A DNA stretch of 63,153 nt from Solirubrobacteraceae bacterium (GTDB lineage: Bacteria > Actinomycetota > Thermoleophilia > Solirubrobacterales > Solirubrobacteraceae): positions 1 through 63,153 of the forward strand of contig JAICYC010000012.1 of assembly GCA_025934395.1 (NCBI GenBank), read 5' to 3'. Positions within the stretch are counted from its first letter, which is position 1; each line of letters opens with the position of its first letter. Shown piece by piece: positions 1-63,153 of the stretch. The translations under genes were made by a program, and so were the position numbers. The notes beneath the pieces are model-generated. The model was not told the origin of the DNA, made no database searches, and was given only the letters and a program-made list of their open reading frames with translations.

Positions 1-690
1 CGGGAGCGCGCGCAGCTCGCGCAGCGTGCCCACGTGCCCGGCGCCGGGGAGGGCGTCGAGCACGATCTGGCCGCCGGCGAGCGCGCGCGCGAGGCCGAGC
101 AGCGCCGAGCGCCGGGCGCGCGGCATCGGCAGAGCGTCCGGGTTGAGCGCGGCGAGCGCCGCGGGGCTCGGGAACGCGTGCGTCACCGACCCGACGGGCT
201 CCAGCAGAGGCTCGCCGCACGCCTGCACGATCCGTGCGGTGATCGTCCTCGCCCCGCTCACGGAGATCTGCTGGCCGATCACCGCGCGCACCGCCAGCTC
301 GGCGCCGTCGACCGTGCCCGGGACGCGCAGACCGGGACGCGCCCGAACGTGCTCGCCCAGCAGCCCGTCGCCGGCGAGCGCGCCGCGCACCGCAGCGGGA
401 TCGCAGTCGAGGTCGAGCAGCGCACGCGTGCGCGCGATCGCGTCGTCCAGGTCGGCGGGATCGCCGAGCCGGAAGCGGGCGCGAAACTCCTTCTCGCCGG
501 GCTCGAGCTCGACGACGCCGGCGCCGCCCCGCAGCCGCAGGCTGCGCCGGAAGCCGCTCGGCGTCGCCTCCTCGACGCCGGGGACGGCGCGGCGGCCGAG
601 GAACGCGAGCAGCTCCGCCTGCGCGAGCGGGGCCCGAGAGGGCAGGCGGACCTCGGCGTGGACGGTGGGGTGGCGCGCGGCGGTGCTCAC
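1..690 (-). CDS. alkA: DNA-3-methyladenine glycosylase AlkA (3' end outside window)
   Basis: Base-excision repair glycosylase that removes alkylated purines. The minus-strand frame from a GTG at 690 runs open to the window edge for 230 residues. The N-terminal part looks like the AlkA N-terminal domain (LPSRAPLAQAELLAFLGRRA, then VPGVEE). Residues about 125-150 hold the family signature AVIGQQISVSGARTI of the HhH-GPD fold. The visible part ends at LRELRALP, just where the helix-hairpin-helix and catalytic Asp should follow, so those residues cannot be checked. It lies 43 bases downstream of the SnoaL-like gene and may be co-transcribed with it. No strong ribosome-binding site is visible. Family call is firm; the exact start is less sure. 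Confidence 0.85.
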   Translation of the reverse strand, partial: MSTAARHPTVHAEVRLPSRAPLAQAELLAFLGRRAVPGVEEATPSGFRRSLRLRGGAGVVELEPGEKEFRARFRLGDPADLDDAIARTRALLDLDCDPAAVRGALAGDGLLGEHVRARPGLRVPGTVDGAELAVRAVIGQQISVSGARTITARIVQACGEPLLEPVGSVTHAFPSPAALAALNPDALPMPRARRSALLGLARALAGGQIVLDALPGAGHVGTLRELRALP

Positions 691-733
691 CGCTGCTGCA
701 CGATCGCACAGCCGAGCGCCTGTGACGACCGCG

Positions 734-1090
734 CTAGGGCTGGTCGAGGAACCCCGTGATCGAGGACATCCGCCCGTCGGGCGCGAGCGTGGCGAAGTCG
801 TGTCCCACCGCGATCGGCTCGCCGCCGTCCGGTGCGATCGCCCAGCTGAAGCGCACGCGGTCGTTGTGCGCATCGGGTCCCGTCAGGAGCGTGAAGCGGT
901 GTCCGGGGTACTGCTGCTGGGCGGCGGCGATCATCGCGTCGATGCCGTCGACGCCGCTCCCGCTCATCAGCGGGTCGACGTAGCTCGCGTCGTCGGTGAC
1001 GGTCTGCGCGACCAGCTCGCGCCGGCGCTGTGCGTCGGGCTCGTTCCACATCGCGATGTAGCCCTCAACGAGGGTGTCGGGGGTGGGCAT
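734..1090 (-). CDS. SnoaL-like / NTF2-fold protein
   Basis: 118-residue single-domain protein of the SnoaL/NTF2 cone fold. It begins with the helical pattern typical of these proteins (LVEGYIAMWNEPDAQRRREL), followed by DDASYVDPLM and ending with the strand region GFLDQP. Members are small isomerases, hydrolases or binding proteins, and nothing here fixes the substrate. A good ribosome-binding site (GAAGGGAG) precedes the ATG. The gene is divergent from the XRE regulator that starts at 1236, which may control it. It is followed by alkA on the same strand. Confidence 0.8.
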   Translation of the reverse strand: MPTPDTLVEGYIAMWNEPDAQRRRELVAQTVTDDASYVDPLMSGSGVDGIDAMIAAAQQQYPGHRFTLLTGPDAHNDRVRFSWAIAPDGGEPIAVGHDFATLAPDGRMSSITGFLDQP

Positions 1091-1223
1091 GTCAGCTCCC
1101 TTCGTCGGTGTGCGTTGGTACCGCCACCGTGCCAGCGCCGCACGCGCGCGTCGATTACCTCGCAGGTACCACCCCTCGCACGACGATCACCCCCGCGGTA
1201 ATCGCGGCTGTGCGGCGTGGCGC

Positions 1224-1229
1224 TAGCGT
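1224..1229 (+). promoter_or_regulatory. -10 element of leaderless promoter, XRE regulator
   Basis: TAGCGT ends 6 nt before the ATG at 1236, the spacing expected if transcription starts at the start codon. The alternative GTG at 1230 would lie between the -10 and the transcription start, so the ATG is preferred. Confidence 0.6.
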
Positions 1230-1235
1230 GTGCGC

Positions 1236-2036
1236 ATGGCCACCGCCGCCGCACCCAACGTGGGCGAGATGCTCCGCACCTGGCGCCGCCGCCGCAGCCT
1301 CAGCCAGCTCGATCTGGCGCTCGACGCGGAGGTCTCCTCGCGCCACGTGAGCTTCCTGGAGACGGGCCGCTCACGCCCGAGCCGGGAGATGCTGCTGCAC
1401 CTCGCCGAGCACCTCGAGGTGCCGCTGCGGGAGCGCAACGCGCTGCTGCTCGCAGCCGGCTACGCGCCCGCGTACGGCGAGCGCTCGCTCGATGAGCCCG
1501 AGATGGAGCCCGCGCGCCTCGCGCTCGACCGCTTCCTGAGCGCCCACGAGCCGTACCCGGCGGTGGTGCTCGACCGCCGCTACAACCTGCTCGCGGGCAA
1601 CGACGCCTCGCAGCTGCTGATCGGCGAGGTCGACCCGGAGCTGCTCGAACCGCCCGCGAACGCGCTGCGCGTGACGCTGCACCCCCGCGGGATGGCCCCG
1701 CGCGTGCTCAACCTCGATGAATGGAGCGCCCACCTGCTCGCGCGCCTTCGCCGCCAGGCGCAGATCACCGGCGACCTCGAGCTCTCGCGCCTGCACGCCG
1801 AGCTCGCCGCCTACCCGGGCGTGGTCTCCGAGGCGCCGCACGAGGGGATCGCCACGGCCGACATCGTGCTGCCGCTGCGGATGCGCGACGGCGATCGCGA
1901 GCTGACGTTCTTCAGCACCGTCTCCACGTTCGGCACGGCCGTGGACGTCACGCTCGCCGAGCTCTCGATCGAGGCGTTCTACCCCGCCAACGCGAGCACC
2001 GCCCAGCGCCTGCTCGCGGACATCGGCGTCGGCTGA
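1236..2036 (+). CDS. XRE-family regulator with MmyB-like ligand-binding domain
   Basis: 266-residue transcription regulator. Residues about 9-65 form an XRE helix-turn-helix (GEMLRTWRRRRSLSQLDLAL, with SSRHVSFLETGRSRPSREML as the recognition region). The remainder (about 95-260) matches the MmyB-like PAS-type ligand-binding region common in actinomycete regulators, with the typical YPAVVLDRRYNLLAGND and FFSTVSTFGTAVDVTLAELS segments. It is divergent from the SnoaL-like gene and could regulate it, which is an inference from layout. The ATG at 1236 is chosen over a GTG six bases upstream because of the -10 element. Confidence 0.85.
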   Translation: MATAAAPNVGEMLRTWRRRRSLSQLDLALDAEVSSRHVSFLETGRSRPSREMLLHLAEHLEVPLRERNALLLAAGYAPAYGERSLDEPEMEPARLALDRFLSAHEPYPAVVLDRRYNLLAGNDASQLLIGEVDPELLEPPANALRVTLHPRGMAPRVLNLDEWSAHLLARLRRQAQITGDLELSRLHAELAAYPGVVSEAPHEGIATADIVLPLRMRDGDRELTFFSTVSTFGTAVDVTLAELSIEAFYPANASTAQRLLADIGVG

Positions 2037-2065
2037 CCGCGCGGCGAGCCGCATCCGGGTGCCGC

Positions 2066-2071
2066 TAGGGT
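2066..2071 (+). promoter_or_regulatory. -10 element of leaderless promoter, DUF5996 gene
   Basis: TAGGGT lies 7 nt before the ATG at 2079, so the transcript should begin at or next to that codon. This excludes the GTG at 2070. Confidence 0.55.
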
Positions 2072-2078
2072 GGTCCCG

Positions 2079-2996
2079 ATGGACGGCTGGCGCGCGACGC
2101 GGTACTCGGCGTGGCAGGCGACGTGCGACACGCTGCACGCGCACACGCAGGTGCTCGGAAAGCTGTGCGTCGCCCTCGCCCCGCCAGAGCCGGAGCTGCT
2201 GCACGCGGCGCTCCGTCTCACCGCGCGCGGATGGGAGACGCGGCCGCTGCCCGCGCCGGACCGCAGCGGTGCGCTGCTCGTGGCGCTCGACCTGCGTCGC
2301 CACGAGGCGGTCGCCGAACACTCCGACGGGCGCTCCGCGCGTGTTCCGCTCGCGCCCGACCGGTCGGTGGGCGAGGTCACGCGCGAGCTGCTGGCGGCGC
2401 TCGGAAGCCTCGGAGGCGAGGTCGCGATCAACGCGACGCCGCAGGAGGTGCCATGGGAAGTGGCGCTCGATCGGGACGAGCAGCACGCGACCTACGACGC
2501 CGGCCAGGTGGAGGAGTACTTCGCCGCCGCCACCCGCGCCGCGCTTGTGCTCGAGGAGTTCCGTGCTCCCTACCGCGGGCGCTCGACCGCGGTGAACGCC
2601 TGGTGGGGGTCGTTCGACCTCGCCGTGAGCCTGTTCACCGGCGAGCCCGCCGAGCCGCCCTCACAGGACTTCATCATGCGCAACGCGATGGACGCCCAGG
2701 AGGTCGCGGTCGGCTGGTGGCCGGGCGACTCCCGCTACGACGCGCCGGCCCTGTACGCGTACGCGCATCCCGCGCCGGACGGCTTCGGCGGGGCCACGCT
2801 GCAGCCGCCGCAGGCGCGCTGGGAGGACGAGCTCGGCGAGTTCGTCCTGGACTGGCGCGACGTGGGCGCGAGCGAGGACCCCCACGGGCAGGCGGTGCGG
2901 TTCCTGCGCTCGGCGTTCGATCACGCGTGCGAGGTGTGCGATTGGGACGACAGCCTGCGCGCGAGCGTCGCGGGCTCGCCGCCGCCGATCCGCTGA
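2079..2996 (+). CDS. DUF5996 family protein
   Basis: 305-residue soluble protein of the uncharacterised DUF5996 family, recognised from its order of conserved segments. These are an N-terminal ATCDTLHAHTQVLGKL region, the middle VNAWWGSFDLAVSLFTGEPA, then NAMDAQEVAVGWWPGDSRY, and FVLDWRDVG near the end. No signal peptide, membrane segment or known catalytic motif is visible. It stands alone between the XRE regulator and a convergent MFS gene. Function is unknown. Confidence 0.8.
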   Translation: MDGWRATRYSAWQATCDTLHAHTQVLGKLCVALAPPEPELLHAALRLTARGWETRPLPAPDRSGALLVALDLRRHEAVAEHSDGRSARVPLAPDRSVGEVTRELLAALGSLGGEVAINATPQEVPWEVALDRDEQHATYDAGQVEEYFAAATRAALVLEEFRAPYRGRSTAVNAWWGSFDLAVSLFTGEPAEPPSQDFIMRNAMDAQEVAVGWWPGDSRYDAPALYAYAHPAPDGFGGATLQPPQARWEDELGEFVLDWRDVGASEDPHGQAVRFLRSAFDHACEVCDWDDSLRASVAGSPPPIR

Positions 2997-3005
2997 GGCG
3001 CGCCC

Positions 3006-4205
3006 TCAGGCCGCGGCTGTCGCGCGCTCGCGCGAGCGCCCCGGCGCCAGCGAGAGGACCGCGGTGCCCATCGCGGCGACCGCCGCGAGCGCGAACACGG
3101 CGGGGTAGCCCGCGAGCGACGCCGTCGCTCCGGCAAGCGGCCCGCCGAGGCCCACACCGATGTCGAAGAAGGCGGTGAACGCCCCCATCGCAGACCCGCG
3201 CCGGTCGTCGCCGACCTCGCCCACGACCATCAGCGCGAGCGCGGGGAACAGCATCGAGAAGCCCACCCCCACGACGACCGCTCCCACCAGCGCGACGGCG
3301 AGCGAGTGCGCGAGCGCGATCACCGACAGGCCGAGCGCCTCGAACAGGCCGGCCGCCGCGGCCGTCGGCCGCGCGCCGGCACGGTCGGGCACGCGGCTGA
3401 GCACGAGCCGGCTCGCGAACACGGCAACCGCGAACGCGGTGAACACGCTCGCGCCGCCGCTGATGTGCCGCGCCTGGAGGTGCAGGACGACGAAGCCCGC
3501 GAGCGCCGCGTAGCCGATGTTGGCGAGCGCGAGCGCCGCGCCCGGGCGATGGGCCGCGCGCGGCAGCAGCGCCAGCGGAGAGGGTTCGCGGGCGCCGTCG
3601 GTCGCAGGCGGCTCCGGCAGCCGGCTCGCGAGCACCGCGCCGGCGAGCGGGAACGCCGCGGTGAGCGCCCACACCGAGTCGTAGCCCACGCTCGAGCGGA
3701 GCAGCTCGCCTGCGACGGGGCCGAGCGACAGCCCGCCCCAGACCGCCAGGCCGAACAGGCCGAGCGCGAGGCCCCGGCGGTCCTCCGGTGCGAGGTCCAC
3801 GGCCCACGTCGCGCCGGCGGTGTAGACCGAGCCCTCGCCCGCGCCGACCGCCAGCCGCGCGAGCACCAGCGAGGGCACGTTCCAGGCGAGCAGGTACAGC
3901 AGCCCGCCGACCGTCATCGCCAGCGCGCCGCAGACCAGCACCACGCGGCGCCCGCGCACGTCCGCCTGGCGCCCGGCGATCGGCCTGCAGAAGACCGACG
4001 TCAGCGCGAACGCGCCGACGACGATCCCCACCGACACGTCGCCCGAGTGCAGCGGGCCGCGGACGTACCCGGGGAGCACGGGAAGCGCCGCGCCGATCGC
4101 CATGAACGCGCACAGCGCCGCCACGAACACCCCCGCGCTCGCGGCGATGCTCGGGTGCACGTCCGCGCGCGAACGCGGAAGTCGCTGCAGGCGGGAGGCG
4201 GCCAC
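3006..4205 (-). CDS. Major facilitator superfamily transporter
   Basis: 399-residue integral membrane protein with alternating hydrophobic segments consistent with 12 helices. The MFS loop 2-3 signature is seen as GRQADVRGRRVVL at residues about 77-90. After the central loop (EPPATDGAREPS) the second half repeats the pattern, with GSAMGAFTAFFDIGVGLGGP near helix 10. The N-terminal half resembles drug or metabolite exporters, but the substrate cannot be told. A TAGCCT element 9 nt before the GTG start suggests a nearly leaderless transcript. It is convergent with the DUF5996 gene. Confidence 0.85.
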   Translation of the reverse strand: MAASRLQRLPRSRADVHPSIAASAGVFVAALCAFMAIGAALPVLPGYVRGPLHSGDVSVGIVVGAFALTSVFCRPIAGRQADVRGRRVVLVCGALAMTVGGLLYLLAWNVPSLVLARLAVGAGEGSVYTAGATWAVDLAPEDRRGLALGLFGLAVWGGLSLGPVAGELLRSSVGYDSVWALTAAFPLAGAVLASRLPEPPATDGAREPSPLALLPRAAHRPGAALALANIGYAALAGFVVLHLQARHISGGASVFTAFAVAVFASRLVLSRVPDRAGARPTAAAAGLFEALGLSVIALAHSLAVALVGAVVVGVGFSMLFPALALMVVGEVGDDRRGSAMGAFTAFFDIGVGLGGPLAGATASLAGYPAVFALAAVAAMGTAVLSLAPGRSRERATAAA

Positions 4206-4214
4206 GCGCGAGGA

Positions 4215-4220
4215 AGGCTA
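4215..4220 (-). promoter_or_regulatory. -10 element, MFS gene
   Basis: Minus-strand TAGCCT ends 9 nt before the GTG at 4205. This is compatible with a leader of only a few nucleotides. Confidence 0.45.
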
Positions 4221-4264
4221 GTCGCTGGCGCGTGGTCGCCCGGCGCGGCGACCGCGTGATGCCG

Positions 4265-4828
4265 CTACCGCTGCGCGGCCCTGATCCTCGTCCACTCCGC
4301 CTTGTGCGCCCTCTTGGCAGACCGGTAGTCGGCGAGCGCCTGCCGCGAATCGACGTCTCCGAGCGTGGGGTGCGGCGGCACGAGGCTCTCGGCCTTGGCG
4401 AGCTTGTAGCGCTTGGCGAGCACGGCGCCGAGCGACTTGATCTTCATCTCGCCGAAGCCCGGCAGAGCGGCGATGTTGGCCCGCAGCTCCTCTCCGTCGG
4501 CCGCGTCCTCCCAGACCCGCTCGGCGCGCCCGTCGTACTCGTCGCGCACGTGCGTCGCCAGGGCGTGCACGCGCTCGGCCATTTTCGCGGGGAAGCGGTG
4601 GATCGCGGGTTTCTCGCGGAACACCGGCTCCAGATCGGCGGCCGCGAGCTTCGCGGGGTCGAGCGTGCCGACGCGCTCCCTGATCGCGAGCGGTCCGGCG
4701 AACGCCTTTTCCACGGTCACCTGCTGATCGAGGGCGAAGCCGATCAGCAGCGCCATCGGGTCGCCGGCGAGCAGCTCGTTGGCCTCGTCGGAGTCGGTGA
4801 AGTGGAGCTGCTTGGGGACCGTCGCCAC
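4265..4828 (-). CDS. HhH-GPD-type base-excision repair protein
   Basis: 187-residue small relative of the HhH-GPD DNA glycosylases. The N-terminal PMALLIGFALDQQVTVEKAF corresponds to the GQQ-type helix of the fold. Residues about 128-142 give a hairpin, ALPGFGEMKIKSLGAVLAKR, the helix-hairpin-helix DNA contact. The classical catalytic Asp is not obvious after the hairpin, but an acidic segment (HPTLGDVDS) follows. Such short proteins are common in actinomycetes and are annotated as repair proteins without proven activity. It starts at a GTG with a -10 element 7 nt upstream. Confidence 0.8.
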   Translation of the reverse strand: MATVPKQLHFTDSDEANELLAGDPMALLIGFALDQQVTVEKAFAGPLAIRERVGTLDPAKLAAADLEPVFREKPAIHRFPAKMAERVHALATHVRDEYDGRAERVWEDAADGEELRANIAALPGFGEMKIKSLGAVLAKRYKLAKAESLVPPHPTLGDVDSRQALADYRSAKRAHKAEWTRIRAAQR

Positions 4829-4835
4829 GCTTGCG

Positions 4836-4841
4836 ATCCTA
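4836..4841 (-). promoter_or_regulatory. -10 element of leaderless promoter, HhH-GPD gene
   Basis: Minus-strand TAGGAT ends 7 nt before the GTG start at 4828, the same spacing as at other leaderless starts in this window. Confidence 0.5.
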
Positions 4842-4897
4842 ACCGCCGCAGCGCCGGCCGGCGGACGCTACCGTGCCTGAAACGGGCGAAGATGGGG

Positions 4898-4903
4898 TAC
4901 CCT
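4898..4903 (+). promoter_or_regulatory. Candidate -10 element for the Glu/Lys-rich secreted protein
   Basis: TACCCT is the best -10 match upstream of the ATG at 4988 and would give a leader of about 75 nt. A weaker TACCGT lies at 4869-4874. The leader ends in a GGAGAGG ribosome-binding site. Confidence 0.35.
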
Positions 4904-4987
4904 CTGCGCAAGGCGTGACCCGATGCGCGGGTCCAACGGGGGCTGCTTTCGGGCAACGCGGCCCAGAGACATGGAGAGGAATGGATC

Positions 4988-5587
4988 ATGACAAGGATGA
5001 GACTGCTGTTGCTGACCCTGGTCGCCACGTTCGCGATCGGCGCCGGAACAGCTGCGACGGCTCTCGCCGAAGTGGGGTCGCCGACCGTGCCTCTGCGGCT
5101 CACGGAAGAAGAACTTGAAATTCGCGAAATCGCGAAAGCGAAGGAAAAAGAACGCCTCGAACACTTCCGCGAAGTTCTGAAAGAACGCACCGTCAAATTC
5201 AACGAACGCGAACGCGAACGCAAAAAACTGGCGGTCGAAAAAGCCCGCGAAAAGCTTCTGCTCGAAAAAGAAGAAGACAAAGCGCTGCTCGAACAGGCCA
5301 AGGCCGAAGGACGGCTCGAAGAAGAGGAAGCGATCGTCCAGGCCAAAAAGGAAAAAGCTGCCGAAAAAGCCCTGGCTCTGAAAGAACGCGAAAAAGCGGC
5401 GCTGGAAGTCCGCAGGGAAAAACTGCGCGAATCCGAGAAACTGGCGCTCGAAAAAGCGAAAGAACGCTACAAAGAACTCCGCGAACTCGAAGAAGTCAAA
5501 ATCAAAGAAAAACGAGAACTGGAACGCCAGCGCCAGCTCGAACGAGAACAGCGCCAGAAAGAACGTGAAGAAAAAGCAGCAGCCTGA
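4988..5587 (+). CDS. Secreted Glu/Lys/Arg-rich helical protein
   Basis: 199 residues. Residues 1-27 are a Sec signal peptide (positive MTRMR, hydrophobic LLLLTLVATFAIGAG, cleavage near ATALA-E). From about residue 38 to the end the chain is almost only E, K, R, L, A and Q, with no proline or glycine apart from one EGR. That predicts one long charged helix or coiled coil. It ends in EEKAAA with no membrane anchor or cell-wall sorting signal. Glu codons are nearly all GAA and many Lys codons AAA, unlike the surrounding GAG-rich genes. A good ribosome-binding site precedes the ATG, and a 6-codon upstream reading frame (ATG at 4971) ends in the start codon. Role unknown. Confidence 0.75.
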   Translation: MTRMRLLLLTLVATFAIGAGTAATALAEVGSPTVPLRLTEEELEIREIAKAKEKERLEHFREVLKERTVKFNERERERKKLAVEKAREKLLLEKEEDKALLEQAKAEGRLEEEEAIVQAKKEKAAEKALALKEREKAALEVRREKLRESEKLALEKAKERYKELRELEEVKIKEKRELERQRQLEREQRQKEREEKAAA

Positions 5588-5609
5588 GCGCTACAGGCTC
5601 GAGGTGTCG

Positions 5610-5639
5610 GTGAGGCCGCGTCGCACGACGCGGCCTCAC
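5610..5639. terminator. Bidirectional hairpin between convergent genes
   Basis: Perfect 14-base inverted repeat GTGAGGCCGCGTCG / CGACGCGGCCTCAC separated by two bases, so the real stem is about 13 bp with a GCAC loop. It lies 23 bases after the Glu/Lys-rich gene and overlaps the 3' end of the convergent amidohydrolase gene. There is no T-run, so termination is inferred from stem strength and position. Confidence 0.6.
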
Positions 5640-6829
5640 TCGTCTCCGGAGGCCGACGCCGCGAGATAGAGACACGCGAGCGTTCGAGCGACGGCGCCCA
5701 CGGCGGCATCGGGGACGAGCAGCTCGGGGTGGTGCAGCGGGCGCTGCTGGAAGCCGGGCGCGCCGCGCAGGCCGACGAACGCCATCGCCAGCGGGCCGAG
5801 CGAGCCGAGGAACGCGAAGTCGTCGGAGCCGCACGAGCGCCACGGCTCAGCGTGCCTGAACCCCGCCAGCTCGAGCAGTTCCCGCCCGCTCGCGACGATC
5901 GCGGGGGCGTTCTCCAGCGCGGGCTCGCCCTCGTCGATCCTCACCTCCGCGCCGACCCCGTGCGCTGCGGCGACGCCCGCCGCAACCTCGCGCACGAGCG
6001 CGCGCAGCAGCTCGCGGTCGGCTACGCGATGGGCGCGCAGCGCGCCGCGCGCCCGGGCGCTCGCGGGCACCACGTTCTCGGCGCTGCCCGCCTCGAGCAC
6101 CCCCACCGTCAGCGACGCGGGCGCGAGCGGGTCGATCCGGCGTCCGGCGCGCGCGTGCAGCGCGGTGACGACCTCGGCGAGCGCGAGCACTGTGTCGCTT
6201 CCCCGATGGGGGTAGGCGCCGTGCGTGGGCTCCCCCGTGAGCGTGATCGTGAACGCGTCGCAGGACGCGTTGACCGCACCCGTGTCGAGCGCGACCGCGT
6301 CCCACGCCACCTCGGGGTGCACGTGCGCCGCCACGAGCGCCGCCGGCGGTTCGCTCGCGAGCTCGGCAGCGAGCTGCTCGGCGCCCGACGGATAGGCCTC
6401 CTCGCTGGGCTGGAACAGCGCGAGCAGCGGCGTCGGCAGCTCCCGGCCGAGCGTGTGCGCGGCGCGCGCGAGCGCCACCAGCGCAGCCATGTGCACGTCG
6501 TGGCCGCAGGCGTGCATCGCCTCCCCGGTGGCGCTGTACGGGGCGCCGGTCCGCTCGCGCAGGGGCAGCCCGTCGAGCTCCGCGCGCACGGCCACAGCAC
6601 CGGCCGACTCCTCGGGGCCGATCTGCGCGAGCAGGCCGGTACCGGCCACAGCGCGCGGTGGAACCGGGAGCTCCGCGGTGATCGTCGCCGACGTGCGCGT
6701 CTCGCGGTGCGCCAGCTCCGGCTCGGCGTGCAGCTCGTGGCGCAGCTCCACCGCACGCGGAAGCTCCGCCTCGATCGCCTCGAGCAGCCGCGCCAGCAGG
6801 CGCCCGTCGGGCTCAGTAGATCCGGGCAT
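5636..6829 (-). CDS. M20-family metal-dependent amidohydrolase
   Basis: 397-residue amidohydrolase of the M20D type (hippurate or N-acyl amino-acid hydrolase relatives), probably cytoplasmic. Metal-binding motifs are visible: MHACGHDVHMAAL near residues 95-108, QPSEEAYPSGAEQL with the catalytic Glu pair, the His of AAHVHPEVAW, and a final HHPEL. The dimerisation insert starts near FTITLTGEPTHGAYPHRGSD. The ATG at 6829 lies inside the end of the glutamine-synthetase-like gene (17-base overlap), so the two are translationally coupled. A ligase followed by an amidohydrolase suggests the pair makes and then cleaves a gamma-glutamyl amide, but the substrate is unknown. Confidence 0.85.
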   Translation of the reverse strand: MPGSTEPDGRLLARLLEAIEAELPRAVELRHELHAEPELAHRETRTSATITAELPVPPRAVAGTGLLAQIGPEESAGAVAVRAELDGLPLRERTGAPYSATGEAMHACGHDVHMAALVALARAAHTLGRELPTPLLALFQPSEEAYPSGAEQLAAELASEPPAALVAAHVHPEVAWDAVALDTGAVNASCDAFTITLTGEPTHGAYPHRGSDTVLALAEVVTALHARAGRRIDPLAPASLTVGVLEAGSAENVVPASARARGALRAHRVADRELLRALVREVAAGVAAAHGVGAEVRIDEGEPALENAPAIVASGRELLELAGFRHAEPWRSCGSDDFAFLGSLGPLAMAFVGLRGAPGFQQRPLHHPELLVPDAAVGAVARTLACLYLAASASGDE

Positions 6830-8123
6830 AGCGCCTGCACAGCTCCTCGGGGTCTGCGCGTGCGCTCGCGTCCAGCTCGCTGCGCTTGATCGCGACGTGC
6901 GCGTCGTAGAGCAGCCGCGGCAGCCAGGCGCGCGCCTCATCGTCGCCTGCGAGCGCATCGAGCGCCTCCGACAGAGACCCGGGCAGTGCGCCGACGCCGT
7001 ACCGCTCGCCCTCTCCGGCGTCGAGCTCCGACGGGTCACGGTCGAGGATCGGAGGCTCCTGAAGCCCGCCTCTGACCCCCGCGATCCCCGCGTGAACGAG
7101 TACAGCGAGCGCGACGTACGGATTCGAGGCGCCGTCGGCGGCGCGGTACTCCAGCCGCATCTGCGGTCCCGGATCCCCGGTCAGCGCGACGAGCGGCGGG
7201 ATCCGCAGCAGCGCCTCGCGATTGCGCTCGCCCACGCAGACCGCGCCTGCGCTCCAGTGATGCGGCTGCAGCCTGCCCGCCGACACCGGGCTCGGCGCGG
7301 TCAGCGCGCACAGCGCGGGCGCGTGGGCGAGCACGCCCGCTGCGAAGCGGGCGCCGAGCTCGCTCAGCCGCCCCGCCCGATTCGCGTCGTACAGCGCGGG
7401 CGAGCCGTCCGTCCCGAGCAGCGAGAAGTGGATGTGGACGCCGTTGCCGGCGTTCTCGGGGTCCAGCAGCGGGGTGAACGTCGCGCGGGTTCCGCAGCGG
7501 CGCGCCACGTCGCGCACGACCTCGCGCAGCAGCACGGCCCGGTCGGCTGCTGCGAGCCCCGGCGCCGCGGCGACCGGGATCTCGAACTGGTGGGGCGCGT
7601 ACTCGGCGAACACCCGCTCGGGCTCGGCGCCCGCCTGCTCGAGCGCGTCCATCACCTTGCCGACGAACGGCTGGGCACGCCGCTGCGCGACGACCGAGAA
7701 GGGCATCTCCGGCGGCTCCTCCAGCAGGAGCTGGAACTCGTGCTCGAAGCTCGCCAGCAACGTGCAGCCGAGCTCGCTCTGCAGCTGCTTCAGGGCGGCG
7801 CGAAGGAACGTCCTCGGGCAGGCGGGCCACGCGCCGCCGTCGGTCTCCACGATGTCGCACAGGATCAGCTCGAGCGCGGGGTCCTCGCGGTCCGGCTCGA
7901 CCCGCGCACGAGTGGAGGCGTCGGGCAGCAGGCGCAGATCGCCGATCGAGCCGAACGGCGAGCCCTCGGCGACGGGGCCGTGCGGGGTGAGCGCGTGGTT
8001 CGCCGGCACCCAGCCCACGCCCGCACGCAGGTGCGCCTCGACGGCATCCGCGGGTATCGAACGGCCGCGGGTGATCGCCGCGAGGTCGCAGCAGGCGAGC
8101 GTGACCAGCTCGGCGACGCTCAC
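6813..8123 (-). CDS. Glutamine synthetase family ligase
   Basis: 436-residue member of the glutamine synthetase fold, which joins glutamate or a related acid to an amine using ATP. Visible motifs are FEHEFQLLL (first metal Glu pair), AEYAPHQFEIP, NGVHIHFSL (metal His region) and RLEYRAADGASNPYVAL near the end. The protein is shorter in its N-terminal domain than GlnA, and there is no clear adenylylation loop. It therefore resembles the gamma-glutamylamide-type ligases rather than housekeeping GlnA. The GTG start overlaps the stop of the upstream unknown gene by four bases (GTGA), and its own end overlaps the amidohydrolase start, making a tight three-gene unit. Confidence 0.85.
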   Translation of the reverse strand: MSVAELVTLACCDLAAITRGRSIPADAVEAHLRAGVGWVPANHALTPHGPVAEGSPFGSIGDLRLLPDASTRARVEPDREDPALELILCDIVETDGGAWPACPRTFLRAALKQLQSELGCTLLASFEHEFQLLLEEPPEMPFSVVAQRRAQPFVGKVMDALEQAGAEPERVFAEYAPHQFEIPVAAAPGLAAADRAVLLREVVRDVARRCGTRATFTPLLDPENAGNGVHIHFSLLGTDGSPALYDANRAGRLSELGARFAAGVLAHAPALCALTAPSPVSAGRLQPHHWSAGAVCVGERNREALLRIPPLVALTGDPGPQMRLEYRAADGASNPYVALAVLVHAGIAGVRGGLQEPPILDRDPSELDAGEGERYGVGALPGSLSEALDALAGDDEARAWLPRLLYDAHVAIKRSELDASARADPEELCRRYARIY

Positions 8124-8974
8124 GCGGCGCGCTCCGCGGCGGGTGTGCCGTTGTCCCACAGCGCCTCGCGCAGGCCCAGCTCGCGTGCGCCCGCGCGCAC
8201 GTGCTCAGCGTCCTCGCGCAGCACCACCGCGATCACCCCGCCCGCGGGATCCTCGCGTCGCTCGAGCGCCGCTGCGAGTCGAGCGGCGGGCTGCATGTGG
8301 ACTCCATCGGCGCCCAGCGCCCGGTAGGTGTCGGCGAGCGCGTACAGCGCCCCCGCCGGACCCGTGGCCCTGCCTACGACGCACACGAAGTGCCCCACCT
8401 CCCAGTCGGGCGGCGGGCCATCGTCGGCGCCCTCGAGCAGATGCCCGAGCAGCTCGCCGAGCGAGGCGTGCGAGCCCCACAGGTAGCGCGTGTGGAGGTT
8501 CGCGAGCAGCGCTGCGGGCCGCTCCAGCGCTGCCACGAGCGCGAACGCGCCCGCGAGGGTGCCCACGGTCCACGGTCCCGCCAGGGGGATCGCCTCGGCG
8601 GCGCCGTCCGAGACGGAGCCGATCGCGGCCACGACGCCCTGCGCGGTCGTCCCCGACCGCGCACCGTCGTCGATGCGCGGCAGGTCCAGGCGGTAGTCGC
8701 GCCGCCCGTGTTCGCCGGCCGGGAGGATCTCGGGCTGCGGCTCGCTGGAGACGAGGCTGCCCGCGGCCAGCGCGACGTCGTCCTGATCGATCTCGCGCCC
8801 CTCGCGCCCCCGCACGCCGGCCGCCACCAGCGCGAGGGCCCCGCAGAACGCGCCGCACAGGTCATCGCGCTGCGGCAGCTCGCGCGCGTGTGCGAGCAGC
8901 AGCGCATCGGCTCCCGGCAGCAGCGTCACGTCGATCGTGCGAGCCCCGCCCGTCGGTCGGGAGAACCCCTCCAT
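8120..8974 (-). CDS. Uncharacterised protein heading the ligase-amidohydrolase unit
   Basis: 284 residues, no signal peptide or membrane segment. The conserved-looking N-terminal ARELPQRDDLCGAFCGALAL has two cysteines in an LCGAFCG context, reminiscent of a papain-like fold entrance. A possible His region, DWEVGHFVCVVGRATGP, follows near residue 200, so a cysteine-hydrolase fold is conceivable. From memory it resembles the family named DUF6885, which I could not check. It is the first gene of a unit with the glutamine-synthetase-like and M20 genes, and its ATG at 8974 is six bases after a TATATT -10 element. Function not assigned. Confidence 0.7.
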   Translation of the reverse strand: MEGFSRPTGGARTIDVTLLPGADALLLAHARELPQRDDLCGAFCGALALVAAGVRGREGREIDQDDVALAAGSLVSSEPQPEILPAGEHGRRDYRLDLPRIDDGARSGTTAQGVVAAIGSVSDGAAEAIPLAGPWTVGTLAGAFALVAALERPAALLANLHTRYLWGSHASLGELLGHLLEGADDGPPPDWEVGHFVCVVGRATGPAGALYALADTYRALGADGVHMQPAARLAAALERREDPAGGVIAVVLREDAEHVRAGARELGLREALWDNGTPAAERAA

Positions 8975-8980
8975 AGCCGC

Positions 8981-8986
8981 AATATA
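8981..8986 (-). promoter_or_regulatory. -10 element of leaderless promoter for the three-gene ligase unit
   Basis: Minus-strand TATATT ends 6 nt before the ATG at 8974. This is the clearest -10 box among the leaderless starts here. It sits back to back with the acyl-CoA dehydrogenase promoter region. Confidence 0.65.
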
Positions 8987-8988
8987 CG

Positions 8989-8994
8989 TACGCT
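8989..8994 (+). promoter_or_regulatory. Candidate -10 element, acyl-CoA dehydrogenase gene
   Basis: TACGCT about 42 bases upstream of the ATG at 9036 would give a leader of about 35 nt that contains the GGGAAAGGA ribosome-binding site. Confidence 0.4.
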
Positions 8995-9035
8995 TGGGGC
9001 ACACCCACGGTGCCTGAGGGAAAGGATGCGACGCG

Positions 9036-10337
9036 ATGAGCTGGGACTTCTCCACAGACCCTGACTTCCAGGAGCAGCTCGACTGGATGAGCGCGTTCGT
9101 GCGCGAGAACATCTGGCCGCTCGAGACGATCTGGCGCGACATCGGTCTCGACGGTCTCGCGCGCGCGATCGCGCCGATGCAGGAGCAGGTGAAGGAGCGC
9201 GGCCTGTGGGCGGCGCACCTCCCGCCCGAGCTCGGCGGGCAGGGGATGGGTCAGGTGCGGCTCGGGCTGATGCACGAGATCCTCGGCACCTCGCCGATCG
9301 CGCCGCTCGCCTTCGGCAACGCCGCCCCCGACTCCGGGAACTCGGAGATCCTCGCGCTCGCGGGCACGCCCGAGCAGAAGGAGCGATGGCTGCACCCGCT
9401 GCTCGCCGGCGACCTGCGCAGCGCGTTCAGCATGACCGAGCCGCACACTCCGGGGTCCGACCCCACGCAGCTCGCCACGCGCGCCGTGCGCGACGGCGAC
9501 GATTGGGTGATCGAGGGGCGCAAGTGGTTCTCCTCGAACGCCTCGATCGCCGACTTCCTGATCGTGATGGCGGTCACCAACCCGGACGCGCGGCCCGCCC
9601 AGCGCGCGTCGATGTTCGTCGTGCCGGTCGACACGCCGGGGGTGGAGATCCTCCGCGACGTGCCCACGATGGAGCACCCGTGGGAGCACTACGGCGGCTA
9701 CGGCGGCCACGCCGAAATCGCCTACGAGGGCGCGCGCGTCCCCGCGGAGGCGCTGCTCGGCGGCGAGGGCGAGGGCTTCATCCTCGCCCAGCACCGCCTC
9801 GTGCCGGGCCGCATCCACCACTGCATGCGCTGGCTCGGGGTCGCCCGCCGTGCGTTCGACATGATGTGCGAGCGCGCCACCTACCGCCAGGCGCACGGCT
9901 CGCTGCTCGCCGACAAGCAGACGGTGCAGAACTGGATCGCGGACTCCACCGCGGAGATGCAGGCGGCGCGTCTGATGACGCTCCACGCTGCGTGGGTGAT
10001 GGACACCCAGGGCGCGAGCGCCGCCCGCACCGACGTTGCGCTGATCAAGTTCTACGGCGCGAAGGTGCTCCACGACGTGGTCGACCGCGCGCTGCAGCTG
10101 CACGGATCGCTCGGGTACTCCACCGACCTGCCGCTCGAGGGCATGTACCGGTTCGCCCGCGCCGCCCGCATCTACGACGGCCCGGACGAGGTGCACCGTC
10201 AGTCGGTCGCACGCAAGGTGATGCTCGGCTACTCACCGCCGCCGAACGGCATCCCCACCGAGCACGTGCCCACGCGCCGCGCGCAGGCGCGCGAGCGTTT
10301 CGGCGAGCTGCTGGAGGCGGTCACCGCCAACGACTGA
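9036..10337 (+). CDS. Acyl-CoA dehydrogenase
   Basis: 433-residue FAD-dependent acyl-CoA dehydrogenase of the FadE type. The N-terminal helical domain is followed by the middle beta domain with FSMTEPHTPGSDPTQLATRA and GRKWFSSNASIADFLIVMAV (flavin and substrate contacts). The C-terminal helical domain includes RIHHCMRWLGVARRAFDMMC and ends in HGSLGYSTDLPLEGMYR and YDGPDEVHRQSVAR. These features match the ACAD10/11-like bacterial branch more than the short-chain enzymes. Substrate chain length is not readable. It is divergent from the ligase unit and stands alone. Confidence 0.88.
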   Translation: MSWDFSTDPDFQEQLDWMSAFVRENIWPLETIWRDIGLDGLARAIAPMQEQVKERGLWAAHLPPELGGQGMGQVRLGLMHEILGTSPIAPLAFGNAAPDSGNSEILALAGTPEQKERWLHPLLAGDLRSAFSMTEPHTPGSDPTQLATRAVRDGDDWVIEGRKWFSSNASIADFLIVMAVTNPDARPAQRASMFVVPVDTPGVEILRDVPTMEHPWEHYGGYGGHAEIAYEGARVPAEALLGGEGEGFILAQHRLVPGRIHHCMRWLGVARRAFDMMCERATYRQAHGSLLADKQTVQNWIADSTAEMQAARLMTLHAAWVMDTQGASAARTDVALIKFYGAKVLHDVVDRALQLHGSLGYSTDLPLEGMYRFARAARIYDGPDEVHRQSVARKVMLGYSPPPNGIPTEHVPTRRAQARERFGELLEAVTAND

Positions 10338-10362
10338 CGCGGGGCGCCGCGTCCCGGGGCTC

Positions 10363-10368
10363 TAGCCT
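10363..10368 (+). promoter_or_regulatory. -10 element of near-leaderless promoter, murL
   Basis: TAGCCT ends 8 nt before the ATG at 10377, consistent with transcription beginning at or within two bases of the start codon of murL-murD2. Confidence 0.5.
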
Positions 10369-10376
10369 TCCGGACG

Positions 10377-11759
10377 ATGCCCACACAGACCGAGGGGGCG
10401 CTCGCGCGCTTCGCGCCCGAGCGCTTCTCCACGTTCCGGTTCCTCGGGCGCGAGCTCGACGAGCACGGCCGCGCGACGCTTCGCTATGCGCTCGACGACG
10501 AGATCGAGTTCACCGAGCGCGTCACGCTGCCTGCGCCCGCGCCGCTCGACGACGATCATCGCGAGCGCCTGGACGGGCTGCTCGCGCTGCTGCACTGGGT
10601 GGCGGGCGTGAGCTACTTCAAGACCGCCGCGCCGCCCGCGGTCAGCTGCGAGGCCGGCGCGCCCTCTCCCGCCGCCGCCGACCTGCTCGAGGCGCTCTAC
10701 TCGGAGGGGCTGGCCGAGTTCGCCTACACCAACCGCCTGGAGCGCCTGCCGCGCCCGAGCTTCCCGCGTGCGGCCGCGGAGCCTCGCGCAGCCGAGGCCG
10801 CGCCCCGCGGCGCGTCCGACCCCGCGCGCGTGCTGGTGCCGGTCGGCGGCGGCAAGGACTCGATCGTGGCGCTCGAGATCGCGCGGCGTGCGGGGCTCGA
10901 CGTGGGGCTGTTCTCGGTCGGCGACGCGGCGCCGATCGCCCGCACGGTGGCGGTGTCGGGCCTGCCCCGCCTGCAGGCCCTGCGCGAGCTCGACCCACAC
11001 CTGATCGAGCTCAACCGCGCCGGCGCGCTCAACGGTCACGTCCCCGTGACGGCGATCGTCACGTGCATAGCGCTGCTCACCGCTGCGATCAACGGCTACG
11101 ACTCGGTCGCGATGGCCAACGAGCGCTCCGCCTCCCATGGCAACGTCACGTGGGACGGCGTCGAGGTCAACCACCAGTTCAGCAAGGGCATGCGCGCGGA
11201 GCGGCTGCTCACGCGCGCGCTGGCGGAGATCCCCGGCGCCCCGCGCGCGTTCTCGCTGCTGCGCCCCGCCTCCGAGCTCGCGATCGCGCGTGCGTTCGCG
11301 CGCATGGAGCAGTACCACGGCGCGTTCACCAGCTGCAACGCTATCTTCCGGCTCGACCCTTCGCTGCGCTCGGCCTCGTGGTGCTGCGACTGCCCCAAGT
11401 GCCGGTTCGTGTTCCTCGCGCTGGCGCCGTTCAGCGACCCTGCGCACCTGCGCGAGGTGTTCGGCGCCGATCTGCTCGACGAAGACAGCCAGCGTGAGGG
11501 GTTCGCGCTGCTCACCGCCACGGGCGGACACAAGCCGTTCGAGTGCGTCGGCGAGGAGCAGGAGAGCGTCGCCGCGCTGCGGATGCTCGCCCGTGACGAC
11601 CGTTGGCGCGAGCACCGCGTGGTCGTGGCGCTGGCGCAGGACGTGCTCGCGCGCCTGCCCGACGACGTCGGTGATCCCGACGTCGTCCTCTCGCTCGCGC
11701 GCGACAACGACGTGCCGGACGTCTTCAGCGCCCACGCGGATGCGATTCTCGGAGCTTGA
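10377..11759 (+). CDS. murL: UDP-MurNAc-L-Ala-L-Glu epimerase MurL
   Basis: 460-residue enzyme of the MurL family, which epimerises the terminal L-Glu of UDP-MurNAc-L-Ala-L-Glu to D-Glu using ATP during cytoplasmic peptidoglycan precursor synthesis. Residues about 155-170 hold a PP-loop-like ATP site, LVPVGGGKDSIVALEIA. Later segments include AMANERSASHGNVTWDG, QFSKGMRAERLL and a cysteine-rich WCCDCPKCRFVFL that could bind metal. It overlaps by 20 bases with a MurD-type ligase gene. That is the defining pairing of the MurD2/MurL route first described in Xanthomonas, which bypasses glutamate racemase. Confidence 0.88.
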   Translation: MPTQTEGALARFAPERFSTFRFLGRELDEHGRATLRYALDDEIEFTERVTLPAPAPLDDDHRERLDGLLALLHWVAGVSYFKTAAPPAVSCEAGAPSPAAADLLEALYSEGLAEFAYTNRLERLPRPSFPRAAAEPRAAEAAPRGASDPARVLVPVGGGKDSIVALEIARRAGLDVGLFSVGDAAPIARTVAVSGLPRLQALRELDPHLIELNRAGALNGHVPVTAIVTCIALLTAAINGYDSVAMANERSASHGNVTWDGVEVNHQFSKGMRAERLLTRALAEIPGAPRAFSLLRPASELAIARAFARMEQYHGAFTSCNAIFRLDPSLRSASWCCDCPKCRFVFLALAPFSDPAHLREVFGADLLDEDSQREGFALLTATGGHKPFECVGEEQESVAALRMLARDDRWREHRVVVALAQDVLARLPDDVGDPDVVLSLARDNDVPDVFSAHADAILGA

Positions 11760-13095
11760 CGGCGCGCACGTGGGCGTGTGGGGCGCCGGGCGCGAGATCC
11801 GCTCGCTGGCGGGTCAGCTGCGGGCTCGCCTGCCGCGCGCGCAGATCGCCGTGATCGCACACGACGGCGACGCCGCCCCGGATCTGGGCGGCCAGCTCGG
11901 CTTCCCCGAGGCACGCCTGGCGGGCCCCGGGGAGCAGGCGGATGCGCTGATGCGCTGCGAGATCGTGGTGCGCTCCCCGGGCGTGTCCGCCCACCGCGCC
12001 GAGCTCGTGGCGGTCCGGCAGGCGGGCGTTCCGGTCACGACCGCCACGGCGCTCTGGCTGGCCGAGCGCGGGAGCGCGGAGGTGGTCGGCGTGACGGGCA
12101 CGAAGGGCAAGAGCACGACCGCCGCGCTGCTCGCCCATCTCCTGCGCGCGCGCGGCCACGAGACGTTGCTGGCGGGCAACATCGGCGCGCCCGCGCTCGA
12201 CCTGCTCGACGCCGACGCGAGCGCGACCGCTGTCGTGGAGCTCTCGAGCTTCCAGATCGCAGACCTCGATGTGGGCCCGCGGATCGCGGTCGTCACGAAC
12301 GTCTACCGCGAGCACCTCGATTGGCACGGCTCGCTCGATCGCTACCGGGCCGACAAGCTCAGGCTGCTCGACCTCCCCGGTGTGGAGCAGTGCGTCCTGA
12401 ACCATCGCGACGAGGTGCTCCGCGGGCTCGTCCCCGCGAGCGCAGCCCGGCGCTGGTTCGGCGCGCCCGATGGCTGGGACGCGCGCGAGGACGGCGCGCT
12501 GCTGCTCGGCGGCGAGCTGCAGCTCGCGGCGGGCGAGCTCCGGTTGCGCGGCGTGCACAACGCGCTCAACGCATGCGCTGCGCTGACCGCGGTGGAAGCG
12601 CTCGGGATCCGCCCCGCTCCCGCGCGGGAGCTCGCGGGCTTCGAGGCGCTCGCGCACCGCCTGCAGACGGTCGCCGAGCGCGACGGCGTCACGTGGGTCG
12701 ACGACAGCATCTCGACCACCCCCGAGTCGACGCTCGCGGCGCTGGCGAGCTTCGCCGCCGCGCCCGTGATCCTGCTCGCGGGTGGGCAGGACCGCGACCA
12801 GGACTACGGAGCGCTCGCGCACGAGCTCGCCCGCCGGGCGTCGCTCGAGCACGCGCGGGCGACGCTCGTCGCGATGCCCAGCACCGGGCCGCGACTGCTC
12901 GCACAGGCGCTCGCCGCCGGAATGCCCGCGAGCGGCGCGATCGAGTCCGCCGGGCTCCCCGACGCGGTCGCGCACGCGCGGGCGCTCGCCGAGCCCGGGA
13001 GCGTGGTGCTGCTCTCGCCGGCAGCCCCCAGCTTCGATCGCTTCCGCGACTTCGAGCAGCGCGGCGAGCGCTTCGCCGAGCTCGCGTGCGCCTGA
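11740..13095 (+). CDS. murD2: UDP-MurNAc-L-Ala--L-Glu ligase MurD2
   Basis: 451-residue Mur ligase. The N-terminal Rossmann-like UDP-binding domain begins GAHVGVWGAGREIRSLAGQL. The central ATPase has the P-loop VVGVTGTKGKSTTAALLAH (residues about 120-138), ELSSFQIADL and TNVYREHLDWHGSLDRYRADK. The C-terminal domain has RLQTVAERDGVTWVDDSIST followed by LLAGGQDRDQDY. All are hallmarks of MurD. The overlap with murL implies that it adds L-Glu, making it the MurD2 variant, rather than D-Glu. Start ATG 11740 lies inside murL; an in-frame TTG at 11755 is an alternative. Confidence 0.86.
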   Translation: MRFSELDGAHVGVWGAGREIRSLAGQLRARLPRAQIAVIAHDGDAAPDLGGQLGFPEARLAGPGEQADALMRCEIVVRSPGVSAHRAELVAVRQAGVPVTTATALWLAERGSAEVVGVTGTKGKSTTAALLAHLLRARGHETLLAGNIGAPALDLLDADASATAVVELSSFQIADLDVGPRIAVVTNVYREHLDWHGSLDRYRADKLRLLDLPGVEQCVLNHRDEVLRGLVPASAARRWFGAPDGWDAREDGALLLGGELQLAAGELRLRGVHNALNACAALTAVEALGIRPAPARELAGFEALAHRLQTVAERDGVTWVDDSISTTPESTLAALASFAAAPVILLAGGQDRDQDYGALAHELARRASLEHARATLVAMPSTGPRLLAQALAAGMPASGAIESAGLPDAVAHARALAEPGSVVLLSPAAPSFDRFRDFEQRGERFAELACA

Positions 13096-13174
13096 GCTCT
13101 CCCCGCGTGGACCCCGGGTCGGCGCCGTTGGTGGCCGAGTCCTCGCCTGTGCTGCCGGCTGGGTGTTCAAACGC

Positions 13175-13202
13175 CGCCGCCCCCGGTGACGGGGGCGGCG
13201 GT
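13175..13202. terminator. Strong hairpin between murD2 and the convergent beta-helix gene
   Basis: Inverted repeat CCGCCGCCCCCG / CGGGGGCGGCGG around a GTGA tetraloop, a 12-bp all-GC stem. It lies 79 bases after murD2 and 22 bases from the end of the convergent gene, so it can serve both. No T-run follows on the plus strand. Confidence 0.6.
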
Positions 13203-13224
13203 ACGCCTCAGATGCGAGGAGCGC

Positions 13225-14697
13225 TCACGGACACAGCGGGTTCGCGGGCACGCCTTCGCACGGGTTCGGCATCGTCGCCTGCGCGGGCGGAGCCGGCTGG
13301 GCGACCTCTTCGCGCCCTTCGGAGACCGCCTGGAGTTCGAGCAGGTAGAAGACCGCTTCGAACCCGAGTTCCGGGTTGGGCGTGGTTTTGTTCTGGCACC
13401 CCCACGTCCCTTCGATTTCGCCGGGGTAGGTCGCCGCGGTGAACGTGTTCCCGGACAGGCAGTTGTTCGTCGACTGCATGCTGCCGAACAGGCCGCCGGA
13501 CATGAACACGTCACCGGCGTACGTGCCGCCGGCGTAGCCGTTGCCCGAGAACGTGTTGTTCACGATCCGGTTCCCCGACAGCTGGAAGAACAGCGTTTTT
13601 TCTTCGATCGGGAACGGGTTGGGGTACTCGAACGCCATGACGCCGTCGGTCGGGTTGTTCTTGATCGTGTTGCCTTCGACCACGTCGCCGTAGTCGCCGG
13701 GAAGCTCGATCCCCGCGCCCCACGGCGCGGCGCCGGAGGACGGGTTGTCGGGCGCGTTGATGTTGTTGTTTTCTTCGACGAGGTTGTTGCGGATGAACGT
13801 GCAGTGCGCGAATTCGGTGCTCGAGAACATCGGCAGCCGCTTGTTGACTTTCGCCGGATGGTGTTCGCACGCCCCGTTCTGCGGCGGCGGGCCGTCACCG
13901 GGGTTTTCGGAGTTGGGCGCGATCCCCGTCGTGTTGTGGCTGAAGACCGAGTTTTCGATCACCAGTTTGCCGCCCGAGTTCGAGCCGGAGTAGCCGAGCG
14001 CGTTGTTTTCGAGCGTGGCTTTGTCGATGCGCGCGTTGCATTCCTGGCACGCACCGAGGTAGATCCCCGAGTCGTTGAAGCCCGACGCGTAGATGTTTTC
14101 CCATTCGCCGGTGACCTCGTTGTTCGTGAAGATCCCGTAGCCGCCGAGGAGCCCGTCGTCGTAGGCGGTCAGGTAGCGCCCGTACCAGCCGTGCGCGCCG
14201 ATTTTCCCGGAGTCTTCGCCCCCGTTCCACCAGATCTCGTTGCCGCCGGGGCCGTCGGATTCGGCTCGGTCGAAGTTGCGCACCGTGAGGTTCTCGACCC
14301 ACACGTTGTTCGCTTTGAAGATTTCGATGCCGTTGCTGCCGCCGGGGAGCGGTTTGTGCTGCCCGTCCAGGATCACCGTGTTGCGGTCCATCCCGCGAAC
14401 GTAGATGCGCGAGTGTTCTTTGGTGATCTTGACTTCTTCGTCGTAGGTGCCGGGCTCGATCAGGACCCAGGAGCCCGCTTTGGTCGCGTCGACCGCTTCC
14501 TGGATCTTGTGGAAGTAGTGCACGTTCGCGGGCACGCTGCCCGGGAATCCGCCCTGCGTGACGATCATCACCTGCGGCGCCGCGCTCGCGTCGGCGGCGA
14601 GCGCCAGCGTGAGCAGCGTCGACGCGAGCGCCACAACGGTCACGGCAGCGCGACGTGCGCGACGGCCGAACGTCCTGCTCGAACCCATCTGAGTCAT
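13225..14697 (-). CDS. Secreted right-handed parallel beta-helix protein
   Basis: 490 residues. The signal peptide is residues about 1-42 (arginine-rich TFGRRARRAAV, then VVALASTLLTLALAADASA with cleavage before APQVMIV). The mature part shows the pectate-lyase/NosD style of short strands with Asn ladders: IQEAVDATKAGSWVLIEPGT at the start, then repeats such as GIEIFKANNVWVENLTVRNF and GNTIKNNPTDGVMAFEY. Several Cys residues could form disulfides. No lyase catalytic set is certain, so polysaccharide binding or cleavage at the surface is only a suggestion. The ATG at 14697 follows a strong GGAGGAGGG ribosome-binding site. Glu codons are mostly GAA. Confidence 0.8.
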   Translation of the reverse strand: MTQMGSSRTFGRRARRAAVTVVALASTLLTLALAADASAAPQVMIVTQGGFPGSVPANVHYFHKIQEAVDATKAGSWVLIEPGTYDEEVKITKEHSRIYVRGMDRNTVILDGQHKPLPGGSNGIEIFKANNVWVENLTVRNFDRAESDGPGGNEIWWNGGEDSGKIGAHGWYGRYLTAYDDGLLGGYGIFTNNEVTGEWENIYASGFNDSGIYLGACQECNARIDKATLENNALGYSGSNSGGKLVIENSVFSHNTTGIAPNSENPGDGPPPQNGACEHHPAKVNKRLPMFSSTEFAHCTFIRNNLVEENNNINAPDNPSSGAAPWGAGIELPGDYGDVVEGNTIKNNPTDGVMAFEYPNPFPIEEKTLFFQLSGNRIVNNTFSGNGYAGGTYAGDVFMSGGLFGSMQSTNNCLSGNTFTAATYPGEIEGTWGCQNKTTPNPELGFEAVFYLLELQAVSEGREEVAQPAPPAQATMPNPCEGVPANPLCP

Positions 14698-14749
14698 CCC
14701 AGACCCTCCTCCTGGATCTCGACGGCAACCGCCCCCTGCGGTTCGGGGC

Positions 14750-14755
14750 ACCCTA
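14750..14755 (-). promoter_or_regulatory. Candidate -10 element, beta-helix gene
   Basis: Minus-strand TAGGGT within GATATAGGGT, about 52 bases upstream of the ATG at 14697. It leaves a leader of about 45 nt that ends in the ribosome-binding site. Confidence 0.4.
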
Positions 14756-14832
14756 TATCGCAATGGCTCGGGTAGCAACCCTTTCGGCCCTCGCCCGCCG
14801 ACCGCCTGTGCGCTGGTTCTTCGAGGCGCTTC

Positions 14833-15192
14833 TCAGGACTCTTCGCGGCCCGCGCTGCCGGAGCCGGCGCCGGGGTCGGCTCCGGGCCGCTCCTGCTCGG
14901 CTCCGGGCCCCTCCTGCGCGTCATCGGGCCGCTTCGGCGCGTCGTCGGGCGGCGCCTGCGCGGCAGCGGGCCGCTTCGGCGGGATCTCGGGGATCGCGCC
15001 GGGGTCGGCCGCCTCGGCGGCGGCGCGGTTCTCCTCGCGGACCGCGAGCCAGATCTCCTCGCGGTAGATCGACACGCCCGACGGCGCTTCGATGCCGAGG
15101 CGCACGGTGTGCCCGCTCACGCTCATCACCGTCACGAGAACCTCGTCGCCGATCACGACGCGCTCTCCCGGACGACGCGTCAGGATCAGCAT
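14833..15192 (-). CDS. csrA: Carbon storage regulator CsrA with long C-terminal tail
   Basis: Post-transcriptional regulator that binds ANGGA hairpins in mRNA leaders. Residues 1-55 are a standard CsrA core ([18 protein letters not shown], then [19 protein letters not shown]). The RNA-contact residues L4, R6 and R44 are kept. Residues about 56-119 form a proline-, alanine- and aspartate-rich, probably disordered tail that ordinary 60-75-residue CsrA proteins lack. The gene is last in the flgG-to-fliW direction, 67 bases after fliW, and has its own candidate leaderless promoter, so it may be made outside the flagellar cascade. It is expected to repress flagellin translation and be opposed by FliW. 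Confidence 0.92.
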
Positions 15193-15200
15193 TGCAAGCG

Positions 15201-15206
15201 ATTATG
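15201..15206 (-). promoter_or_regulatory. -10 element of leaderless promoter, csrA
   Basis: Minus-strand CATAAT ends 8 nt before the csrA ATG at 15192, and no ribosome-binding site precedes that ATG. This suggests an independent leaderless csrA transcript besides read-through from the flagellar unit. Confidence 0.5.
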
Positions 15207-15259
15207 AAGCACGCCAACGACACCGACGCGGGGCCGGGCGGCGCGCGGGCCTCCGGCGG

Positions 15260-15742
15260 CTAGGCTGCGCCGGCGGACGTGGCGGTGCCGGCGGGCGGCG
15301 CGGGAGCCTGGGCCCCGGGAGCGAGCTCGAACAGCGGCGCGCGAAGCGGTGCGTCGGCGGCGGCGTTGATCACCTGGTAGCCGTTCCCGCCGGCGAGCAC
15401 GAGCGGCGCGCGCAGGTTGGCGGTGATGTCGAGCGGGTTGGGCGTTGCGCGGACCGTCACCAGCACCCGCGCGCCCGTGGCGTCGGCGATGCCGGTGCGC
15501 TCCTGGTCCTCGGGTGCGATCTCCAGCGTGAAGCCATCGAAGAACTGCTGCGGCGAGACCACCGGCAGCGCGAGCGCAGCGTCCTCGACGCAGTGCAGCC
15601 ACAAGAAGCCGGTCCCGGGGTTGCGGTCGAGCAGCGCGTAGCTGGAGCCGCCGAGGCCGATGAGGCCGAAGGGGAACGCGAACACGTCCTCCTCGTCCAC
15701 CTCGACCGGGCCGAAACGTACGCTGTCGAACTTGACTGGCAT
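15260..15742 (-). CDS. fliW: Flagellar assembly factor FliW
   Basis: 160-residue FliW. In Bacillus this protein binds either flagellin or CsrA and so relieves CsrA repression when cytoplasmic flagellin is low. The family pattern is visible: VKFDSVRFGPVEVDEEDVFA, FPFGLIGLGG, FLWLHCVEDAALALPVVSP and the TVRATPNPLDITANLRAPLV segment. The last about 20 residues are an Ala/Pro tail. It follows flgL by 12 bases and precedes csrA, the same order as in Bacillus (flgL-fliW-csrA), although here flagellin is 33 kb away. Confidence 0.93.
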   Translation of the reverse strand: MPVKFDSVRFGPVEVDEEDVFAFPFGLIGLGGSSYALLDRNPGTGFLWLHCVEDAALALPVVSPQQFFDGFTLEIAPEDQERTGIADATGARVLVTVRATPNPLDITANLRAPLVLAGGNGYQVINAAADAPLRAPLFELAPGAQAPAPPAGTATSAGAA

Positions 15743-15754
15743 CTGCTCTCCTAT

Positions 15755-16672
15755 CTATTCACGCAGGAAGTTCAGCAGCGATTCCTGGACGATGTTCGCA
15801 CCTGACCGGAGCGCTGCCGTGTAGGCGGCCTGCTCGTTGGAGTAGGCGATCGACACCTGCGCGATGTCGGCGTCGCGGGTGTTCGACAGCGCCCTCGAAA
15901 GCGCGCCTTCGAGCGTTTCGATGCGCGTGGCCGCGTTCCGCAGCTGCGCGGTGGCGCTGCCGGTGTTGGCCTGCAGCGAGATCAGCGCTTCCATGTTCGT
16001 GTCGAGGTTCTTGAGGTCTGTCGAGGCGAGTTCCGCGCGGCTGGCGGGCGTGCCTTCGGTGAGGTGCTGGGCGATCGTGCGCAGCACGTCGAGCAGCTTG
16101 CCGTCGCCCGAGCCGCCGCCGTTCCCGAGCACGCTCGAGAGGTTGGTGCTGACTTCGAGCGTGGTGCCGGGGCCGATCGCGCGTGAGACCGATTCGGTGT
16201 TCCCCTGGAATTCGTCTTCGGGGCCGCTTCTGTAGGGCGCGGTCGTCGTCAGGGTGCCGGAGAACACGAACTGGCCCGCGTACTGGGTGTTCGCGTCCTG
16301 CTTGACCGCTTCGGTGAGCTGGGTGACCTCGACGCCGATGCTGTTCAGGTCCCCCGCGTTGAGCGTGCCGTTGGCGGCCTGCAGGAGGAGTTCGCGCACG
16401 CGCTGGGTGATGTCGCTGATGTTGCCCATCGCGCCGGTGGCCGCCTGCGTCCACGCGATCCCGTCCTGCACGCTGCTCGTGTAGGAGGTGAGGCCGTCGA
16501 GCTGGCTCTGGAGGTCGATGGCGCGGCTCGTGCCGTAGGGGTCGTCGGACGGCTCGAGGATCTTCTTGCCCGAGGACAGTTCCGCGGAGCTGCGCTCGAG
16601 CGACGCGAGCGCCGAGTTGATGTCGTTCAGCGTCGAGCTGCTGATCATCGAGGGTGTGATCCGCCCGAGCAT
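15755..16672 (-). CDS. flgL: Hook-filament junction protein FlgL (HAP3)
   Basis: 305-residue flagellin-like junction protein exported by the flagellar secretion system. The N-terminal ITPSMISSSTLNDINSALAS and SGKKILEPSDDPYGTSRAID match the flagellin/FlgL D0-D1 helices. The C-terminal segment ADIAQVSIAYSNEQAAYTAA and the end LLNFLRE match the partner helices. The ATG at 16672 lies two bases after the flgK stop; longer upstream extensions of this frame run through flgK and are not real. Glu codons are mixed, with many GAA. Confidence 0.9.
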   Translation of the reverse strand: MLGRITPSMISSSTLNDINSALASLERSSAELSSGKKILEPSDDPYGTSRAIDLQSQLDGLTSYTSSVQDGIAWTQAATGAMGNISDITQRVRELLLQAANGTLNAGDLNSIGVEVTQLTEAVKQDANTQYAGQFVFSGTLTTTAPYRSGPEDEFQGNTESVSRAIGPGTTLEVSTNLSSVLGNGGGSGDGKLLDVLRTIAQHLTEGTPASRAELASTDLKNLDTNMEALISLQANTGSATAQLRNAATRIETLEGALSRALSNTRDADIAQVSIAYSNEQAAYTAALRSGANIVQESLLNFLRE

Positions 16673-16674
16673 CG

Positions 16675-17988
16675 CTACAGCCCCACCACGCCCGTGTGCT
16701 CGATCAGCGTTTCGAGCATCGAGTCGAGCGCCGACATCGTCCGCGCGGATGCCTGGTAGCCGCGCTGGAAGGCGATCATGTTGGTCATTTCTTCGTCGAG
16801 CGACACGCCCGAGACGCTCTGCCGCTGGTTGCCGATCGCGGTGAGCGTGGTTTTCAGGTTGGTCGTTTCCTCTTCGGCGCCCTTCACGTCGCTGCCGACG
16901 CGCTCCACCAGCGCGCCGTAGGACTGGTCGGTCGCACCACCGCGAAGCGCGGCGATCGCGAGCGCGACGTCGTTTCCGCCGGGCGTGCCCGTCGAGGACG
17001 TCTGGACTTGGGCGCCGGTGACGGCCACTTTGATCGTCGCCGCGGTTTCGCCGGCGAAGAACGGTGTGCTCGTGTGCAGCGCGTTGACGCTTTCCGCGAG
17101 GCTCGCCGCGACGGCGTCGAGCCCTTCGCGGTAGCTCGCGAGCTTCCCGCCCGGTCCGCTCAGGGAGAGCAGCGCGCCGAGCTGGCCGCCGGCGGCCGCG
17201 GTGATCGTCTGGGGCCAGTTGACCGTGGTGCCTTCCACGAGCGGTTTCGCGGCGTCGCCGAAGGTGATCGTGTCGGTGCCGTCGGGCTGCTGCGCCACGG
17301 ACACGTTCGCGAACGCCGAGAGCTTGTCGAGCAGCAGGTCGCGGCGATCGAGCATTTCGTTGGGCGGCTGCCCGGCCTGTTCGGAGAGCTTGATCTGCCC
17401 GTTGAGCTGCGCGATCTGCTTGGCGATCCCTTCCACTTCCCCGCCCACGCCGGCGCGTGCTTCGTACTGCTGCGTGGTCTGCGTGGAGATCGTTTCGATC
17501 TGGCCGCTCAGCGTGTTGAGCGAGCGGGCGAGCTGTTCGCCGGCGGCAACCACGCCCTCCCGCGCGGCTTCGCTGGTGGGGGCGTTGGCGAGGCTGTTCC
17601 ACGCGCTCCAGAACGCCGAGAGCTGGTTCGCGAGGCCGGCGCTGGACGGTTCGTTGAACGCGCTCTGGGTCTGCAGCAGCTGTTCTGCCTGCGTGGAGGA
17701 CGAGCTCAGCGCGCTGTTCTGGGTGCGGTACTGGCTGTCGAGGTAGATGTTGCGGATGCGCGTGATCGTCTGCACGTTCACGCCCGTGCCGAGCCGCGCG
17801 CCTTCACCCGTCGTGGTGGAGATCGCGGGGATTTCCAGCGTCGGCGAGGTCTGCAGCACGGCGCTCTCGCGCGAGTAGCCTTCGGTGTTGGCGTTCGCGA
17901 TGTTGTTCGCGGTCACGTCCATCGCGGTCTGCTCGGCCAAGAGGCCGCTCAGCGCTGTCTGGAGTCCTTGGAGCGTGGGGATCGGCAT
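16675..17988 (-). CDS. flgK: Hook-associated protein FlgK (HAP1)
   Basis: 437-residue hook-filament adaptor. It starts with PTLQGLQTALSGLLAEQTAM and the basal-body-family motif DVTANNIANANTEGYSRES. It continues with the FlgK-specific helical region (SAFWSAWNSLANAPTSEAAR) and the central EMLDRRDLLLDKLS. It ends with VSLDEEMTNMIAFQRGYQAS and a helical C-terminus. It is shorter than enterobacterial FlgK (about 550 residues), with a reduced outer domain. It sits two bases after flgN, which encodes its likely export chaperone. Confidence 0.93.
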   Translation of the reverse strand: MPIPTLQGLQTALSGLLAEQTAMDVTANNIANANTEGYSRESAVLQTSPTLEIPAISTTTGEGARLGTGVNVQTITRIRNIYLDSQYRTQNSALSSSSTQAEQLLQTQSAFNEPSSAGLANQLSAFWSAWNSLANAPTSEAAREGVVAAGEQLARSLNTLSGQIETISTQTTQQYEARAGVGGEVEGIAKQIAQLNGQIKLSEQAGQPPNEMLDRRDLLLDKLSAFANVSVAQQPDGTDTITFGDAAKPLVEGTTVNWPQTITAAAGGQLGALLSLSGPGGKLASYREGLDAVAASLAESVNALHTSTPFFAGETAATIKVAVTGAQVQTSSTGTPGGNDVALAIAALRGGATDQSYGALVERVGSDVKGAEEETTNLKTTLTAIGNQRQSVSGVSLDEEMTNMIAFQRGYQASARTMSALDSMLETLIEHTGVVGL

Positions 17989-17990
17989 CG

Positions 17991-18536
17991 CTAGGCGCGC
18001 AGGTCGAGGACGTGGAGGGCGCCCTGCGGGCGCGGGCGGGTGATCGACGTCGAAGAGCCCTGCGGGTCGTAGCCGCTGACGCCGTCGAGCGCCAGCAGCC
18101 CCATCAGGTGGTCGAGGAACCCGAGTTCGAGCTGCATCAGGGCGCGGTTGCTGCGATGTTCGCGCTGGAGCTCGGCGAGCAGGCCTTTCAGTTCGGCGCT
18201 GCGAGCTGTCGCGAGCTGGGCCTGCTGGGCGCTCATCAGGCGCGCCAGAGCGTGCACCGTCACCTCGTGGGCGGTCACGCCCAGGCGCGCGCCGGCGCGC
18301 GCAAGCAGCACGGTGCGTCGCTCCTCGAGCAGCGCCCGCTGTTCCATTTCGCCGCGCAGGATGCCCGCGAGCCGGACGACGCCCTGCACGTCTCGAGCGC
18401 GGATCGCCGAGCCCTGCTCGAGCACCACCGCGAGCAGGCCCCGCGCGGAGAGGATCTGCTCGTCCAGGTGGGCGACGATCTCGCCCACGAGCGCGTCGTC
18501 GCGGCTCAGCGCCTGCGGCAGCGCGGCGGTGCTCAT
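17991..18536 (-). CDS. flgN: FlgN-type export chaperone
   Basis: 181-residue mostly helical cytoplasmic protein with the length, composition and position of FlgN, the chaperone for FlgK and FlgL. The helices run from DDALVGEIVAHLDEQILSAR through EQRALLEERRTVLLARAG to NRALMQLELGFLDHLMGLLA. The C-terminal 25 residues are unstructured. FlgN is poorly conserved, so the call leans on helix pattern and on the gene directly preceding flgK. The ATG overlaps the stop of the rod-binding protein gene (ATGA). Confidence 0.75.
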   Translation of the reverse strand: MSTAALPQALSRDDALVGEIVAHLDEQILSARGLLAVVLEQGSAIRARDVQGVVRLAGILRGEMEQRALLEERRTVLLARAGARLGVTAHEVTVHALARLMSAQQAQLATARSAELKGLLAELQREHRSNRALMQLELGFLDHLMGLLALDGVSGYDPQGSSTSITRPRPQGALHVLDLRA

Positions 18537-18982
18537 GCGCTCACCGCCCCCGTCGAGGAGGTGGTGCCACCGGGCGCGCCGCCGGCGCCGCCGGGCGTGC
18601 TCTCGGCACCGCCGTGGCCGAGCGTGGCCCCGCCCTGCGCGGTGGTCGCTGCGCCGTGTGTGCCCTCGAGCTCGCGCGTCAGCTGCTGGGCCAGGCCGAG
18701 GCCGCCGCCCGCGAGGATCCCGTGCGAGAGCGCCTGCGGCAGCATCGCCGAGAAGGCTCCGCCGCCGAGCTTGGGCAGCGCCCCTTCGCCCTGCCCTTCG
18801 GATTCGGATCCGGCTTCGCCGGGGCCACCGGCTTCGGTGAGCGAGGCGGCGAGCTGTTCGACGAGCATCTGTTCGAACGCCTGGGCGGTGCGGTAGTCCT
18901 GCTTGACCTGCGTCGAGCCGTTGCGCACCCACGCAGGCTCGAAGGTGCTGTCCACCGGAGGCAGGCCGGAGGCGGGCGTCAT
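18533..18982 (-). CDS. flgJ: FlgJ-type rod-binding protein (no muramidase domain)
   Basis: 149 residues matching only the N-terminal rod-binding half of FlgJ (AQAFEQMLVEQLAASLTEAG, then AFSAMLPQALSHGILAGGGL). This half acts in rod assembly. The peptidoglycan-hydrolase half is missing, and two separate hydrolase genes occur elsewhere in the cluster (30757 and 49782). The last about 45 residues are a Gly/Ala/Thr-rich tail. The start overlaps flgG and the end overlaps flgN by four bases each. Confidence 0.82.
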   Translation of the reverse strand: MTPASGLPPVDSTFEPAWVRNGSTQVKQDYRTAQAFEQMLVEQLAASLTEAGGPGEAGSESEGQGEGALPKLGGGAFSAMLPQALSHGILAGGGLGLAQQLTRELEGTHGAATTAQGGATLGHGGAESTPGGAGGAPGGTTSSTGAVSA

Positions 18983-19710
18983 GCGCGCAGCTGGTTCGCG
19001 ATGGTCATCATCTGGTTCTCGAGCTGGATCGCCGAGCTGTCCATCTGGAAGGCGCGCTGGGTGCTGACCATCGTGGCCATGTCGGTGCCCATGTCGACGT
19101 TGGACTGCTCGAGCCCGCCCTGCAGCAGGCGAGCTCCGCTCGCGGCGTGCGGTTCGCCGCTGTCCTTCGTCGTGCCGAACAGGTTGCCGCCGAGCGAGAC
19201 GAGGTGCCCCGGCGAGGTGACGGTCACGAGCTTGATCTGGCCGAGCGTCCTGCCGTGGGCGGTGACGGTGCCGTCGGCGGAGATCGACAGCTCCGACGGG
19301 GACACGCCCGCGGGAAGTTTGATCGGCGGCGAGAGCCTGTGCCCCTGGGAGTTGACGATCGTTCCGCTCGCGTCGACGCCGAGCGCGCCGTCGCGTGTGA
19401 GCGCGGTCTGCCCTCCGGGGAGCGTCACCTGGATGTAGCCGCGGCCCTCGATCGCCACGTCGAGCGGCTGGCCCGTTTCCCGCAGCGCCCCCTGCGCCTG
19501 GCTGCGCCCGACGAACTCCGCGTTCGCGCCCGCGCCGTCGGTGGACTGCGAGCCCGCGATGTTCACGTCGTTGTAGAGAAGGTCGTTGAACGCGACGCGC
19601 TGGGACTGGTAGCCGTTCGTGTTGACGTTGGCGAGGTCGTTGCTGATCGCGTCGAGCTGCTGCTGCTGAGCCGACATGCCTGCTGCTGCGGAAAAGAGAC
19701 CTTCGAGCAT
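18979..19710 (-). CDS. flgG: Flagellar distal rod protein FlgG
   Basis: 243-residue rod/hook family protein. It has the N-terminal LEGLFSAAAGMSAQQQQLDA and the motif ISNDLANVNTNGYQSQRVAF, central GQPLDVAIEGRGYIQVTLPG, and the C-terminal GGLEQSNVDMGTDMATMVST and RAFQMDSSAIQLENQMM. This is closest to FlgG or FlgF. Its downstream neighbour flgJ supports the rod assignment. The ATG at 19710 gives the canonical MLEGLF start and is preferred over longer versions that would overlap the sigma-28 promoter. Confidence 0.88.
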   Translation of the reverse strand: MLEGLFSAAAGMSAQQQQLDAISNDLANVNTNGYQSQRVAFNDLLYNDVNIAGSQSTDGAGANAEFVGRSQAQGALRETGQPLDVAIEGRGYIQVTLPGGQTALTRDGALGVDASGTIVNSQGHRLSPPIKLPAGVSPSELSISADGTVTAHGRTLGQIKLVTVTSPGHLVSLGGNLFGTTKDSGEPHAASGARLLQGGLEQSNVDMGTDMATMVSTQRAFQMDSSAIQLENQMMTIANQLRA

Positions 19711-19793
19711 CAGCCCGTTCCTGTTTCGTTTGGGTTCGGCGCCGCGGAATCGCCGTCGCAACCCGGCCGCCGAGGATGATCCTGCTCCCAACG

Positions 19794-19820
19794 TGATCGG
19801 CATCGCTCGCGGGGACTTGA
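19794..19820 (-). promoter_or_regulatory. Sigma-28 promoter, flgG-flgJ-flgN-flgK-flgL-fliW(-csrA)
   Basis: Minus strand TCAAGTCC (19813-19820), 11-nt spacer, GCCGATCA (19794-19801). It matches TAAAGTTT-N11-GCCGATAA in spacing and core. The implied leader is about 75 nt. Confidence 0.75.
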
Positions 19821-19831
19821 GCGCGGCGCCC

Positions 19832-19849
19832 CAGGCGGGCGCCCGCCTG
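19832..19849. terminator. Palindromic hairpin after flgF
   Basis: Perfect 18-base palindrome CAGGCGGGC/GCCCGCCTG directly downstream of flgF (minus strand) and upstream of the flgG promoter. It may terminate flgF transcription, although it lacks a loop of its own and a T-run. Confidence 0.35.
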
Positions 19850-19860
19850 CGCGCAGCGTG

Positions 19861-20553
19861 CTACTGGACGTTGATCGAGCCGACCTGGGTGGTCGCGGCC
19901 TGCAGGGTCTGGTCGATCGTCTGGATCGCCTGCTGGCCCGACTGGAAGCTGCGCAGCGAGGTGATCATTTCGACCATCACCTTGGCGGCGTCGACGCCGG
20001 AGCCCTCGAGCGCGCCCTGGCGCACCTCACCCTGGGCCTGGCCCGAGGCGGTCCCCGTGAAGAGGTTTTCGCCCTGCTTGGCCGCTCCCGGCACTTCGAA
20101 GGTCCCGATCGCGCTCGCGGGGACCGTGCCGTCGGCGCCGACCTTGATCGTCGCACCGGTCTGGCTCAGCACGGGGTTGCCCGCGTTGTCGGTCACCGTT
20201 CCGTTCGCGGAGGCCGTGAACTGGCCGTTTCGCGTGTAGCGCACGCCCGCTTCGGTGCGCACGGCGAAGAAGCCCGTCCCCTCGATCGCGAAATCGAGCG
20301 GCTCGCCCGTTTCCTGGATCGAGGCCGGCGTCATGTCGGTGAACGTCCTGCCCACCGCCACGCCCTGGTCGATCGACCCGACCGGCGCGCCGCCCTCGGT
20401 GTTGGCCATCAGCAGGGTGCCGAAGTTGTGCTGGGTGGACTCGTCGGGCTTGTAGCCCGGCGTCGAGGAGTTCGCGAGGTCGTTGGAGAGCTGGTTCTGG
20501 CGCGTCTGCTCGGCGACCATGCCGGAGGCGGCTATGAACAATCCGATATCCAT
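19861..20553 (-). CDS. flgF: Flagellar proximal rod protein FlgF
   Basis: 230-residue rod/hook family protein. It shows DIGLFIAASGMVAEQTRQNQ, the motif LSNDLANSSTPGYKPDES, GEPLDFAIEGTGFFAVRTEA and the C-terminal VEMITSLRSFQSGQQAIQTI helix. A shorter, divergent paralogue of the downstream FlgG, it is best called FlgF from position and length. It is transcribed from a sigma-28 promoter whose upstream part touches the end of fliA. The transcript should start within a few bases of the ATG. Confidence 0.82.
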   Translation of the reverse strand: MDIGLFIAASGMVAEQTRQNQLSNDLANSSTPGYKPDESTQHNFGTLLMANTEGGAPVGSIDQGVAVGRTFTDMTPASIQETGEPLDFAIEGTGFFAVRTEAGVRYTRNGQFTASANGTVTDNAGNPVLSQTGATIKVGADGTVPASAIGTFEVPGAAKQGENLFTGTASGQAQGEVRQGALEGSGVDAAKVMVEMITSLRSFQSGQQAIQTIDQTLQAATTQVGSINVQ

Positions 20554-20563
20554 GCGAACCGGG

Positions 20564-20590
20564 TAGTCGGCCGCGCCCAGCGAACCTTTA
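20564..20590 (-). promoter_or_regulatory. Sigma-28 promoter, flgF
   Basis: Minus strand TAAAGGTT (20583-20590), 11-nt spacer, GCCGACTA (20564-20571), 10 nt before the flgF ATG. Nearly leaderless. Confidence 0.75.
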
Positions 20591-20605
20591 GCGCGATGCC
20601 CGCGC

Positions 20606-21454
20606 TCAGCCGACGCTCGCGAACAGCGCGGTCTCGGCGACGAGCTGCTCGTAGAGGCGGCGCCGCAGCTGGGTGTGGATCTGCGAGACGCGGCTCTCCG
20701 ACACGGCGATGCGCTGCCCCACCTCGCGGAGCGTGGCGTCCTCGACGTACAGCAGCACGGCCACCTCGCGTTCCTGCATGGTCAGGCGCGCGAACGCGCC
20801 CCGGAAGCGCTCCTTGGCTTCGCGGCGTTCGGCGCTGATGACCGGATCGCACTCGGCGTCGGAGCTCTCCAGCGTGTCGATCCGCTCGATCGTGGTGGCC
20901 TCGTCGCAGCGCACCACGCGGTTCAGCGAGGCGACCGCCGCGAGCTCGGCCTCGTGCAGCCGCGCGGTGAGCCGGGGTGCGGTCATGCCCACGCTCGCCG
21001 CGAGCTCGTCGCGGCCCGGCTCGCGCTCGTGCGCGGCGAGGAACTCCTCCCGGGCACGGTTGATCGCGCGCTCGTCACGGCGCAGCGAGCGCGGGGCCCA
21101 ATCGTGGCGGCGGAGCTCGTCGAGCACCGCGCCGTGCACGCGCGACCACGCGAACTGCTCGAGCGTGGCACCCCGGTCGGGGTCGAAGCGCTCGATCGAG
21201 CGAATCAGCGCCTCCAGGCCGCTGGAGAGGTAGTCCTGCACGTCGCACTGCGCGGGCACCTCGCGGACCTTGCGGTACACGATGTAGCGCACCATCGGCG
21301 TGTACATGAAGATCAGGCGGTCACGCAGCTCGCGCGCGCCGGTCCGGCGGTACTCGCGCCACAGCTCCAGCGACTCCTCGGCGGAGGTCCTCGGGGGGCT
21401 GGGGGTGAGCTTTCCGGTTGCGTCCATGGGCCTGTGCTCGGCGGCCGCCTCCAC
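20606..21454 (-). CDS. fliA: Sigma-28 family RNA polymerase sigma factor FliA
   Basis: 282-residue sigma factor of the FliA/WhiG type that would direct the ten TCAAG-N11-GCCGATAA promoters in this window. Region 2 shows YLSSGLEALIRSIERFDPDR and FAWSRVHGAVLDELRRHDWA followed by PRSLRRDE. Region 4 shows LTMQEREVAVLLYVEDATLR and IAVSESRVSQIHTQLRRRL. Start is GTG 21454 (MEAAAEH) or ATG 21427 (MDATGKL). Its own promoter was not recognised and does not look like a sigma-28 site. No anti-sigma factor gene flgM was found nearby. Confidence 0.93.
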   Translation of the reverse strand: MEAAAEHRPMDATGKLTPSPPRTSAEESLELWREYRRTGARELRDRLIFMYTPMVRYIVYRKVREVPAQCDVQDYLSSGLEALIRSIERFDPDRGATLEQFAWSRVHGAVLDELRRHDWAPRSLRRDERAINRAREEFLAAHEREPGRDELAASVGMTAPRLTARLHEAELAAVASLNRVVRCDEATTIERIDTLESSDAECDPVISAERREAKERFRGAFARLTMQEREVAVLLYVEDATLREVGQRIAVSESRVSQIHTQLRRRLYEQLVAETALFASVG

Positions 21455-21648
21455 GCGCAGCGCAGCGGCGCTGGGTCCCCCCCGGGTTGGCCCACCTTCC
21501 GACGCCGGTTATTTCTCCTCGCCCCGGGTTTCCCCTCCCTTCCCCGCGTGCGCGCGGGTAGGTGGGCGAAAGCTTGCGCCGGCAGACCCACGCCGGCGCA
21601 ATCCGACCGACGCGATCGAAGTCATCCGTCGCCTGCCCGCATGTGCGC

Positions 21649-21675
21649 TCAAGATTTCGGGCAGGCCGTCGATCA
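21649..21675 (+). promoter_or_regulatory. Sigma-28 promoter, flaG-like and fliD
   Basis: TCAAGATT (21649-21656), 11-nt spacer, GTCGATCA (21668-21675), with one mismatch to GCCGAT. The leader to the ATG at 21750 is about 68 nt. The rest of the gap between fliA and this gene (21455-21648) holds a C/G-skewed stretch with nothing recognisable. Confidence 0.6.
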
Positions 21676-21726
21676 CACGGTTAGGAACGAAGTGCGAGGT
21701 GGCCCACGGATCGGACCGCGACAAAC

Positions 21727-21745
21727 CGTTTTCAGGGAGAAAACG
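21727..21745 (+). promoter_or_regulatory. CsrA-type hairpin over the flaG ribosome-binding site
   Basis: Perfect 7-bp stem CGTTTTC / GAAAACG with a five-base AGGGA loop, ending four bases before the ATG at 21750. AGGGA fits the CsrA core ANGGA in a loop and is also the only ribosome-binding site of the gene, so CsrA binding would block initiation. Confidence 0.65.
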
Positions 21746-21749
21746 CAAC

Positions 21750-22070
21750 ATGCACTCGCAACAAGCTGATCGCATCATCGAGCCCACGGGATCCAAGAAC
21801 CGCATCGCCCCGCTCGCCGTGACCGGAGACGCCGACGCAGGCCATCCGATCGACATCACGCGCGGGGGACCCCCGGCGCACCTGGCCGAGGAGATCGAGC
21901 ACGCCGGACGCATCCACGCCGAGATCCGCGCCGAAGGCAGCGACATCCGCTTCCACGGCGGCCTCGACGGCGCGGTGCTGATCGAGCTGTGCACGGTCGA
22001 AGGTGAGCTGATCCGCGCGCTGTCGGCCGTCGAGGTCGCCGAGCTCGCTGCGGGACAGGTAGCCGTCTGA
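21750..22070 (+). CDS. flaG: FlaG-like protein
   Basis: 106-residue small protein placed immediately before fliD, where FlaG is normally found. The C-terminal half follows the FlaG pattern of two strands and a helix (GSDIRFHGGLDGAVLIELCT, then EGELIRALSAVEVAELAAG). The N-terminal part is polar. FlaG proteins influence filament length and are otherwise poorly understood. The leader carries a sigma-28 promoter and a CsrA-type hairpin. Thirteen bases separate it from fliD, so both are probably on one transcript. Similarity is moderate; the position carries much of the call. Confidence 0.65.
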   Translation: MHSQQADRIIEPTGSKNRIAPLAVTGDADAGHPIDITRGGPPAHLAEEIEHAGRIHAEIRAEGSDIRFHGGLDGAVLIELCTVEGELIRALSAVEVAELAAGQVAV

Positions 22071-22083
22071 GAGGCCGCTCGCC

Positions 22084-23469
22084 GTGTCGAGCATCTCCGT
22101 CAACACCGAAACCGGCCAGCCGATCTCGATCACCGGGCTCGCGTCGGGCTTCGACACCTCCGCGATCATCAAGGCGCTCGTCGAAGCGGAAAAAGTCCCG
22201 ATCACGAAACTGACGACGCAGCAGGAAAAGCTCGTCGCTCAGCAGACCACGATCCGGACGCTGCAGCTGAGCCTCCATCAGCTGACGTTCCAGCTCGCGG
22301 AATTCAAACTCTCCTCGCTGTTCCGCACCACCCAGACGGTCACGTCCAACGAACCGCAGCGCGTCGCCGCGACGGCGACCTCCGGCGCAGGGGTGGGCGG
22401 CTACCAGGTCGAAGTCACGCAGCTGGCGAACTCCGCGCAGCGCACCTTCACGTTCACGAGCCCCGCCGCGGAAGACACGATCACGATCGACGGCCACGAA
22501 TACAAGCTCGGCGCGGAAGGCACCGCCAAAGAACTCGCGCAGAAGATCAACTCGGACGGCACCGCGACCGTCTACGCGGCGGTGCTCAACGGCGAAACGA
22601 TCGTGCTCTCCAACCGGACGACCGGAGAAACCGGGGGAGCCTTCATCAGCGTGACCGACGCGGGCGGCACGCTCGTCGAAAAGGCCGGGACCGCCAAGGA
22701 AGGACGCGACGCCGAATACTCGGTCGACGGTGTCGCGGGGAAATCGAATTCGAACGAAGTCACCGAAGCGGTCCCGGGCGTGAAGCTGACGCTCGAGGGC
22801 CTCACCACCACCTCCGGACCGGTGACGGTCGACGTGCTCGCCCCGAGCACCAACACGAGCGCGATCGAAGGCCAGCTGCAGTCGTTCGTCACCGCGTACA
22901 ACAGCAACGTGGAAGCGATCCAGAAGCAGCTCACGACCAAGCCGCTCGCCCACGCCGCCAAGCTCGAAGAATTCGAAACGGGCACCCTGTTCGGCGACAC
23001 CGAGCTGACGGGGCTGCTCAACCGCATGCGCTCCACGCTCTTCGAATCGGTCGAAGGGCTCCCCGAAGGCGTTGCGAGCCCGTTCGACATCGGCCTCGGC
23101 ACCGGCGGGGCGACCGCGAACGCCGCCCAGGGCGCGATCGAAGGCCACCTGAAGCTCGAAACGAGCAAGCTCCAGGCCGCGCTCGCCGAAAACCCCGAAG
23201 GCGTCCAGAAGCTGCTGCAGTCCTGGTCGAAGAAGCTCGAAGGCGTGATCAACAGCGCCGCCGCCCCGGGCGGGACGCTGGAAACGCGGATCAACGGCGA
23301 CGAAGCGCAGGTCACGACGCTCAAGGCGCGGATCAAGACGATGAACGAAGCGCTCACCGAACGGCAGAAAGATCTCGTCCGCACGTACGCGTCGCTGGAA
23401 GGCCTGCTCGCCAAGAACAACGCGCAGCTCTCGTGGCTGATCCAGCAGACCGAACGCCTCGGCAAATAG
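22084..23469 (+). CDS. fliD: Filament cap protein FliD (HAP2)
   Basis: 461-residue filament cap and hook-associated protein. It has the N-terminal ISITGLASGFDTSAIIKALV and EAEKVPITKLTTQQEKLVAQ, central strands such as GGYQVEVTQLANSAQRTFTF, and a C-terminal region with VTTLKARIKTMNEALTERQK ending in coiled-coil sequence. The start is a GTG and no strong ribosome-binding site is seen, so translation may couple to the flaG-like gene. Glu is encoded almost only by GAA, in contrast to neighbouring cytoplasmic genes. Confidence 0.93.
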   Translation: MSSISVNTETGQPISITGLASGFDTSAIIKALVEAEKVPITKLTTQQEKLVAQQTTIRTLQLSLHQLTFQLAEFKLSSLFRTTQTVTSNEPQRVAATATSGAGVGGYQVEVTQLANSAQRTFTFTSPAAEDTITIDGHEYKLGAEGTAKELAQKINSDGTATVYAAVLNGETIVLSNRTTGETGGAFISVTDAGGTLVEKAGTAKEGRDAEYSVDGVAGKSNSNEVTEAVPGVKLTLEGLTTTSGPVTVDVLAPSTNTSAIEGQLQSFVTAYNSNVEAIQKQLTTKPLAHAAKLEEFETGTLFGDTELTGLLNRMRSTLFESVEGLPEGVASPFDIGLGTGGATANAAQGAIEGHLKLETSKLQAALAENPEGVQKLLQSWSKKLEGVINSAAAPGGTLETRINGDEAQVTTLKARIKTMNEALTERQKDLVRTYASLEGLLAKNNAQLSWLIQQTERLGK

Positions 23470-23482
23470 CCGCGCCTGTTCC

Positions 23483-23509
23483 TCAACTTTGCCGGCCGTG
23501 AGCCGATGA
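23483..23509 (+). promoter_or_regulatory. Sigma-28 promoter, fliS-fliT
   Basis: TCAACTTT (23483-23490), 11-nt spacer, GCCGATGA (23502-23509). The -10 element covers an in-frame ATG at 23506, so the real fliS start must be the ATG at 23521. Confidence 0.7.
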
Positions 23510-23520
23510 CGGTACAGGCA

Positions 23521-23904
23521 ATGGCCAACCTCGCCACGACACCTCAGGCCTACCAGCGCGGTGCTGTGCTCGCCGCCACGCCGGCCGAGCTCGTGGTGAT
23601 GCTCTACGACGGGGCACGCCGCTTCCTGCGCCAGGCCGCGGCGGCGATGGAGGCGGGCGAGATCGAGCGCGCGCACCGCACCCTGCGCCACGCCGAGATG
23701 ATCCTCGCCCATCTCAACGGCACGCTCGACCACGACCAGGGTCAGGTCGCCGACAGCCTCGGCCAGCTCTACACGTTCTGCCTGCGCCATCTCGACGACG
23801 CGCGCATGGAGCAGAGCCCGAAGAAGCTCGGCGAGGTGAGCAGGATGCTGGGCGAGCTGCGCGACGCGTGGGCCCAGATCGCCGCAGAGGCGCCGCGCTC
23901 GTGA
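23521..23904 (+). CDS. fliS: Flagellin export chaperone FliS
   Basis: 127-residue helical chaperone that keeps flagellin unfolded for export. It shows the YQRGAVLAATPAELVVMLYD start, GARRFLRQAAAAMEAGEIER, the AEMILAHLNGTLDHDQG segment and LYTFCLRHLDDARMEQSPKK. All follow the FliS pattern. The ATG at 23521 is used because the one at 23506 lies in the promoter. The stop overlaps the GTG of the next gene (GTGA). Confidence 0.93.
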   Translation: MANLATTPQAYQRGAVLAATPAELVVMLYDGARRFLRQAAAAMEAGEIERAHRTLRHAEMILAHLNGTLDHDQGQVADSLGQLYTFCLRHLDDARMEQSPKKLGEVSRMLGELRDAWAQIAAEAPRS

Positions 23905-24245
23905 GCGCCCCCGCGCCGGCGAACGCTGCGCTCGCGCCGTACGAGGCGCTGATCGCCCACGCCGAGCACGAACTCGAGCTCGCCGGCCGCGGCGACGTGC
24001 CGGCCCTGCTCGCGCTCACCGAGAGCTGGGATGCGCTCGTGGCGCGTCTGACGCAGCCGCCGCCGACCTCGGCGCGCACGCTGATCGAGCGGGCCACGCT
24101 GATCCACGAGCGCACGCGCATCGAGCTGATCCGTCTGCGTGAGGGCCTGCAGGCGGAACTCGCGACCACGCTCCGCGCCCGCCGCACCGCCGAGGGCTAC
24201 TCGGGCGCGCTGCCCGCGCGCCCGCGGATCGACCGCAGCGCCTGA
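23901..24245 (+). CDS. fliT: FliT-like chaperone
   Basis: 114-residue all-helical protein directly after fliS and overlapping it by four bases, the usual place of FliT (FliD chaperone and export regulator). Helices are visible in YEALIAHAEHELELAGRGDV, LTESWDALVARL and ERATLIHERTRIELIRLREG. Sequence conservation in this family is low, so the name rests on order, size and helix pattern. The first 10 residues are Ala/Pro-rich. Confidence 0.65.
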   Translation: MSAPAPANAALAPYEALIAHAEHELELAGRGDVPALLALTESWDALVARLTQPPPTSARTLIERATLIHERTRIELIRLREGLQAELATTLRARRTAEGYSGALPARPRIDRSA

Positions 24246-24251
24246 CGGGGC

Positions 24252-24278
24252 TAAAGATCGCCGCGTTGCGGCCGATCA
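24252..24278 (+). promoter_or_regulatory. Sigma-28 promoter, flgB-flgC-fliE-fliF-fliG-fliH-fliI
   Basis: TAAAGATC (24252-24259), 11-nt spacer, GCCGATCA (24271-24278). It lies upstream of the basal-body unit. This means even the earliest structural genes appear to use the sigma-28 type of promoter. Confidence 0.75.
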
Positions 24279-24313
24279 CGGGAGCGGCCCTCGATGGCCG
24301 ATGCCACTGCGAC

Positions 24314-24349
24314 CTCAGGGAGAGCGTCGTTTTTCAGCCCAGGGAGGGC
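24314..24349 (+). promoter_or_regulatory. Two AGGGA-loop hairpins in the flgB leader
   Basis: CTC-AGGGA-GAG (24314-24324, 3-bp stem) and GCCC-AGGGA-GGGC (24337-24349, 4-bp stem). Both have the CsrA core ANGGA in the loop but short stems. They lie 22-58 bases before the ATG at 24372 and would be in the leader if that start is right. Confidence 0.35.
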
Positions 24350-24371
24350 GGAAAGGCAGAACCCGTTCGCC

Positions 24372-24722
24372 ATGGCACTCGTCGACTCAACCCAGCAGCT
24401 CCTGGAGGCCGCGATGCGCGGCTCGTGGCAGCGCGAGACCGCGCTCACGAACAACATCGCCAACGCCGACACCCCCGGCTACGTGCGCCAGGAAGTGAAC
24501 TTCGAGTCGGCCCTGCAGGGCGCGATGGGGACCGGCGAACCGGTCTCCGAAATGCAGTTCGAAAGCGAACCGGCAGCCGCCGAAGCGAGCCCCAACGGCG
24601 GCACCGTCAGCGTCGATCAGGAATCCGCGCGACTGGCCGAAAACGGGCTCGACTACCAGGCGCTCACGGACGTGGTCAACACGCGCAACGGGATCATCCG
24701 CTCCGCGATCGGACTGCTCTGA
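24372..24722 (+). CDS. flgB: Flagellar proximal rod protein FlgB
   Basis: 116-residue rod protein. The N-terminal ALVDSTQQLLEAAMRGSWQR followed by LTNNIANADTPGYVRQEVNF is the FlgB signature, and the C-terminal LDYQALTDVVNTRNGIIRSA matches the family end. The ATG at 24372 puts the conserved helix at the N-terminus as in other FlgB proteins. An ATG at 24294 would add 26 low-complexity residues and cannot be excluded. The stop overlaps the flgC start by one base (TGATG). Confidence 0.88.
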   Translation: MALVDSTQQLLEAAMRGSWQRETALTNNIANADTPGYVRQEVNFESALQGAMGTGEPVSEMQFESEPAAAEASPNGGTVSVDQESARLAENGLDYQALTDVVNTRNGIIRSAIGLL

Positions 24723-25174
24723 TGGGTCTCTTCGACGCGATCGGCATCGCAGGCAGCGGGCTCACCGCGCAGCGGATCCGCATGGACGTCACCTCGGAGA
24801 ACCTCGCCAACGCGGATACCACCAAAGCTGCCAACGGGCAGCCCTACCAGCGCCAGGAGGTCACGCTCGCCGAGACCGGCGCCGCGGGCGGCTTCGGCGG
24901 CGCGCTCTCCGGCGCGATCGCGCAGGTCGCGGGCGCGCAGCCGGCCGGCGGCGTCCAGGTCACGGGGATCGTCGCCGACACCACGCCCGACCAGCAGGTC
25001 TACGACCCGGGCAACCCCGAAGCCAACGCCCAGGGCTACGTGAAGCTGCCGAACGTCAACACGGTCACCGAAATGACCGACCTGATCTCCGAGCAGCAGT
25101 CCTACCAGTCCGACGTCACCGCGATGCAGACGGCCAAGGCGATGTTCACCAGCACCCTCGGGATCCTCAAGTGA
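24722..25174 (+). CDS. flgC: Flagellar proximal rod protein FlgC
   Basis: 150-residue rod protein. It shows GLFDAIGIAGSGLTAQRIRM, the motif DVTSENLANADTTKAANGQP, and the C-terminal GYVKLPNVNTVTEMTDLISE followed by QQSYQSDVTAMQTAKAMFTS. All are typical of FlgC. It is tightly coupled to flgB upstream and overlaps the fliE start by four bases. Confidence 0.93.
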   Translation: MGLFDAIGIAGSGLTAQRIRMDVTSENLANADTTKAANGQPYQRQEVTLAETGAAGGFGGALSGAIAQVAGAQPAGGVQVTGIVADTTPDQQVYDPGNPEANAQGYVKLPNVNTVTEMTDLISEQQSYQSDVTAMQTAKAMFTSTLGILK

Positions 25175-25533
25175 TCATCCCGCCGATCGGCAGCCTCGCA
25201 GGGGAACTCGCCGGCGCCGCGGCGCAGGGCGCCGCGCAGGGCGGCACGACCGCTGCCGCCGGGATCGAACCGGCCGGCGCGGCGACCGACGTGCAGCCCA
25301 CCGGCGGGAGCTCGTCGGGCTTCGGCGGCGCCCTCACCGACGCGATCTCCTCGCTCGAAAGCAGCCAGTTGAGCGCCAGTCAAGCTTCGCAGGGCCTCGC
25401 CACCGGCACCGTCAAGGATCCCGAGGCGGCCGTCACGACCGTCGAGGATGCGGCGCTGGAGATGCAGCTCGCCGCGCAGCTCCGCGCGAAGGCCACAGAA
25501 GCAGCCCAGACCATCTTCCAGACACAGGTGTAG
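25171..25533 (+). CDS. fliE: Flagellar hook-basal body protein FliE
   Basis: 120-residue adaptor between the MS ring and rod. The conserved part is the C-terminal half (SGFGGALTDAISSLESSQLS, then DPEAAVTTVEDAALEMQLAA and LRAKATEAAQTIF). The N-terminal 45 residues are an Ala/Gly-rich extension. A GTG start overlaps the flgC stop, and the next gene, fliF, begins three bases after the stop. Confidence 0.9.
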   Translation: MIIPPIGSLAGELAGAAAQGAAQGGTTAAAGIEPAGAATDVQPTGGSSSGFGGALTDAISSLESSQLSASQASQGLATGTVKDPEAAVTTVEDAALEMQLAAQLRAKATEAAQTIFQTQV

Positions 25534-25536
25534 CCA

Positions 25537-27081
25537 ATGCCCGTTGCCCAGATTGCCTCCCGACTCACCCCCCGTGGCTGGCTGATCGCCGGCGGCGCGA
25601 CCGTCGGCGCGATCCTGTTCATCTACCTGTTCCTGCACATGGTCTCCTCGCCGAGCTACTCCACGGTGGCGAGCGGGGTCGACCCGGCGCAGACGGGCAA
25701 GATGGAGGCCACGCTGAGCCAGCACGGGATCAGCTACCAGCTCCAGAACAACGGCACCGCGATCGCCGTGCCGTCCAAGCAGAGCGCCGCAGCGCGCGTC
25801 GCGCTCGCGGGCAACAACCTGCTCGGCGGCGGCTCGCAGCCGGGCTTCGAGCTCTTCGACAAACAGAGCCTCGGCGAAAGCAACTTCCAGCAGCAGGTGA
25901 CCTACCAGCGCGCGCTGCAGGGTCAGCTGGCCGAAACGATCAACAGCGTCCAGGGTGTCTCGGGCGCGCAGGTCACGCTCGTGCTGCCCAACCAGCAGAA
26001 CCAGATCTTCGGCGAAAACCAGGGGGTCTCCTCGGCTGCCGTGCTGCTGTCGGGCACGACCACGCTCGACCCGGCCTCGGTACGGGGGATCGCGCAGCTG
26101 GTCGCCAACAGCGTGCCCGGCCTGCAGCTCTCGAAAGTCACGATCACCGGCGCCTCGGGCCAGCTGCTGTGGCCCGCTGCGGGCGGCGGCGGCGGCGCGG
26201 GCGGCACGAGCCTCCAGGAAGCCGAGCAGCGCTACGACCAGAGCACGGCCGCGAACCTCGATGCGATGCTCGCCCAGACGCTCGGCACCGGCAAGGCGCA
26301 GGTCCTCGTCTACGCGAACATGAACGTCGACCAGACCACCAAGGAATCGCTCGAATACGGCAAAGCCGGCACGCCGCTGCAGCAGAGCAAGTCGCTCGAG
26401 ACGCTCAGCGGGGCCGGCGCGGGCGCGGGTGGCACCACCGGCACCGCCAACCTGACGGCAGGGACCGGCGGCGGCGGGGGGAAGTCGAGCTACAAGAAAG
26501 AAACCACCAGCTCGCAGCTCGGCGTGAGTAAGACCGTCACCCACTCCACCGTCGCCCCGGGCGTGGTGGAAAGCCAGCACGTCTCGGTGCTGCTCGACCA
26601 CTCCGTCCCCGCCGCCTCGCTGCCTGCGATCCGCGAAGCGGTCACCAACGCCGCGGGCATCCAGAGCAAGCGCGGCGACACGATCTCGATCGGCCAGATC
26701 CCGTTCGCGAAGCAGCCCGCCGCTGCCGGCGCGGCGAGCAGCCCGCTCGGCATGGCCAAGTATGCGCTGCTCGGGATCGCGGCGCTCGTGTTCCTGTTCC
26801 TGACCACCCGCGCGATCCGCCGTCGTGAGAGCGAGGCGATCGAGGAGCCGTCTTGGCTGCGCGAGATCGAGGCGCCCATGCGGCTGTCCGAGCTCGAACG
26901 CGAAACCTCGCGTCGCCCGACCGAGGTGCTCGCAGGCGTCGGCGCCGGTGGCGGGCCCGGTCCGCTCGGCAACGGCGGCCCGCCTCCCGGCCAGGACATC
27001 CGCCGCCAGGTGGAGGCGCTCGCCGACAGCGACCCCGACAAGGTCGCCCAGCAGCTGCGCAGCTGGATGCAGGAGGGCTAG
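25537..27081 (+). CDS. fliF: Flagellar MS-ring protein FliF
   Basis: 514-residue membrane ring protein. The first transmembrane helix is near residues 13-36 (LIAGGATVGAILFIYLFLHM). Ring-building motifs follow (YSTVASGVDPAQTGKMEATL and FQQQVTYQRALQGQLAETIN). A Gly-rich central stretch lies around residues 290-315. The second transmembrane helix is near residues 405-430 (AKYALLGIAALVFLFLTTRA). The C-terminal tail that binds FliG is present (DIRRQVEALADSDPDKVAQQ). The overall plan is standard, slightly shorter than the enterobacterial protein. Confidence 0.95.
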   Translation: MPVAQIASRLTPRGWLIAGGATVGAILFIYLFLHMVSSPSYSTVASGVDPAQTGKMEATLSQHGISYQLQNNGTAIAVPSKQSAAARVALAGNNLLGGGSQPGFELFDKQSLGESNFQQQVTYQRALQGQLAETINSVQGVSGAQVTLVLPNQQNQIFGENQGVSSAAVLLSGTTTLDPASVRGIAQLVANSVPGLQLSKVTITGASGQLLWPAAGGGGGAGGTSLQEAEQRYDQSTAANLDAMLAQTLGTGKAQVLVYANMNVDQTTKESLEYGKAGTPLQQSKSLETLSGAGAGAGGTTGTANLTAGTGGGGGKSSYKKETTSSQLGVSKTVTHSTVAPGVVESQHVSVLLDHSVPAASLPAIREAVTNAAGIQSKRGDTISIGQIPFAKQPAAAGAASSPLGMAKYALLGIAALVFLFLTTRAIRRRESEAIEEPSWLREIEAPMRLSELERETSRRPTEVLAGVGAGGGPGPLGNGGPPPGQDIRRQVEALADSDPDKVAQQLRSWMQEG

Positions 27082-27087
27082 CACCGC

Positions 27088-28194
27088 GTGGAGCCCGACA
27101 CGCTCACGCAGCGCGCCCCCGTTCCGGCGCTGCCCGCGCCCGCCCCGAACGCAGGGCACGCGGGCGCGTCGATGCTCCCGAGCGTCACCGGCACGATCAC
27201 CGGCGCGCGCAAGGCGGCAGTGCTGATGGCCGCGCTCGGCTCCGAGCGCGCCGCGAACGTGATGCAGCGCCTGCGCGAGGACGAGATCGAGGGCCTCTCG
27301 ATGGAGATGGCGCGCCTGTCTGCGGTCGGCGCGGAGACGACCGCCTCGGTGATGGGCGAGCTCGCGAGCGTCAGCGCCGGTGGCGGCGAAGGCGCCAGCG
27401 GCGGCATGGACTTCGCGCGCGAAGTGATCGAGCGTGCACTCGGACCCGAGCGCGCCGCCGAGCTGCTCGGCCGGCTGTCGGGATCGGGCGAGGCGCGGCC
27501 TTTCGAGTTCCTGCGGTCGGTCGCTCCCGAGCGGATAGCCGGCCTGCTGCGCAACGAGTCTCCGCAGACCGTAGCGCTCGTGCTCGCCAGCCTGTCGACC
27601 AGCCTCGCCGCGGGTGTGCTCGCGCGGCTGCCCGAGGCCGAGCAGCCCGACATCGCGCTGCGGATCGCACGCATGGGCCAGGCGAGCGCGAAAGTGATCG
27701 AACGGGTCGAGGAGGCGCTGCGCCACAGGCTCACCGCGGTCGCCGAACGCGAGTACGTGGCCACCGGGGGCACGAAGGCGCTCGCCGGCATCCTCAACCA
27801 CGCGGACCGGTCCGTCGAGCGCAACGTGCTCGAGTCGCTCGCCGACACCGACCAGGGCCTCGCCGAGGAGGTTCGCGGCCTGCTGTTCGTGTTCGAGGAC
27901 ATCGTCAAGCTCGACGAGCGCGCCGTCCAGCAGCTGCTGCGCGAGGTCGACCAGAAGGACCTCGTGCTCGCGCTGCGCGGCGCCCCCGAGGAGGTCCGGG
28001 AGGTGGTGCTCGCGAACATGTCCGAGCGCGGCGCCGCGATGCTCAAGGAGGAGAGGGAGATCCAGCAGCCCCAGCGCAAGCGCGACATCGACGGCGCGCA
28101 GAGCCGGATCGTCGCCGTCGTGCGCCAGCTCGAGGAGGCCGGCACGATCGTGATCGCCGGCGACAGCGAGGACGAGAGCGACGCGGTTGTCTGA
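27088..28194 (+). CDS. fliG: Flagellar motor switch protein FliG
   Basis: 368-residue C-ring protein that transmits torque from MotA. It shows ARKAAVLMAALGSERAANVM at the N-terminus, the middle FLRSVAPERIAGLLRNESPQ followed by TVALVLASL (EHPQ-like region, here ESPQ), and the C-terminal torque helix DEVRGLLFVFEDIVKLDERA-type sequence (here EEVRGLLFVF). A GTG start lies six bases after fliF. An N-terminal about 25-residue Ala/Pro extension precedes the core. The last part overlaps the fliH TTG start by eight bases. Confidence 0.94.
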   Translation: MEPDTLTQRAPVPALPAPAPNAGHAGASMLPSVTGTITGARKAAVLMAALGSERAANVMQRLREDEIEGLSMEMARLSAVGAETTASVMGELASVSAGGGEGASGGMDFAREVIERALGPERAAELLGRLSGSGEARPFEFLRSVAPERIAGLLRNESPQTVALVLASLSTSLAAGVLARLPEAEQPDIALRIARMGQASAKVIERVEEALRHRLTAVAEREYVATGGTKALAGILNHADRSVERNVLESLADTDQGLAEEVRGLLFVFEDIVKLDERAVQQLLREVDQKDLVLALRGAPEEVREVVLANMSERGAAMLKEEREIQQPQRKRDIDGAQSRIVAVVRQLEEAGTIVIAGDSEDESDAVV

Positions 28195-28813
28195 GACCGC
28201 CGTCAGCTACGACTTCGAGCAGCTCGAGCCGTCCGCTCCTCCACCGCGCGACGCGCCGGCGCGGCTGCTCGCGCAGGCGCAGGCGGATGCTGGGGAGATC
28301 CGCGAGCGCGCGCGCGCCGACGGCCACGCCGAGGGCCTCGCCGCCGGTCACGCCGAGGGCGCAGAGGAGATGCGTCAGGCGCTCGATGCGCTCGCCGAGG
28401 TGCTCGCCTCGATCGAGGCGCTGCGCCTGGAGGTAGCCGAGAACGTCGAACGCGACGCGATCGAGCTGGCGCTCGCGCTCGCCGGCAAGGTCCTCTCCGC
28501 CACGCTCGAGATCCGCCCGGACTCCGTCGTCGACGTCGTCCAGGGCGCGCTGCGCCGCGTCGCGGGTGCGCGCGGCCTGTCGATCCTCGTGCACCCCACC
28601 GACCTCGAGGTCGTCCAGTCCGCGCTGGGCGAGCTCGGCCCGCGCGCCGGCAGCCTCGCGCCGATCGACGTCCAGGCCGACCAGCGCGTGGCGCGGGGCG
28701 GCGCGCTCGTGCGTACCACAGAAGGCGAGATCGACGTGCGCGTCGCCACCCAGCTCGAGCGCGCGCGCGAAGTCGCGCTGAGCGAGCTGCGCGGCGGCGC
28801 CCCGGTCTCATGA
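28187..28813 (+). CDS. fliH: Flagellar assembly protein FliH
   Basis: 208-residue regulator of the FliI ATPase. A long helical middle (GHAEGLAAGHAEGAEEMRQA) carries the small-residue repeats typical of FliH. The C-terminal globular part runs from ERDAIELALALAGKVLSATL to VHPTDLEVVQSALGELGPRA. Translation appears to begin at a TTG inside the end of fliG, since no ATG or GTG lies in a better place. The stop overlaps fliI (ATGA). Confidence 0.88.
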   Translation: MSETAVSYDFEQLEPSAPPPRDAPARLLAQAQADAGEIRERARADGHAEGLAAGHAEGAEEMRQALDALAEVLASIEALRLEVAENVERDAIELALALAGKVLSATLEIRPDSVVDVVQGALRRVAGARGLSILVHPTDLEVVQSALGELGPRAGSLAPIDVQADQRVARGGALVRTTEGEIDVRVATQLERAREVALSELRGGAPVS

Positions 28814-30255
28814 GCTCCGGCACGCCGACCGGCGAGCACGTCTCGCGTGCGTGGCAGGCGATCGCCGAGGCGGACCTCGCGCGCCGCCATGGCTACGTCA
28901 GCAACCTGATCGGGCTGATCATCGAGGCGACCGGCCTCCAGGCCGAGGTCGGCGAGGTCTGCCTCGTCGGCACCGACCGTAACCGCGCCGCGGTCTCCGC
29001 CGAGGTCGTGGGGTTCCGCGAAGGCCGCACGCTGCTGATGCCGCTCGGCGAGCTGCACGGGATCGGGCCCGGCACACGCGTGCTCGCCACCGGTGCCCCG
29101 TTCCGGATCGTCGTCGGCGACGAGCTGCTCGGCCGGATCGTCGACGGTCTCGGATACCCCGACGACGGCGGTACCCCGCCCGCCGGCGAAGCCCGCTCGA
29201 CGATCTCCCCGCCGCCTCCGCCGCTGTCGCGCCCGCGCATCGACGAACGCGTCGGGCTCGGCGTGCGCGCGCTCGACGGCCTCGTGCCGTGCGGCCGCGG
29301 CCAGCGCCTCGGGATCTTCGCGGGGTCCGGGGTGGGCAAGTCCTCGCTGCTGGGGATGATCGCGCGCTCCACCAGCGCCGACGTCAACGTGATCGCGCTC
29401 GTCGGCGAGCGCGGACGCGAGGTGCGCGAGTTCATCGAGCGCGACCTCGGCGACGCGCTGGAGCGCTCGGTGGTGATCGTGGCGACGTCCGACCAGCCGG
29501 CGCTCGTGCGCATCAAGGCCGCGTTCACCGCCACCACGATCGCTGAGCACTTCCGCGACCAGGGTCACGACGTGATGCTGATGATGGACTCCGTCACGCG
29601 CTTCGCGATGGCTCAGCGCGAGGTCGGCCTCGCGATCGGCGAGCCGCCGGCCACGCGTGGCTACACCCCCAGCGTCTTCGCGCTGCTGCCGCGGCTGCTG
29701 GAGCGCGCCGGCACGAGCGAGCAGGGCTCGATCACGGCGCTCTACACGGTGCTCGTCGACGGCGACGACATGAACGAGCCGATCGCGGACGCTGCGCGCT
29801 CGATCCTCGACGGGCACGTGGTCCTCACGCGCTCGCTCGCCCACGCAGGGCACTACCCCGCGATCGACGTGCTGCAGAGCGTCTCCCGCCTGGTCGGCGA
29901 GATCGTCTCCCAGGAGGTCGTCGACGCCGGCCAGCAACTCCGCTCTGCGCTCGCGGTGCTGCGCGAGAAGGAGGACCTCGTGGCGATCGGCGCCTACCAG
30001 CACGGGAGCGACCCCGTGCTCGACACCGCGCTCGCGCACCGCGGCGCGATCGACGGCTTCCTGCGCCAGCCCGTGCACGAGCGCAGCGACCCGGCAGAGA
30101 CAGATGCCCGCCTGCTCGAGCTGGCAGCGTCGCTGGCGAGCGGCCTGGAGTCCGATCTGCCCGAGGCCGAAGAGGTCGCAGACACGGAGCCGCCCGCACC
30201 ACCCGCGGGGGCCGCCGAGGATCCTGCGATCCCCGCGCTGGGCCTGCACCTCTAG
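28810..30255 (+). CDS. fliI: Flagellar export ATPase FliI
   Basis: 481-residue F1-beta-like ATPase that energises flagellar type III export. The Walker A motif is IFAGSGVGKSSLLGMI (residues about 172-187), the Walker B region is DVMLMMDSVTRFAMAQREVG, and FTATTIAEHFRDQGH precedes it. The family sequence GEPPATRGYTPSVFALLPRL is present. About 45 C-terminal residues are an acidic, Pro-rich extension beyond the usual end. It is the last gene of the flgB unit; a new sigma-28 promoter follows for fliJ. Confidence 0.95.
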   Translation: MSSGTPTGEHVSRAWQAIAEADLARRHGYVSNLIGLIIEATGLQAEVGEVCLVGTDRNRAAVSAEVVGFREGRTLLMPLGELHGIGPGTRVLATGAPFRIVVGDELLGRIVDGLGYPDDGGTPPAGEARSTISPPPPPLSRPRIDERVGLGVRALDGLVPCGRGQRLGIFAGSGVGKSSLLGMIARSTSADVNVIALVGERGREVREFIERDLGDALERSVVIVATSDQPALVRIKAAFTATTIAEHFRDQGHDVMLMMDSVTRFAMAQREVGLAIGEPPATRGYTPSVFALLPRLLERAGTSEQGSITALYTVLVDGDDMNEPIADAARSILDGHVVLTRSLAHAGHYPAIDVLQSVSRLVGEIVSQEVVDAGQQLRSALAVLREKEDLVAIGAYQHGSDPVLDTALAHRGAIDGFLRQPVHERSDPAETDARLLELAASLASGLESDLPEAEEVADTEPPAPPAGAAEDPAIPALGLHL

Positions 30256-30272
30256 CGCGCGCTGCGCGCCGC

Positions 30273-30299
30273 TAAAGAAGTCCCGTGAGCGGCCGATAA
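30273..30299 (+). promoter_or_regulatory. Sigma-28 promoter, fliJ through flgE
   Basis: TAAAGAAG (30273-30280), 11-nt spacer, GCCGATAA (30292-30299), eight bases before the ATG at 30308. A near-perfect match that gives a leaderless fliJ transcript. Confidence 0.8.
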
Positions 30300-30307
30300 C
30301 CAGGCCG

Positions 30308-30760
30308 ATGGCACCCTCGTTTCGCTTCCGGCTGGAGCGCGTGCGCGCAGTGCGCGAGCGCAAGGAGAAGCTCGCGCAGCTGGAGCTCGCCAGGTCGATC
30401 ACCCGCCTGAGCGACTCGCAGGCCGGTGTGCGCAGCGCCGAGGCCGAGGTCGAGAGCGCCCGCGCCGAACAGCGCACGGTGCGTGCCGAGGGCACGGTCG
30501 GCGCGGCCGAGCTGCTCGCCGGCCAGGCGTTCCTCGAGCGCGTCGAGGCGGAGCACCGCCGTCAGCGCGACGAGCTCGCGCGCAGCGAGGCCGAGGTCGC
30601 AGACCGCAACCAGCAGCTCGCGACCGCCGCCAGCGAGCACGAGGCGCTCGTGCGCCTGCGCGAGCGCCGCCGCGGCGAGCACAACCGCGAGCTGGCACGC
30701 CGCGAGACGATCTTCCACGACGAGCTCGCTTCGCTGCGCTTCCACCGGAGCACCGCATGA
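30308..30760 (+). CDS. fliJ: Flagellar export protein FliJ
   Basis: 150-residue antiparallel coiled-coil protein, the central stalk of the export ATPase. It shows FRFRLERVRAVRERKEKLAQ, the long heptad region to EAEHRRQRDELARSEAEVAD and the end RRETIFHDELASLRFHR. It is separated from fliI by its own promoter. The stop overlaps the start of the lytic transglycosylase gene (ATGA). Confidence 0.88.
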   Translation: MAPSFRFRLERVRAVRERKEKLAQLELARSITRLSDSQAGVRSAEAEVESARAEQRTVRAEGTVGAAELLAGQAFLERVEAEHRRQRDELARSEAEVADRNQQLATAASEHEALVRLRERRRGEHNRELARRETIFHDELASLRFHRSTA

Positions 30761-31404
30761 GCACGCTCGCGGCCGGCTCCCAGGCGATCACGCCGCCGAG
30801 CGAGCTCGCGCTCACCGCACGCGTGGAACAGCTCGAGGCGCTGCTCGCAAACGCACGCGCGGGCTTCACCGGCGGCACCGCCGCCGGCACGACGCCGGCT
30901 TCAGGTGTGTCCAGCACCGACTTCGCAAGCGCCCTGCAGTCCGCCACCGCCGCCGGCACCGCGCCGGCCACCGGCGAAGCGGGCGGCCAGTACGAAGGGC
31001 TCGTCGCAGCCGCCGCACAGCGCAACGGCATCGACCCCGCCATCCTGCACGGGCTGATCCAGCAGGAGTCGGGCTTCGACCCCAGCTCGCAGAGCAGCGC
31101 TGGCGCCCAGGGCCTCACCCAGCTGATGCCGGGCACTGCGTCCTCGATGGGCGTGTCCAACCCGCTCGACCCCGCCGAATCGATCGAAGGCGGGGCGCGC
31201 TACCTCGGCCAGCTGCTCAGGCAGTTCGGCGGCAACACCACCGACGCGCTCGCCGCCTACAACGCCGGCCCCGGCGCCGTCTCCCAGTACGGAGGCGTGC
31301 CCCCCTACCAGGAAACGCAGGACTACGTGACCAAGGTGCTGGGCTACGCCGAAGCGTACCGGCAGAGCCATCCCAGCCCGAGCATGGGGGAGACCATCGC
31401 ATGA
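30757..31404 (+). CDS. SLT-type lytic transglycosylase of the flagellar cluster
   Basis: 215 residues. Residues about 85-205 are an SLT lytic transglycosylase domain: ILHGLIQQESGFDPSSQSSA with the catalytic Glu in QQES, AQGLTQLMPGTASSMG, ARYLGQLLRQFGGNTTDALA and AYNAGPGAVSQYGG. It probably opens peptidoglycan for the rod, the job done by the C-terminal half of FlgJ elsewhere. No Sec signal peptide is visible. The N-terminus instead carries a helix (ELALTARVEQLEALLANAR) similar to that of the CHAP hydrolase at 49782, suggesting export by the flagellar system. Confidence 0.88.
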   Translation: MSTLAAGSQAITPPSELALTARVEQLEALLANARAGFTGGTAAGTTPASGVSSTDFASALQSATAAGTAPATGEAGGQYEGLVAAAAQRNGIDPAILHGLIQQESGFDPSSQSSAGAQGLTQLMPGTASSMGVSNPLDPAESIEGGARYLGQLLRQFGGNTTDALAAYNAGPGAVSQYGGVPPYQETQDYVTKVLGYAEAYRQSHPSPSMGETIA

Positions 31405-33212
31405 GCGTGCCGTTCGTCATAGGAGCCGAACCCGCACCCCCGCCGGGGGTGGGGGCGAGCCCCCCACCGGGGGCCTCACCGGGCGCGCGGCCCTTCCACA
31501 GCGCGCTCGAAGAACACTGGGCCCGGACCGCCACTGCGGAAGGCCGAGAAGGAAAAGACCACACGGTCGGCCAGCACGCGCGCCGCCGCGCCTCCGGCGC
31601 GCAGGCGAGCCCGCAGGCGCCCGGCGAAGCGCCCGCCACGCCGCCCGCGCCCGCTGCTGCTGCCGCCGCCGCCGCCGCAGCCGCAGCCCAGCCCACCCAG
31701 CACGCCGACACCAATGGGGATGCTGCGGATCCCGGGGTCGCCTCGGGCACCGACGCGGGCGCTGGACGCCCCGGGCCGCGCGCCTCCGACGCGAGCACCG
31801 CTAGTCCTGAGCCGGTCGCCTCCGACGCGAGCGCGCCCGCGCCCCAGCCGGCCACGCACGCCACCGCTCCGCAGGGCGCCTCGGTCCAAGCCGCGGGGCC
31901 TGACGCGGGCGAGCCCGCCTCCGCCGCCGCAGAGGCGTCGCTGCTCGCCCCGCGGGGCTCCGCGCGCGCCGGCGCGTCGATCGCCGGGCAGCTCGCCTCC
32001 GCGCGCTCCTCGGCAACGGCCACGGCAACGGCCTCGGCCGGCGGCGGGACGTCCGCGACCGCCGGCACCCCGGCCACCGGCGATGCCTCCACCGCCGGCG
32101 GCGCGCCGGCCGCGCCGCCGAGGGCCGGCGCACCGGGCACTCCGGAGCCGCAAGACGCACGCACCCCCGACACGCCGACCCCTGCGGCGGGCGCCCCCTC
32201 TGTTCGCGCGAGCGGCATCCCTGCCTCTGCGCAGCCCGCCTCCGACCCGGCCTCCGCGCAGCCTTCCGGGCCGGCCGCCGGCACGCCGTCCGCCCCCGCA
32301 GCCGCAGCCGCAGAAGCGGGCGAGCCCGCCGTCGCATCGCCCGCGTCCTCGCCCCCGGCACAGCAGGCCGCCGGACCAGGCGCTCCCCCCGCACCGCCGC
32401 AAGATGGCGCTCGCCACACGAGCAGCGCGGTCAGCGCGGGCAGCCCGGGCACAGCGGGCTCCGCGCCGGGAGCCGAACCCACCCCCGAAGAGGTGCGGGG
32501 CGAACGGGGCGCGATCAGCGGGCAGAACTCCGACGCCCACGCAGGTGCCTCGCTGCGCCCGCCGGCAGCCGCGCCGACCGCGTCGCGCACCGCTCAGGGC
32601 GGCGAAGGACGGCAGGGCTCCGCCGCTGCCCACACCGCGGCCACGAACATCGCGACCGCCGGGGGCGCGTCGATCCACGCCGAGATCGAGCCCGGGAACG
32701 GCGGCGACGTCGCGGCGACCGTCCAGGCCTCGCAGCCCCAGCCGGGCGGCGACGGCCCGCTGCTCGGCGCGAACGTGGGGCTGGCGGAGATCATCGAGCG
32801 CGTCAACGCGACCGTGCAGCTCGCAGCGCGTCAGGGTCTCTCGCAGGCGCGGATCGCGCTCGAACCCGAAGAGCTCGGCCAGGTCCGCATCCACCTCACG
32901 CAGACGCGCGACGGCCTGATCGCACGCGTCGCGGCGGACAGCCCCGAGGCCGCGCGCGCGCTGCTCTCGGGTCGCGGCGAGCTCGCACACTCGCTGCGCT
33001 CCCTTGGCAGCTCGCTGCTGAGCCTCGACATCAGCTCGTCGGGCGAACAGGGCGTCCACGGCCAGGCTCGCGGCAGCGCTGCGGGCACTCCCGAGAACAG
33101 CGGCTCCCGCCGCGCGCCCCAGGACGGGGCGACCGACACAGACCACACGCAGCCCCAGGAGGGTGCTCGGCCGGACTCGCCCAAGGGCGCGCTGGTCGAC
33201 GTCCTCGCCTGA
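31401..33212 (+). CDS. fliK: Flagellar hook-length control protein FliK
   Basis: 603-residue molecular ruler. Residues about 30-440 are an extremely Ala/Pro/Gly/Ser-rich unstructured stretch. The C-terminal hook-length domain is near residues 455-550 and contains LAEIIERVNATVQLAARQGL, SQARIALEPEELGQVRIHLT and ELAHSLRSLGSSLLSLDIS. The position between the hydrolase and flgD agrees with FliK. Low-complexity sequence makes the central part prone to length variation. The start overlaps the previous stop (ATGA). Confidence 0.9.
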   Translation: MSVPFVIGAEPAPPPGVGASPPPGASPGARPFHSALEEHWARTATAEGREGKDHTVGQHARRRASGAQASPQAPGEAPATPPAPAAAAAAAAAAAAQPTQHADTNGDAADPGVASGTDAGAGRPGPRASDASTASPEPVASDASAPAPQPATHATAPQGASVQAAGPDAGEPASAAAEASLLAPRGSARAGASIAGQLASARSSATATATASAGGGTSATAGTPATGDASTAGGAPAAPPRAGAPGTPEPQDARTPDTPTPAAGAPSVRASGIPASAQPASDPASAQPSGPAAGTPSAPAAAAAEAGEPAVASPASSPPAQQAAGPGAPPAPPQDGARHTSSAVSAGSPGTAGSAPGAEPTPEEVRGERGAISGQNSDAHAGASLRPPAAAPTASRTAQGGEGRQGSAAAHTAATNIATAGGASIHAEIEPGNGGDVAATVQASQPQPGGDGPLLGANVGLAEIIERVNATVQLAARQGLSQARIALEPEELGQVRIHLTQTRDGLIARVAADSPEAARALLSGRGELAHSLRSLGSSLLSLDISSSGEQGVHGQARGSAAGTPENSGSRRAPQDGATDTDHTQPQEGARPDSPKGALVDVLA

Positions 33213-33234
33213 GCGAGCGAGAAAGGACAAGCCG

Positions 33235-33630
33235 ATGACAACCACGCCAGCAACCGCGGTCCCCGGGTCCTCTCCGGCTGCATCCGCCAGCCAGGGGAGC
33301 ACGAACCCCAACGGGATCCTCGGTCAGAACGACTTCCTGAAACTGATGATCGCCCAGCTCCAGGCGCAGAACCCGCTCGAACCGGGGAACACGAACGAAT
33401 TCCTCAACGAGCTCGCGCAGATCACGCAGGTCGAGCAGATCACGAACCTCGCCACCTCGAACCAGCTCTCGAGCGCGGTGAACCTGATCGGGCACAACGT
33501 CACCTACACCCTCAATGGTGAAGTCAAATCGGGAGCCGTGCAGAGCGCGCAGTCGAGCGCCTCGGGCGTGACCGTGACGGTCGCGGGCGAATCCGGGATC
33601 AACCTCCAGGCGATAACCGCGGTCGAATGA
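33235..33630 (+). CDS. flgD: Hook-assembly scaffold FlgD (short form)
   Basis: 131-residue FlgD. The N-terminal capping region is clear (LGQNDFLKLMIAQLQAQNPL, EPGNTNEFLNELAQITQVEQ and NQLSSAVNLIGHNVTYT). The chain then ends after one small beta segment, so most of the Tudor/Ig-like C-terminal domain of the about 230-residue enterobacterial protein is missing, as in some Gram-positive FlgD proteins. A ribosome-binding site (GAAAGGA) precedes the ATG. The stop overlaps the next gene by four bases. Confidence 0.9.
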   Translation: MTTTPATAVPGSSPAASASQGSTNPNGILGQNDFLKLMIAQLQAQNPLEPGNTNEFLNELAQITQVEQITNLATSNQLSSAVNLIGHNVTYTLNGEVKSGAVQSAQSSASGVTVTVAGESGINLQAITAVE

Positions 33631-34022
33631 GCCAGCTGACGAACCCCGCATTGATCCCGCCCGGCGCCCTCGGGGGCCCGGCGCAGGCGCCGCCCGCGAC
33701 GCCGGCTCCCCGCACGCCCGAGGCGGGCGGCGGCGAGTCGTTCGCGTCGCAGCTCGACCAGGCCGGCAAGGCGCTGCAGTTCTCGAAGCACGCCCTGGCG
33801 CGCGTGCAGCGTCGCGGGATAGAGGTCGACGCGAGCACGCTGCAGCGGCTCTCTGCGGGCGTGCAGCGCGCGGCCGGCAAGGGCTCGCGCGACTCGCTTG
33901 TACTTGTTGACGGCACCGCTTTCGTGGTGTCCGTCCGCAACAACACCGTGATCACCGCGGTGGACTCCGAGCACATGAAGGACAACGTGTTCACCAACAT
34001 CGACAGCGCCGTGATCGCATGA
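33627..34022 (+). CDS. TIGR02530-like flagellar operon protein
   Basis: 131-residue protein of the small family found between flgD and flgE in many Gram-positive flagellar operons. The conserved core is SFASQLDQAGKALQFSKHAL, ARVQRRGIEVDASTLQRLSA and the end VLVDGTAFVVSVRNNTVITA with NVFTNIDSAVI. The first about 40 residues are Pro/Ala-rich. The biochemical role is not known. Its position and conservation point to hook assembly. Confidence 0.82.
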   Translation: MSQLTNPALIPPGALGGPAQAPPATPAPRTPEAGGGESFASQLDQAGKALQFSKHALARVQRRGIEVDASTLQRLSAGVQRAAGKGSRDSLVLVDGTAFVVSVRNNTVITAVDSEHMKDNVFTNIDSAVIA

Positions 34023-34024
34023 GC

Positions 34025-34054
34025 GGTCCGGCAACCAACAACAAGGGCCGGACC
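34025..34054 (+). promoter_or_regulatory. Hairpin in front of flgE
   Basis: Inverted repeat GGTCCGGC / GCCGGACC with a 14-base A-rich loop, between the TIGR02530-like gene and flgE. A GAAAGGA ribosome-binding site follows. It may adjust flgE expression within the operon or act as an RNA processing site. Confidence 0.4.
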
Positions 34055-34089
34055 TCATCGAGGAGGCCACGAAAGGACGGGCAGTCACG

Positions 34090-34986
34090 ATGATGGCTGG
34101 TATGTACGCCGCGATCAGCGGCCTCGACGTCAACCAGGCGATGCTCAACGACACCGCCAACAACCTCGCGAACGTCAACACGATCGGCTTCAAGGCCTCG
34201 AGCATGACGTTCGCGGACTCGCTCACCCAGATCACACGCGGTGCGTCCGCGCCGACGAAGAACACCGGCGGCTCGAACCCCGTGCAGGTGGGCCTGGGCG
34301 TGCAGGTGAACGCCACCCGCAACGAAATGTCCGAGGGTGCGTTCCAGACGAGCAACAACCCGCTCGACATCGCGATCGAGGGCCCGGGCTTCCTGCGGGT
34401 CGGCGAAGGCGAACCCGCCGCCAAAGGCCCGTTCACGAGCGGACTGCCCAAACAGGTGCAGTTCTCGCGTGCGGGCGACCTCAACACGAACACCAACGGG
34501 TTCCTGACGACCGCCTCCGGCGCATACGTGATCGGCCGCGTCGCGGTCGCCACGGTGAGCGAATCCGGGACCAGCTACGCCCCGGGCAAAGAAGACGAGT
34601 TCATCAACATCCCGCCCGGGTCCACCAACATCGTGATCGGGCAGGACGGGTCGGTCTCCTACACCGACAACAACCCCGAATCGGCGACGTTCCAGGAACG
34701 CGTCACCGCGGGCTACATCACGCTCGCGACGTTCTCCAACGAAGCCGGACTCGAACGTGTGGGCGGCTCGCTGTGGGCCTCGACCCCGAACTCCGGCAAC
34801 GAACTCGTGGGCACCCCGGCGACGACCGGGTTCGGCTCCACGATCGGCGGCGTGCTCGAGCAGTCCAACGTGGACATGGCCACCGAGATGACCAACATGA
34901 TCACCGCCGAGCGCGGCTACCAGGCCAACTCGCGCGTGATCACGACCGCCGACGAGATGCTCGAATCGCTGGTGTCGATGCACTAG
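34090..34986 (+). CDS. flgE: Flagellar hook protein FlgE (short)
   Basis: 298-residue hook protein. The N-terminal GMYAAISGLDVNQAMLNDTA and NNLANVNTIGFKASSMTFAD match the hook family. The middle has NNPLDIAIEGPGFLRVGEGE and FSRAGDLNTNTNGFLTTASG, and the C-terminus GGVLEQSNVDMATEMTNMIT with AERGYQANSRVITTADEML. It is about 100 residues shorter than enterobacterial FlgE, so the outer domain is reduced. FlgG and FlgF are encoded elsewhere in the cluster, and the position after flgD and fliK supports FlgE. Confidence 0.9.
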   Translation: MMAGMYAAISGLDVNQAMLNDTANNLANVNTIGFKASSMTFADSLTQITRGASAPTKNTGGSNPVQVGLGVQVNATRNEMSEGAFQTSNNPLDIAIEGPGFLRVGEGEPAAKGPFTSGLPKQVQFSRAGDLNTNTNGFLTTASGAYVIGRVAVATVSESGTSYAPGKEDEFINIPPGSTNIVIGQDGSVSYTDNNPESATFQERVTAGYITLATFSNEAGLERVGGSLWASTPNSGNELVGTPATTGFGSTIGGVLEQSNVDMATEMTNMITAERGYQANSRVITTADEMLESLVSMH

Positions 34987-35048
34987 CGCCGAAGCCAGAG
35001 CTCGACAGAAGGGAGCAGTCATAGAGGTACGACTCCGAGGAGCCCGGG

Positions 35049-35075
35049 GAGGGGCGGCGCGTGGCGCCGTCCCTC
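35049..35075 (+). terminator. Hairpin terminator after flgE
   Basis: GAGGGGCGGCGC / GCGCCGTCCCTC, 12-bp stem with one G-T pair and a GTG loop, 63 bases after flgE and before the flbD promoter. No T-run follows. Confidence 0.5.
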
Positions 35076-35083
35076 GCCGTGGC

Positions 35084-35089
35084 TAAGCT
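35084..35089 (+). promoter_or_regulatory. Candidate -10 element, flbD
   Basis: TAAGCT 21 nt upstream of the ATG at 35111, after the flgE terminator hairpin. It is not a sigma-28 match, so flbD may use the main sigma factor. A GGAGAGGCAGGGG ribosome-binding region follows. Confidence 0.4.
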
Positions 35090-35110
35090 GGAACGCAGGA
35101 GAGGCAGGGG

Positions 35111-35395
35111 ATGATCACGCTCAACCGGCTCGGTCACAACGACGAGCCCTTCAAACTGAATCCCGACATGATCGTGACGGTGGAGTCCACGCCTGACACC
35201 GTCCTGACCCTCGCCACCGGCGCGAAGGTCGTCGTCGCCGAGACACCCGACGACGTCGCGCAGGCGGTTCACGAGTACCGCGCGGACGTGCTCAGCGACG
35301 CGTTCCGCCGGCGCCGTCCCGAGCGTCGCCCGGCCGGCCCGCACGGCGGACGCGACGCGCCGCACCTCGCGGCCGTCGACGACGAGCCGAGCTGA
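35111..35395 (+). CDS. flbD: FlbD family flagellar protein
   Basis: 94-residue small protein of the FlbD/SwrD family. The conserved half is ITLNRLGHNDEPFKLNPDMI, VTVESTPDTVLTLATGAKVV and VAETPDDVAQAVHEYRADVL. In Bacillus the homologue raises motor torque for swarming, and the gene lies between hook and motor genes as here. The C-terminal 30 residues are Arg-rich and unconserved. It has its own short transcript bounded by two hairpins. Confidence 0.88.
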   Translation: MITLNRLGHNDEPFKLNPDMIVTVESTPDTVLTLATGAKVVVAETPDDVAQAVHEYRADVLSDAFRRRRPERRPAGPHGGRDAPHLAAVDDEPS

Positions 35396-35398
35396 CCA

Positions 35399-35429
35399 GG
35401 CACGCGCCGGCGCGCGCAGGGCGCGTGCC
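35399..35429 (+). terminator. Hairpin terminator after flbD
   Basis: Perfect 10-bp inverted repeat GGCACGCGCC / GGCGCGTGCC with an 11-base loop, starting four bases after the flbD stop codon. Confidence 0.55.
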
Positions 35430-35498
35430 GCGGTGAGCACCGGAAAGCGCACGTATTGGTAGGGGTTGGCGGGTTTGCGCACCCGCGATTCCCGGCCT

Positions 35499-35526
35499 TC
35501 AAGAGATCTCTCCGAAACGCCGATGA
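35499..35526 (+). promoter_or_regulatory. Sigma-28 promoter, motA-motB-fliL-fliN-fliM
   Basis: TCAAGAGA (35499-35506), 12-nt spacer, GCCGATGA (35519-35526), nine bases before the motA ATG. The spacer is one base longer than at the other sites. Confidence 0.65.
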
Positions 35527-35535
35527 ACGGTTCTG

Positions 35536-36342
35536 ATGAAGGCTGCAACGGCCATCGGAATAGGGGTGGCCTTCGGGTCCCTACTCATGAGCTCGATGAT
35601 GGACGGGACGAGTCCCGCCGGGTTCATCAACATCCCCGCGCTGATGATCATCATCGGCGGGACGGGCGGTGTGACGCTCGCGAGCGTCGGCATGACCTCG
35701 ATGAAGCGGGTCCCGAGCCTCTACAAGCTCGTGTTCTCGGCGGAACCGCCCGACATGCGCGGCCGGCTCGACCAGATGGTCTCCCTCGCCGACAAAGCCC
35801 GCCGCGAGGGCCTGCTGGCCCTCGACGCGCTGCTCCCCGAGATCGAGGACAACTTCACCCGCCAGGCGCTGCAGCTCGTCGTCGACGGCACCGACCCCGA
35901 GATGGTGCACGCGATCCTCGAGGCGGAGGTCGACGGGATGGCGGCGCGCCACGAGGCCTCCGCGGCGCCGTTCGAGAAGGCGGGCGGGTTCGCCCCCACG
36001 ATGGGGATCATCGGGACGGTGCTGGGGCTCGTGCACGTGCTCCAGAACCTCGCCGCTCCGGCGACCCTCGGCCCTTCGATCTCGGCTGCGTTCATCGCCA
36101 CGCTGATGGGCGTGGGCGCTGCGAACGTGGTGTTCCTCCCGATCGCCAACCGCCTCAAGGCGATCTCCGGCGAAGAGGTCGAGCTGAGGATGATGACCGT
36201 CGAGGGGATCCTCTCGATCCAGGCCGGCGACAACCCGCGCCTGGTCTCCGAAAAGCTGATGTCCTACCTGCCGCCCGCAGAGCGCGGCGAGGAGAGCGAG
36301 AGCTCGGCGCCGTCGCTGGACGCCGAGGCGCAGGCGGCTTGA
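35536..36342 (+). CDS. motA: Flagellar stator protein MotA
   Basis: 268-residue stator subunit. Hydrophobic segments occur near residues 5-20, 30-50, 150-172 and 180-205, giving the four helices of the family. FEKAGGFAPTMGIIGTVLGL followed by VHVLQNL contains the conserved region of helix 3. The cytoplasmic loop carries MVSLADKARREGLLALDALL. The C-terminus is an acidic tail. Its transcript from the sigma-28 site should start at or next to the ATG. motB follows after one base. Confidence 0.94.
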   Translation: MKAATAIGIGVAFGSLLMSSMMDGTSPAGFINIPALMIIIGGTGGVTLASVGMTSMKRVPSLYKLVFSAEPPDMRGRLDQMVSLADKARREGLLALDALLPEIEDNFTRQALQLVVDGTDPEMVHAILEAEVDGMAARHEASAAPFEKAGGFAPTMGIIGTVLGLVHVLQNLAAPATLGPSISAAFIATLMGVGAANVVFLPIANRLKAISGEEVELRMMTVEGILSIQAGDNPRLVSEKLMSYLPPAERGEESESSAPSLDAEAQAA

Positions 36343-36343
36343 G

Positions 36344-37243
36344 ATGGCGCGCGGGCGCGGCCGCCGCAGGAGGCATGGCGGGAGCGAGGGCGAGGAGAGC
36401 AACGAGCGCTGGCTGCTGACCTACGCCGACATGATCACGCTGCTGATGGCGCTGTTCATGGTGCTGTTCTCGATCTCCTCCGTGAACATCTCCAAGTACC
36501 AGGTGCTCCAGCACTCGCTGAAGGCGGCGTTCTCGGGGAACGTGCTCCCCGGCGGCAAATCGATCGCCCAGCAGGGCGCCACCAACAACGCCAGCCACGC
36601 GCCCTCGACCGCCGACGCCACGGCGATCGTGCCCACCACCGCGCTCGGCAGCAGGACGGAAGCCACGAGCGGGCTGCGCACGAACTCCACCACGACGGTC
36701 AAGGCGCTCGCCCAGACGCAGGCGCAGGCCAACGCGCAGGCCGAGGCGAGCGAGTTCGCGCACATCAAGAAGCAGATCGACTCCTACGCCGCCTCGCACG
36801 GCTTCAGCAAGAGCGTCTCGACCTCGATCGAACGCCGCGGCCTGGTGATCCGCGTGCTCACCGACGACCTGCTGTTCGCCTCCGGCAAGGCGACGCTGAG
36901 CGATCGCGCCACCGGCCTGCTCGGGACGCTCGGCAGCATCCTCAACATCGACCAGAGGCACGCGATCGACGTGGAAGGCAACACCGACAACGTGCCGATC
37001 CACAGCAGCGTCTTCCCGAGCAACTGGGAGCTCTCCACCGCACGCGCGAGCACCGTGGTGCGGTTCCTGATCACCCACGGCGTGGCGGCCCACAGGCTGA
37101 CCGCCACCGGCAACGCAGACCAGCGACCGCTCTCGAGCGACGCGTCCCCTGGCGGCAGGGCGCGCAACCGCAGGGTGGAAATCGTCCTTCGCCGCCTCTA
37201 CGGCGGAGAAGGCGAATCACCTGCAGGAAGCGAACAACACTAA
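36344..37243 (+). CDS. motB: Flagellar stator protein MotB
   Basis: 299-residue stator subunit. A basic N-terminus is followed by one membrane helix with the ion-binding Asp in ERWLLTYADMITLLMALFMV. A long linker leads to the OmpA-like peptidoglycan-binding domain: SIERRGLVIRVLTDDLLFAS, IDVEGNTDNVPIHSSVFPSN and WELSTARASTVVRFLI. The TYADMITLL context resembles proton-driven Bacillus MotB. The residues are suggestive, not decisive. Confidence 0.94.
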   Translation: MARGRGRRRRHGGSEGEESNERWLLTYADMITLLMALFMVLFSISSVNISKYQVLQHSLKAAFSGNVLPGGKSIAQQGATNNASHAPSTADATAIVPTTALGSRTEATSGLRTNSTTTVKALAQTQAQANAQAEASEFAHIKKQIDSYAASHGFSKSVSTSIERRGLVIRVLTDDLLFASGKATLSDRATGLLGTLGSILNIDQRHAIDVEGNTDNVPIHSSVFPSNWELSTARASTVVRFLITHGVAAHRLTATGNADQRPLSSDASPGGRARNRRVEIVLRRLYGGEGESPAGSEQH

Positions 37244-37261
37244 GTCAAGGACGACAAAACA

Positions 37262-37693
37262 ATGCTGAAGAACAAGAAGATCCTCGCGGTGGTGCCGCTG
37301 CTGGCATTCGCCGCGTACACCATGACCAAGCCCAAGCCGGTGAACAAGGACAGGATCAAGGGAACCGTCTACGTGATGCCGCAGACCTTCCTGCTGAACC
37401 TCGCCGACGGTCGCTACGCCAAGCTGAGCGTCGCGCTCGAGCTCGCGCCCGGGCAGAGCGACGGAGCCTCGGCCGAGGGCGGCTCGTCCTCCTCCGGCGA
37501 AGGCGCCGGCACCCTGCCCGAGGAAGCTCTGGTCCGCGAAATCGTGACCAACGCGGTCACGAACATGAACGGCGAATCGCTCGTCAGCACGGGCGGCAGG
37601 CGCTCGGTCAAGGCCCAGATCCTCAAGCAGATCAAGGATCAGACCGACGTAAAGGTGGACGCGGTGCTGTTCCCCGACCTGACCGTGCAATAG
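37262..37693 (+). CDS. fliL: Flagellar basal-body-associated protein FliL
   Basis: 143-residue single-pass membrane protein that surrounds and stabilises the stator. The membrane helix is near residues 7-20 (ILAVVPLLAFAAYTM). The periplasmic-side domain starts with GTVYVMPQTFLLNLADGRYA and KLSVALELAP and ends VKAQILKQIKDQTDVKVDAV. A Gly/Ser/Glu-rich insert of about 25 residues splits the domain. It follows motB by 18 bases. Confidence 0.86.
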   Translation: MLKNKKILAVVPLLAFAAYTMTKPKPVNKDRIKGTVYVMPQTFLLNLADGRYAKLSVALELAPGQSDGASAEGGSSSSGEGAGTLPEEALVREIVTNAVTNMNGESLVSTGGRRSVKAQILKQIKDQTDVKVDAVLFPDLTVQ

Positions 37694-37702
37694 GAGAGCG
37701 CG

Positions 37703-38107
37703 ATGAGCGAGACGATCGAGTACGAGCAGTTCGAGACCCCCGCCGGCGGCGCCGGGGCGCACGGCGACGCCGACCTGCGGCGCCTGAGCGAGATCCCGAT
37801 GGAGCTGAGCGTCGAGATCGGACGCACCCAGACGACCGTAGGCGACACGCTCGACCTGCGGGTGGGCTCGCTGATCGAGCTCGACCGCGAGGCGGGCGCG
37901 CCCGCCGACCTGCTCGTCAACGGCACGGCGATCGCGCGCGGCGAGGTGGTCGTGGTCGACATGAGCTACGGCCTGCGCATCACGGAGATCCTCGACACGC
38001 AGGATGCCTCGGAGCACGCGATCAGCGACGGCGGCAGCCAGGACGGCACCGCGGCCCCCGATGCCGAGCCCGCGGGCGTGGAAGCCCCGGCCGGCACTGA
38101 GGGCTGA
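37703..38107 (+). CDS. fliN: Flagellar motor switch protein FliN
   Basis: 134-residue C-ring protein with one SpoA domain near residues 28-98: LSEIPMELSVEIGRTQTTVG, DTLDLRVGSLIELDREAGAP and ADLLVNGTAIARGEVVVVDM followed by SYGLRITEI. The last about 35 residues are an acidic, unconserved tail. It lies directly upstream of an unusual FliM with two more SpoA domains. Confidence 0.9.
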   Translation: MSETIEYEQFETPAGGAGAHGDADLRRLSEIPMELSVEIGRTQTTVGDTLDLRVGSLIELDREAGAPADLLVNGTAIARGEVVVVDMSYGLRITEILDTQDASEHAISDGGSQDGTAAPDAEPAGVEAPAGTEG

Positions 38108-38113
38108 GCGGCC

Positions 38114-39364
38114 GTGGCCGCAGCGCCGAGCGATCAGCAGGACGGGCCGGCGGTGACCCCGGCGGCGGGCGAGGAACGCGCGGTCCGGGCCCTCGACTTC
38201 TCGCAGCCCACGAAGTTCACGCCTGAGGTGCGAAGGCGGATCGTCGGCGCGCTGACCACGTTCTGCGAACAGGCCAAAGGCGGGCTCGAAGCGGAGCTGC
38301 GCTGCGAGGTGGAGCTCGAGGTGGGCGCCGAGGGCCAGCACACGTGGGCGGGCGCCAAGGCCCTGCTGCCCGCCGCGTCGCTCGCCGTGGCGGTGCACGC
38401 CGGCGCGCCGGACCGCCAGCTGCTGCTGAGCGTGGAGCTGCCGATGGTCTTCCAGGCGCTCGAGTGCATGCTCGGCGGCGAGGCGACGCTCACCCCCCAC
38501 GAGCGGCATCTGGGCGAGGTCGACTGGGTGCTCGCACGCGACCTCCTCGACAAGCTCGTGGCCGACCTGTCCCCCTGCTGGATGGAGCTCGGCGGCAGCG
38601 AGCTCGAGCGCGGCGACCTCGATCTCGAGGGTGACGCCGGCGTGCTCGTGGCGGGCTCGCACCCGGCGCTCTCGATCACGATCACCTCCCAGCTCGGCGG
38701 CTCGCCGTCGACGCTCACGTTGCTGATCCCCTGGGCGTGCGTGGAGCCGCTCGTGGAGCGCATGCATGGCGTGGGGGAGGCGATCGGGGCGGGCAGCGGC
38801 GAGGCCGCGCACGAGCTCGGACGCGGCGTGGCCGGCGCGCAGGTGCTGATGCGCGCGGAGGTGGGCTCCGTGCAGATGCCGATCGAGCGGATGCTCGCGA
38901 TCGCGCCCGGCACGGTCGTCGAGCTCGGCGGCCGCGCCGAGGACGGCGTGCGGCTGATCGCCGAGGAGGTCTCGATCGCGCGCGGCAAGCCCGGCTGCAG
39001 CGGCACGCGCCGCGCCGTCAAGCTGCTCGACACCGACGAGGCTCCCGTCCGCTGCGAGATCTACGCGCGGCTGGGGCGGGGCGATCTCGAACGTGCGCGC
39101 GCGCACGTGGAGGGCGATACCGACGTGCACGCGGCCGACGCGCCGATCCTGCGCAACATCTTCGTACGCGTGTGGGCCGAGCTGGGCCGCACGCACATCG
39201 CGCTCGGCGAGACGCTCGACCTCGCCCAGGGCAGCGTCGTGGAGCTCGACCAGGCCGCCGATTCGCCGGTCGAGCTGTTCGCGAACGGCCTCTGCTTCGC
39301 CAACGGGAGCCTCGTGGTGACGCCCGGCGGCGCCTGGGGCATCGAGGTCGAGGCGCTCTCCTAG
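38114..39364 (+). CDS. fliM: FliM with tandem SpoA domains (FliM-FliN fusion)
   Basis: 416-residue C-ring protein. It starts at GTG with a disordered segment and then ALDFSQPTKFTPEVRRRIVG, the usual start of the FliM middle domain. The CheC-like middle domain runs to about residue 225 (LSVELPMVFQALECMLGGEA and EVDWVLARDLLDKLVADLSP). A first SpoA domain is near 240-300 (QVLMRAEVGSVQMPIERMLA). A second is near 340-415 (RVWAELGRTHIALGETLDLA followed by QGSVVELDQAADSPVELFAN). Ordinary FliM has only one. The N-terminal LSQDEIDALL-like peptide that binds phosphorylated CheY is not recognisable. Confidence 0.85.
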   Translation: MAAAPSDQQDGPAVTPAAGEERAVRALDFSQPTKFTPEVRRRIVGALTTFCEQAKGGLEAELRCEVELEVGAEGQHTWAGAKALLPAASLAVAVHAGAPDRQLLLSVELPMVFQALECMLGGEATLTPHERHLGEVDWVLARDLLDKLVADLSPCWMELGGSELERGDLDLEGDAGVLVAGSHPALSITITSQLGGSPSTLTLLIPWACVEPLVERMHGVGEAIGAGSGEAAHELGRGVAGAQVLMRAEVGSVQMPIERMLAIAPGTVVELGGRAEDGVRLIAEEVSIARGKPGCSGTRRAVKLLDTDEAPVRCEIYARLGRGDLERARAHVEGDTDVHAADAPILRNIFVRVWAELGRTHIALGETLDLAQGSVVELDQAADSPVELFANGLCFANGSLVVTPGGAWGIEVEALS

Positions 39365-39384
39365 CGCGGGCGCCCCGCCACGCC

Positions 39385-39411
39385 TCAAGAGATCGGCTCT
39401 CGGGCCGATAA
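39385..39411 (+). promoter_or_regulatory. Sigma-28 promoter, fliO export unit
   Basis: TCAAGAGA (39385-39392), 11-nt spacer, GCCGATAA (39404-39411). The -10 element is a perfect match. The leader to the ATG at 39444 is about 26-28 nt. Confidence 0.78.
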
Positions 39412-39417
39412 CCCGGT

Positions 39418-39436
39418 CGACTCTCCCTCGGAGTCG
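39418..39436 (+). promoter_or_regulatory. Hairpin in the fliO leader
   Basis: CGACTC / GAGTCG with a seven-base TCCCTCG loop, ending seven bases before the ATG. No ribosome-binding site precedes the ATG. The loop lacks ANGGA, so this is not a CsrA site by the usual rule. Confidence 0.4.
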
Positions 39437-39443
39437 TCCCTCG

Positions 39444-40055
39444 ATGACCAAGCTGACCCTGCCCAATCGCGTGGCCGCGACGGTGGCCGCCGTGCTCATT
39501 GCATGCCTGTTCGCGCTGGCGTGCCCGTTGACCGCGCTCGCAGCGGCGACGGCGAAGGGCGCTGGCGAAAACACGCCGTTGAACCTCGGCTCCACGCCGA
39601 GCACCCCGCACACCAGCAGCGGGGGCGCGAGCATCGTGCGCACGATCGTGGGCCTGGCGATCGTGATCGCGGTCATCTGGGGCGTCTCCTGGATCCTCAG
39701 GCAGGTCAAGGCCGGCAAGGACCCGCAGGTGTCCAGCAACGGCCTCGCGAGCATCGCCGCGCTGCAGCTCGGCTCGGGCCGCTCGGTGCACCTCGTCCGC
39801 GCGGGCAGCGACTACGTCCTGCTCGGCAGCGCCGAGCACGGCGTCGTGCCGATCCATCGCTACAGCGCCGAGGAGGCGGAGGACGCTGGGCTGCTCACGG
39901 CGATCGACGTGGAGCCGACGCGGCGCCGTCGCGCGCTGCTCGGCCCCGGCGGCGGCCCGGGCTCCTCCTCCGGGGAGGGCCAGGACCCCATGCGGATGCC
40001 CTCGCCGAACTCGTCGCTGATCGATCGCCTGCGCGAATGGACGGTGCGGCGGTGA
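39444..40055 (+). CDS. fliO: Flagellar biosynthesis protein FliO
   Basis: 203 residues. The N-terminus is a signal-like hydrophobic segment (VAATVAAVLIACLFALACPL), followed by a short outside loop. A membrane helix is near residues 68-90 (IVRTIVGLAIVIAVIWGVSW). The cytoplasmic FliO domain follows (LASIAALQLGSGRSVHLVRA and GSDYVLLGSAEHGVVPIHRY). FliO assists assembly of the FliP-FliR export gate, and its gene is first in the export-gate unit. The stop overlaps fliP by four bases. Confidence 0.85.
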   Translation: MTKLTLPNRVAATVAAVLIACLFALACPLTALAAATAKGAGENTPLNLGSTPSTPHTSSGGASIVRTIVGLAIVIAVIWGVSWILRQVKAGKDPQVSSNGLASIAALQLGSGRSVHLVRAGSDYVLLGSAEHGVVPIHRYSAEEAEDAGLLTAIDVEPTRRRRALLGPGGGPGSSSGEGQDPMRMPSPNSSLIDRLREWTVRR

Positions 40056-40690
40056 ACGGCCTCAACTCGAGCAACGCCGTCCAGATCCTGCTCCTGATCG
40101 GCGGGCTCACGCTGGTGCCGGCGGTGCTGTTCACGGTCACAGGCTTCAGCCGCATCCTGATCGTGCTCGGCTTCATCCGCACGGCGGTGGGGACCAACAA
40201 CGCGCCGCCCAACCAGGTGCTGGTGGGGATCGCCCTGTTCCTGACGATCTTCGTGATGTCGCCCACGATCAGCGCGATCAAGAAGGAAGCGATCGAACCA
40301 CTCACCCATCACCACATCAGCACGACCGCCGCGATCAAGGACGCCGAGAAGCCGTTGCGCGAGTTCATGTTCCGTCAGACGCGCACCCAGGACATCTCCC
40401 TGTTCGTGAGCCTCGCGCACGCCAAGTCGCCGCGCAAGCGCTCGGAAGTCCCCACCGAGGTGCTGATCCCCGCGTTCATCGTCTCCGAGCTGAAGACGGC
40501 GTTCCAGATCGGCTTCTTGATCTTCCTCCCCTTCCTGATCATCGACCTGATCGTCTCCTCGACGCTGATGAGCATGGGGATGATCATGCTGCCGCCGACG
40601 TTCATCTCGCTCCCGTTCAAGGTGCTGCTGTTCGTGCTCGTGGACGGTTGGGACCTGGTCATCAAAGCGCTCGTGCAGAGCTTCCACTGA
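40052..40690 (+). CDS. fliP: Flagellar export gate protein FliP
   Basis: 212-residue membrane protein of the export gate core. It shows LVPAVLFTVTGFSRILIVLG and FIRTAVGTNNAPPNQVLVGI, the cytoplasmic or periplasmic loop KPLREFMFRQTRTQDISLFV, and the end FIVSELKTAFQIGFLIFLPF with LMSMGMIMLPPTFISLPFKV. All are strong FliP signatures. The GTG at 40052 overlaps the fliO stop. An in-frame ATG at 40037 would add five residues. Unlike enterobacterial FliP there is no clear Sec signal peptide. Confidence 0.94.
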   Translation: MNGLNSSNAVQILLLIGGLTLVPAVLFTVTGFSRILIVLGFIRTAVGTNNAPPNQVLVGIALFLTIFVMSPTISAIKKEAIEPLTHHHISTTAAIKDAEKPLREFMFRQTRTQDISLFVSLAHAKSPRKRSEVPTEVLIPAFIVSELKTAFQIGFLIFLPFLIIDLIVSSTLMSMGMIMLPPTFISLPFKVLLFVLVDGWDLVIKALVQSFH

Positions 40691-40703
40691 GAAGGGTGAT
40701 CGA

Positions 40704-40976
40704 GTGAACCAGGACACCGTCGTCAACCTCGCCGCGCAGGCCATGAGCCTGTCGTTGAAGGTCGCGGGGCCGCTGCTGCTCGTCGGGCTCGTGATCGGGC
40801 TCGTGGTGAGCGTCTTCCAGGCGGTCACCCAGATCCAGGAGCAGAGCCTCACGCTGATCCCGAAGATCGTCGGGGTGGCGGTGGTGATCGTGCTGCTGGG
40901 CCCGTGGATGCTCGGCCAGCTCGTCTCCTACACGAGCGCTCTGTACACCGCGATCCCCACGATGGTGGGCGCGTGA
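40704..40976 (+). CDS. fliQ: Flagellar export gate protein FliQ
   Basis: 90-residue protein with two membrane helices (AGPLLLVGLVIGLVVSVFQA-like, here VAGPLLLVGLVIGLVVSVFQ, and GVAVVIVLLGPWMLGQL). The conserved AVTQIQEQSLTLIPKI segment lies between them. It starts at a GTG 13 bases after fliP, behind an AGAAGGG ribosome-binding site. The stop overlaps the fliR start. Confidence 0.94.
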   Translation: MNQDTVVNLAAQAMSLSLKVAGPLLLVGLVIGLVVSVFQAVTQIQEQSLTLIPKIVGVAVVIVLLGPWMLGQLVSYTSALYTAIPTMVGA

Positions 40977-41752
40977 CCCAGATCCTGAGCGGCCTCGCCG
41001 GGAACGAGCTCGCGGGGTTCATCCTCGTGCTCGCGCGCGTGACGCCGCTGTTCATCATGGCGCCGCTGTTCTCCTCGGCGATGATCCCGGTGCGGGTTCG
41101 CGGGATCGTGGCGGTGGCGATCGCGATCGGGCTGACGCCGGTGGCGCTGCACGGTCAGCACATCCCCAGCGAAGCGGTCGCGCTCGGCGCGCTGATCATC
41201 GAGGGGCTGCTCGTGGGCCTGGCGTTCGCGTTCGCGCTGTCGCTGCTGATGGCCGCGCTCGAATCCGCGGGGTCGCTGATCGACGTGACCTCGGGGTTCT
41301 CCTACGGATCGCTGATCAACCCGCTCACCGGCGAGAACAGCGCCGTGATCTCGCGCTTCTACTCGCTGTTCGGCACGCTCGTCTTCCTCGTCATCGGCGG
41401 CGACGCGTGGACCCTGCGCGGCCTCGGGCGCACCTTCGAGCTCGTGCCGCTCACCGCGGGACCGCAGCTGGGCTCGCTCGTCGGGGGCGCCGAGAACATC
41501 TTCTCGACCGTGTTCACGGCAGCGATCGAGATCGCAGCACCCGTGCTGATCGCGCTGCTGATCACCGACGTGGCGTTCGGCGTCGTCTCGCGGGTCGTGC
41601 CGCAGCTGAACGTGTTCGCGGTCGGCTTCCCCACGAAGGTGGCGGTGGCGCTGCTCGTCACTGCGGCCTCGCTGCCGTTCATCTCCAACTGGATCTCCGG
41701 CCAGCTGTCGACGAGCGTCGGCGCGGCGCTCGGGGCGCTCCACGTCGCATAG
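40973..41752 (+). CDS. fliR: Flagellar export gate protein FliR
   Basis: 259-residue integral membrane protein. It shows ILVLARVTPLFIMAPLFSSA, MIPVRVRGIVAVAIAIGLTP, ALESAGSLIDVTSGFSYGSL, INPLTGENSAVISRFYSLFG and VVPQLNVFAVGFPTKVAVAL. The hydrophobic segments fit the six-helix FliR topology. The start GTG overlaps fliQ, and flhB follows after eight bases. Confidence 0.94.
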   Translation: MTQILSGLAGNELAGFILVLARVTPLFIMAPLFSSAMIPVRVRGIVAVAIAIGLTPVALHGQHIPSEAVALGALIIEGLLVGLAFAFALSLLMAALESAGSLIDVTSGFSYGSLINPLTGENSAVISRFYSLFGTLVFLVIGGDAWTLRGLGRTFELVPLTAGPQLGSLVGGAENIFSTVFTAAIEIAAPVLIALLITDVAFGVVSRVVPQLNVFAVGFPTKVAVALLVTAASLPFISNWISGQLSTSVGAALGALHVA

Positions 41753-41760
41753 GCACTCGG

Positions 41761-42825
41761 ATGGCACGCGACGACCGCACAGAGAAGGCAACACCCAAAC
41801 ACCGCAAGCTCGCGCGCGAGAAAGGGCAGGTGGCGCGCAGCCCCGACCTGTCCGGCTCGCTGGTGCTCGTCGCGGGGATCGTGGTCGTCGGGATCACCGG
41901 CCCCGCCACGATGCAGGCGGGCGGCCGGACGTTCCGTGCGATCCTCGCCGACATCGCCCACCCCGCGGCCGCCACGACCGGCGCGTCGCTGGGCGGCCTG
42001 ATGCACTCCGCGCTGGCGACGATCGCCCTCGCGGTGGGGCCCGTGGCGGCTGCCTGCGTCGGCGCGGGGCTCGTCTCCGGGACCGCCCAGGTGGGCTTCC
42101 GCCCGACGTCGCTGCGCGTCGACTTCCGCCGCATCAACCCCGTCAGCGGCGCGCGCAACGTGTTCGGGCCGAACCTCGTCTTCGAAGCGCTGAAGGCGCT
42201 GGCGAAGGTGGCGGTCGTGGGCCTGGTCGCCGCCTTCACGCTGCTGCCCGGGCTCAAGGGCCTCGCCTCGATCGTCGGCATCTCCCCTGCGTCGTTCGGC
42301 GCGATGGGCGGCAGCAAAGCGCTCGGGATCGCCGAGCGTGCCGGCCTCGCGTACGTGCTGATCGGGCTGATCGACTACGGCTGGAGGCGCTGGCGCCACG
42401 AGAAGGACCTGCGCATGACCAAGCAGGAGGTGCGCGACGAGCTGCGCCAGTACGGGATCTCCGCGGAGGTCAAGGCCGCGCAGCGGCGCCGGCAGATGCA
42501 GGCCGCCCGCGCCCGCATGATGGCCGCGGTGCCCGATGCGGACGTGGTGGTCACCAACCCGACCCACTACGCCGTGGCGCTGCGCTACGACGGCACCCGC
42601 ACCGCACCCGAGGTCGTCGCCAAGGGCAAAGAGCTGATCGCCGCGCAGATCAGGCGCATCGCCGAGGAGAACGACGTGCCGGTCGTCAGCGATCCGCCGC
42701 TGGCGCGGGCGCTGCACGCGTCCGTGGAGGTGGGGCAGATGATCCCGCAGGAGCTCTACGCCGCAGTCGCGCGCGTGCTGGCGTTCGTCTACCGCGTCGC
42801 CGGTCGCAGGAGGGCGGCATCGTGA
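41761..42825 (+). CDS. flhB: Flagellar export switch protein FlhB
   Basis: 354-residue membrane protein that switches export from rod and hook to filament substrates. The N-terminal TEKATPKHRKLAREKGQVAR is the family signature. Four hydrophobic segments lie between residues 30 and 215. The C-terminal cytoplasmic domain carries the self-cleavage site NPTH in ADVVVTNPTHYAVALRYDGT, followed by GKELIAAQIRRIAEENDVPV. The stop overlaps the flhA GTG by four bases. Confidence 0.95.
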   Translation: MARDDRTEKATPKHRKLAREKGQVARSPDLSGSLVLVAGIVVVGITGPATMQAGGRTFRAILADIAHPAAATTGASLGGLMHSALATIALAVGPVAAACVGAGLVSGTAQVGFRPTSLRVDFRRINPVSGARNVFGPNLVFEALKALAKVAVVGLVAAFTLLPGLKGLASIVGISPASFGAMGGSKALGIAERAGLAYVLIGLIDYGWRRWRHEKDLRMTKQEVRDELRQYGISAEVKAAQRRRQMQAARARMMAAVPDADVVVTNPTHYAVALRYDGTRTAPEVVAKGKELIAAQIRRIAEENDVPVVSDPPLARALHASVEVGQMIPQELYAAVARVLAFVYRVAGRRRAAS

Positions 42826-44879
42826 ACGGCACCACCGGGGTGCGCAGGCTGCTGCGCCACACGGACATGCTCGCCGCGGTCGCGGTGGTGATGGTCGTGA
42901 CGATGCTCGTGGTGCCGCTGCCCGCGCCCGTGCTCGACCTGCTCATCACGGTGAACATCTCCGCTGCGCTGACGATCGTGGCGGCGACGATGTACCTCGG
43001 GCGCCCGCTCGACTTCGCCTCGTTCCCGAGCCTGCTGCTCCTCACGACGATGTTCCGGCTCGCGATCAACGTCTCGGTCACGCGCCTGATCCTCACCACC
43101 GGCGACGCCGGCAGCGTGGTGAAGGCGTTCGGGGCCTTCGTCGTGAGCGGCAACGTGGTGGTCGGCCTCGTGATCTTCCTGATCCTCGTGGTGATCCAGT
43201 TCGTCGTGGTCACCAACGGCGCCGGGCGCGTCGCAGAGGTGGGCGCCCGCTTCACGCTCGACGCGATGCCGGGCAAGCAGATGGCGATCGACGCCGACCT
43301 GAACGCGGGCCTCATCACCGACGACCAGGCGCGCGACCGCCGCTCGGAGATCGCCCGCGAGGCGGACTTCTACGGCGCGATGGACGGCGCGTCGAAGTTC
43401 GTCAAAGGCGATGCGATGGCGGCTGTCGTGATCACCGCGATCAACCTCATCGGCGGGATCGTCGTGGGCATGCTCCAGCACCACCTCGGCTTCAGCGAAG
43501 CCACCCAGCAGTTCTCGCTGCTGACGGTCGGGGACGGTCTCGCCGCGCAGATCCCCGCGCTGCTGATCTCGGTCGCCACGGGCATCATCGTCACCCGCGC
43601 CGCGTCCGACCGCGACCTCGGCAGCGACATCGCATCGCAGATCCTGCGCCAGCGCAAGGCGCCGCTCGTGGCGGCCGGTGCGATCGGCGCGTTCGCGCTG
43701 ATCCCCGGCCTGCCGAAGCTCCCGTTCCTGTTCATCGCCGCGATCTTCGGCGCGGTCGGCTGGGCGGCGCGCAACGGGCTGCCCGACGCGCGGGAGGAGG
43801 ACGCCGCGAAGAAGCCCGCGCTGCCGGCCGGCGGCGAGGAGCCCATCTCCGAGGTCGGCATCGACGCGCTGGAGCTCTCGATCGGCTTCGGGCTGGTGCC
43901 GCTCGTCGACGGCAACTCCGGCGGGGCGCTGCTGCGGCGCGTGAGCATGATCCGCCGCCAGATCGCCGCTGACCTCGGGCTCGTGATCCCGCCCGTGCGG
44001 ATCCACGACGAGCTCGGCATGGAGTCGCACGAGTACGTCGTCAAGGTGCGCGGCTCGGAGGTCGCGCGCGGGCGGATCATGCCCGGGCACCTGCTCGCGA
44101 TGGACCCCGGCGACGCAGCGGGCACGCTCCAGGGCATCCGCACACGCGAGCCGGCGTTCGGCCTCGACGCCGTCTGGGTCCACGAGTCCGTGCGCGCCGA
44201 GGCCGAATCGCTCGGCTACACGGTCGTGGACGTGGAGTCGGTGATCGTCACCCACCTCACCGAGGTGATCCGCCAGCACGCGGCCGAGCTGCTCACGCGC
44301 CAGGACGTGCGCGCGCTCCTGGACAACCTCAAGCAGACCAACGCGGCGGTCGTCGAGGAGGTCGTGCCCGAGGCCCTGTCGCTCGGCGAGATCCAGCGGG
44401 TGCTGCAGTCGCTGCTCGGCGAAGGCGTGCCGATCCGCGACCTCGGCACGATCATCGAGGCGATCGGCGACAAGGCTCGTACAACGCGTGACACCGGTCT
44501 GCTTTCCGAGTACGCTCGCCAGGCGCTGGGCAGGGCGATCACCGCTCCCCACCTCGACGAGCAGCTCCGACTGCAGGCGATAACGCTCGACCCGGCGATC
44601 GAGCAGGAGGTATCCACGTCGATCACCCAGACCACCGACGGTGAGTACCTCGCGATGGAGCCCCCGCGGGCCCAGGCGATCGTCAACGCCCTGAAAGCGC
44701 AGGTCGAGCACGCCGCGGCGGGCCGCGCCGGGCGCACGCCGGTGCTGCTCTGCTCGGCCCGGATCCGCCGGCACCTCCGACGGCTGATCGCGCAGGCCCA
44801 GCCGCATCTGGCGGTCTGCTCCTACAACGAGATCGCCCCCGGCGTGAGCGTTGAAACGGTCGGAGTGATCCACGCATGA
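42822..44879 (+). CDS. flhA: Flagellar export protein FlhA
   Basis: 685-residue export gate protein. The N-terminal half has eight expected membrane helices, with FPSLLLLTTMFRLAINVSVT, the FHIPEP-loop region (GARFTLDAMPGKQMAIDADL) and DDQARDRRSEIAREADFYGA followed by MDGASKFVKGDA. The C-terminal cytoplasmic domain begins ISEVGIDALELSIGFGLVPL and ends RRHLRRLIAQAQPHLAVCSY. Length and motifs are standard. It overlaps flhB and flhF by four bases each. Confidence 0.95.
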   Translation: MNGTTGVRRLLRHTDMLAAVAVVMVVTMLVVPLPAPVLDLLITVNISAALTIVAATMYLGRPLDFASFPSLLLLTTMFRLAINVSVTRLILTTGDAGSVVKAFGAFVVSGNVVVGLVIFLILVVIQFVVVTNGAGRVAEVGARFTLDAMPGKQMAIDADLNAGLITDDQARDRRSEIAREADFYGAMDGASKFVKGDAMAAVVITAINLIGGIVVGMLQHHLGFSEATQQFSLLTVGDGLAAQIPALLISVATGIIVTRAASDRDLGSDIASQILRQRKAPLVAAGAIGAFALIPGLPKLPFLFIAAIFGAVGWAARNGLPDAREEDAAKKPALPAGGEEPISEVGIDALELSIGFGLVPLVDGNSGGALLRRVSMIRRQIAADLGLVIPPVRIHDELGMESHEYVVKVRGSEVARGRIMPGHLLAMDPGDAAGTLQGIRTREPAFGLDAVWVHESVRAEAESLGYTVVDVESVIVTHLTEVIRQHAAELLTRQDVRALLDNLKQTNAAVVEEVVPEALSLGEIQRVLQSLLGEGVPIRDLGTIIEAIGDKARTTRDTGLLSEYARQALGRAITAPHLDEQLRLQAITLDPAIEQEVSTSITQTTDGEYLAMEPPRAQAIVNALKAQVEHAAAGRAGRTPVLLCSARIRRHLRRLIAQAQPHLAVCSYNEIAPGVSVETVGVIHA

Positions 44880-46549
44880 GCGCTCCCCGCGATCCGTTCG
44901 AGGCGTTCGAGCGCGAGGCGCGCGCGAGGCTCGGCGCCGCGCCCGGGCGAGACGGGTCACAGGTCCGCACCTACCGCGGGCGCACCGTCGAGGAGCTGAT
45001 CCCGCAGATCGAACGCGACTTCGGCGCGGACGCCCTGATCGTGCGCAGGCGCGAAGGCCTCCGCGGCGGCGTGCTGGGCTTCTTCCAGCACGCGTTCGTG
45101 GAGATCGAGGCGATGCCCGGCACGCCTCGTCTGGACCTCTACGACGACCCCGAGGACGCCGCGCCGCGGTCGCCTGTCGTGCGCGAGGAGCCCGCGCCCG
45201 CAGCTGCGCCCTCGGTCCCGCCGCTCGCGACCTCCGGAGCGGGCGCGACGTACCCCCCGGCGATGCACGCCTACGGCGCCGCCTCCGCGGGGCCGCCACA
45301 GCTCGCGCCGCCCCTGACCCCGAACTACGACCCCCACCAGCCACCTGCGAGCGCAGCCCCGGCGCCTTCCGATCCGGCCGTGGCGACGCTCCCTGCCGCG
45401 CCACCCGCGCCGCCCGGCCCGTGGGGGGACCCCGCCCCGCTCGACGCGCCGGCCGCGCTCCCGGGCCAGCAGATCTCGGGTGCGGGCCTGCCCACGCAGG
45501 ACGCACGCCGTGCCGCGTACGCTACCGGCGCCCCGCCGCCCGCGGTGCCGCAGCGCCGAGACGACTTCGGCTCCTACGTGACCCCCGAGCTCGCCGCGCT
45601 CGCCCGTGCCGAGCACGCCCGGGTGCCGCGCCCGGAGCCGGCGAGGCCGCCGGCGCCTGGCGCAGCGCCGAGCGTCGACTTCCAGGAGCTGCTCGGCCCC
45701 GAGTCCGAGCGCCCCACCGGCCGCAGCGAGCCGCTCGCCCCGCCGTTGCGTGCGTCGTTGGAGCGACGCACCGTCGTCGCGGGCTCGCACGGCAGAGCCC
45801 GGGCGGGCGTGCTCCGCAGCCTGCGCCGCTACGGGATCAGCGAGGAGTTCGCGCTGGAGCTGATCGCCGCAGCGAGCGCCCACACCCTGCCGCTCTCACC
45901 GCGCGCGGGGCTCGCCCAGGCGGTGCGCAGCACGCTCGTGCAGCGCATCCCGGTGGTCGCTCCGATGCCCGCCAAGGGCGCGGCGGTTCTCGTGCTCGGC
46001 CCCGGCGGGGCGGGCAAGACGACCGTCTGCGCGACGCTGCTCGACGCATACCGCGCCGGCAGCACGCTGCGCGCGAGCTACGCCACGCTGATCCGGCCCG
46101 CGGACGCCGAGGAGCTCTCGATCCTGCTCGCACCGCAGATCCTCGAGCCCGCCCGCGCGGGCGCGGTGCGCTCGCAGCGCGCCCTGCACAAGGCGCGCAC
46201 CGACGGGCTCGCGATCCTCGACACCCCGTCCCTGTCGCCCACCGACCGCACGGGCATCCGGGCGCTCGCGACGCTGGTCGCCGAGGTCCAGCCCGAGCGC
46301 GTGATCGTCGCCCTGCCCGCGACGCTGGGCGCCGCGCCCGCGCACCAGCTGCTCGAGGCGCTGGCGCCTCTCGCAGCCAACTCGCTGGCGGTCACGCACG
46401 CCGAGGAGACCGACCAGATCGGCGTTGCGGTGGAGGCGGCGTGCCGGCACGGGATCGCGCCCGAGTACCTGCTCGATCGCGCTCCCTCCAGCGGCTGGCG
46501 GCTGCAGCGCGCCGACCCGGCCGAGCTCGCCGCGAGGATCCTCCCGTGA
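44876..46549 (+). CDS. flhF: FlhF-like SRP-type GTPase, degenerate nucleotide site
   Basis: 557 residues. The N-terminal RTYRGRTVEELIPQIERDFG and ADALIVRRREGLRGGVLGFF match FlhF. Residues about 90-285 are a Pro/Ala-rich linker. The SRP-like NG domain starts near 290, with the P-loop LVLGPGGAGKTTVCATLLDA intact. The usual DTAGR is DTPSLS, and the base-specific TKLDE is THAEE (SLAVTHAEETDQIG). GTP selectivity or hydrolysis is therefore doubtful. In other bacteria FlhF sets flagellar number and place together with FlhG, but no flhG follows here; PilZ genes do. Confidence 0.82.
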   Translation: MSAPRDPFEAFEREARARLGAAPGRDGSQVRTYRGRTVEELIPQIERDFGADALIVRRREGLRGGVLGFFQHAFVEIEAMPGTPRLDLYDDPEDAAPRSPVVREEPAPAAAPSVPPLATSGAGATYPPAMHAYGAASAGPPQLAPPLTPNYDPHQPPASAAPAPSDPAVATLPAAPPAPPGPWGDPAPLDAPAALPGQQISGAGLPTQDARRAAYATGAPPPAVPQRRDDFGSYVTPELAALARAEHARVPRPEPARPPAPGAAPSVDFQELLGPESERPTGRSEPLAPPLRASLERRTVVAGSHGRARAGVLRSLRRYGISEEFALELIAAASAHTLPLSPRAGLAQAVRSTLVQRIPVVAPMPAKGAAVLVLGPGGAGKTTVCATLLDAYRAGSTLRASYATLIRPADAEELSILLAPQILEPARAGAVRSQRALHKARTDGLAILDTPSLSPTDRTGIRALATLVAEVQPERVIVALPATLGAAPAHQLLEALAPLAANSLAVTHAEETDQIGVAVEAACRHGIAPEYLLDRAPSSGWRLQRADPAELAARILP

Positions 46550-47184
46550 AGCTCGGCAGGGGAAAGCCGCGCAGCACAGCCCCGCTCGCGCTCCCGGAGC
46601 GCTCTACGAACGTGACCGTGCGTACCCCCGAGGGAGGGAGCATCCCCGCGGTGGTGATCGAGCAGTCTCCCGACGAGGTGCTGGTGGCCATCACGGTGCC
46701 CACCAAGCCGCTCACGGAGCGCCAGCTCGAAGGGCTCGTGCTCGAATACCACAACGATCGCGGCCGGGTGCGGCTGCAGGGCACGTTCTCGGTCGACCCC
46801 ACCGACACGGATGTGATGTGCATGGCCGAACCCCGCTCGGTCGAGGTGCTGCAGGAGCGAAGCTACGTCCGCATCCAGGCGGCGCGGCCCGTGGTCGTGT
46901 ACGGGACCCCCGCGAGCGGCGACGTGCAGAGCTTCACGGTGGACCTCTCCGGCGGCGGCTTCCTGCTCGCGGGCGGCGACCGCCTGCCGATCGGCCAGGA
47001 GGTGCGTTTCCGGCTGTCGATCACCTCTGACGCCCTGCCCGTCACGGGCACCGGCCGCGTGGTGCGCGTCGACAGCCTCGGAAGGCGCGGCGTGGAGTTC
47101 GAGTCGATCAGCGACCTCGATCGCAGGCGGCTCGTGCGATTCATCTTCGAGTGCCAGCGTGCCGAAAGGAAACGTGGACTCTAG
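46546..47184 (+). CDS. PilZ domain protein (YcgR-like), copy 1
   Basis: 212 residues. The N-terminal beta domain (NVTVRTPEGGSIPAVVIEQS, then GLVLEYHNDRGRVRLQGTF) resembles the YcgR flagellar-brake N-domain. The C-terminal PilZ domain keeps both cyclic-di-GMP motifs: RSYVR in the RxxxR position and DLSGGG in the DxSxxG position. It probably binds cyclic di-GMP and acts on the motor or export apparatus. The GTG overlaps the flhF stop. It has a diverged paralogue two genes downstream. Confidence 0.88.
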   Translation: MKLGRGKPRSTAPLALPERSTNVTVRTPEGGSIPAVVIEQSPDEVLVAITVPTKPLTERQLEGLVLEYHNDRGRVRLQGTFSVDPTDTDVMCMAEPRSVEVLQERSYVRIQAARPVVVYGTPASGDVQSFTVDLSGGGFLLAGGDRLPIGQEVRFRLSITSDALPVTGTGRVVRVDSLGRRGVEFESISDLDRRRLVRFIFECQRAERKRGL

Positions 47185-47198
47185 GTCCGAGGACATCC

Positions 47199-47633
47199 AT
47201 GGCGTCTGACGAGACAACCGAGATGGCGGCGGTGGAGCCGCCCAAGGAGAAGAAGCAGAAGCGCGCCAAGAAGGACAAGGGCGCCGGCGCCGCTGCGAGC
47301 GTCGAGAACGGTGGGCCGAACGTGGCCGCCCACCCGCGAGCGGCGCGGTCGATCGCGCGCGCGAAGGGATGGGGCGGGCGGGTCGGCTTCTTCGTGGCGG
47401 GCTACCTGTCGCTGCCCACCGGCACGCTGGCCACAGCGGGCCTGCGGGCGCTGATCGCGGGCGTGGTCTGCTACGTCGCGTGCTGGGCCGCCGCGGTGTT
47501 CGTGTGGCGCAGGCTGGTGATCCTCGAGATCAAGGGCCGCGAGCAGCAGCTGCTCGCGGAGCTCCTCGCCCGGCACGCGCCCCGCGCGGCGGGCGCAGCG
47601 ACGGCCCGGTCTGGAGCGCAGGATGCGCCGTGA
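47199..47633 (+). CDS. Small membrane protein between two PilZ genes
   Basis: 144 residues, no family recognised. The N-terminal 30 residues are strongly Lys/Glu-rich (PPKEKKQKRAKKDKGAG). Two hydrophobic segments follow near residues 60-80 (GRVGFFVAGYLSLPTGTLAT) and 84-102 (LIAGVVCYVACWAAAVFVW). A short helical tail (ILEIKGREQQLLAELLARH) ends the protein. The position between two PilZ genes suggests a membrane partner for them. The start ATG follows a GAGGA ribosome-binding site, and the stop overlaps the next GTG. Confidence 0.72.
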   Translation: MASDETTEMAAVEPPKEKKQKRAKKDKGAGAAASVENGGPNVAAHPRAARSIARAKGWGGRVGFFVAGYLSLPTGTLATAGLRALIAGVVCYVACWAAAVFVWRRLVILEIKGREQQLLAELLARHAPRAAGAATARSGAQDAP

Positions 47634-48343
47634 GGGCTCCACGTCTGCATCGACGTGCCTTGGACGCGCAGCGTGAGCAGCAGCGCGAGCTGAGCCATCA
47701 CGAGCTCGCGGTCGAGCGCGCTCCGCGACCGATCTGGCTGCCCGCCGCGCACGAGCCGGTGACGCTCACGCTCGGCAACGGCGAGAAGCTCCCCGCGCGC
47801 GTCACCGAGCGCGACGCGGACTCGCTGAGCGCCGCCGTGATCGTGCCCACGAACCCCAGCGACAAGGCGCTGCGCGTGATCGTGCTCGAACACGCCAACC
47901 CGGGAGGGCTGGTGCGCCTGCTGGGCCGCACGACGGTCACACGCACCGAGGACGGCCTGCTCGTGCGCATCGACGAGCCGCAGCTGATCGAGGTGGTCCA
48001 GGAGCGCGCACACGTGCGCGTGAACGTGCGCTGCGCGATCACGCTGACCGCCACCGAGAGCGGCGAGGTCACGCAGACCTACACCGCCGACCTCAGCGCG
48101 GGAGGAGCTTTGCTCGCGGACGCGAACGTCGCTTCCGTGGGTGATCAGCTGACGTTCGAGCTCGCGATCACAGCCGGGCAGTCACCCGTCAGGGGGACCG
48201 CCGAGGTCGCCCGGATCGACGGCCAGGGCCGCGCGGGGCTGTACTTCGTCGACCTCCCCAGCTTCGAGCGCTGGCGCCTGATCCGCTTCACCCTCGAGTG
48301 CCAGGAAGGCGAACACGAACGCCACGCCGAAGGGGGGCGCTGA
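47630..48343 (+). CDS. PilZ domain protein (YcgR-like), copy 2
   Basis: 237 residues. After a charged N-terminal helix (ALDAQREQQRELSHHELAVE), a YcgR-like beta domain (VTLTLGNGEKLPARVTERDA) leads into a PilZ domain. That domain has RAHVR and DLSAGG as the two cyclic-di-GMP-binding motifs. It ends in RLIRFTLECQEGEHERHAEG, parallel to RLVRFIFECQRAERKRGL in copy 1, so the two arose by duplication. The GTG start overlaps the membrane protein gene. Confidence 0.86.
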   Translation: MRAPRLHRRALDAQREQQRELSHHELAVERAPRPIWLPAAHEPVTLTLGNGEKLPARVTERDADSLSAAVIVPTNPSDKALRVIVLEHANPGGLVRLLGRTTVTRTEDGLLVRIDEPQLIEVVQERAHVRVNVRCAITLTATESGEVTQTYTADLSAGGALLADANVASVGDQLTFELAITAGQSPVRGTAEVARIDGQGRAGLYFVDLPSFERWRLIRFTLECQEGEHERHAEGGR

Positions 48344-48378
48344 GATGCTCTCCTCGCACGAGCACTAGGAGCACGCCA

Positions 48379-48588
48379 ATGGACCCGATCGGACCGATCC
48401 TCCCGTCCAGATCCACGCGCCCCGGCGAAAGCCCCGAGCGGGTGGAGCGGCTGGAGCGGATCACACGCGAGCGCGACCGGCCCGCCGCCGACCGCCGCGG
48501 CGCCCGGCGCCGCGAGCCGCCGCCGCCGGGCCCCACCGTGCCGCCCGAGGACGACGACGGGCAGCCGCGCATCGACGTGCGCGTCTGA
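48379..48588 (+). CDS. Small hydrophilic protein upstream of flagellin
   Basis: 69 residues, Arg/Pro-rich with a short helix (ESPERVERLERITRERDRPA) and an acidic end (PPEDDDGQPRIDVRV). A GGAG ribosome-binding site eight bases before the ATG and its place at the end of the flhF-PilZ unit support a real gene. There is no recognised family and no signal peptide. It could also be a chance frame in GC-rich DNA. Confidence 0.45.
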   Translation: MDPIGPILPSRSTRPGESPERVERLERITRERDRPAADRRGARRREPPPPGPTVPPEDDDGQPRIDVRV

Positions 48589-48644
48589 GTCCCTCGCCGT
48601 CCCCCGCTTCGCGCGCCGCCGGCCAGAGCCCCCGCAGTCACGGC

Positions 48645-48671
48645 TCAAGTTTCCCTGCGCGCGGCCGATAT
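48645..48671 (+). promoter_or_regulatory. Sigma-28 promoter of flagellin
   Basis: TCAAGTTT (48645-48652), 11-nt spacer, GCCGATAT (48664-48671). The best -35 match of the set. The leader to the ATG at 48737 is about 59 nt. Confidence 0.82.
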
Positions 48672-48680
48672 TCGCACTGG

Positions 48681-48697
48681 GTCGACATGGAGTCGGC
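48681..48697 (+). promoter_or_regulatory. CsrA-type hairpin 1 in the flagellin leader
   Basis: GTCGAC / GTCGGC six-pair stem (one G-T pair) around an ATGGA loop, 39 bases before the ATG. This corresponds in position to the upstream CsrA site in the Bacillus hag leader. Confidence 0.65.
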
Positions 48698-48717
48698 TCG
48701 GGACCACCTCAACCACG

Positions 48718-48732
48718 TCATCAAGGAGATGA
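48718..48732 (+). promoter_or_regulatory. CsrA-type hairpin 2 over the flagellin ribosome-binding site
   Basis: TCATC / GATGA perfect 5-bp stem around an AAGGA loop, ending four bases before the ATG at 48737. AAGGA is both the ribosome-binding site and the CsrA core. Binding here would block flagellin translation. Confidence 0.7.
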
Positions 48733-48736
48733 ACGC

Positions 48737-49522
48737 ATGTCCCTCACCGTGAACACGAACATCGAGGCGATGGATGCAGCCCGGAACCTCAACACGACGG
48801 AGTCCGCGCTGGCAACCCAGATGCAGCGCCTGTCGTCCGGTCTTCGCATCAACTCCGCCGCCGACGACGTCGCCGGCTACGCCATCGCTCAGCGCCTCCA
48901 GGCCCAGGTCAACGGCCTGAACCAGGCGACGCTGAACACGCAGGACGCTGTCGCCCTCGCGCAGACGGGCCTCGGCTCGCTGAACGACGTCGAGAACATG
49001 CTGCAGCGCATCCGCGAGCTCGCAGTCGAGTACGCGAACGGCACGACCTCCGAATCGGACAAGGAAGCGATCGAAAACGAGGTCACGCAGCTCAAAGAAG
49101 AGATCACGCGCGTGGGTGAAACCACGAAGTTCAACGGCGTGGAACTCCTGAAAGGCGGCGAAGAAATCGTCTTCCAGGTCGGTGCCAACGAAGAAGAAAC
49201 GATCGGCGTCAAAACCGTCGAACTCGAAACCGCCGTCGAAGCAGTCGAAGTGAAGGAAATCAAAACGGTCGAAGAAGCGATCGAAAAAGTCGCGACCGCC
49301 GCTGGTGAATACGGCGCGGTGCAGGACCGTATTGAATTCGCTCGCGCGAACCTGGAAGTGTACAGCCAGAACCTGTCCTCGGCGACGAGCGGAATCGTCG
49401 ACGTGAACATGGCCACCGAAATGACCGCGTTCACGAAGGACCAGGTGCTTCAGCAGGCTGGCGTCGCGATTCTCGCGCAGGCCAACCAGCTGCCGGACGC
49501 TGTCCTTCACCTGATCGAATAA
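48737..49522 (+). CDS. hag: Flagellin
   Basis: 261-residue filament subunit. The conserved N-terminal helices are TVNTNIEAMDAARNLNTTES, MQRLSSGLRINSAADDVAGY and AIAQRLQAQVNGLNQATLNT. The C-terminal helices are VQDRIEFARANLEVYSQNLS and MATEMTAFTKDQVLQQAGVA, ending in the ANQLPDAVLHLIE export end. The central domain is minimal, about 55 residues of Glu/Val/Lys-rich sequence (ETIGVKTVELETAVEAVEVK). Glu codons in the middle are almost all GAA. It has its own sigma-28 promoter and two CsrA-type leader hairpins. No second flagellin gene lies in the window. Confidence 0.95.
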   Translation: MSLTVNTNIEAMDAARNLNTTESALATQMQRLSSGLRINSAADDVAGYAIAQRLQAQVNGLNQATLNTQDAVALAQTGLGSLNDVENMLQRIRELAVEYANGTTSESDKEAIENEVTQLKEEITRVGETTKFNGVELLKGGEEIVFQVGANEEETIGVKTVELETAVEAVEVKEIKTVEEAIEKVATAAGEYGAVQDRIEFARANLEVYSQNLSSATSGIVDVNMATEMTAFTKDQVLQQAGVAILAQANQLPDAVLHLIE

Positions 49523-49535
49523 GCCACATCTTCCT

Positions 49536-49566
49536 CAGCGGTGACGTCCTCGTGGCGTCACCGCTG
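49536..49566 (+). terminator. First hairpin after flagellin
   Basis: Perfect 11-bp stem CAGCGGTGACG / CGTCACCGCTG with a nine-base loop, 14 bases after the flagellin stop, without a T-run. It may protect or partly terminate the transcript. Confidence 0.5.
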
Positions 49567-49696
49567 CAGTGAAGCCGGCCCGGCCGTCGGCCGACCTCCG
49601 GTCGGTGACTTCGACAGGGCTGGTCTACAACGCTTCGGGCGGTCGGCTAGACCGGCGGAAGCCATATACCGCCGATTCATCGAGGGAACGGTGGTT
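49567..49696 (+). other. Structured spacer between the two flagellin hairpins
   Basis: 130 bases with no convincing gene. They contain a CCGACC-TCC-GGTCGG hairpin near 49592 and a long-range pair GGTCTA / TAGACC flanking a GC-rich region near 49622-49655. They end at the strong terminator. This may be a stable 3' fragment or small RNA. Confidence 0.35.
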
Positions 49697-49729
49697 GGAC
49701 GGGCGGCGACGGCCGCCCGTCCTTTTTTT
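49697..49729 (+). terminator. Rho-independent terminator of flagellin
   Basis: GGACGGGCGG / CCGCCCGTCC, 10-bp stem with a six-base loop, followed by seven T. The only classical T-run terminator found in the window, fitting a very highly expressed gene. Confidence 0.9.
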
Positions 49730-49746
49730 AACCGTCCACGCACCGC

Positions 49747-49773
49747 TCAACCCCACGCGCCGCCGGCCGATTA
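49747..49773 (+). promoter_or_regulatory. Sigma-28 promoter, CHAP hydrolase
   Basis: TCAACCCC (49747-49754), 11-nt spacer, GCCGATTA (49766-49773), eight bases before the ATG at 49782. It should give a leaderless transcript and puts the hydrolase in the flagellar regulon. Confidence 0.68.
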
Positions 49774-49781
49774 CCGTGTGG

Positions 49782-50504
49782 ATGTCGATCCAGGCGGTGA
49801 CGGCGCGCGTCCAGGAACTGCGCCAGCAGCTCACGGACCCCGCGGAGCTGGTCAACGGACCCCAGCCCCGAGCGGGCGCCAGCGCCTCGCCGGCGGGCGG
49901 CGCGCAGTTCGCCAGCGCGCTCGCGCAGGCGAGCGGCTCATACCCCGCCACGGCGGCGAACGCAGCGCTCGGCGCGAGCTACGGCTCCCCGCAGCTCGCC
50001 GCGCTGGGCTCCTCCTACGCGAGCCCGCCGGGCGGCCTTGCGGGACTCTCGGGCGCGGCGCCGGGCGGCGCCGGCTCGCGCATCGTGGCAGCGGCGGAAA
50101 GCCAGATCGGGCAGGCCGAGCAGCCGCCCGGGTCAAACGAATCGCCGGCGATCGCCGAATACCGCAGCGCGACGGCGGGCGCGGTGCCCGGCGCGCCGTG
50201 GTGCGCGTACTTCGCCTCCTGGGCCGCGCGCGCGGCGGGGGAGCCGATCGGATCCGGCGGCCAGGGCCTCGGCTCGGTGAGCGAGATCTGGTCGTGGGCG
50301 CAGAGCACCGGGCGCGCGCTCCCCAACGGCCCGGGCGTGGTCCCCAAGCCCGGTGACCTGATCGTCTTCGGCGGCGAGCACGTGGGGATCGTTCGCGGCG
50401 TGCTGCCGGGCGGGGAGATCTCCACGATCGAGGGCAACTACGAGAACAAGGTCTCAACGAACACGCGCAGCGCGAGCGAAGCGACCGGCTACGTGAGCAT
50501 GTAG
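49782..50504 (+). CDS. CHAP-domain peptidoglycan hydrolase of the flagellar regulon
   Basis: 240 residues. Residues about 105-235 are a CHAP/NlpC-like amidase or endopeptidase domain. The catalytic Cys is in APWCAYFASWAARAAGE, the His in GGEHVGIVRGVL, and the acidic partner in STIEGNYENK. It lacks a Sec signal peptide; the N-terminus is a helix (IQAVTARVQELRQQLTDPA) similar to that of the lytic transglycosylase at 30757, then an Ala/Gly/Ser-rich linker. A sigma-28 promoter implies late flagellar timing. A GTG at 49776 is an alternative start. It probably remodels the wall during flagellum growth. Confidence 0.85.
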   Translation: MSIQAVTARVQELRQQLTDPAELVNGPQPRAGASASPAGGAQFASALAQASGSYPATAANAALGASYGSPQLAALGSSYASPPGGLAGLSGAAPGGAGSRIVAAAESQIGQAEQPPGSNESPAIAEYRSATAGAVPGAPWCAYFASWAARAAGEPIGSGGQGLGSVSEIWSWAQSTGRALPNGPGVVPKPGDLIVFGGEHVGIVRGVLPGGEISTIEGNYENKVSTNTRSASEATGYVSM

Positions 50505-50564
50505 CGGCCGCGTTGCGCGGTCGCGCGCACGACCCGACAGGCCGCACGCGCACACGCTCGCGGC

Positions 50565-50570
50565 TACGAT
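50565..50570 (+). promoter_or_regulatory. -10 element of leaderless promoter, valS
   Basis: TACGAT ends eight nt before an in-frame TTG at 50579, which then becomes the likely start of valS. There is no ribosome-binding site. Confidence 0.55.
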
Positions 50571-50578
50571 CTTTCCCC

Positions 50579-53275
50579 TTGTATCCCGGCGAGGACACCG
50601 ACGCTCCTGGCCAGCCTCCGGAGCGCCGCGCGGGGGAGGTCCCCGAGCGCCCCACGCTGGACGGCCTCGAGGCGAAGTGGGGTGCTGCCTGGGAGCGCGA
50701 GCGCACGTACGCGTTCGACCGCACCGCGCCCCGCGAGCGCGTGTTCTCGATCGACACGCCGCCCCCCACGGTGAGCGGCTCGCTGCACGTGGGCCACGTG
50801 TTCTCCTACACCCACACGGACACGATCGCGCGCTACCGGCGGATGCGCGGGATGGACGTCTTCTACCCGATGGGCTGGGACGACAACGGCCTGCCGACCG
50901 AGCGCCGCGTGCAGAACTACTACGGCGTGCGCTGCGACCCGCAGGTCCCGTTCGACCCGGGGTTCGCCGCGCCGACCGAGCCGCCCGAGGAGCCGCTGTC
51001 GATCTCCCGGCAGAACTTCGTGGCGCTGTGCCTGACGCTCACCGAGAGCGACGAGCAGGCGTTCGAAGACCTGTGGCGCACGCTCGGGCTGTCGGTGGAC
51101 TGGGGGATGACCTACACCACGATCGGGCCGGAGTCCCAGCGCATCTCGCAGAGCTCGTTCCTGGGCCTGCTGCGGCGCGGGGTGGCCTATCAGCTCGAGG
51201 CGCCCACGCTGTGGGACGTCGACTTCCAGACCGCCGTGGCGCAGGCCGAGCTCGAGGACCGCGAGCGGCCGGGCGCGATGCACCGCGTGCGCTTCGGCCG
51301 CGAGGACGGCGGCGAGGCGCTGATCGACACCACGCGGCCGGAGCTGATCGGCGCGTGCGTGGCGTTGCTCGCGCATCCCGAGGACGAGCGGCACGCGGCG
51401 CTGGTGGGCGGCGAGGCGATCACGCCGCTGTTCGGCACGCGCGTGCCGGTGCTGACCCACCCGCTCGTGCAGTCGGACAAGGGCACGGGCCTGGTGATGG
51501 TGTGCACCTTCGGCGACCTCACCGACGTGGTCTGGTGGCGCGAGCTCGGCTTGCCCGTGCGGCCGCTGCTGGGCGCGGACGGACGCCTCGTGCCGGTGCC
51601 ATGGGGCGAGCCGGGGTGGGAGTCGCGCAACCCCGACGCCGCCCGCGCCGCCTACTCGGAGCTCGAGGGGCGGACGGTGAACCAGGCGCGGCGGCGGATC
51701 GTCGAGCTGCTCGCCGCCAGCGGCGAGCTCGTGGGCGAGCCGCAGCCGATCCAGCACGCGGTGAAGTTCTTCGAGAAGGGCGACCGGCCGGTCGAGATCG
51801 TCACGAGCCGGCAGTGGTTCATCCGCACCGTGGAGCATCAGGACGCGCTGATCGCCCGCGGCCGCGAGCTGCGCTGGGACCCGCCCTACATGCGCGCGCG
51901 ATTCGAGGACTGGGTCCACGGCCTCACCGGCGACTGGTGCATCTCCCGCCAGCGCTTCTTCGGCGTGCCGTTCCCGGTCTGGTACCCGCTCGACGAGCAG
52001 GGTCAGATCCGTCACGAGGACCCGATCCTGGCCGAGGAGGCGCAGCTGCCCGTCGATCCCTCCAGCGACGTGCCGCCGGGCTACGAGCCGGACCAGCGGG
52101 GCACACCGGGCGGGTTCGTGGCCGACCCCGACGTGATGGACACCTGGGCGACCTCGTCCCTGACCCCGCAGATCGTCGCGCGCGCACCGTCAGCGGCATC
52201 CGCGAACCGCAAGGACCATGGAGCGGCGAGGGCAGGCGGGCAGGCGGTCGACGACGGCGACCTGTTCGAGCGCGTGTTCCCGATGGACATGCGCCCGCAG
52301 GCGCACGACATCATCAGGACCTGGCTGTTCACGACGGTGCTGCGGTCGCACCTGGACTACGACGTCCTGCCCTGGCGCGAGGCGGCGATCTCGGGATGGG
52401 TGCTCGATCCGGACCGCAAGAAGATGTCCAAGAGCAAGGGCAACGTCGTCACCCCGATCGCGCTGCTGGAAGAGCACGGCGCCGACGCGGTGCGCTACTG
52501 GGCCGCGAAGGGGCGCCCCGGTGCCGACACCGCGTTCGACGCCAAGCAGATGAAGACCGGCCGGCGCCTGGCGGTGAAGCTGCTCAACGCATCGAAGTTC
52601 GCGATCGCGGACCTGCCGCCCGACGCCGCGGCTGCGAGCCATCCCCTGGACCGCGCGATGCTCGAGCGCCTCGCGGGCGTCGTCACGGAGGCGACCGCGT
52701 GCTTCGAGGACTACGACTACGCGCGCGCGTTGCAGCGCAGCGAGGACTTCTTCTGGTGGTACTGCGACTACTACCTCGAGCTCGTCAAGGGGCGCCGCTA
52801 CGCCGCCGACCCCGACATCTCCGCCTCGGTGGGCCACGCGCTGCGCCGCTCGCTGTCGGTGCTGCAGCGCCTGTTCGCGCCGTTCCTGCCGTTCGTGTGC
52901 GAGGAGGTGTGGTCGTGGTGGCAGGAGGGATCCGTGCACCGCGCGCCCTGGCCGCAGGAGGCGGAGCTCGGGGGCGCGGACGGGGCCCGGGAGGCGGCGG
53001 TCAACGGCAGCGGCACCCCCGCGCAGCGCGACCTCGCACTCGACGTGGTGGGCGACGTCCTGCGTGAAGTGCGCAAGGCGAAGTCCAACGCCAAGCAGCC
53101 GATGCGCGCGCCCGTGGAGCGCGTCCTCGTGCGCGACACCCAGGAGCGCCTGGACGCGCTCGCGCTCGGCGCGGACGACCTGCGCCAGGCGGGCTCGATC
53201 GAGATCGTCCACACCGAGCCGGGCGATGAGTTCGGCGTCGAGGTGCAGCTCGCCGACGGAAACCCGGCGGCCTAG
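50579..53275 (+). CDS. valS: Valyl-tRNA synthetase
   Basis: 898-residue class I synthetase that charges tRNA-Val. The HIGH motif is HVGH in TVSGSLHVGHVFSYTHTDTI, the KMSKS loop is KKMSKSKGNVVTPI, and the editing domain includes DTTRPELIGACVALLAHPED. WCISRQRFFGVPFPVWYPLD and DVMDTWATSSLTPQIVAR are also family segments. A 25-residue Ala-rich insert (SAASANRKDHGAARAGGQAV) follows the latter and is not usual. The start is TTG 50579, based on the leaderless promoter. The typical C-terminal coiled coil is shortened. Confidence 0.93.
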   Translation: MYPGEDTDAPGQPPERRAGEVPERPTLDGLEAKWGAAWERERTYAFDRTAPRERVFSIDTPPPTVSGSLHVGHVFSYTHTDTIARYRRMRGMDVFYPMGWDDNGLPTERRVQNYYGVRCDPQVPFDPGFAAPTEPPEEPLSISRQNFVALCLTLTESDEQAFEDLWRTLGLSVDWGMTYTTIGPESQRISQSSFLGLLRRGVAYQLEAPTLWDVDFQTAVAQAELEDRERPGAMHRVRFGREDGGEALIDTTRPELIGACVALLAHPEDERHAALVGGEAITPLFGTRVPVLTHPLVQSDKGTGLVMVCTFGDLTDVVWWRELGLPVRPLLGADGRLVPVPWGEPGWESRNPDAARAAYSELEGRTVNQARRRIVELLAASGELVGEPQPIQHAVKFFEKGDRPVEIVTSRQWFIRTVEHQDALIARGRELRWDPPYMRARFEDWVHGLTGDWCISRQRFFGVPFPVWYPLDEQGQIRHEDPILAEEAQLPVDPSSDVPPGYEPDQRGTPGGFVADPDVMDTWATSSLTPQIVARAPSAASANRKDHGAARAGGQAVDDGDLFERVFPMDMRPQAHDIIRTWLFTTVLRSHLDYDVLPWREAAISGWVLDPDRKKMSKSKGNVVTPIALLEEHGADAVRYWAAKGRPGADTAFDAKQMKTGRRLAVKLLNASKFAIADLPPDAAAASHPLDRAMLERLAGVVTEATACFEDYDYARALQRSEDFFWWYCDYYLELVKGRRYAADPDISASVGHALRRSLSVLQRLFAPFLPFVCEEVWSWWQEGSVHRAPWPQEAELGGADGAREAAVNGSGTPAQRDLALDVVGDVLREVRKAKSNAKQPMRAPVERVLVRDTQERLDALALGADDLRQAGSIEIVHTEPGDEFGVEVQLADGNPAA

Positions 53276-53326
53276 GGCACGGGACGCCGCGTCCGCGGCG
53301 GCGGGATGGCTGCGCGCGAAGCTGGA

Positions 53327-53332
53327 TAGGGT
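53327..53332 (+). promoter_or_regulatory. -10 element of leaderless promoter, aspS
   Basis: TAGGGT ends seven nt before the ATG at 53340, with no ribosome-binding site between. Confidence 0.58.
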
Positions 53333-53339
53333 GCGCGCG

Positions 53340-54647
53340 ATGGAGCGCACCCTGATCGAGTCGCTGGCCCAGCACGCGGGAGAGCGCGTTCGCGTCCGGG
53401 GCTGGGTGAACGCGGTGCGCGACCAGAAGCGAGTGCAGTTCGTGATCGTGCGCGACGAAACGGGAATGGCGCAGGTGGCGCTGCCGAAGCCCGAGGAGCC
53501 CGGCGAGCTCAACGAAGCGGTGTCTGCGCTCACGGTCGAGTCCGCGGTGACGATCGTCGGCGAGGTGGCGCTCGACGAGCGCGTGAAGCTCGGGGGCCTG
53601 GAGCTGCGCCTGGAGGAGCTCTCCGTCGACTCGCCCGCCGAGCCGGAGGTGCCGATCGCGCCGGACTCCGCCCTCGACAAGCGCATCGACTGGCGCTACC
53701 TCGACCTCCGCCGCCCCGATCGGCGCCTGATCTTCGAGGTGCAGACGACCGTCGAGCGCGCGATGCGCGAGCACTGGGCCTCTCTCGGCTTCCTGGAGCT
53801 GCACTCGCCCAAGCTGATGGGGTCGGCGAGCGAGTCCGGCGCGGAGCTGTTCCACGTGGACTACTTCGATACCGACGCGTACCTCGCCCAGTCGCCGCAG
53901 TTCTACAAGCAGATGGCGATGTCGGGCGGCTTCGGGCGCGTGTTCGAGATCGGCCCGGTGTTCCGCGCCAACCCGTCGTTCACCTCGCGCCACGACACCG
54001 AGTTCACGAGCGTCGACGTCGAGATCTCGTGGATCGACTCCCACGAGGACGTGATGGCGTTCGAGGAGGCGTGGGTCGCCCATGTGCTCGCCGTGGTCGC
54101 CGAGGAGCACGGGGCGGAGATCGAATCGGTGCTGGGGGGCGAGGTGATCGTCCCGACGCTCCCGTTCCCGCGGATCCCGCTCGAGGAGGCGAAGGCGCTC
54201 GCGGCCGAGCAGGGGGTGGAGGTGCCGGGCGTGGGCCACGACCTCGACCCGCCGAGCGAGCGCGCCCTCTCGGCGGCGGTGCGCGAGCGCCACGGCCACG
54301 AGTTCGTGTTCGTCACCGACTACCCGACGACCGTGCGCCCCTTCTACCACATGCGCCACGAGCACGATCAGACGCTCACGAAGAGCTTCGACCTGCTCTG
54401 GCGGGGCCTCGAGATCACCACCGGCGCGCAGCGCGAGCACCGCTACGAGCCCCTGCTCGCCCAGGCGCGCGAGAAGGCTGTGGACGTGGACTCGATCCAG
54501 TACTACCTCGACTTCTTCCGCTACGGCGCTCCGCCGCACGGAGGCTTCGGGTTCGGGCTCACGCGCCTGATGATGATGCTCTGCAACCAGGACAACGTGC
54601 GCGAGGTGACGTTCCTGTACCGCGGCCCGCACCGCCTGACGCCGTAG
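53340..54647 (+). CDS. aspS: Archaeal-type aspartyl-tRNA synthetase
   Basis: 435-residue class IIb synthetase. The N-terminal OB-fold begins GERVRVRGWVNAVRDQKRVQ. Motif 2 is in FGRVFEIGPVFRANPSFTSR with HDTEFTSVDVEISWI. Motif 3 is GFGFGLTRLMMMLCNQDNVR. The length and the lack of the about 150-residue bacterial insertion domain show the archaeal/eukaryotic type (AspS2). Bacterial AspS2 is often non-discriminating and makes Asp-tRNA-Asn for amidation by GatCAB. Whether this one is cannot be read reliably. The ATG is set by the leaderless promoter. Confidence 0.9.
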   Translation: MERTLIESLAQHAGERVRVRGWVNAVRDQKRVQFVIVRDETGMAQVALPKPEEPGELNEAVSALTVESAVTIVGEVALDERVKLGGLELRLEELSVDSPAEPEVPIAPDSALDKRIDWRYLDLRRPDRRLIFEVQTTVERAMREHWASLGFLELHSPKLMGSASESGAELFHVDYFDTDAYLAQSPQFYKQMAMSGGFGRVFEIGPVFRANPSFTSRHDTEFTSVDVEISWIDSHEDVMAFEEAWVAHVLAVVAEEHGAEIESVLGGEVIVPTLPFPRIPLEEAKALAAEQGVEVPGVGHDLDPPSERALSAAVRERHGHEFVFVTDYPTTVRPFYHMRHEHDQTLTKSFDLLWRGLEITTGAQREHRYEPLLAQAREKAVDVDSIQYYLDFFRYGAPPHGGFGFGLTRLMMMLCNQDNVREVTFLYRGPHRLTP

Positions 54648-54678
54648 GCGCCCGCGGCAGCCGCCCCGGAGCAGCGCG

Positions 54679-55554
54679 ATGGCGAAGGTGCTCGTAACCG
54701 TCCCGATGTTCGAGGGCTGCCTGGATGCGCTCGCCGCGCACGAGCTCGTCGCGGGCGAGCCCGGCAGCGAGCCGCTCGCCGAAGGGCTGCTGTGCGGGCC
54801 GATGCAGACGGTGTCCGCGGAGGCGATCGACTCGATGGCCTCCCTGCGGGCGGTGGCGATCGCGGGCGCCGGCGCCGACGCGGTCGACCGCGACGCGCTG
54901 CAGGCGCGCAACATCCCGCTCCTCACCGCCGGTGAGGCGCTCGTCGAGACGACCGCCGACCTCGCGTTCGGGCTGATCATCTCCGCCTGCCGCCTCACGC
55001 CCGAAGCCGAGCGCCGGCTGCGCGCGGGCCGCTGGCAGGGCTGGCGCTTCGACGACGTGCGCGGGCGCGACGTCCACGGGGCGGCGCTCGGGCTCGTCGG
55101 CTACGGCGCGATCGCGCAGGCCGTCGAGCGGCGTGCCGCCGGGTTCTCGATGCCCGTGCGCCACCACTCGCGCAACCCCACCGGTGCGCCCGGATACACG
55201 GCCGACCTCGACGAGCTGATCGCCTGGTGTGACGTGCTCAGCGTGCACGTGCCGCTGACGGCCGAGACGCGGGGACTGATCGACGCCCGCCGGATCGGCC
55301 TGCTGGAACCGGGTGCCGTGATCGTCAACACCGCGCGCGGCGCGGTCGTGGACGAGGACGCGCTCGGCGCAGCGCTCGAGTCCGGGCGCGTGCTCGCGGC
55401 GGGTCTCGACGTCTACTCCCAAGAGCCCGCCGTTCCCACACGGCTGCTCGCCGCGCCGCGCGCCGTGCTGCTTCCGCACCTCGGCAGCGCCACGCTCGCC
55501 ACGCGCAGCGCGATGCTGCGCTCCGCCGCGGAGAAGCTCGCGGGCGCGCTGTAG
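54679..55554 (+). CDS. D-2-hydroxyacid dehydrogenase
   Basis: 291-residue NAD-dependent dehydrogenase. The nucleotide-binding motif is GLVGYGAIAQAVERRAAGF. The catalytic set Arg, Glu and His is visible in VNTARGAVVDEDAL, SQEPAVP and LLPHLGSAT. The N-terminal catalytic domain begins VLVTVPMFEGCLDAL. Relatives reduce glyoxylate, hydroxypyruvate or oxidise 3-phosphoglycerate; there is no ACT domain as in SerA. It lies 31 bases after aspS behind a GGAG sequence and may be co-transcribed. Confidence 0.88.
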   Translation: MAKVLVTVPMFEGCLDALAAHELVAGEPGSEPLAEGLLCGPMQTVSAEAIDSMASLRAVAIAGAGADAVDRDALQARNIPLLTAGEALVETTADLAFGLIISACRLTPEAERRLRAGRWQGWRFDDVRGRDVHGAALGLVGYGAIAQAVERRAAGFSMPVRHHSRNPTGAPGYTADLDELIAWCDVLSVHVPLTAETRGLIDARRIGLLEPGAVIVNTARGAVVDEDALGAALESGRVLAAGLDVYSQEPAVPTRLLAAPRAVLLPHLGSATLATRSAMLRSAAEKLAGAL

Positions 55555-55586
55555 GCCACCTGTCGTGTCCTGTCCGCAACCCCCTC

Positions 55587-55592
55587 TACCTT
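55587..55592 (+). promoter_or_regulatory. -10 element of leaderless promoter, YhaM-like gene
   Basis: TACCTT ends eight nt before the ATG at 55601. The surrounding CCAAAATC is unusually AT-rich for this window. Confidence 0.58.
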
Positions 55593-55600
55593 CCAAAATC

Positions 55601-56617
55601 ATGCTGCTCAACGAGCTCAGCGACGGGATGGAGGTCGACCAGGTGCTGGTCGTGCGCGGGTGCGAACGGCGCGCGCGCCGCGACGGCGGGCAGTACCTGC
55701 GCCTGCAGCTCGGCGACCGCACCGGCATGGTCGTGTGCATGGTGTGGGACGACCTCGAGGAGGCCGGCGAGCTGGCTCGCGCGGGGGAGCCGGTGCGGGT
55801 GCTGGGGCGTTACACGGTGCACCCCCGCTTCGGACCTCAGATCAACCTCCGCGCGCTTCAGGAGGCCGAGCCGGGAAGCTTCTCCGAGGAGGACCTGCGG
55901 GCCGGCCCCCCGCGCCCCGTGGCGCAGCTGGAGGCGGAGATCCGTGAGCTGATCGCGACGGTGCAGGAGCCGCACCTGCGCGCACTGCTCGGGAGTGTGT
56001 TCGGTGAGCGCTCCGCGCTGTGGGCGCGCTACCGCCTGGCGCCCGCGGCCAAGCACTACCACCAGGCCTACCGCCACGGGCTGCTCGAGCACTCGCTCGG
56101 AGTAGCGCAGGCGGTCAGCGCGATCAGCGCCACCTTCGGCGGGGTGAACCGCGACGTCGCCGTCACGGGCGCGCTGCTGCACGACATCGGCAAGCTCGAC
56201 GCCTATGCCGAACAGGGCGACAGCATCGACCTCACCGACGCGGGGCGACTGCAGGGCGAGATCGCGCTCGGCTACTACCGGATCCGGCGCATGATCGAGG
56301 ACGTCGACTCGTTCCCCGCCGGCCTCGCGCAGGAGGTGTGCCACATCATCCTCTCCCATCACGGAGCGCTCGAGCACGGCAGCCCCGTCGTCCCGTGCAC
56401 GCGCGAGGCGACGCTCGTCCACATGATCGACAACCTCGGCGGCCGGCTGGGCAGCTTCGACCGGCTCGAGAAGGAGCTCGCGCCCGGGGCCCAGTGGTCC
56501 GGCTTCGATCGCGCGATCGGCGGGGGCGCGTTCTTCCCCGGGCTCGCGGCGCCGGGACAGCCGGGCGAGCACGCGCAGCCGCCGTCGCAGCCGCCCTCAG
56601 AGCGCGAGGCCGCCTGA
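55601..56617 (+). CDS. YhaM-like 3'-5' exonuclease (OB-fold plus HD domain)
   Basis: 338 residues. An N-terminal OB-fold (VDQVLVVRGCERRARRDGGQ, then YLRLQLGDRTGMVVCMVWDD) binds nucleic acid. An HD phosphohydrolase domain has HQAYRHGLLEHSLGVAQAVS, the metal motif LLHDIGKL, and ILSHHGALEHGSP. This matches the YhaM family of 3'-5' exoribonucleases and single-strand DNA exonucleases. The C-terminal 40 residues are Pro/Gln-rich. The ATG at 55601 is chosen from the leaderless promoter. Confidence 0.86.
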   Translation: MLLNELSDGMEVDQVLVVRGCERRARRDGGQYLRLQLGDRTGMVVCMVWDDLEEAGELARAGEPVRVLGRYTVHPRFGPQINLRALQEAEPGSFSEEDLRAGPPRPVAQLEAEIRELIATVQEPHLRALLGSVFGERSALWARYRLAPAAKHYHQAYRHGLLEHSLGVAQAVSAISATFGGVNRDVAVTGALLHDIGKLDAYAEQGDSIDLTDAGRLQGEIALGYYRIRRMIEDVDSFPAGLAQEVCHIILSHHGALEHGSPVVPCTREATLVHMIDNLGGRLGSFDRLEKELAPGAQWSGFDRAIGGGAFFPGLAAPGQPGEHAQPPSQPPSEREAA

Positions 56618-56677
56618 AACGCCGCAAATAGCGGGGCCGAGACGCCCGCGCGCTGCACCGGTCTCCCCGGCGGCTTC

Positions 56678-56683
56678 TATCTT
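56678..56683 (+). promoter_or_regulatory. -10 element, WYL regulator gene
   Basis: TATCTT ends nine nt before the ATG at 56693. A GGAGG also sits in this interval, so it could be leaderless or have a very short leader. Confidence 0.5.
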
Positions 56684-56692
56684 TGGAGGCCG

Positions 56693-58837
56693 ATGGCGAA
56701 GGACACCGAGAAGCTGATCCGCCAGCTGTCGCTGATCTCCTACCTGATGGCGGAGCGGCGGCCCGTCACCGCGACCGAGATCCGCCGCGACGTGGAGGGA
56801 TACAGCGGGATGAACGAGGACGCGTTCGCGCGTCGCTTCTACGCGGACCGCTCCGAGCTCGAATCGCTGCGCATCCAGCTCACCGTGGAGCGCCCCGCCG
56901 ACGGCGCCGCCGAGCAGGAGAACTACTCGCTGCGTCCCGAGAACTTCCATCTCCCGCCGATCGCGTTCACCAACAAGGAGCTCGCCGCGCTCCAGACCGC
57001 GCTCGCGCTGCTCGACGGCGAATTCGCCTACGCCGAGCCGCTGCGCCTCGCGTTGCAGCAGATCACCTGGGGGCGGCCGAGCCCGCTGCGTGCCCCCGAG
57101 TCGCGCTCGGTGGCGCTGGGCATCACCGCCTCGGCCGGTGGGCACGACCTCTCGGCGCGCCTGGCGAAGGTCGAGACGGCGATCTTCCGCAACAAGACGA
57201 TCGTGTTCGACTACTACACGATGGAGCGCGACGAGGTCAGCTCGCGCAAGGTCGATCCCTACCACCTCCTGTTCCAGGGCGGCCAGTTCTACCTGCTCGG
57301 CTACGCGCACGAGCGCGAAGCGATCAGGGTGTTCCGCCTCTCCCGGATCCGCGGCAAGGTCTCCTACGCGACCAAGGCGGAGCACGACTTCCACCGGCCC
57401 GCGGACTTCGACCCCCGCGCCTACGCCAACCGCGCCGACTGGCAGCTGGGCGAGGAGCGCGGCGTCGCGGAGGTGCTCGTCTCCGAGCGGATCGCGTGGC
57501 AGGTCGAGCGCCACTTCGGCCGCTACGGCGAGATCCTCTGCACCGACGGCGAGCCGCCCGCCGAGGACGGCTGCGAGGACGGCGCGCGCCTGTTCCGAAC
57601 GCCGTACTCGAGCTCGCGCAGCATCATCTCGTGGGTGCTCGGCCTCGGCGCCAACGCGCGCCTCTCGGGTCCCCCGCAGCTGCTCGAGGAGTTCGAACAG
57701 CGGGTGTCGCTGCTGTCCGAGCGCCATGGCGAGGCGCCCCCCGCCGAGCCGAGCGGCAGGCGCAGGCGCGCGGGCCCGGCGTCCGCGCAGGCGGCAGCCG
57801 AGGCGCGGCCGCGCTCGCGCCGCAGCGCCGCGGGCGCCGAGGAGGGAGGCACGCGCAACGAGGCAGCGATCCGACCGGAGCGCTTCGCGCGGCTGGTCAC
57901 GCTCGCCAGCATCCTCATCGGCGCGGGCCGGGCCGGCGAGCCGATCGCCGTGGCGGAGGTGTGCGAGCGCCTGCAGCTGAGCGAGGAGGAGCTGCGCGAG
58001 GACCTCAGCGTGCTCAACGTGGTCAACTTCGGCGGCGGCTCCTACGTGCTCTACGCGGAGGTCAACGAGGACACGCGCGAGATCGAGGTCGACCCGGAGC
58101 CCTACAGCGACAACTTCGACCGTCCCGCGCGGCTGCTGCCCGTCGAGGCGAAGGCGCTCGTGGCGGCGATCGACCTGATCGGCGAGCACATCCCCGAGGG
58201 CTCGCTCACGTCCGCTCGCAAGAAGATCGTCGCCGCGCTCGGCGAGGATCCGATGGAGCAGGGCCTGCAGGTCGCACCCACCGCGGGCGACGACTCCGAC
58301 GTGGCGCGGCTCGTCTCCAAGGCGATCGTCGGCCGGCGGCTCGTGGAGCTGGACTACTACAAGGAGAACGAGGACGAGCGCTCGCTGCGCCGCGTCGAGC
58401 CGTATGCGCTCACCAACGGGCGCGAGGGCTGGTACGTGGCCTCGTTCGACCCCGAGCGCGACGGGGTGCGCCACTTCCGGCTCGACCGGATCCGGCAGGC
58501 CACCGTCACCGACGAGCGATTCGAGCCGCGGCCCGAGGTGGACCCCGCCGCGGAGGTCGACGGCTGGCTGCGCACCGGCGAGGTCCAGGCGTCGCGCACC
58601 GCGCGCGTGTGGGTCTCGCCCGATCGCGCCCGCTGGGCGCGCGAGGCTCGCCGCGTGGTGCACGAGTGGAGCGACGGCGCCGTGATCGTCGAGCTCAGCT
58701 TCGCCGGCCTCGACTGGCTCGTGCGCGAGGTCCTGCGCGAAGCCGGCGACGCCGCCGTGCTCGAGCCGGAGGACGCCCGCGAGGCGGTCAGCGCCGCCGT
58801 CGCGCGCCTGCGCGAGGCGCAGGCCGCCTTCGCGTGA
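56693..58837 (+). CDS. pafBC: Fused double WYL-domain regulator (PafBC-like)
   Basis: 714 residues formed by two helix-turn-helix plus WYL modules. Module 1 (about 1-340) starts EKLIRQLSLISYLMAERRPV and has the WYL core IFRNKTIVFDYYTMERDEVS with VDPYHLLFQGGQFYLLGYAH. A Ser/Arg/Ala-rich linker follows. Module 2 (about 385-714) starts RFARLVTLASILIGAGRAGE and has AIVGRRLVELDYYKENEDER with VEPYALTNGREGWYVASFDP. In mycobacteria PafB and PafC are separate subunits of the LexA-independent DNA-damage activator; here they would be one chain. No proteasome genes are adjacent, so this role is inferred. Confidence 0.82.
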   Translation: MAKDTEKLIRQLSLISYLMAERRPVTATEIRRDVEGYSGMNEDAFARRFYADRSELESLRIQLTVERPADGAAEQENYSLRPENFHLPPIAFTNKELAALQTALALLDGEFAYAEPLRLALQQITWGRPSPLRAPESRSVALGITASAGGHDLSARLAKVETAIFRNKTIVFDYYTMERDEVSSRKVDPYHLLFQGGQFYLLGYAHEREAIRVFRLSRIRGKVSYATKAEHDFHRPADFDPRAYANRADWQLGEERGVAEVLVSERIAWQVERHFGRYGEILCTDGEPPAEDGCEDGARLFRTPYSSSRSIISWVLGLGANARLSGPPQLLEEFEQRVSLLSERHGEAPPAEPSGRRRRAGPASAQAAAEARPRSRRSAAGAEEGGTRNEAAIRPERFARLVTLASILIGAGRAGEPIAVAEVCERLQLSEEELREDLSVLNVVNFGGGSYVLYAEVNEDTREIEVDPEPYSDNFDRPARLLPVEAKALVAAIDLIGEHIPEGSLTSARKKIVAALGEDPMEQGLQVAPTAGDDSDVARLVSKAIVGRRLVELDYYKENEDERSLRRVEPYALTNGREGWYVASFDPERDGVRHFRLDRIRQATVTDERFEPRPEVDPAAEVDGWLRTGEVQASRTARVWVSPDRARWAREARRVVHEWSDGAVIVELSFAGLDWLVREVLREAGDAAVLEPEDAREAVSAAVARLREAQAAFA

Positions 58838-58883
58838 GCCGCCGCGGGCAGACGCGAACGGGCGGTGGACCGGCGAGCGCCGC

Positions 58884-59387
58884 GTGAGCCGCCGCGAGCA
58901 GATCCGCATGGACGAGTCGGAGGTGCTCGCGTTCCTCGCCGAGGAGCGCACGCTCACCTGCGCCACGGCGGGGCCGCGCGGGTGGCCGCACCTGATGCCG
59001 CTCTGGTACGTGCTGCGGCCGGATCCCGGCGGCAGCCGCGGCGTGCGTGTCTGGTCGTGGACGTACGCCGCCTCCCAGAAGGTGCGCAACCTCGAGCGCG
59101 ACCCGCGCGCGACGGTGCAGGTGGAGACCGGCGAGACCTACGATCAGCTGCGCGGCGTGATGTTCGAGTGCGAGGTCGTGATCCACCGGGAGCTCGCCGA
59201 CGTCTCCGCCCTGGGGGGCCTGATCATGGCCCGCTACTCGGTGCCGCGCGGCACCGAGCCGCCCGTCGAGCTGCCCGCCGAGGCCGCCGAGATGGTGGAG
59301 GCGCAGGCCGCCAAGCGAGTGGGCCTCGAGTTCGTGGAGCTGCGGCGCGCGAGCTGGGACCACCGCAAGCTCGGCGGGATCTACTGA
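58884..59387 (+). CDS. Pyridoxamine 5'-phosphate oxidase-fold protein
   Basis: 167-residue split-barrel flavin or F420-binding protein. The core is ESEVLAFLAEERTLTCATAG, PRGWPHLMPLWYVLRPDPGG, RVWSWTYAASQKVRNLERDP and RATVQVETGETYDQLRGVMF. Related actinomycete proteins bind F420 or FMN and act on varied substrates; none can be named here. The GTG start lies 46 bases after the WYL gene. It is tail-to-tail with purU with only one base between stops. Confidence 0.82.
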   Translation: MSRREQIRMDESEVLAFLAEERTLTCATAGPRGWPHLMPLWYVLRPDPGGSRGVRVWSWTYAASQKVRNLERDPRATVQVETGETYDQLRGVMFECEVVIHRELADVSALGGLIMARYSVPRGTEPPVELPAEAAEMVEAQAAKRVGLEFVELRRASWDHRKLGGIY

Positions 59388-59388
59388 G

Positions 59389-60276
59389 CTAGAAGACCAC
59401 CGTCGTGCGGCCGTGGACGAACACGCGGTCTTCGCAGTGCCATCTCACCGCGCGCGCGAGCACGGCCCGCTCGATGTCGGCGCCCAGGTGGCTGAGCGCC
59501 CTGGCGGAGTCGCGGTGGCTGACGCGGATCACGTCCTGCTCGATGATCGGCCCGTCGTCGAGCTCCTCGGTCACGTAGTGCGCGGTCGCGCCGATCAGCT
59601 TCACCCCCCGCTGCCTGGCCTGCTCGTAGGCGCCCGCGCCGGCGAACGCCGGCAGGAACGAGTGGTGGATGTTGATCGCAGGCGCCCGCAGCCGCTCGAG
59701 GAACGCGCCCGAGAGGATGCGCATGTAGCGCGCGAGCACCACCACGTCCACGCCCTGCAGCAGCGCGAGCATCCGCTCCTCGGCCTCGCGGTCGCCGCTG
59801 GCCGGGGCGGGCACGTGATGGAACGGGGCCCCGAACGCCTCGACGTCCGCCTGCAGGTCGGGGTGGTTGGAGATCACCAGCGCGATCTCCGCGCCCAGCT
59901 GGCCGCGGCGCCAGCGCCACAGGAGGTCCAGCACGCAGTGGTCCTGGCGCGAGACGAGGATCGCCACGCGCTTGGCCCGGCCCGCGTCCCACAGCCGCCA
60001 CTCCATCGCAAACGGCCCGGCCACGTCGCGGGCGAACTCCCTGCCCAGCTCCTCGCGCTGGGCGGCGTCGAGCGGCAGGTGGAACTCGATCCGCATCAGG
60101 AACGCGCCGCCGTCGGGGTCGGTCGAGTACTGGCTCGAGGACGCGATGTTGGCCCCGCGGGCGCTCAGGAACTCCGAGACCGCGGCCACGATCCCCGGGC
60201 GATCGGGGCACGCCGTGAGCAGGCGGGTCGCGGTGAGCCGTTCGCCGGTGTCCGAGCTGTCCGAGCCGCCTGCCAT
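59389..60276 (-). CDS. purU: Formyltetrahydrofolate deformylase PurU
   Basis: 295 residues. Hydrolyses 10-formyl-tetrahydrofolate to formate and tetrahydrofolate. The N-terminal ACT domain is [20 protein letters not shown] with [20 protein letters not shown]. The catalytic formyl-transferase fold has the Asn in [10 protein letters not shown], the His in [11 protein letters not shown] and the Asp in [13 protein letters not shown]. The order and length are standard. A CACAAT eight nt before the ATG is a weak leaderless promoter candidate. It is divergent from rmlA. Confidence 0.93.
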
Positions 60277-60356
60277 CCCCGCGCATTGTGGGGCGATCGC
60301 GGGCGGCTGGCAAGCGCCGCCTCTCCTCCCACGCCCGCCGAGGGACGCTGCGCCGC

Positions 60357-60362
60357 TAGGCT
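60357..60362 (+). promoter_or_regulatory. -10 element, rmlA-rmlD-rmlB
   Basis: TAGGCT ends nine nt before the ATG at 60372. A GTG at 60366 is too close to the -10 to be the start. Confidence 0.52.
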
Positions 60363-60371
60363 GCCGTGCGC

Positions 60372-61463
60372 ATGAACTCGCTGAAGGGGCTGATCCTCTC
60401 CGGGGGCAAGGGCACGCGCCTTCGTCCCATCACGCACACGAGCGCCAAGCAGCTCGTGCCGGTCGCGAACAAGCCCGTGCTCTTCTACGGCATCGAAGCG
60501 ATGGCGCAGGCGGGGATCGACGACGTGGGGATCATCATCGCGCCCGAGACCGGCGGAGAGATCGAAGCCGCCGCCGGCGACGGCTCGCGCTTCGGCGTGC
60601 GCATCACCTACATCCTCCAGCACGAGCCTCTCGGCCTCGCCCACGCCGTGCTCACGGCCGAGCCGTTCCTCGGGCGCGATGCGTTCGTGATGTACCTCGG
60701 CGACAACCTTCTCCAGGGCGGGATCGCGGACCTGGTGCAGGCGTTTCGCGAGCACAGCCCCGACGCGCTGATCCTGCTGACCCCCGTGCCCGACCCCGAG
60801 AACTACGGGGTCGCCGAGCTCGCCGACGCGCCCGCCGGCGAGGTGGGGCGCGTGGTGCGGCTCGTCGAGAAGCCGCGTGACCCCGCCACGGACCTCGCCC
60901 TGGTGGGCGTGTACATGTTCACCGCTCCGATCCACGACGCCGCTCGCGCGATCGAGCCGTCCGCCCGCGGGGAGCTCGAGATCACCGACGCGATCCAGTA
61001 CCTCGTGGACGACGGACAACGCGTCGAGCCCCACATCGTGCGCGGCTGGTGGAAGGACACCGGGCGTCTGGAGGACATGCTCGAGGCGAACCGCCTGATC
61101 CTCGACAACATCGACGCGCGCGTGGAAGGGGAGCTGGTCGACTCGCAGATCGACGGCCGCGTCGTCGTCGAGACGGGAGCGAGGCTGGAGCGAACCACCG
61201 TGCGCGGCCCCGCGATCATCGGCGCGGGCAGCACGCTCGCCGATTGCTACATCGGCCCCTACACCGCCGTCGGCGAGCGCTGCACGATCCGCAACGCCGA
61301 GGTGGAGCACTCGATCCTGCTCGAGGGCGCCGCCGTGTGCGACCTCGACGGACGCATGGAGTCCTCGCTGCTCGGGCGCAACGTCAGCGTGCGCCGCGGC
61401 CAGCGCCAGCCGCGCGCGTACCGCTTCATGGTGGGGGACAACTCCGACATATCGATCCTGTGA
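60372..61463 (+). CDS. rmlA: Glucose-1-phosphate thymidylyltransferase, long form
   Basis: 363 residues. Makes dTDP-glucose for dTDP-rhamnose synthesis. The nucleotidyltransferase part has the signature [20 protein letters not shown] followed by [28 protein letters not shown] and [20 protein letters not shown] are catalytic-domain segments. From about residue 245 a left-handed beta-helix of hexapeptide repeats follows ([20 protein letters not shown], then [20 protein letters not shown]), which is the long form (TIGR01208-like). The stop overlaps rmlD by four bases. Confidence 0.93.
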
Positions 61464-62329
61464 GGATCCTCGTCACAGGCGCCGGCGGGATGCTCGGCCG
61501 GGACGTGATGCGCGCAGGCGAGCGCGCCGGCCACGAGCTCGTCGGTCTCGCGCGCGGCGAGCTCGACATAACCGACGCCGGCGCCGTCGCTGCAGCGTTC
61601 GACCGGGCGGGGCCCCACGCGGTGATCAACTGCGCCGCCTGGACCGACGTCGACGGCGCCGAGTCCGACGAGGACGGCGCTCGCGCCGTCAACGCCGCGG
61701 GCGCCGGCAACCTCGCGCGCGCTGCCGCGGGTGCGCGCGTGCGACTCGTGCACGTGTCCACCGACTACGTGTTCGACGGGGTCGCGCCGATCGAGGACGG
61801 CCACCCGCGCGCGTACCTCGAGTCGGACCCGACCGGCCCGCGCTCGGCCTACGGGCGCACGAAGCTCGAGGGGGAGCGCGAGGTGCTCGCGGCGAGCCGC
61901 CGCCACGTGGTGGTGCGCAGCTCGTGGCTGTTCGGCGTGGGCGGCCGCAACTTCGTCGCCGCGATGCTCGGGCTCGCCGCCGAGCGCGACTCCGTGTCGG
62001 TCGTCACCGACCAGGTCGGCTGCCCCACCTGGACCGGGCATCTCGCGCCCGCGCTCGTGGGCGTGCTCGAGCGCGACGTCGCCGGCGGTCTCGTGCATCT
62101 CGCCGGCGCGGGCGCAGTCTCCTGGAACCGCTTCGCGGTCGAGATCTTCCGCCAGGCCGAGCTGGGCTGCGTCGTCGGCGAGGCGACGAGCGAGCAGATG
62201 GCGCGCCCGGCGCCGCGGCCCGCGTGGTCGGCGCTCGAGTCCGAGCGCGAGGACGTGCTGCCGCTGCCGCCCTGGCAGGACGGGCTCGCGGGGTACCTCG
62301 CAGCACGTGCTGGGATGATGCGCGTATGA
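61460..62329 (+). CDS. rmlD: dTDP-4-dehydrorhamnose reductase
   Basis: 289-residue short-chain reductase-like enzyme that performs the last step to dTDP-L-rhamnose. The NADPH motif is [40 protein letters not shown] is the RmlD signature, and STDYVFDG with YGRTKLEGE gives the Tyr-Lys catalytic pair. The C-terminal part includes VTDQVGCPTWTGHLAPALVG. The start is a GTG overlapping the rmlA stop, and the stop overlaps rmlB. Confidence 0.93.
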   Translation: MRILVTGAGGMLGRDVMRAGERAGHELVGLARGELDITDAGAVAAAFDRAGPHAVINCAAWTDVDGAESDEDGARAVNAAGAGNLARAAAGARVRLVHVSTDYVFDGVAPIEDGHPRAYLESDPTGPRSAYGRTKLEGEREVLAASRRHVVVRSSWLFGVGGRNFVAAMLGLAAERDSVSVVTDQVGCPTWTGHLAPALVGVLERDVAGGLVHLAGAGAVSWNRFAVEIFRQAELGCVVGEATSEQMARPAPRPAWSALESEREDVLPLPPWQDGLAGYLAARAGMMRV

Positions 62330-63153
62330 GGCTGCTCGTGTGCGGCGGCGCCGGGTTCATCGGCTCCACGTTCGTGCGCCAGCGCATCGTGGAGCACGGC
62401 GACGAGGTGACCGTGCTCGACAAGCTCACCTACGCGGGACGCGAGGAGAACCTCGCCGACCTCCGCGAGGAGGGCGGCTTCCGCTTCATCCGCGGCGCGA
62501 TCGAGGACGCCGAGGCGGTTCCCGCAGCGATCCGCTCCTCACAGCCCGACGCGATCGTGAACTTCGCCGCGGAGACCCACGTGGACCGCTCGATCGCCGA
62601 GCCCGACGCGTTCGTGCGCACCCACGCCCTCGGCACCTACGTGCTGCTCGAGGCGGCCCGAGAGCACCGGCTGCGCTACGTGCAGGTGTCCACCGACGAG
62701 GTGTACGGCTCGATCGAGGAGGGCACGTTCACCGAGGAGAGCCCGCTGCGGCCCTCCTCCCCCTACTCCGCGACCAAGACCGGCGCGGACCTGCTGGTGC
62801 AGAGCTACTTCCACACCTACGGCCTTCCGGCGCTGATCTGCCGCGGTTCGAACAACTACGGGCCCTACCAGTACCCCGAGAAGCTGATCCCGCTGATGGT
62901 GCTGAACGCGCTGCACGGGGATTCGCTGCCCGTCTACGGCGACGGGATGCAGGTTCGCAACTGGATCCACAGCACCGACTTCGCCCGCGCGATCGGTCAC
63001 GTGCTCGAACACGGGCAGGAGGGTGAGGTCTACAACGCCGGCGGTCCCGACGAGTGCCCCAACATCGACGTGGTCAAGAGGATCGTCGAGCTCACCGGAG
63101 CCTCCACCGGGCAGATCGAGTACGTCACCGACCGTCCCGGTCACGACCGCCGC
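62326..63153 (+). CDS. rmlB: dTDP-glucose 4,6-dehydratase (3' end outside window)
   Basis: 276 residues visible, open to the window end. The NAD motif is LLVCGGAGFIGSTFVRQRIV. The active-site STDEVYGSIEEGTFTEESPL carries the Asp-Glu pair, and SPYSATKTGADLLVQSYFHT has the Tyr and Lys. RGSNNYGPYQYPEKLIPLMV and NWIHSTDFARAIGHVLEHG are further RmlB segments. About 50 residues of the C-terminus are missing. rmlC is not in the window and could follow. Confidence 0.94.
   Translation, partial: MRLLVCGGAGFIGSTFVRQRIVEHGDEVTVLDKLTYAGREENLADLREEGGFRFIRGAIEDAEAVPAAIRSSQPDAIVNFAAETHVDRSIAEPDAFVRTHALGTYVLLEAAREHRLRYVQVSTDEVYGSIEEGTFTEESPLRPSSPYSATKTGADLLVQSYFHTYGLPALICRGSNNYGPYQYPEKLIPLMVLNALHGDSLPVYGDGMQVRNWIHSTDFARAIGHVLEHGQEGEVYNAGGPDECPNIDVVKRIVELTGASTGQIEYVTDRPGHDRR

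Follow-up and report, generated by a model that had tools for sequence, protein, structure and literature searches.

The flagellin mRNA of the Solirubrobacteraceae bacterium analyzed here probably carries a leader controlled by CsrA and FliW, with a long-range helix that would close the start region in members of the order Solirubrobacterales. The DNA under study is a stretch of 63,153 nucleotides (hereafter, the window). The leader sequence and its conservation, the covariation of its stems, the restriction of strong matches to flagellin genes, and the co-occurrence with fliW were all observed directly in this analysis. The features concerned are as follows.

14833..15192, minus strand: csrA, 119 aa; PF02599 over cut-off; residues R6, R44, V51, and N55
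15260..15742, minus strand: fliW, 160 aa; PF02623 over cut-off; PDB relative 5dmb_A, E 1.1e-06
20564-20590 (minus strand) and 23483-23509, 24252-24278, and 30273-30299 (plus strand): further sigma-28-like sites, consensus matches with 3 mismatches
48645..48671, plus strand: sigma-28-like promoter, TCAAGTTT-N11-GCCGATAT, 14/16 consensus bases
48681..48697, plus strand: hairpin 1, GUCGAC-AUGGA-GUCGGC, with arms that covary in the order; likely the first CsrA site
48700..48704, plus strand: GGGAC box, complement of GUCCC (48739-48743); hairpin 1 can instead be lengthened by the first two box bases
48718..48732, plus strand: hairpin 2, with a loop formed by the Shine-Dalgarno AAGGA and with covarying arms; likely the second CsrA site
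48737..49522, plus strand: flagellin gene, 261 aa; Flagellin_N and Flagellin_C over Pfam cut-offs
48739..48743, plus strand: GUCCC, partner of the box, spanning the final G of AUG, the whole Ser codon UCC, and the C that opens codon 3

Both ANGGA hairpins lie between the sigma-28-like promoter and the flagellin ATG (48737-48739). The promoter differs at two positions from the sigma-28 consensus, which we take to be TAAAGTTT-N11-GCCGATAA, and zero matches of this quality were expected in shuffled sequence; a zero-mismatch result obtained with a pattern derived from the window itself is circular and was not counted as a test. The four further sites in the window stand at three mismatches from the same assumed consensus, with none expected by chance. 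At the DNA level, hairpin 1 consists of GTCGAC (48681-48686), ATGGA (48687-48691), and GTCGGC (48692-48697), and its stem can be extended to 10 pairs (48677-48701). Hairpin 2 consists of TCATC (48718-48722), AAGGA (48723-48727), and GATGA (48728-48732); its predicted fold (48716-48735) pairs CGUCAUC, across the AAGGA loop, with GAUG and ACG, which are separated by a bulged A. Four bases lie between GATGA and the ATG. The two loops are the two GGA sites of the leader, the latter lying over the Shine-Dalgarno sequence. The initial annotation had placed the two hairpins exactly to the base and had identified the second with the ribosome-binding site four bases before the ATG, with which our coordinates agree; it had overlooked the third part of the leader, the GGGAC box. 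A search of Rfam 15 with positions 48300-49900 gave no match in the leader, its three matches at E ≤ 5 all lying outside the leader and below the gathering score.

The surroundings of the flagellin gene include two PilZ-domain genes directly 5′ of it (46552-47181 and 47600-48340, plus strand), preceded by a gene (44876-46549) encoding an SRP54-type GTPase domain, and, on the 3′ side, a strong terminator-like hairpin with a run of seven T after it (49697-49722). The PilZ genes may point to a link between c-di-GMP and the flagellum.

The window also encodes both proteins of the putative switch, as had been annotated, each over its Pfam cut-off and located behind a flgL-like gene on the minus strand. 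R6 of CsrA is an RNA-binding residue, and the window copy keeps R6 and R44, again as annotated, alongside V51 and N55. A role of R44 in RNA binding is described in PMC7829508, as is, for Campylobacter and B. subtilis, the dependence of FliW binding on N55. All 10 fliW-linked CsrA proteins read in relatives carry R6, R44, N55, and V or I at position 51. Most genomes of the order that were searched contain a second CsrA, encoded away from fliW, which keeps R6 and R44; N55 is found in only two of nine such proteins of relatives (L346-L362, even numbers), and the second CsrA of the window's own genome (L198, positions 1981-2250, minus strand, G000:C116) has T55. Because it usually lacks N55, the second CsrA is perhaps free of FliW control, and the fliW-linked copy is accordingly the better candidate for the switch. 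In one genome (G007), the sole CsrA, encoded 10 kb from fliW, has N55.

Sites of the form ANGGA are rarer in the window than expected (204 on both strands, against a shuffle mean of 309), and only 7 of these 204 sit in a 5-nt loop closed by a perfect stem of 5 or more pairs (counting G-U), the leader pair being two of the seven. The folding energy of the single window leader is unremarkable (z of -0.25 and -0.57, and -0.71 to +0.27 for four other assumed 5′ ends), so that the evidence consists of the motif, its place, and comparison with other genomes. Upstream regions were read for 146 of the 166 flagellin matches used, among the matches listed. When a hairpin was defined as an ANGGA 5-nt loop on a stem of at least 4 pairs, 136 distinct flagellin-family upstream regions yielded 50 with a hairpin at -95 to -20, 36 with one at the Shine-Dalgarno sequence, and 24 with both, while dinucleotide shuffles of the same regions gave 0.71% and 0.19% for the upstream and Shine-Dalgarno hairpins, respectively.

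A looser rule (GGA in a 4-7 nt loop, with a stem of at least 6 pairs upstream or at least 4 at the Shine-Dalgarno sequence) was applied by protein family and by gene neighborhood, a flagellin being called csrA-linked if it follows csrA within 500 nt in the same orientation. Linkage was scored against 66 csrA places taken from the longer list of a search of 80 of the 88 flagellin genomes, with CsrA matched in 73 of those 80. The upstream hairpin was present in csrA-unlinked flagellins of families f1 (46/57), f2 (3/3), f3 (9/9), f7 (7/10), f10 (5/5), f12 (4/7), f5 (2/8), and f11 (0/2), as compared to 5/34 csrA-linked flagellins and 2.5-6.1% of shuffles; flgL gave 0/7, these being the own-genus flgL matches alone, excluded by eye and including one misoriented row (G308:C60). 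The Shine-Dalgarno hairpin was present in f1 (43/57), f2 (0/3), f3 (7/9), and f7 (9/10), with 13/34 in csrA-linked flagellins and 5-11% in shuffles. Under the same rule, 24 leaders from other classes of the phylum had 10 upstream hairpins, 12 Shine-Dalgarno hairpins, and 5 with both (shuffles: 5.5%, 7.2%, and 0.14%).

Pairing of the hairpin arms was assessed in an arm-swap test on 69 csrA-unlinked flagellin leaders of Solirubrobacterales, in which ANGGA was located regardless of pairing and was found upstream in 61 leaders and at the Shine-Dalgarno sequence in 64. For hairpin 1, a leader's own arms formed 5.93 of 7 pairs on average, versus 5.08 for swapped arms; for hairpin 2, the values were 3.72 versus 2.95 of 5, and for neither hairpin did any of 400 swaps reach the real value. 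When each genus was represented by a single leader (17 for each hairpin), 0/400 swaps equaled the real arms for hairpin 1 and 4/400 for hairpin 2. An alignment of 63 rows (A1) shows changes on both sides at all 7 pairs of helix 1, with 96.1% of cells pairing, and RNAalifold recovered from it helix 1 and no other helix. Since 59 of the 63 rows had been picked for a perfect stem of at least 6 pairs (the other 4 being added without a stem filter), pairing in A1 is biased, and the arm-swap test was relied on instead. Eight of the 69 leaders lack the upstream ANGGA, two of them retaining an AGGA tetraloop, and the GGA loop has disappeared from three copies in the order (G404:C232 and one each in G198 and G208). 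Apart from these three losses, the loops of the flagellin leader appear to have been conserved by evolution in Solirubrobacterales. The initial annotation had looked to related leaders for conserved loops and compensatory stem changes, and both stems indeed covary in the 69 unselected leaders.

The GGGAC box would add a second layer of pairing, in this instance with the coding sequence. Across 88 leaders with the element, GGGAC occurs in 61 of the 70 that precede a Ser TCC second codon versus 2 of the 18 that do not. Leaders with Gly GGC have GCCC in 10 of 12 cases (nine in genus g15 and one in G244) versus 6 of 70 TCC leaders, and those with Ala GCC have GGGC in 3 of 4 cases versus none of 70; in one Gly leader (G214), the box reads GGGCC and pairs with the register shifted. 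Because MAFFT misplaced the box in several rows, it was tested via start swaps: own starts scored 13.36, as compared to 11.57 for swapped ones, with 0/500 swaps as good, and when each combination of genus and codon was represented by a single leader (26 units), 4/4000 swaps were as good over 20 draws. Later coding windows fitted the box at 2.2 to 8.5, against 13.5. Asking which of four starts fits best is a weaker test, since the own codon was the single best for 56/70 TCC and 9/12 GGC leaders but for 0/4 GCC leaders. Complementarity of the box to its own codons 1-3, changing with codon 2, is found across the class, with exceptions: two genomes of the window's genus, G404 (Gly) and G338 (Ala), retain GGGAC with a non-matching second codon, and a fitting box is missing in G003 and in one gene of G234. 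The 24 leaders from other classes of the phylum gave no box signal (432/1000 swaps as good).

We read the box, which mostly changes with codon 2, as a putative start-codon clamp. A less probable alternative is that the leader is a known type of two-site CsrA target in which GGGAC is either an additional, third contact through GGA or a relic, and in which TCC reflects start-proximal codon preference. GGGAC does contain GGA, and this alternative would accommodate the retention of the box in G404 and G338, the missing signal in other classes, and the predicted folds, in which the long-range helix appears in 7 of 12 leaders and is missing from 5 (L272, L132, L186, L191, and the window RNA from 48676). 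For the window RNA, the helix is predicted with 5′ ends at 48678-48680 and not at 48676 or 48677, since with either of the latter two the first two bases of the box are drawn into hairpin 1. Against a mere GGA contact, the box of genus g15 is GCCC, which lacks GGA and matches Gly GGC, and GGGC likewise accompanies Ala GCC in three of four leaders. A general codon preference fits poorly with the use of TCC for Ser2, which is universal in the element genes read (63/63) but occurs in 11/22 csrA-linked and 4/16 other flagellins, and the start-swap tests also speak against this alternative. On balance, we lean toward a three-part RNA leader in Solirubrobacterales and some other Thermoleophilia, in which the box would pair with the first codons, codon 2 would be chosen for folding, and the resulting helix would clamp the start and place both GGA loops in advance for a single CsrA dimer, whose binding would lock a half-closed structure.

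Codon 3 of the element flagellins is also skewed: Leu3 is encoded by CTT in 56 of 75 genes, whereas at positions 5-20 CTT accounts for 8 of 150 Leu codons (element genes and csrA-linked genes combined).

To define the distribution of the element, a covariance model (R1) was used. At least 87 of 399 Thermoleophilia genomes have Flagellin_N matches, as do 7 of 24 genomes of the window's genus, and R1 gave 102 matches at E ≤ 1e-4 in 61 of the 399. Every one of these 102 strong matches precedes a flagellin: 89 adjoin flagellin matches listed, and the other 13 open with a flagellin start, called from its translation and not from Pfam, several being truncated by contig ends. Four weak matches in the class were read, one of which precedes a flagellin (L195) and three of which do not (L194, L196, and L197). 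All 61 element genomes have a flagellin, and 59 have a FliW match, the two exceptions (G316 and G328) being less than 90% complete. Among the matches listed, the element occurs in 55 of 59 flagellin genomes of Solirubrobacterales and in 6 of 28 elsewhere in the class. In a scan of 396 genomes of the phylum, strong matches were confined to 5 genomes of the same class; at E ≤ 0.01, 7 of the 396 had matches, the two from outside the class (E of 0.003 and 0.008) having been inspected as sequence. Genomes keeping fliW but losing the loops had been named in the initial annotation as evidence against the switch, and in part they exist: of the 78 class genomes that have both flagellin and fliW, 19 lack an R1 match. 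Of these 19, 17 fall outside the order, and some fliW-bearing families without a match have differently built GGA hairpins (f10, f12, and f5; unlinked leaders).

The same data bear on the improbable case that the hairpins work without CsrA, the second hiding the ribosome-binding site and the first protecting the 5′ end, with effects on translation or mRNA stability. The Shine-Dalgarno sequence does lie within hairpin 2, and its CsrA site is putative, but the ANGGA loop persists in 61 of 69 leaders despite changing arms, and strong matches occur only before flagellins, in genomes nearly all of which have fliW. That the near-palindrome of hairpin 1, an inverted repeat just 3′ of the promoter, is an operator bound at the DNA level by a transcription factor is hardly credible and was set aside, given that the arm letters change together and G-U pairs are common in the (mostly stem-selected) alignment, that the unselected arm-swap test supports RNA pairing, and that GGA stays on the mRNA strand throughout the leaders listed. 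The interpretation of the leader as a target of CsrA and FliW, by contrast, is supported comparatively by the covariation, the placement of all strong matches before flagellins, the near-constant presence of FliW, and the residues R6, R44, V51, and N55 of the fliW-linked CsrA.

Flagellin paralogs differ in carriage of the element: it is present in 1 of 35 csrA-linked flagellins and in 88 of 124 other flagellin matches (7 flgL set aside), with 0/22 versus 79/87 within the order, where the two copies of G404, which was outside the R1 class scan, are tallied as lacking the element though they resemble it. The csrA-linked flagellins may ride on the fliW-csrA transcript and so escape leader control. 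The stricter proposition that csrA-linked flagellins never have GGA hairpins was refuted by the 5 of 34 found under the looser rule, all in family f5, although two of the five, at -94 and -100, possibly arose by chance. In f5, it is the linked copies that hold the hairpin, three of them at -56 (L090, L113, and L142: CGCA-CGGA-TGCG, with CGGA in the loop, 56 nt upstream), and control in this family may sit on the other, csrA-linked paralog. Genomes of genus g15 (G234, G380, G310, and G157) contain arrays of up to nine flagellin-family matches per genome, with the leader element repeated before most copies.

In the mechanism that we propose, the flagellin leader, of about 59 nt from its presumed transcript start, would serve as a translation switch operated by CsrA. 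A single CsrA dimer would grip the ANGGA loop in hairpin 1 together with the loop in hairpin 2 that contains the Shine-Dalgarno sequence, thereby keeping ribosomes off, and FliW, free during flagellin export, would bind CsrA around residue 55 and lift the block. We infer this binding, repression, and relief by analogy, the bridging dimer and its removal by FliW being modeled on flaA and hag. The GGGAC-GUCCC helix across the start codon would close a domain around the Shine-Dalgarno hairpin, cover part of the AUG, and set the two GGA loops side by side.

The nearest architectural match is the flaA leader of Campylobacter jejuni, described as 45 nt long with two ANGGA-loop stem-loops, the second at the ribosome-binding site, with compensatory changes in other species and with FliW antagonizing CsrA (PMC4894983). 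CsrA binding, footprint, and repression were demonstrated for flaA, whereas CsrA binding and repression are predicted for the window leader, and Campylobacter belongs to a different phylum. Furthermore, the available text of that report mentions no helix between leader and start codon and describes a third GGA, at codon 2, as unprotected (PMC4894983). The hag leader of B. subtilis likewise has one site upstream (BS1) and one over the Shine-Dalgarno sequence (BS2), with repression relieved by FliW (PMC7652899, PMC8523840); control of hag was established by experiment, while that of the window leader is predicted by comparison. The glgC leader of E. coli resembles our model in that one CsrA dimer bridges a high-affinity hairpin and a Shine-Dalgarno site, but glgC does not encode a flagellin, and CsrA is antagonized there by small RNAs rather than FliW (PMC7652899).

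The initial annotation had anticipated a notable extension to actinomycetes, which holds for the RNA-level evidence but was preceded by two proposals. In 2008, CsrA control of flagellin was proposed for Kineococcus radiotolerans from a Shine-Dalgarno site sharing 9 of 12 bases with B. subtilis BS2, a proposal that, in the available text, concerns one site in one genome, with no hairpins, covariation, or fliW (PMC2587704). For Actinobacteria, gene content had prompted the proposal that FliW acts on CsrA (PMC4682653), and a survey of actinobacterial flagella searched for CsrA and FliW along with other genes (PMC10746217). No report of two covarying hairpins or of a start-codon box in Actinomycetota was found in a literature search that covered a minority of subscription journals.

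The FliW-CsrA-flagellin switch has been studied experimentally in Bacillus, Clostridioides, and Campylobacter, and these results would extend it to a deep class of Actinomycetota with RNA-level evidence, beyond gene presence or a single site. The putative pairing of leader with coding sequence, which would constrain codon 2, is a new part. The covariance model R1 marks flagellins under putative leader control, and it reveals a contrast between paralogs within single genomes, where csrA-linked copies nearly always lack the element. Such an extension fits the idea that control of flagellin is an old role of CsrA.
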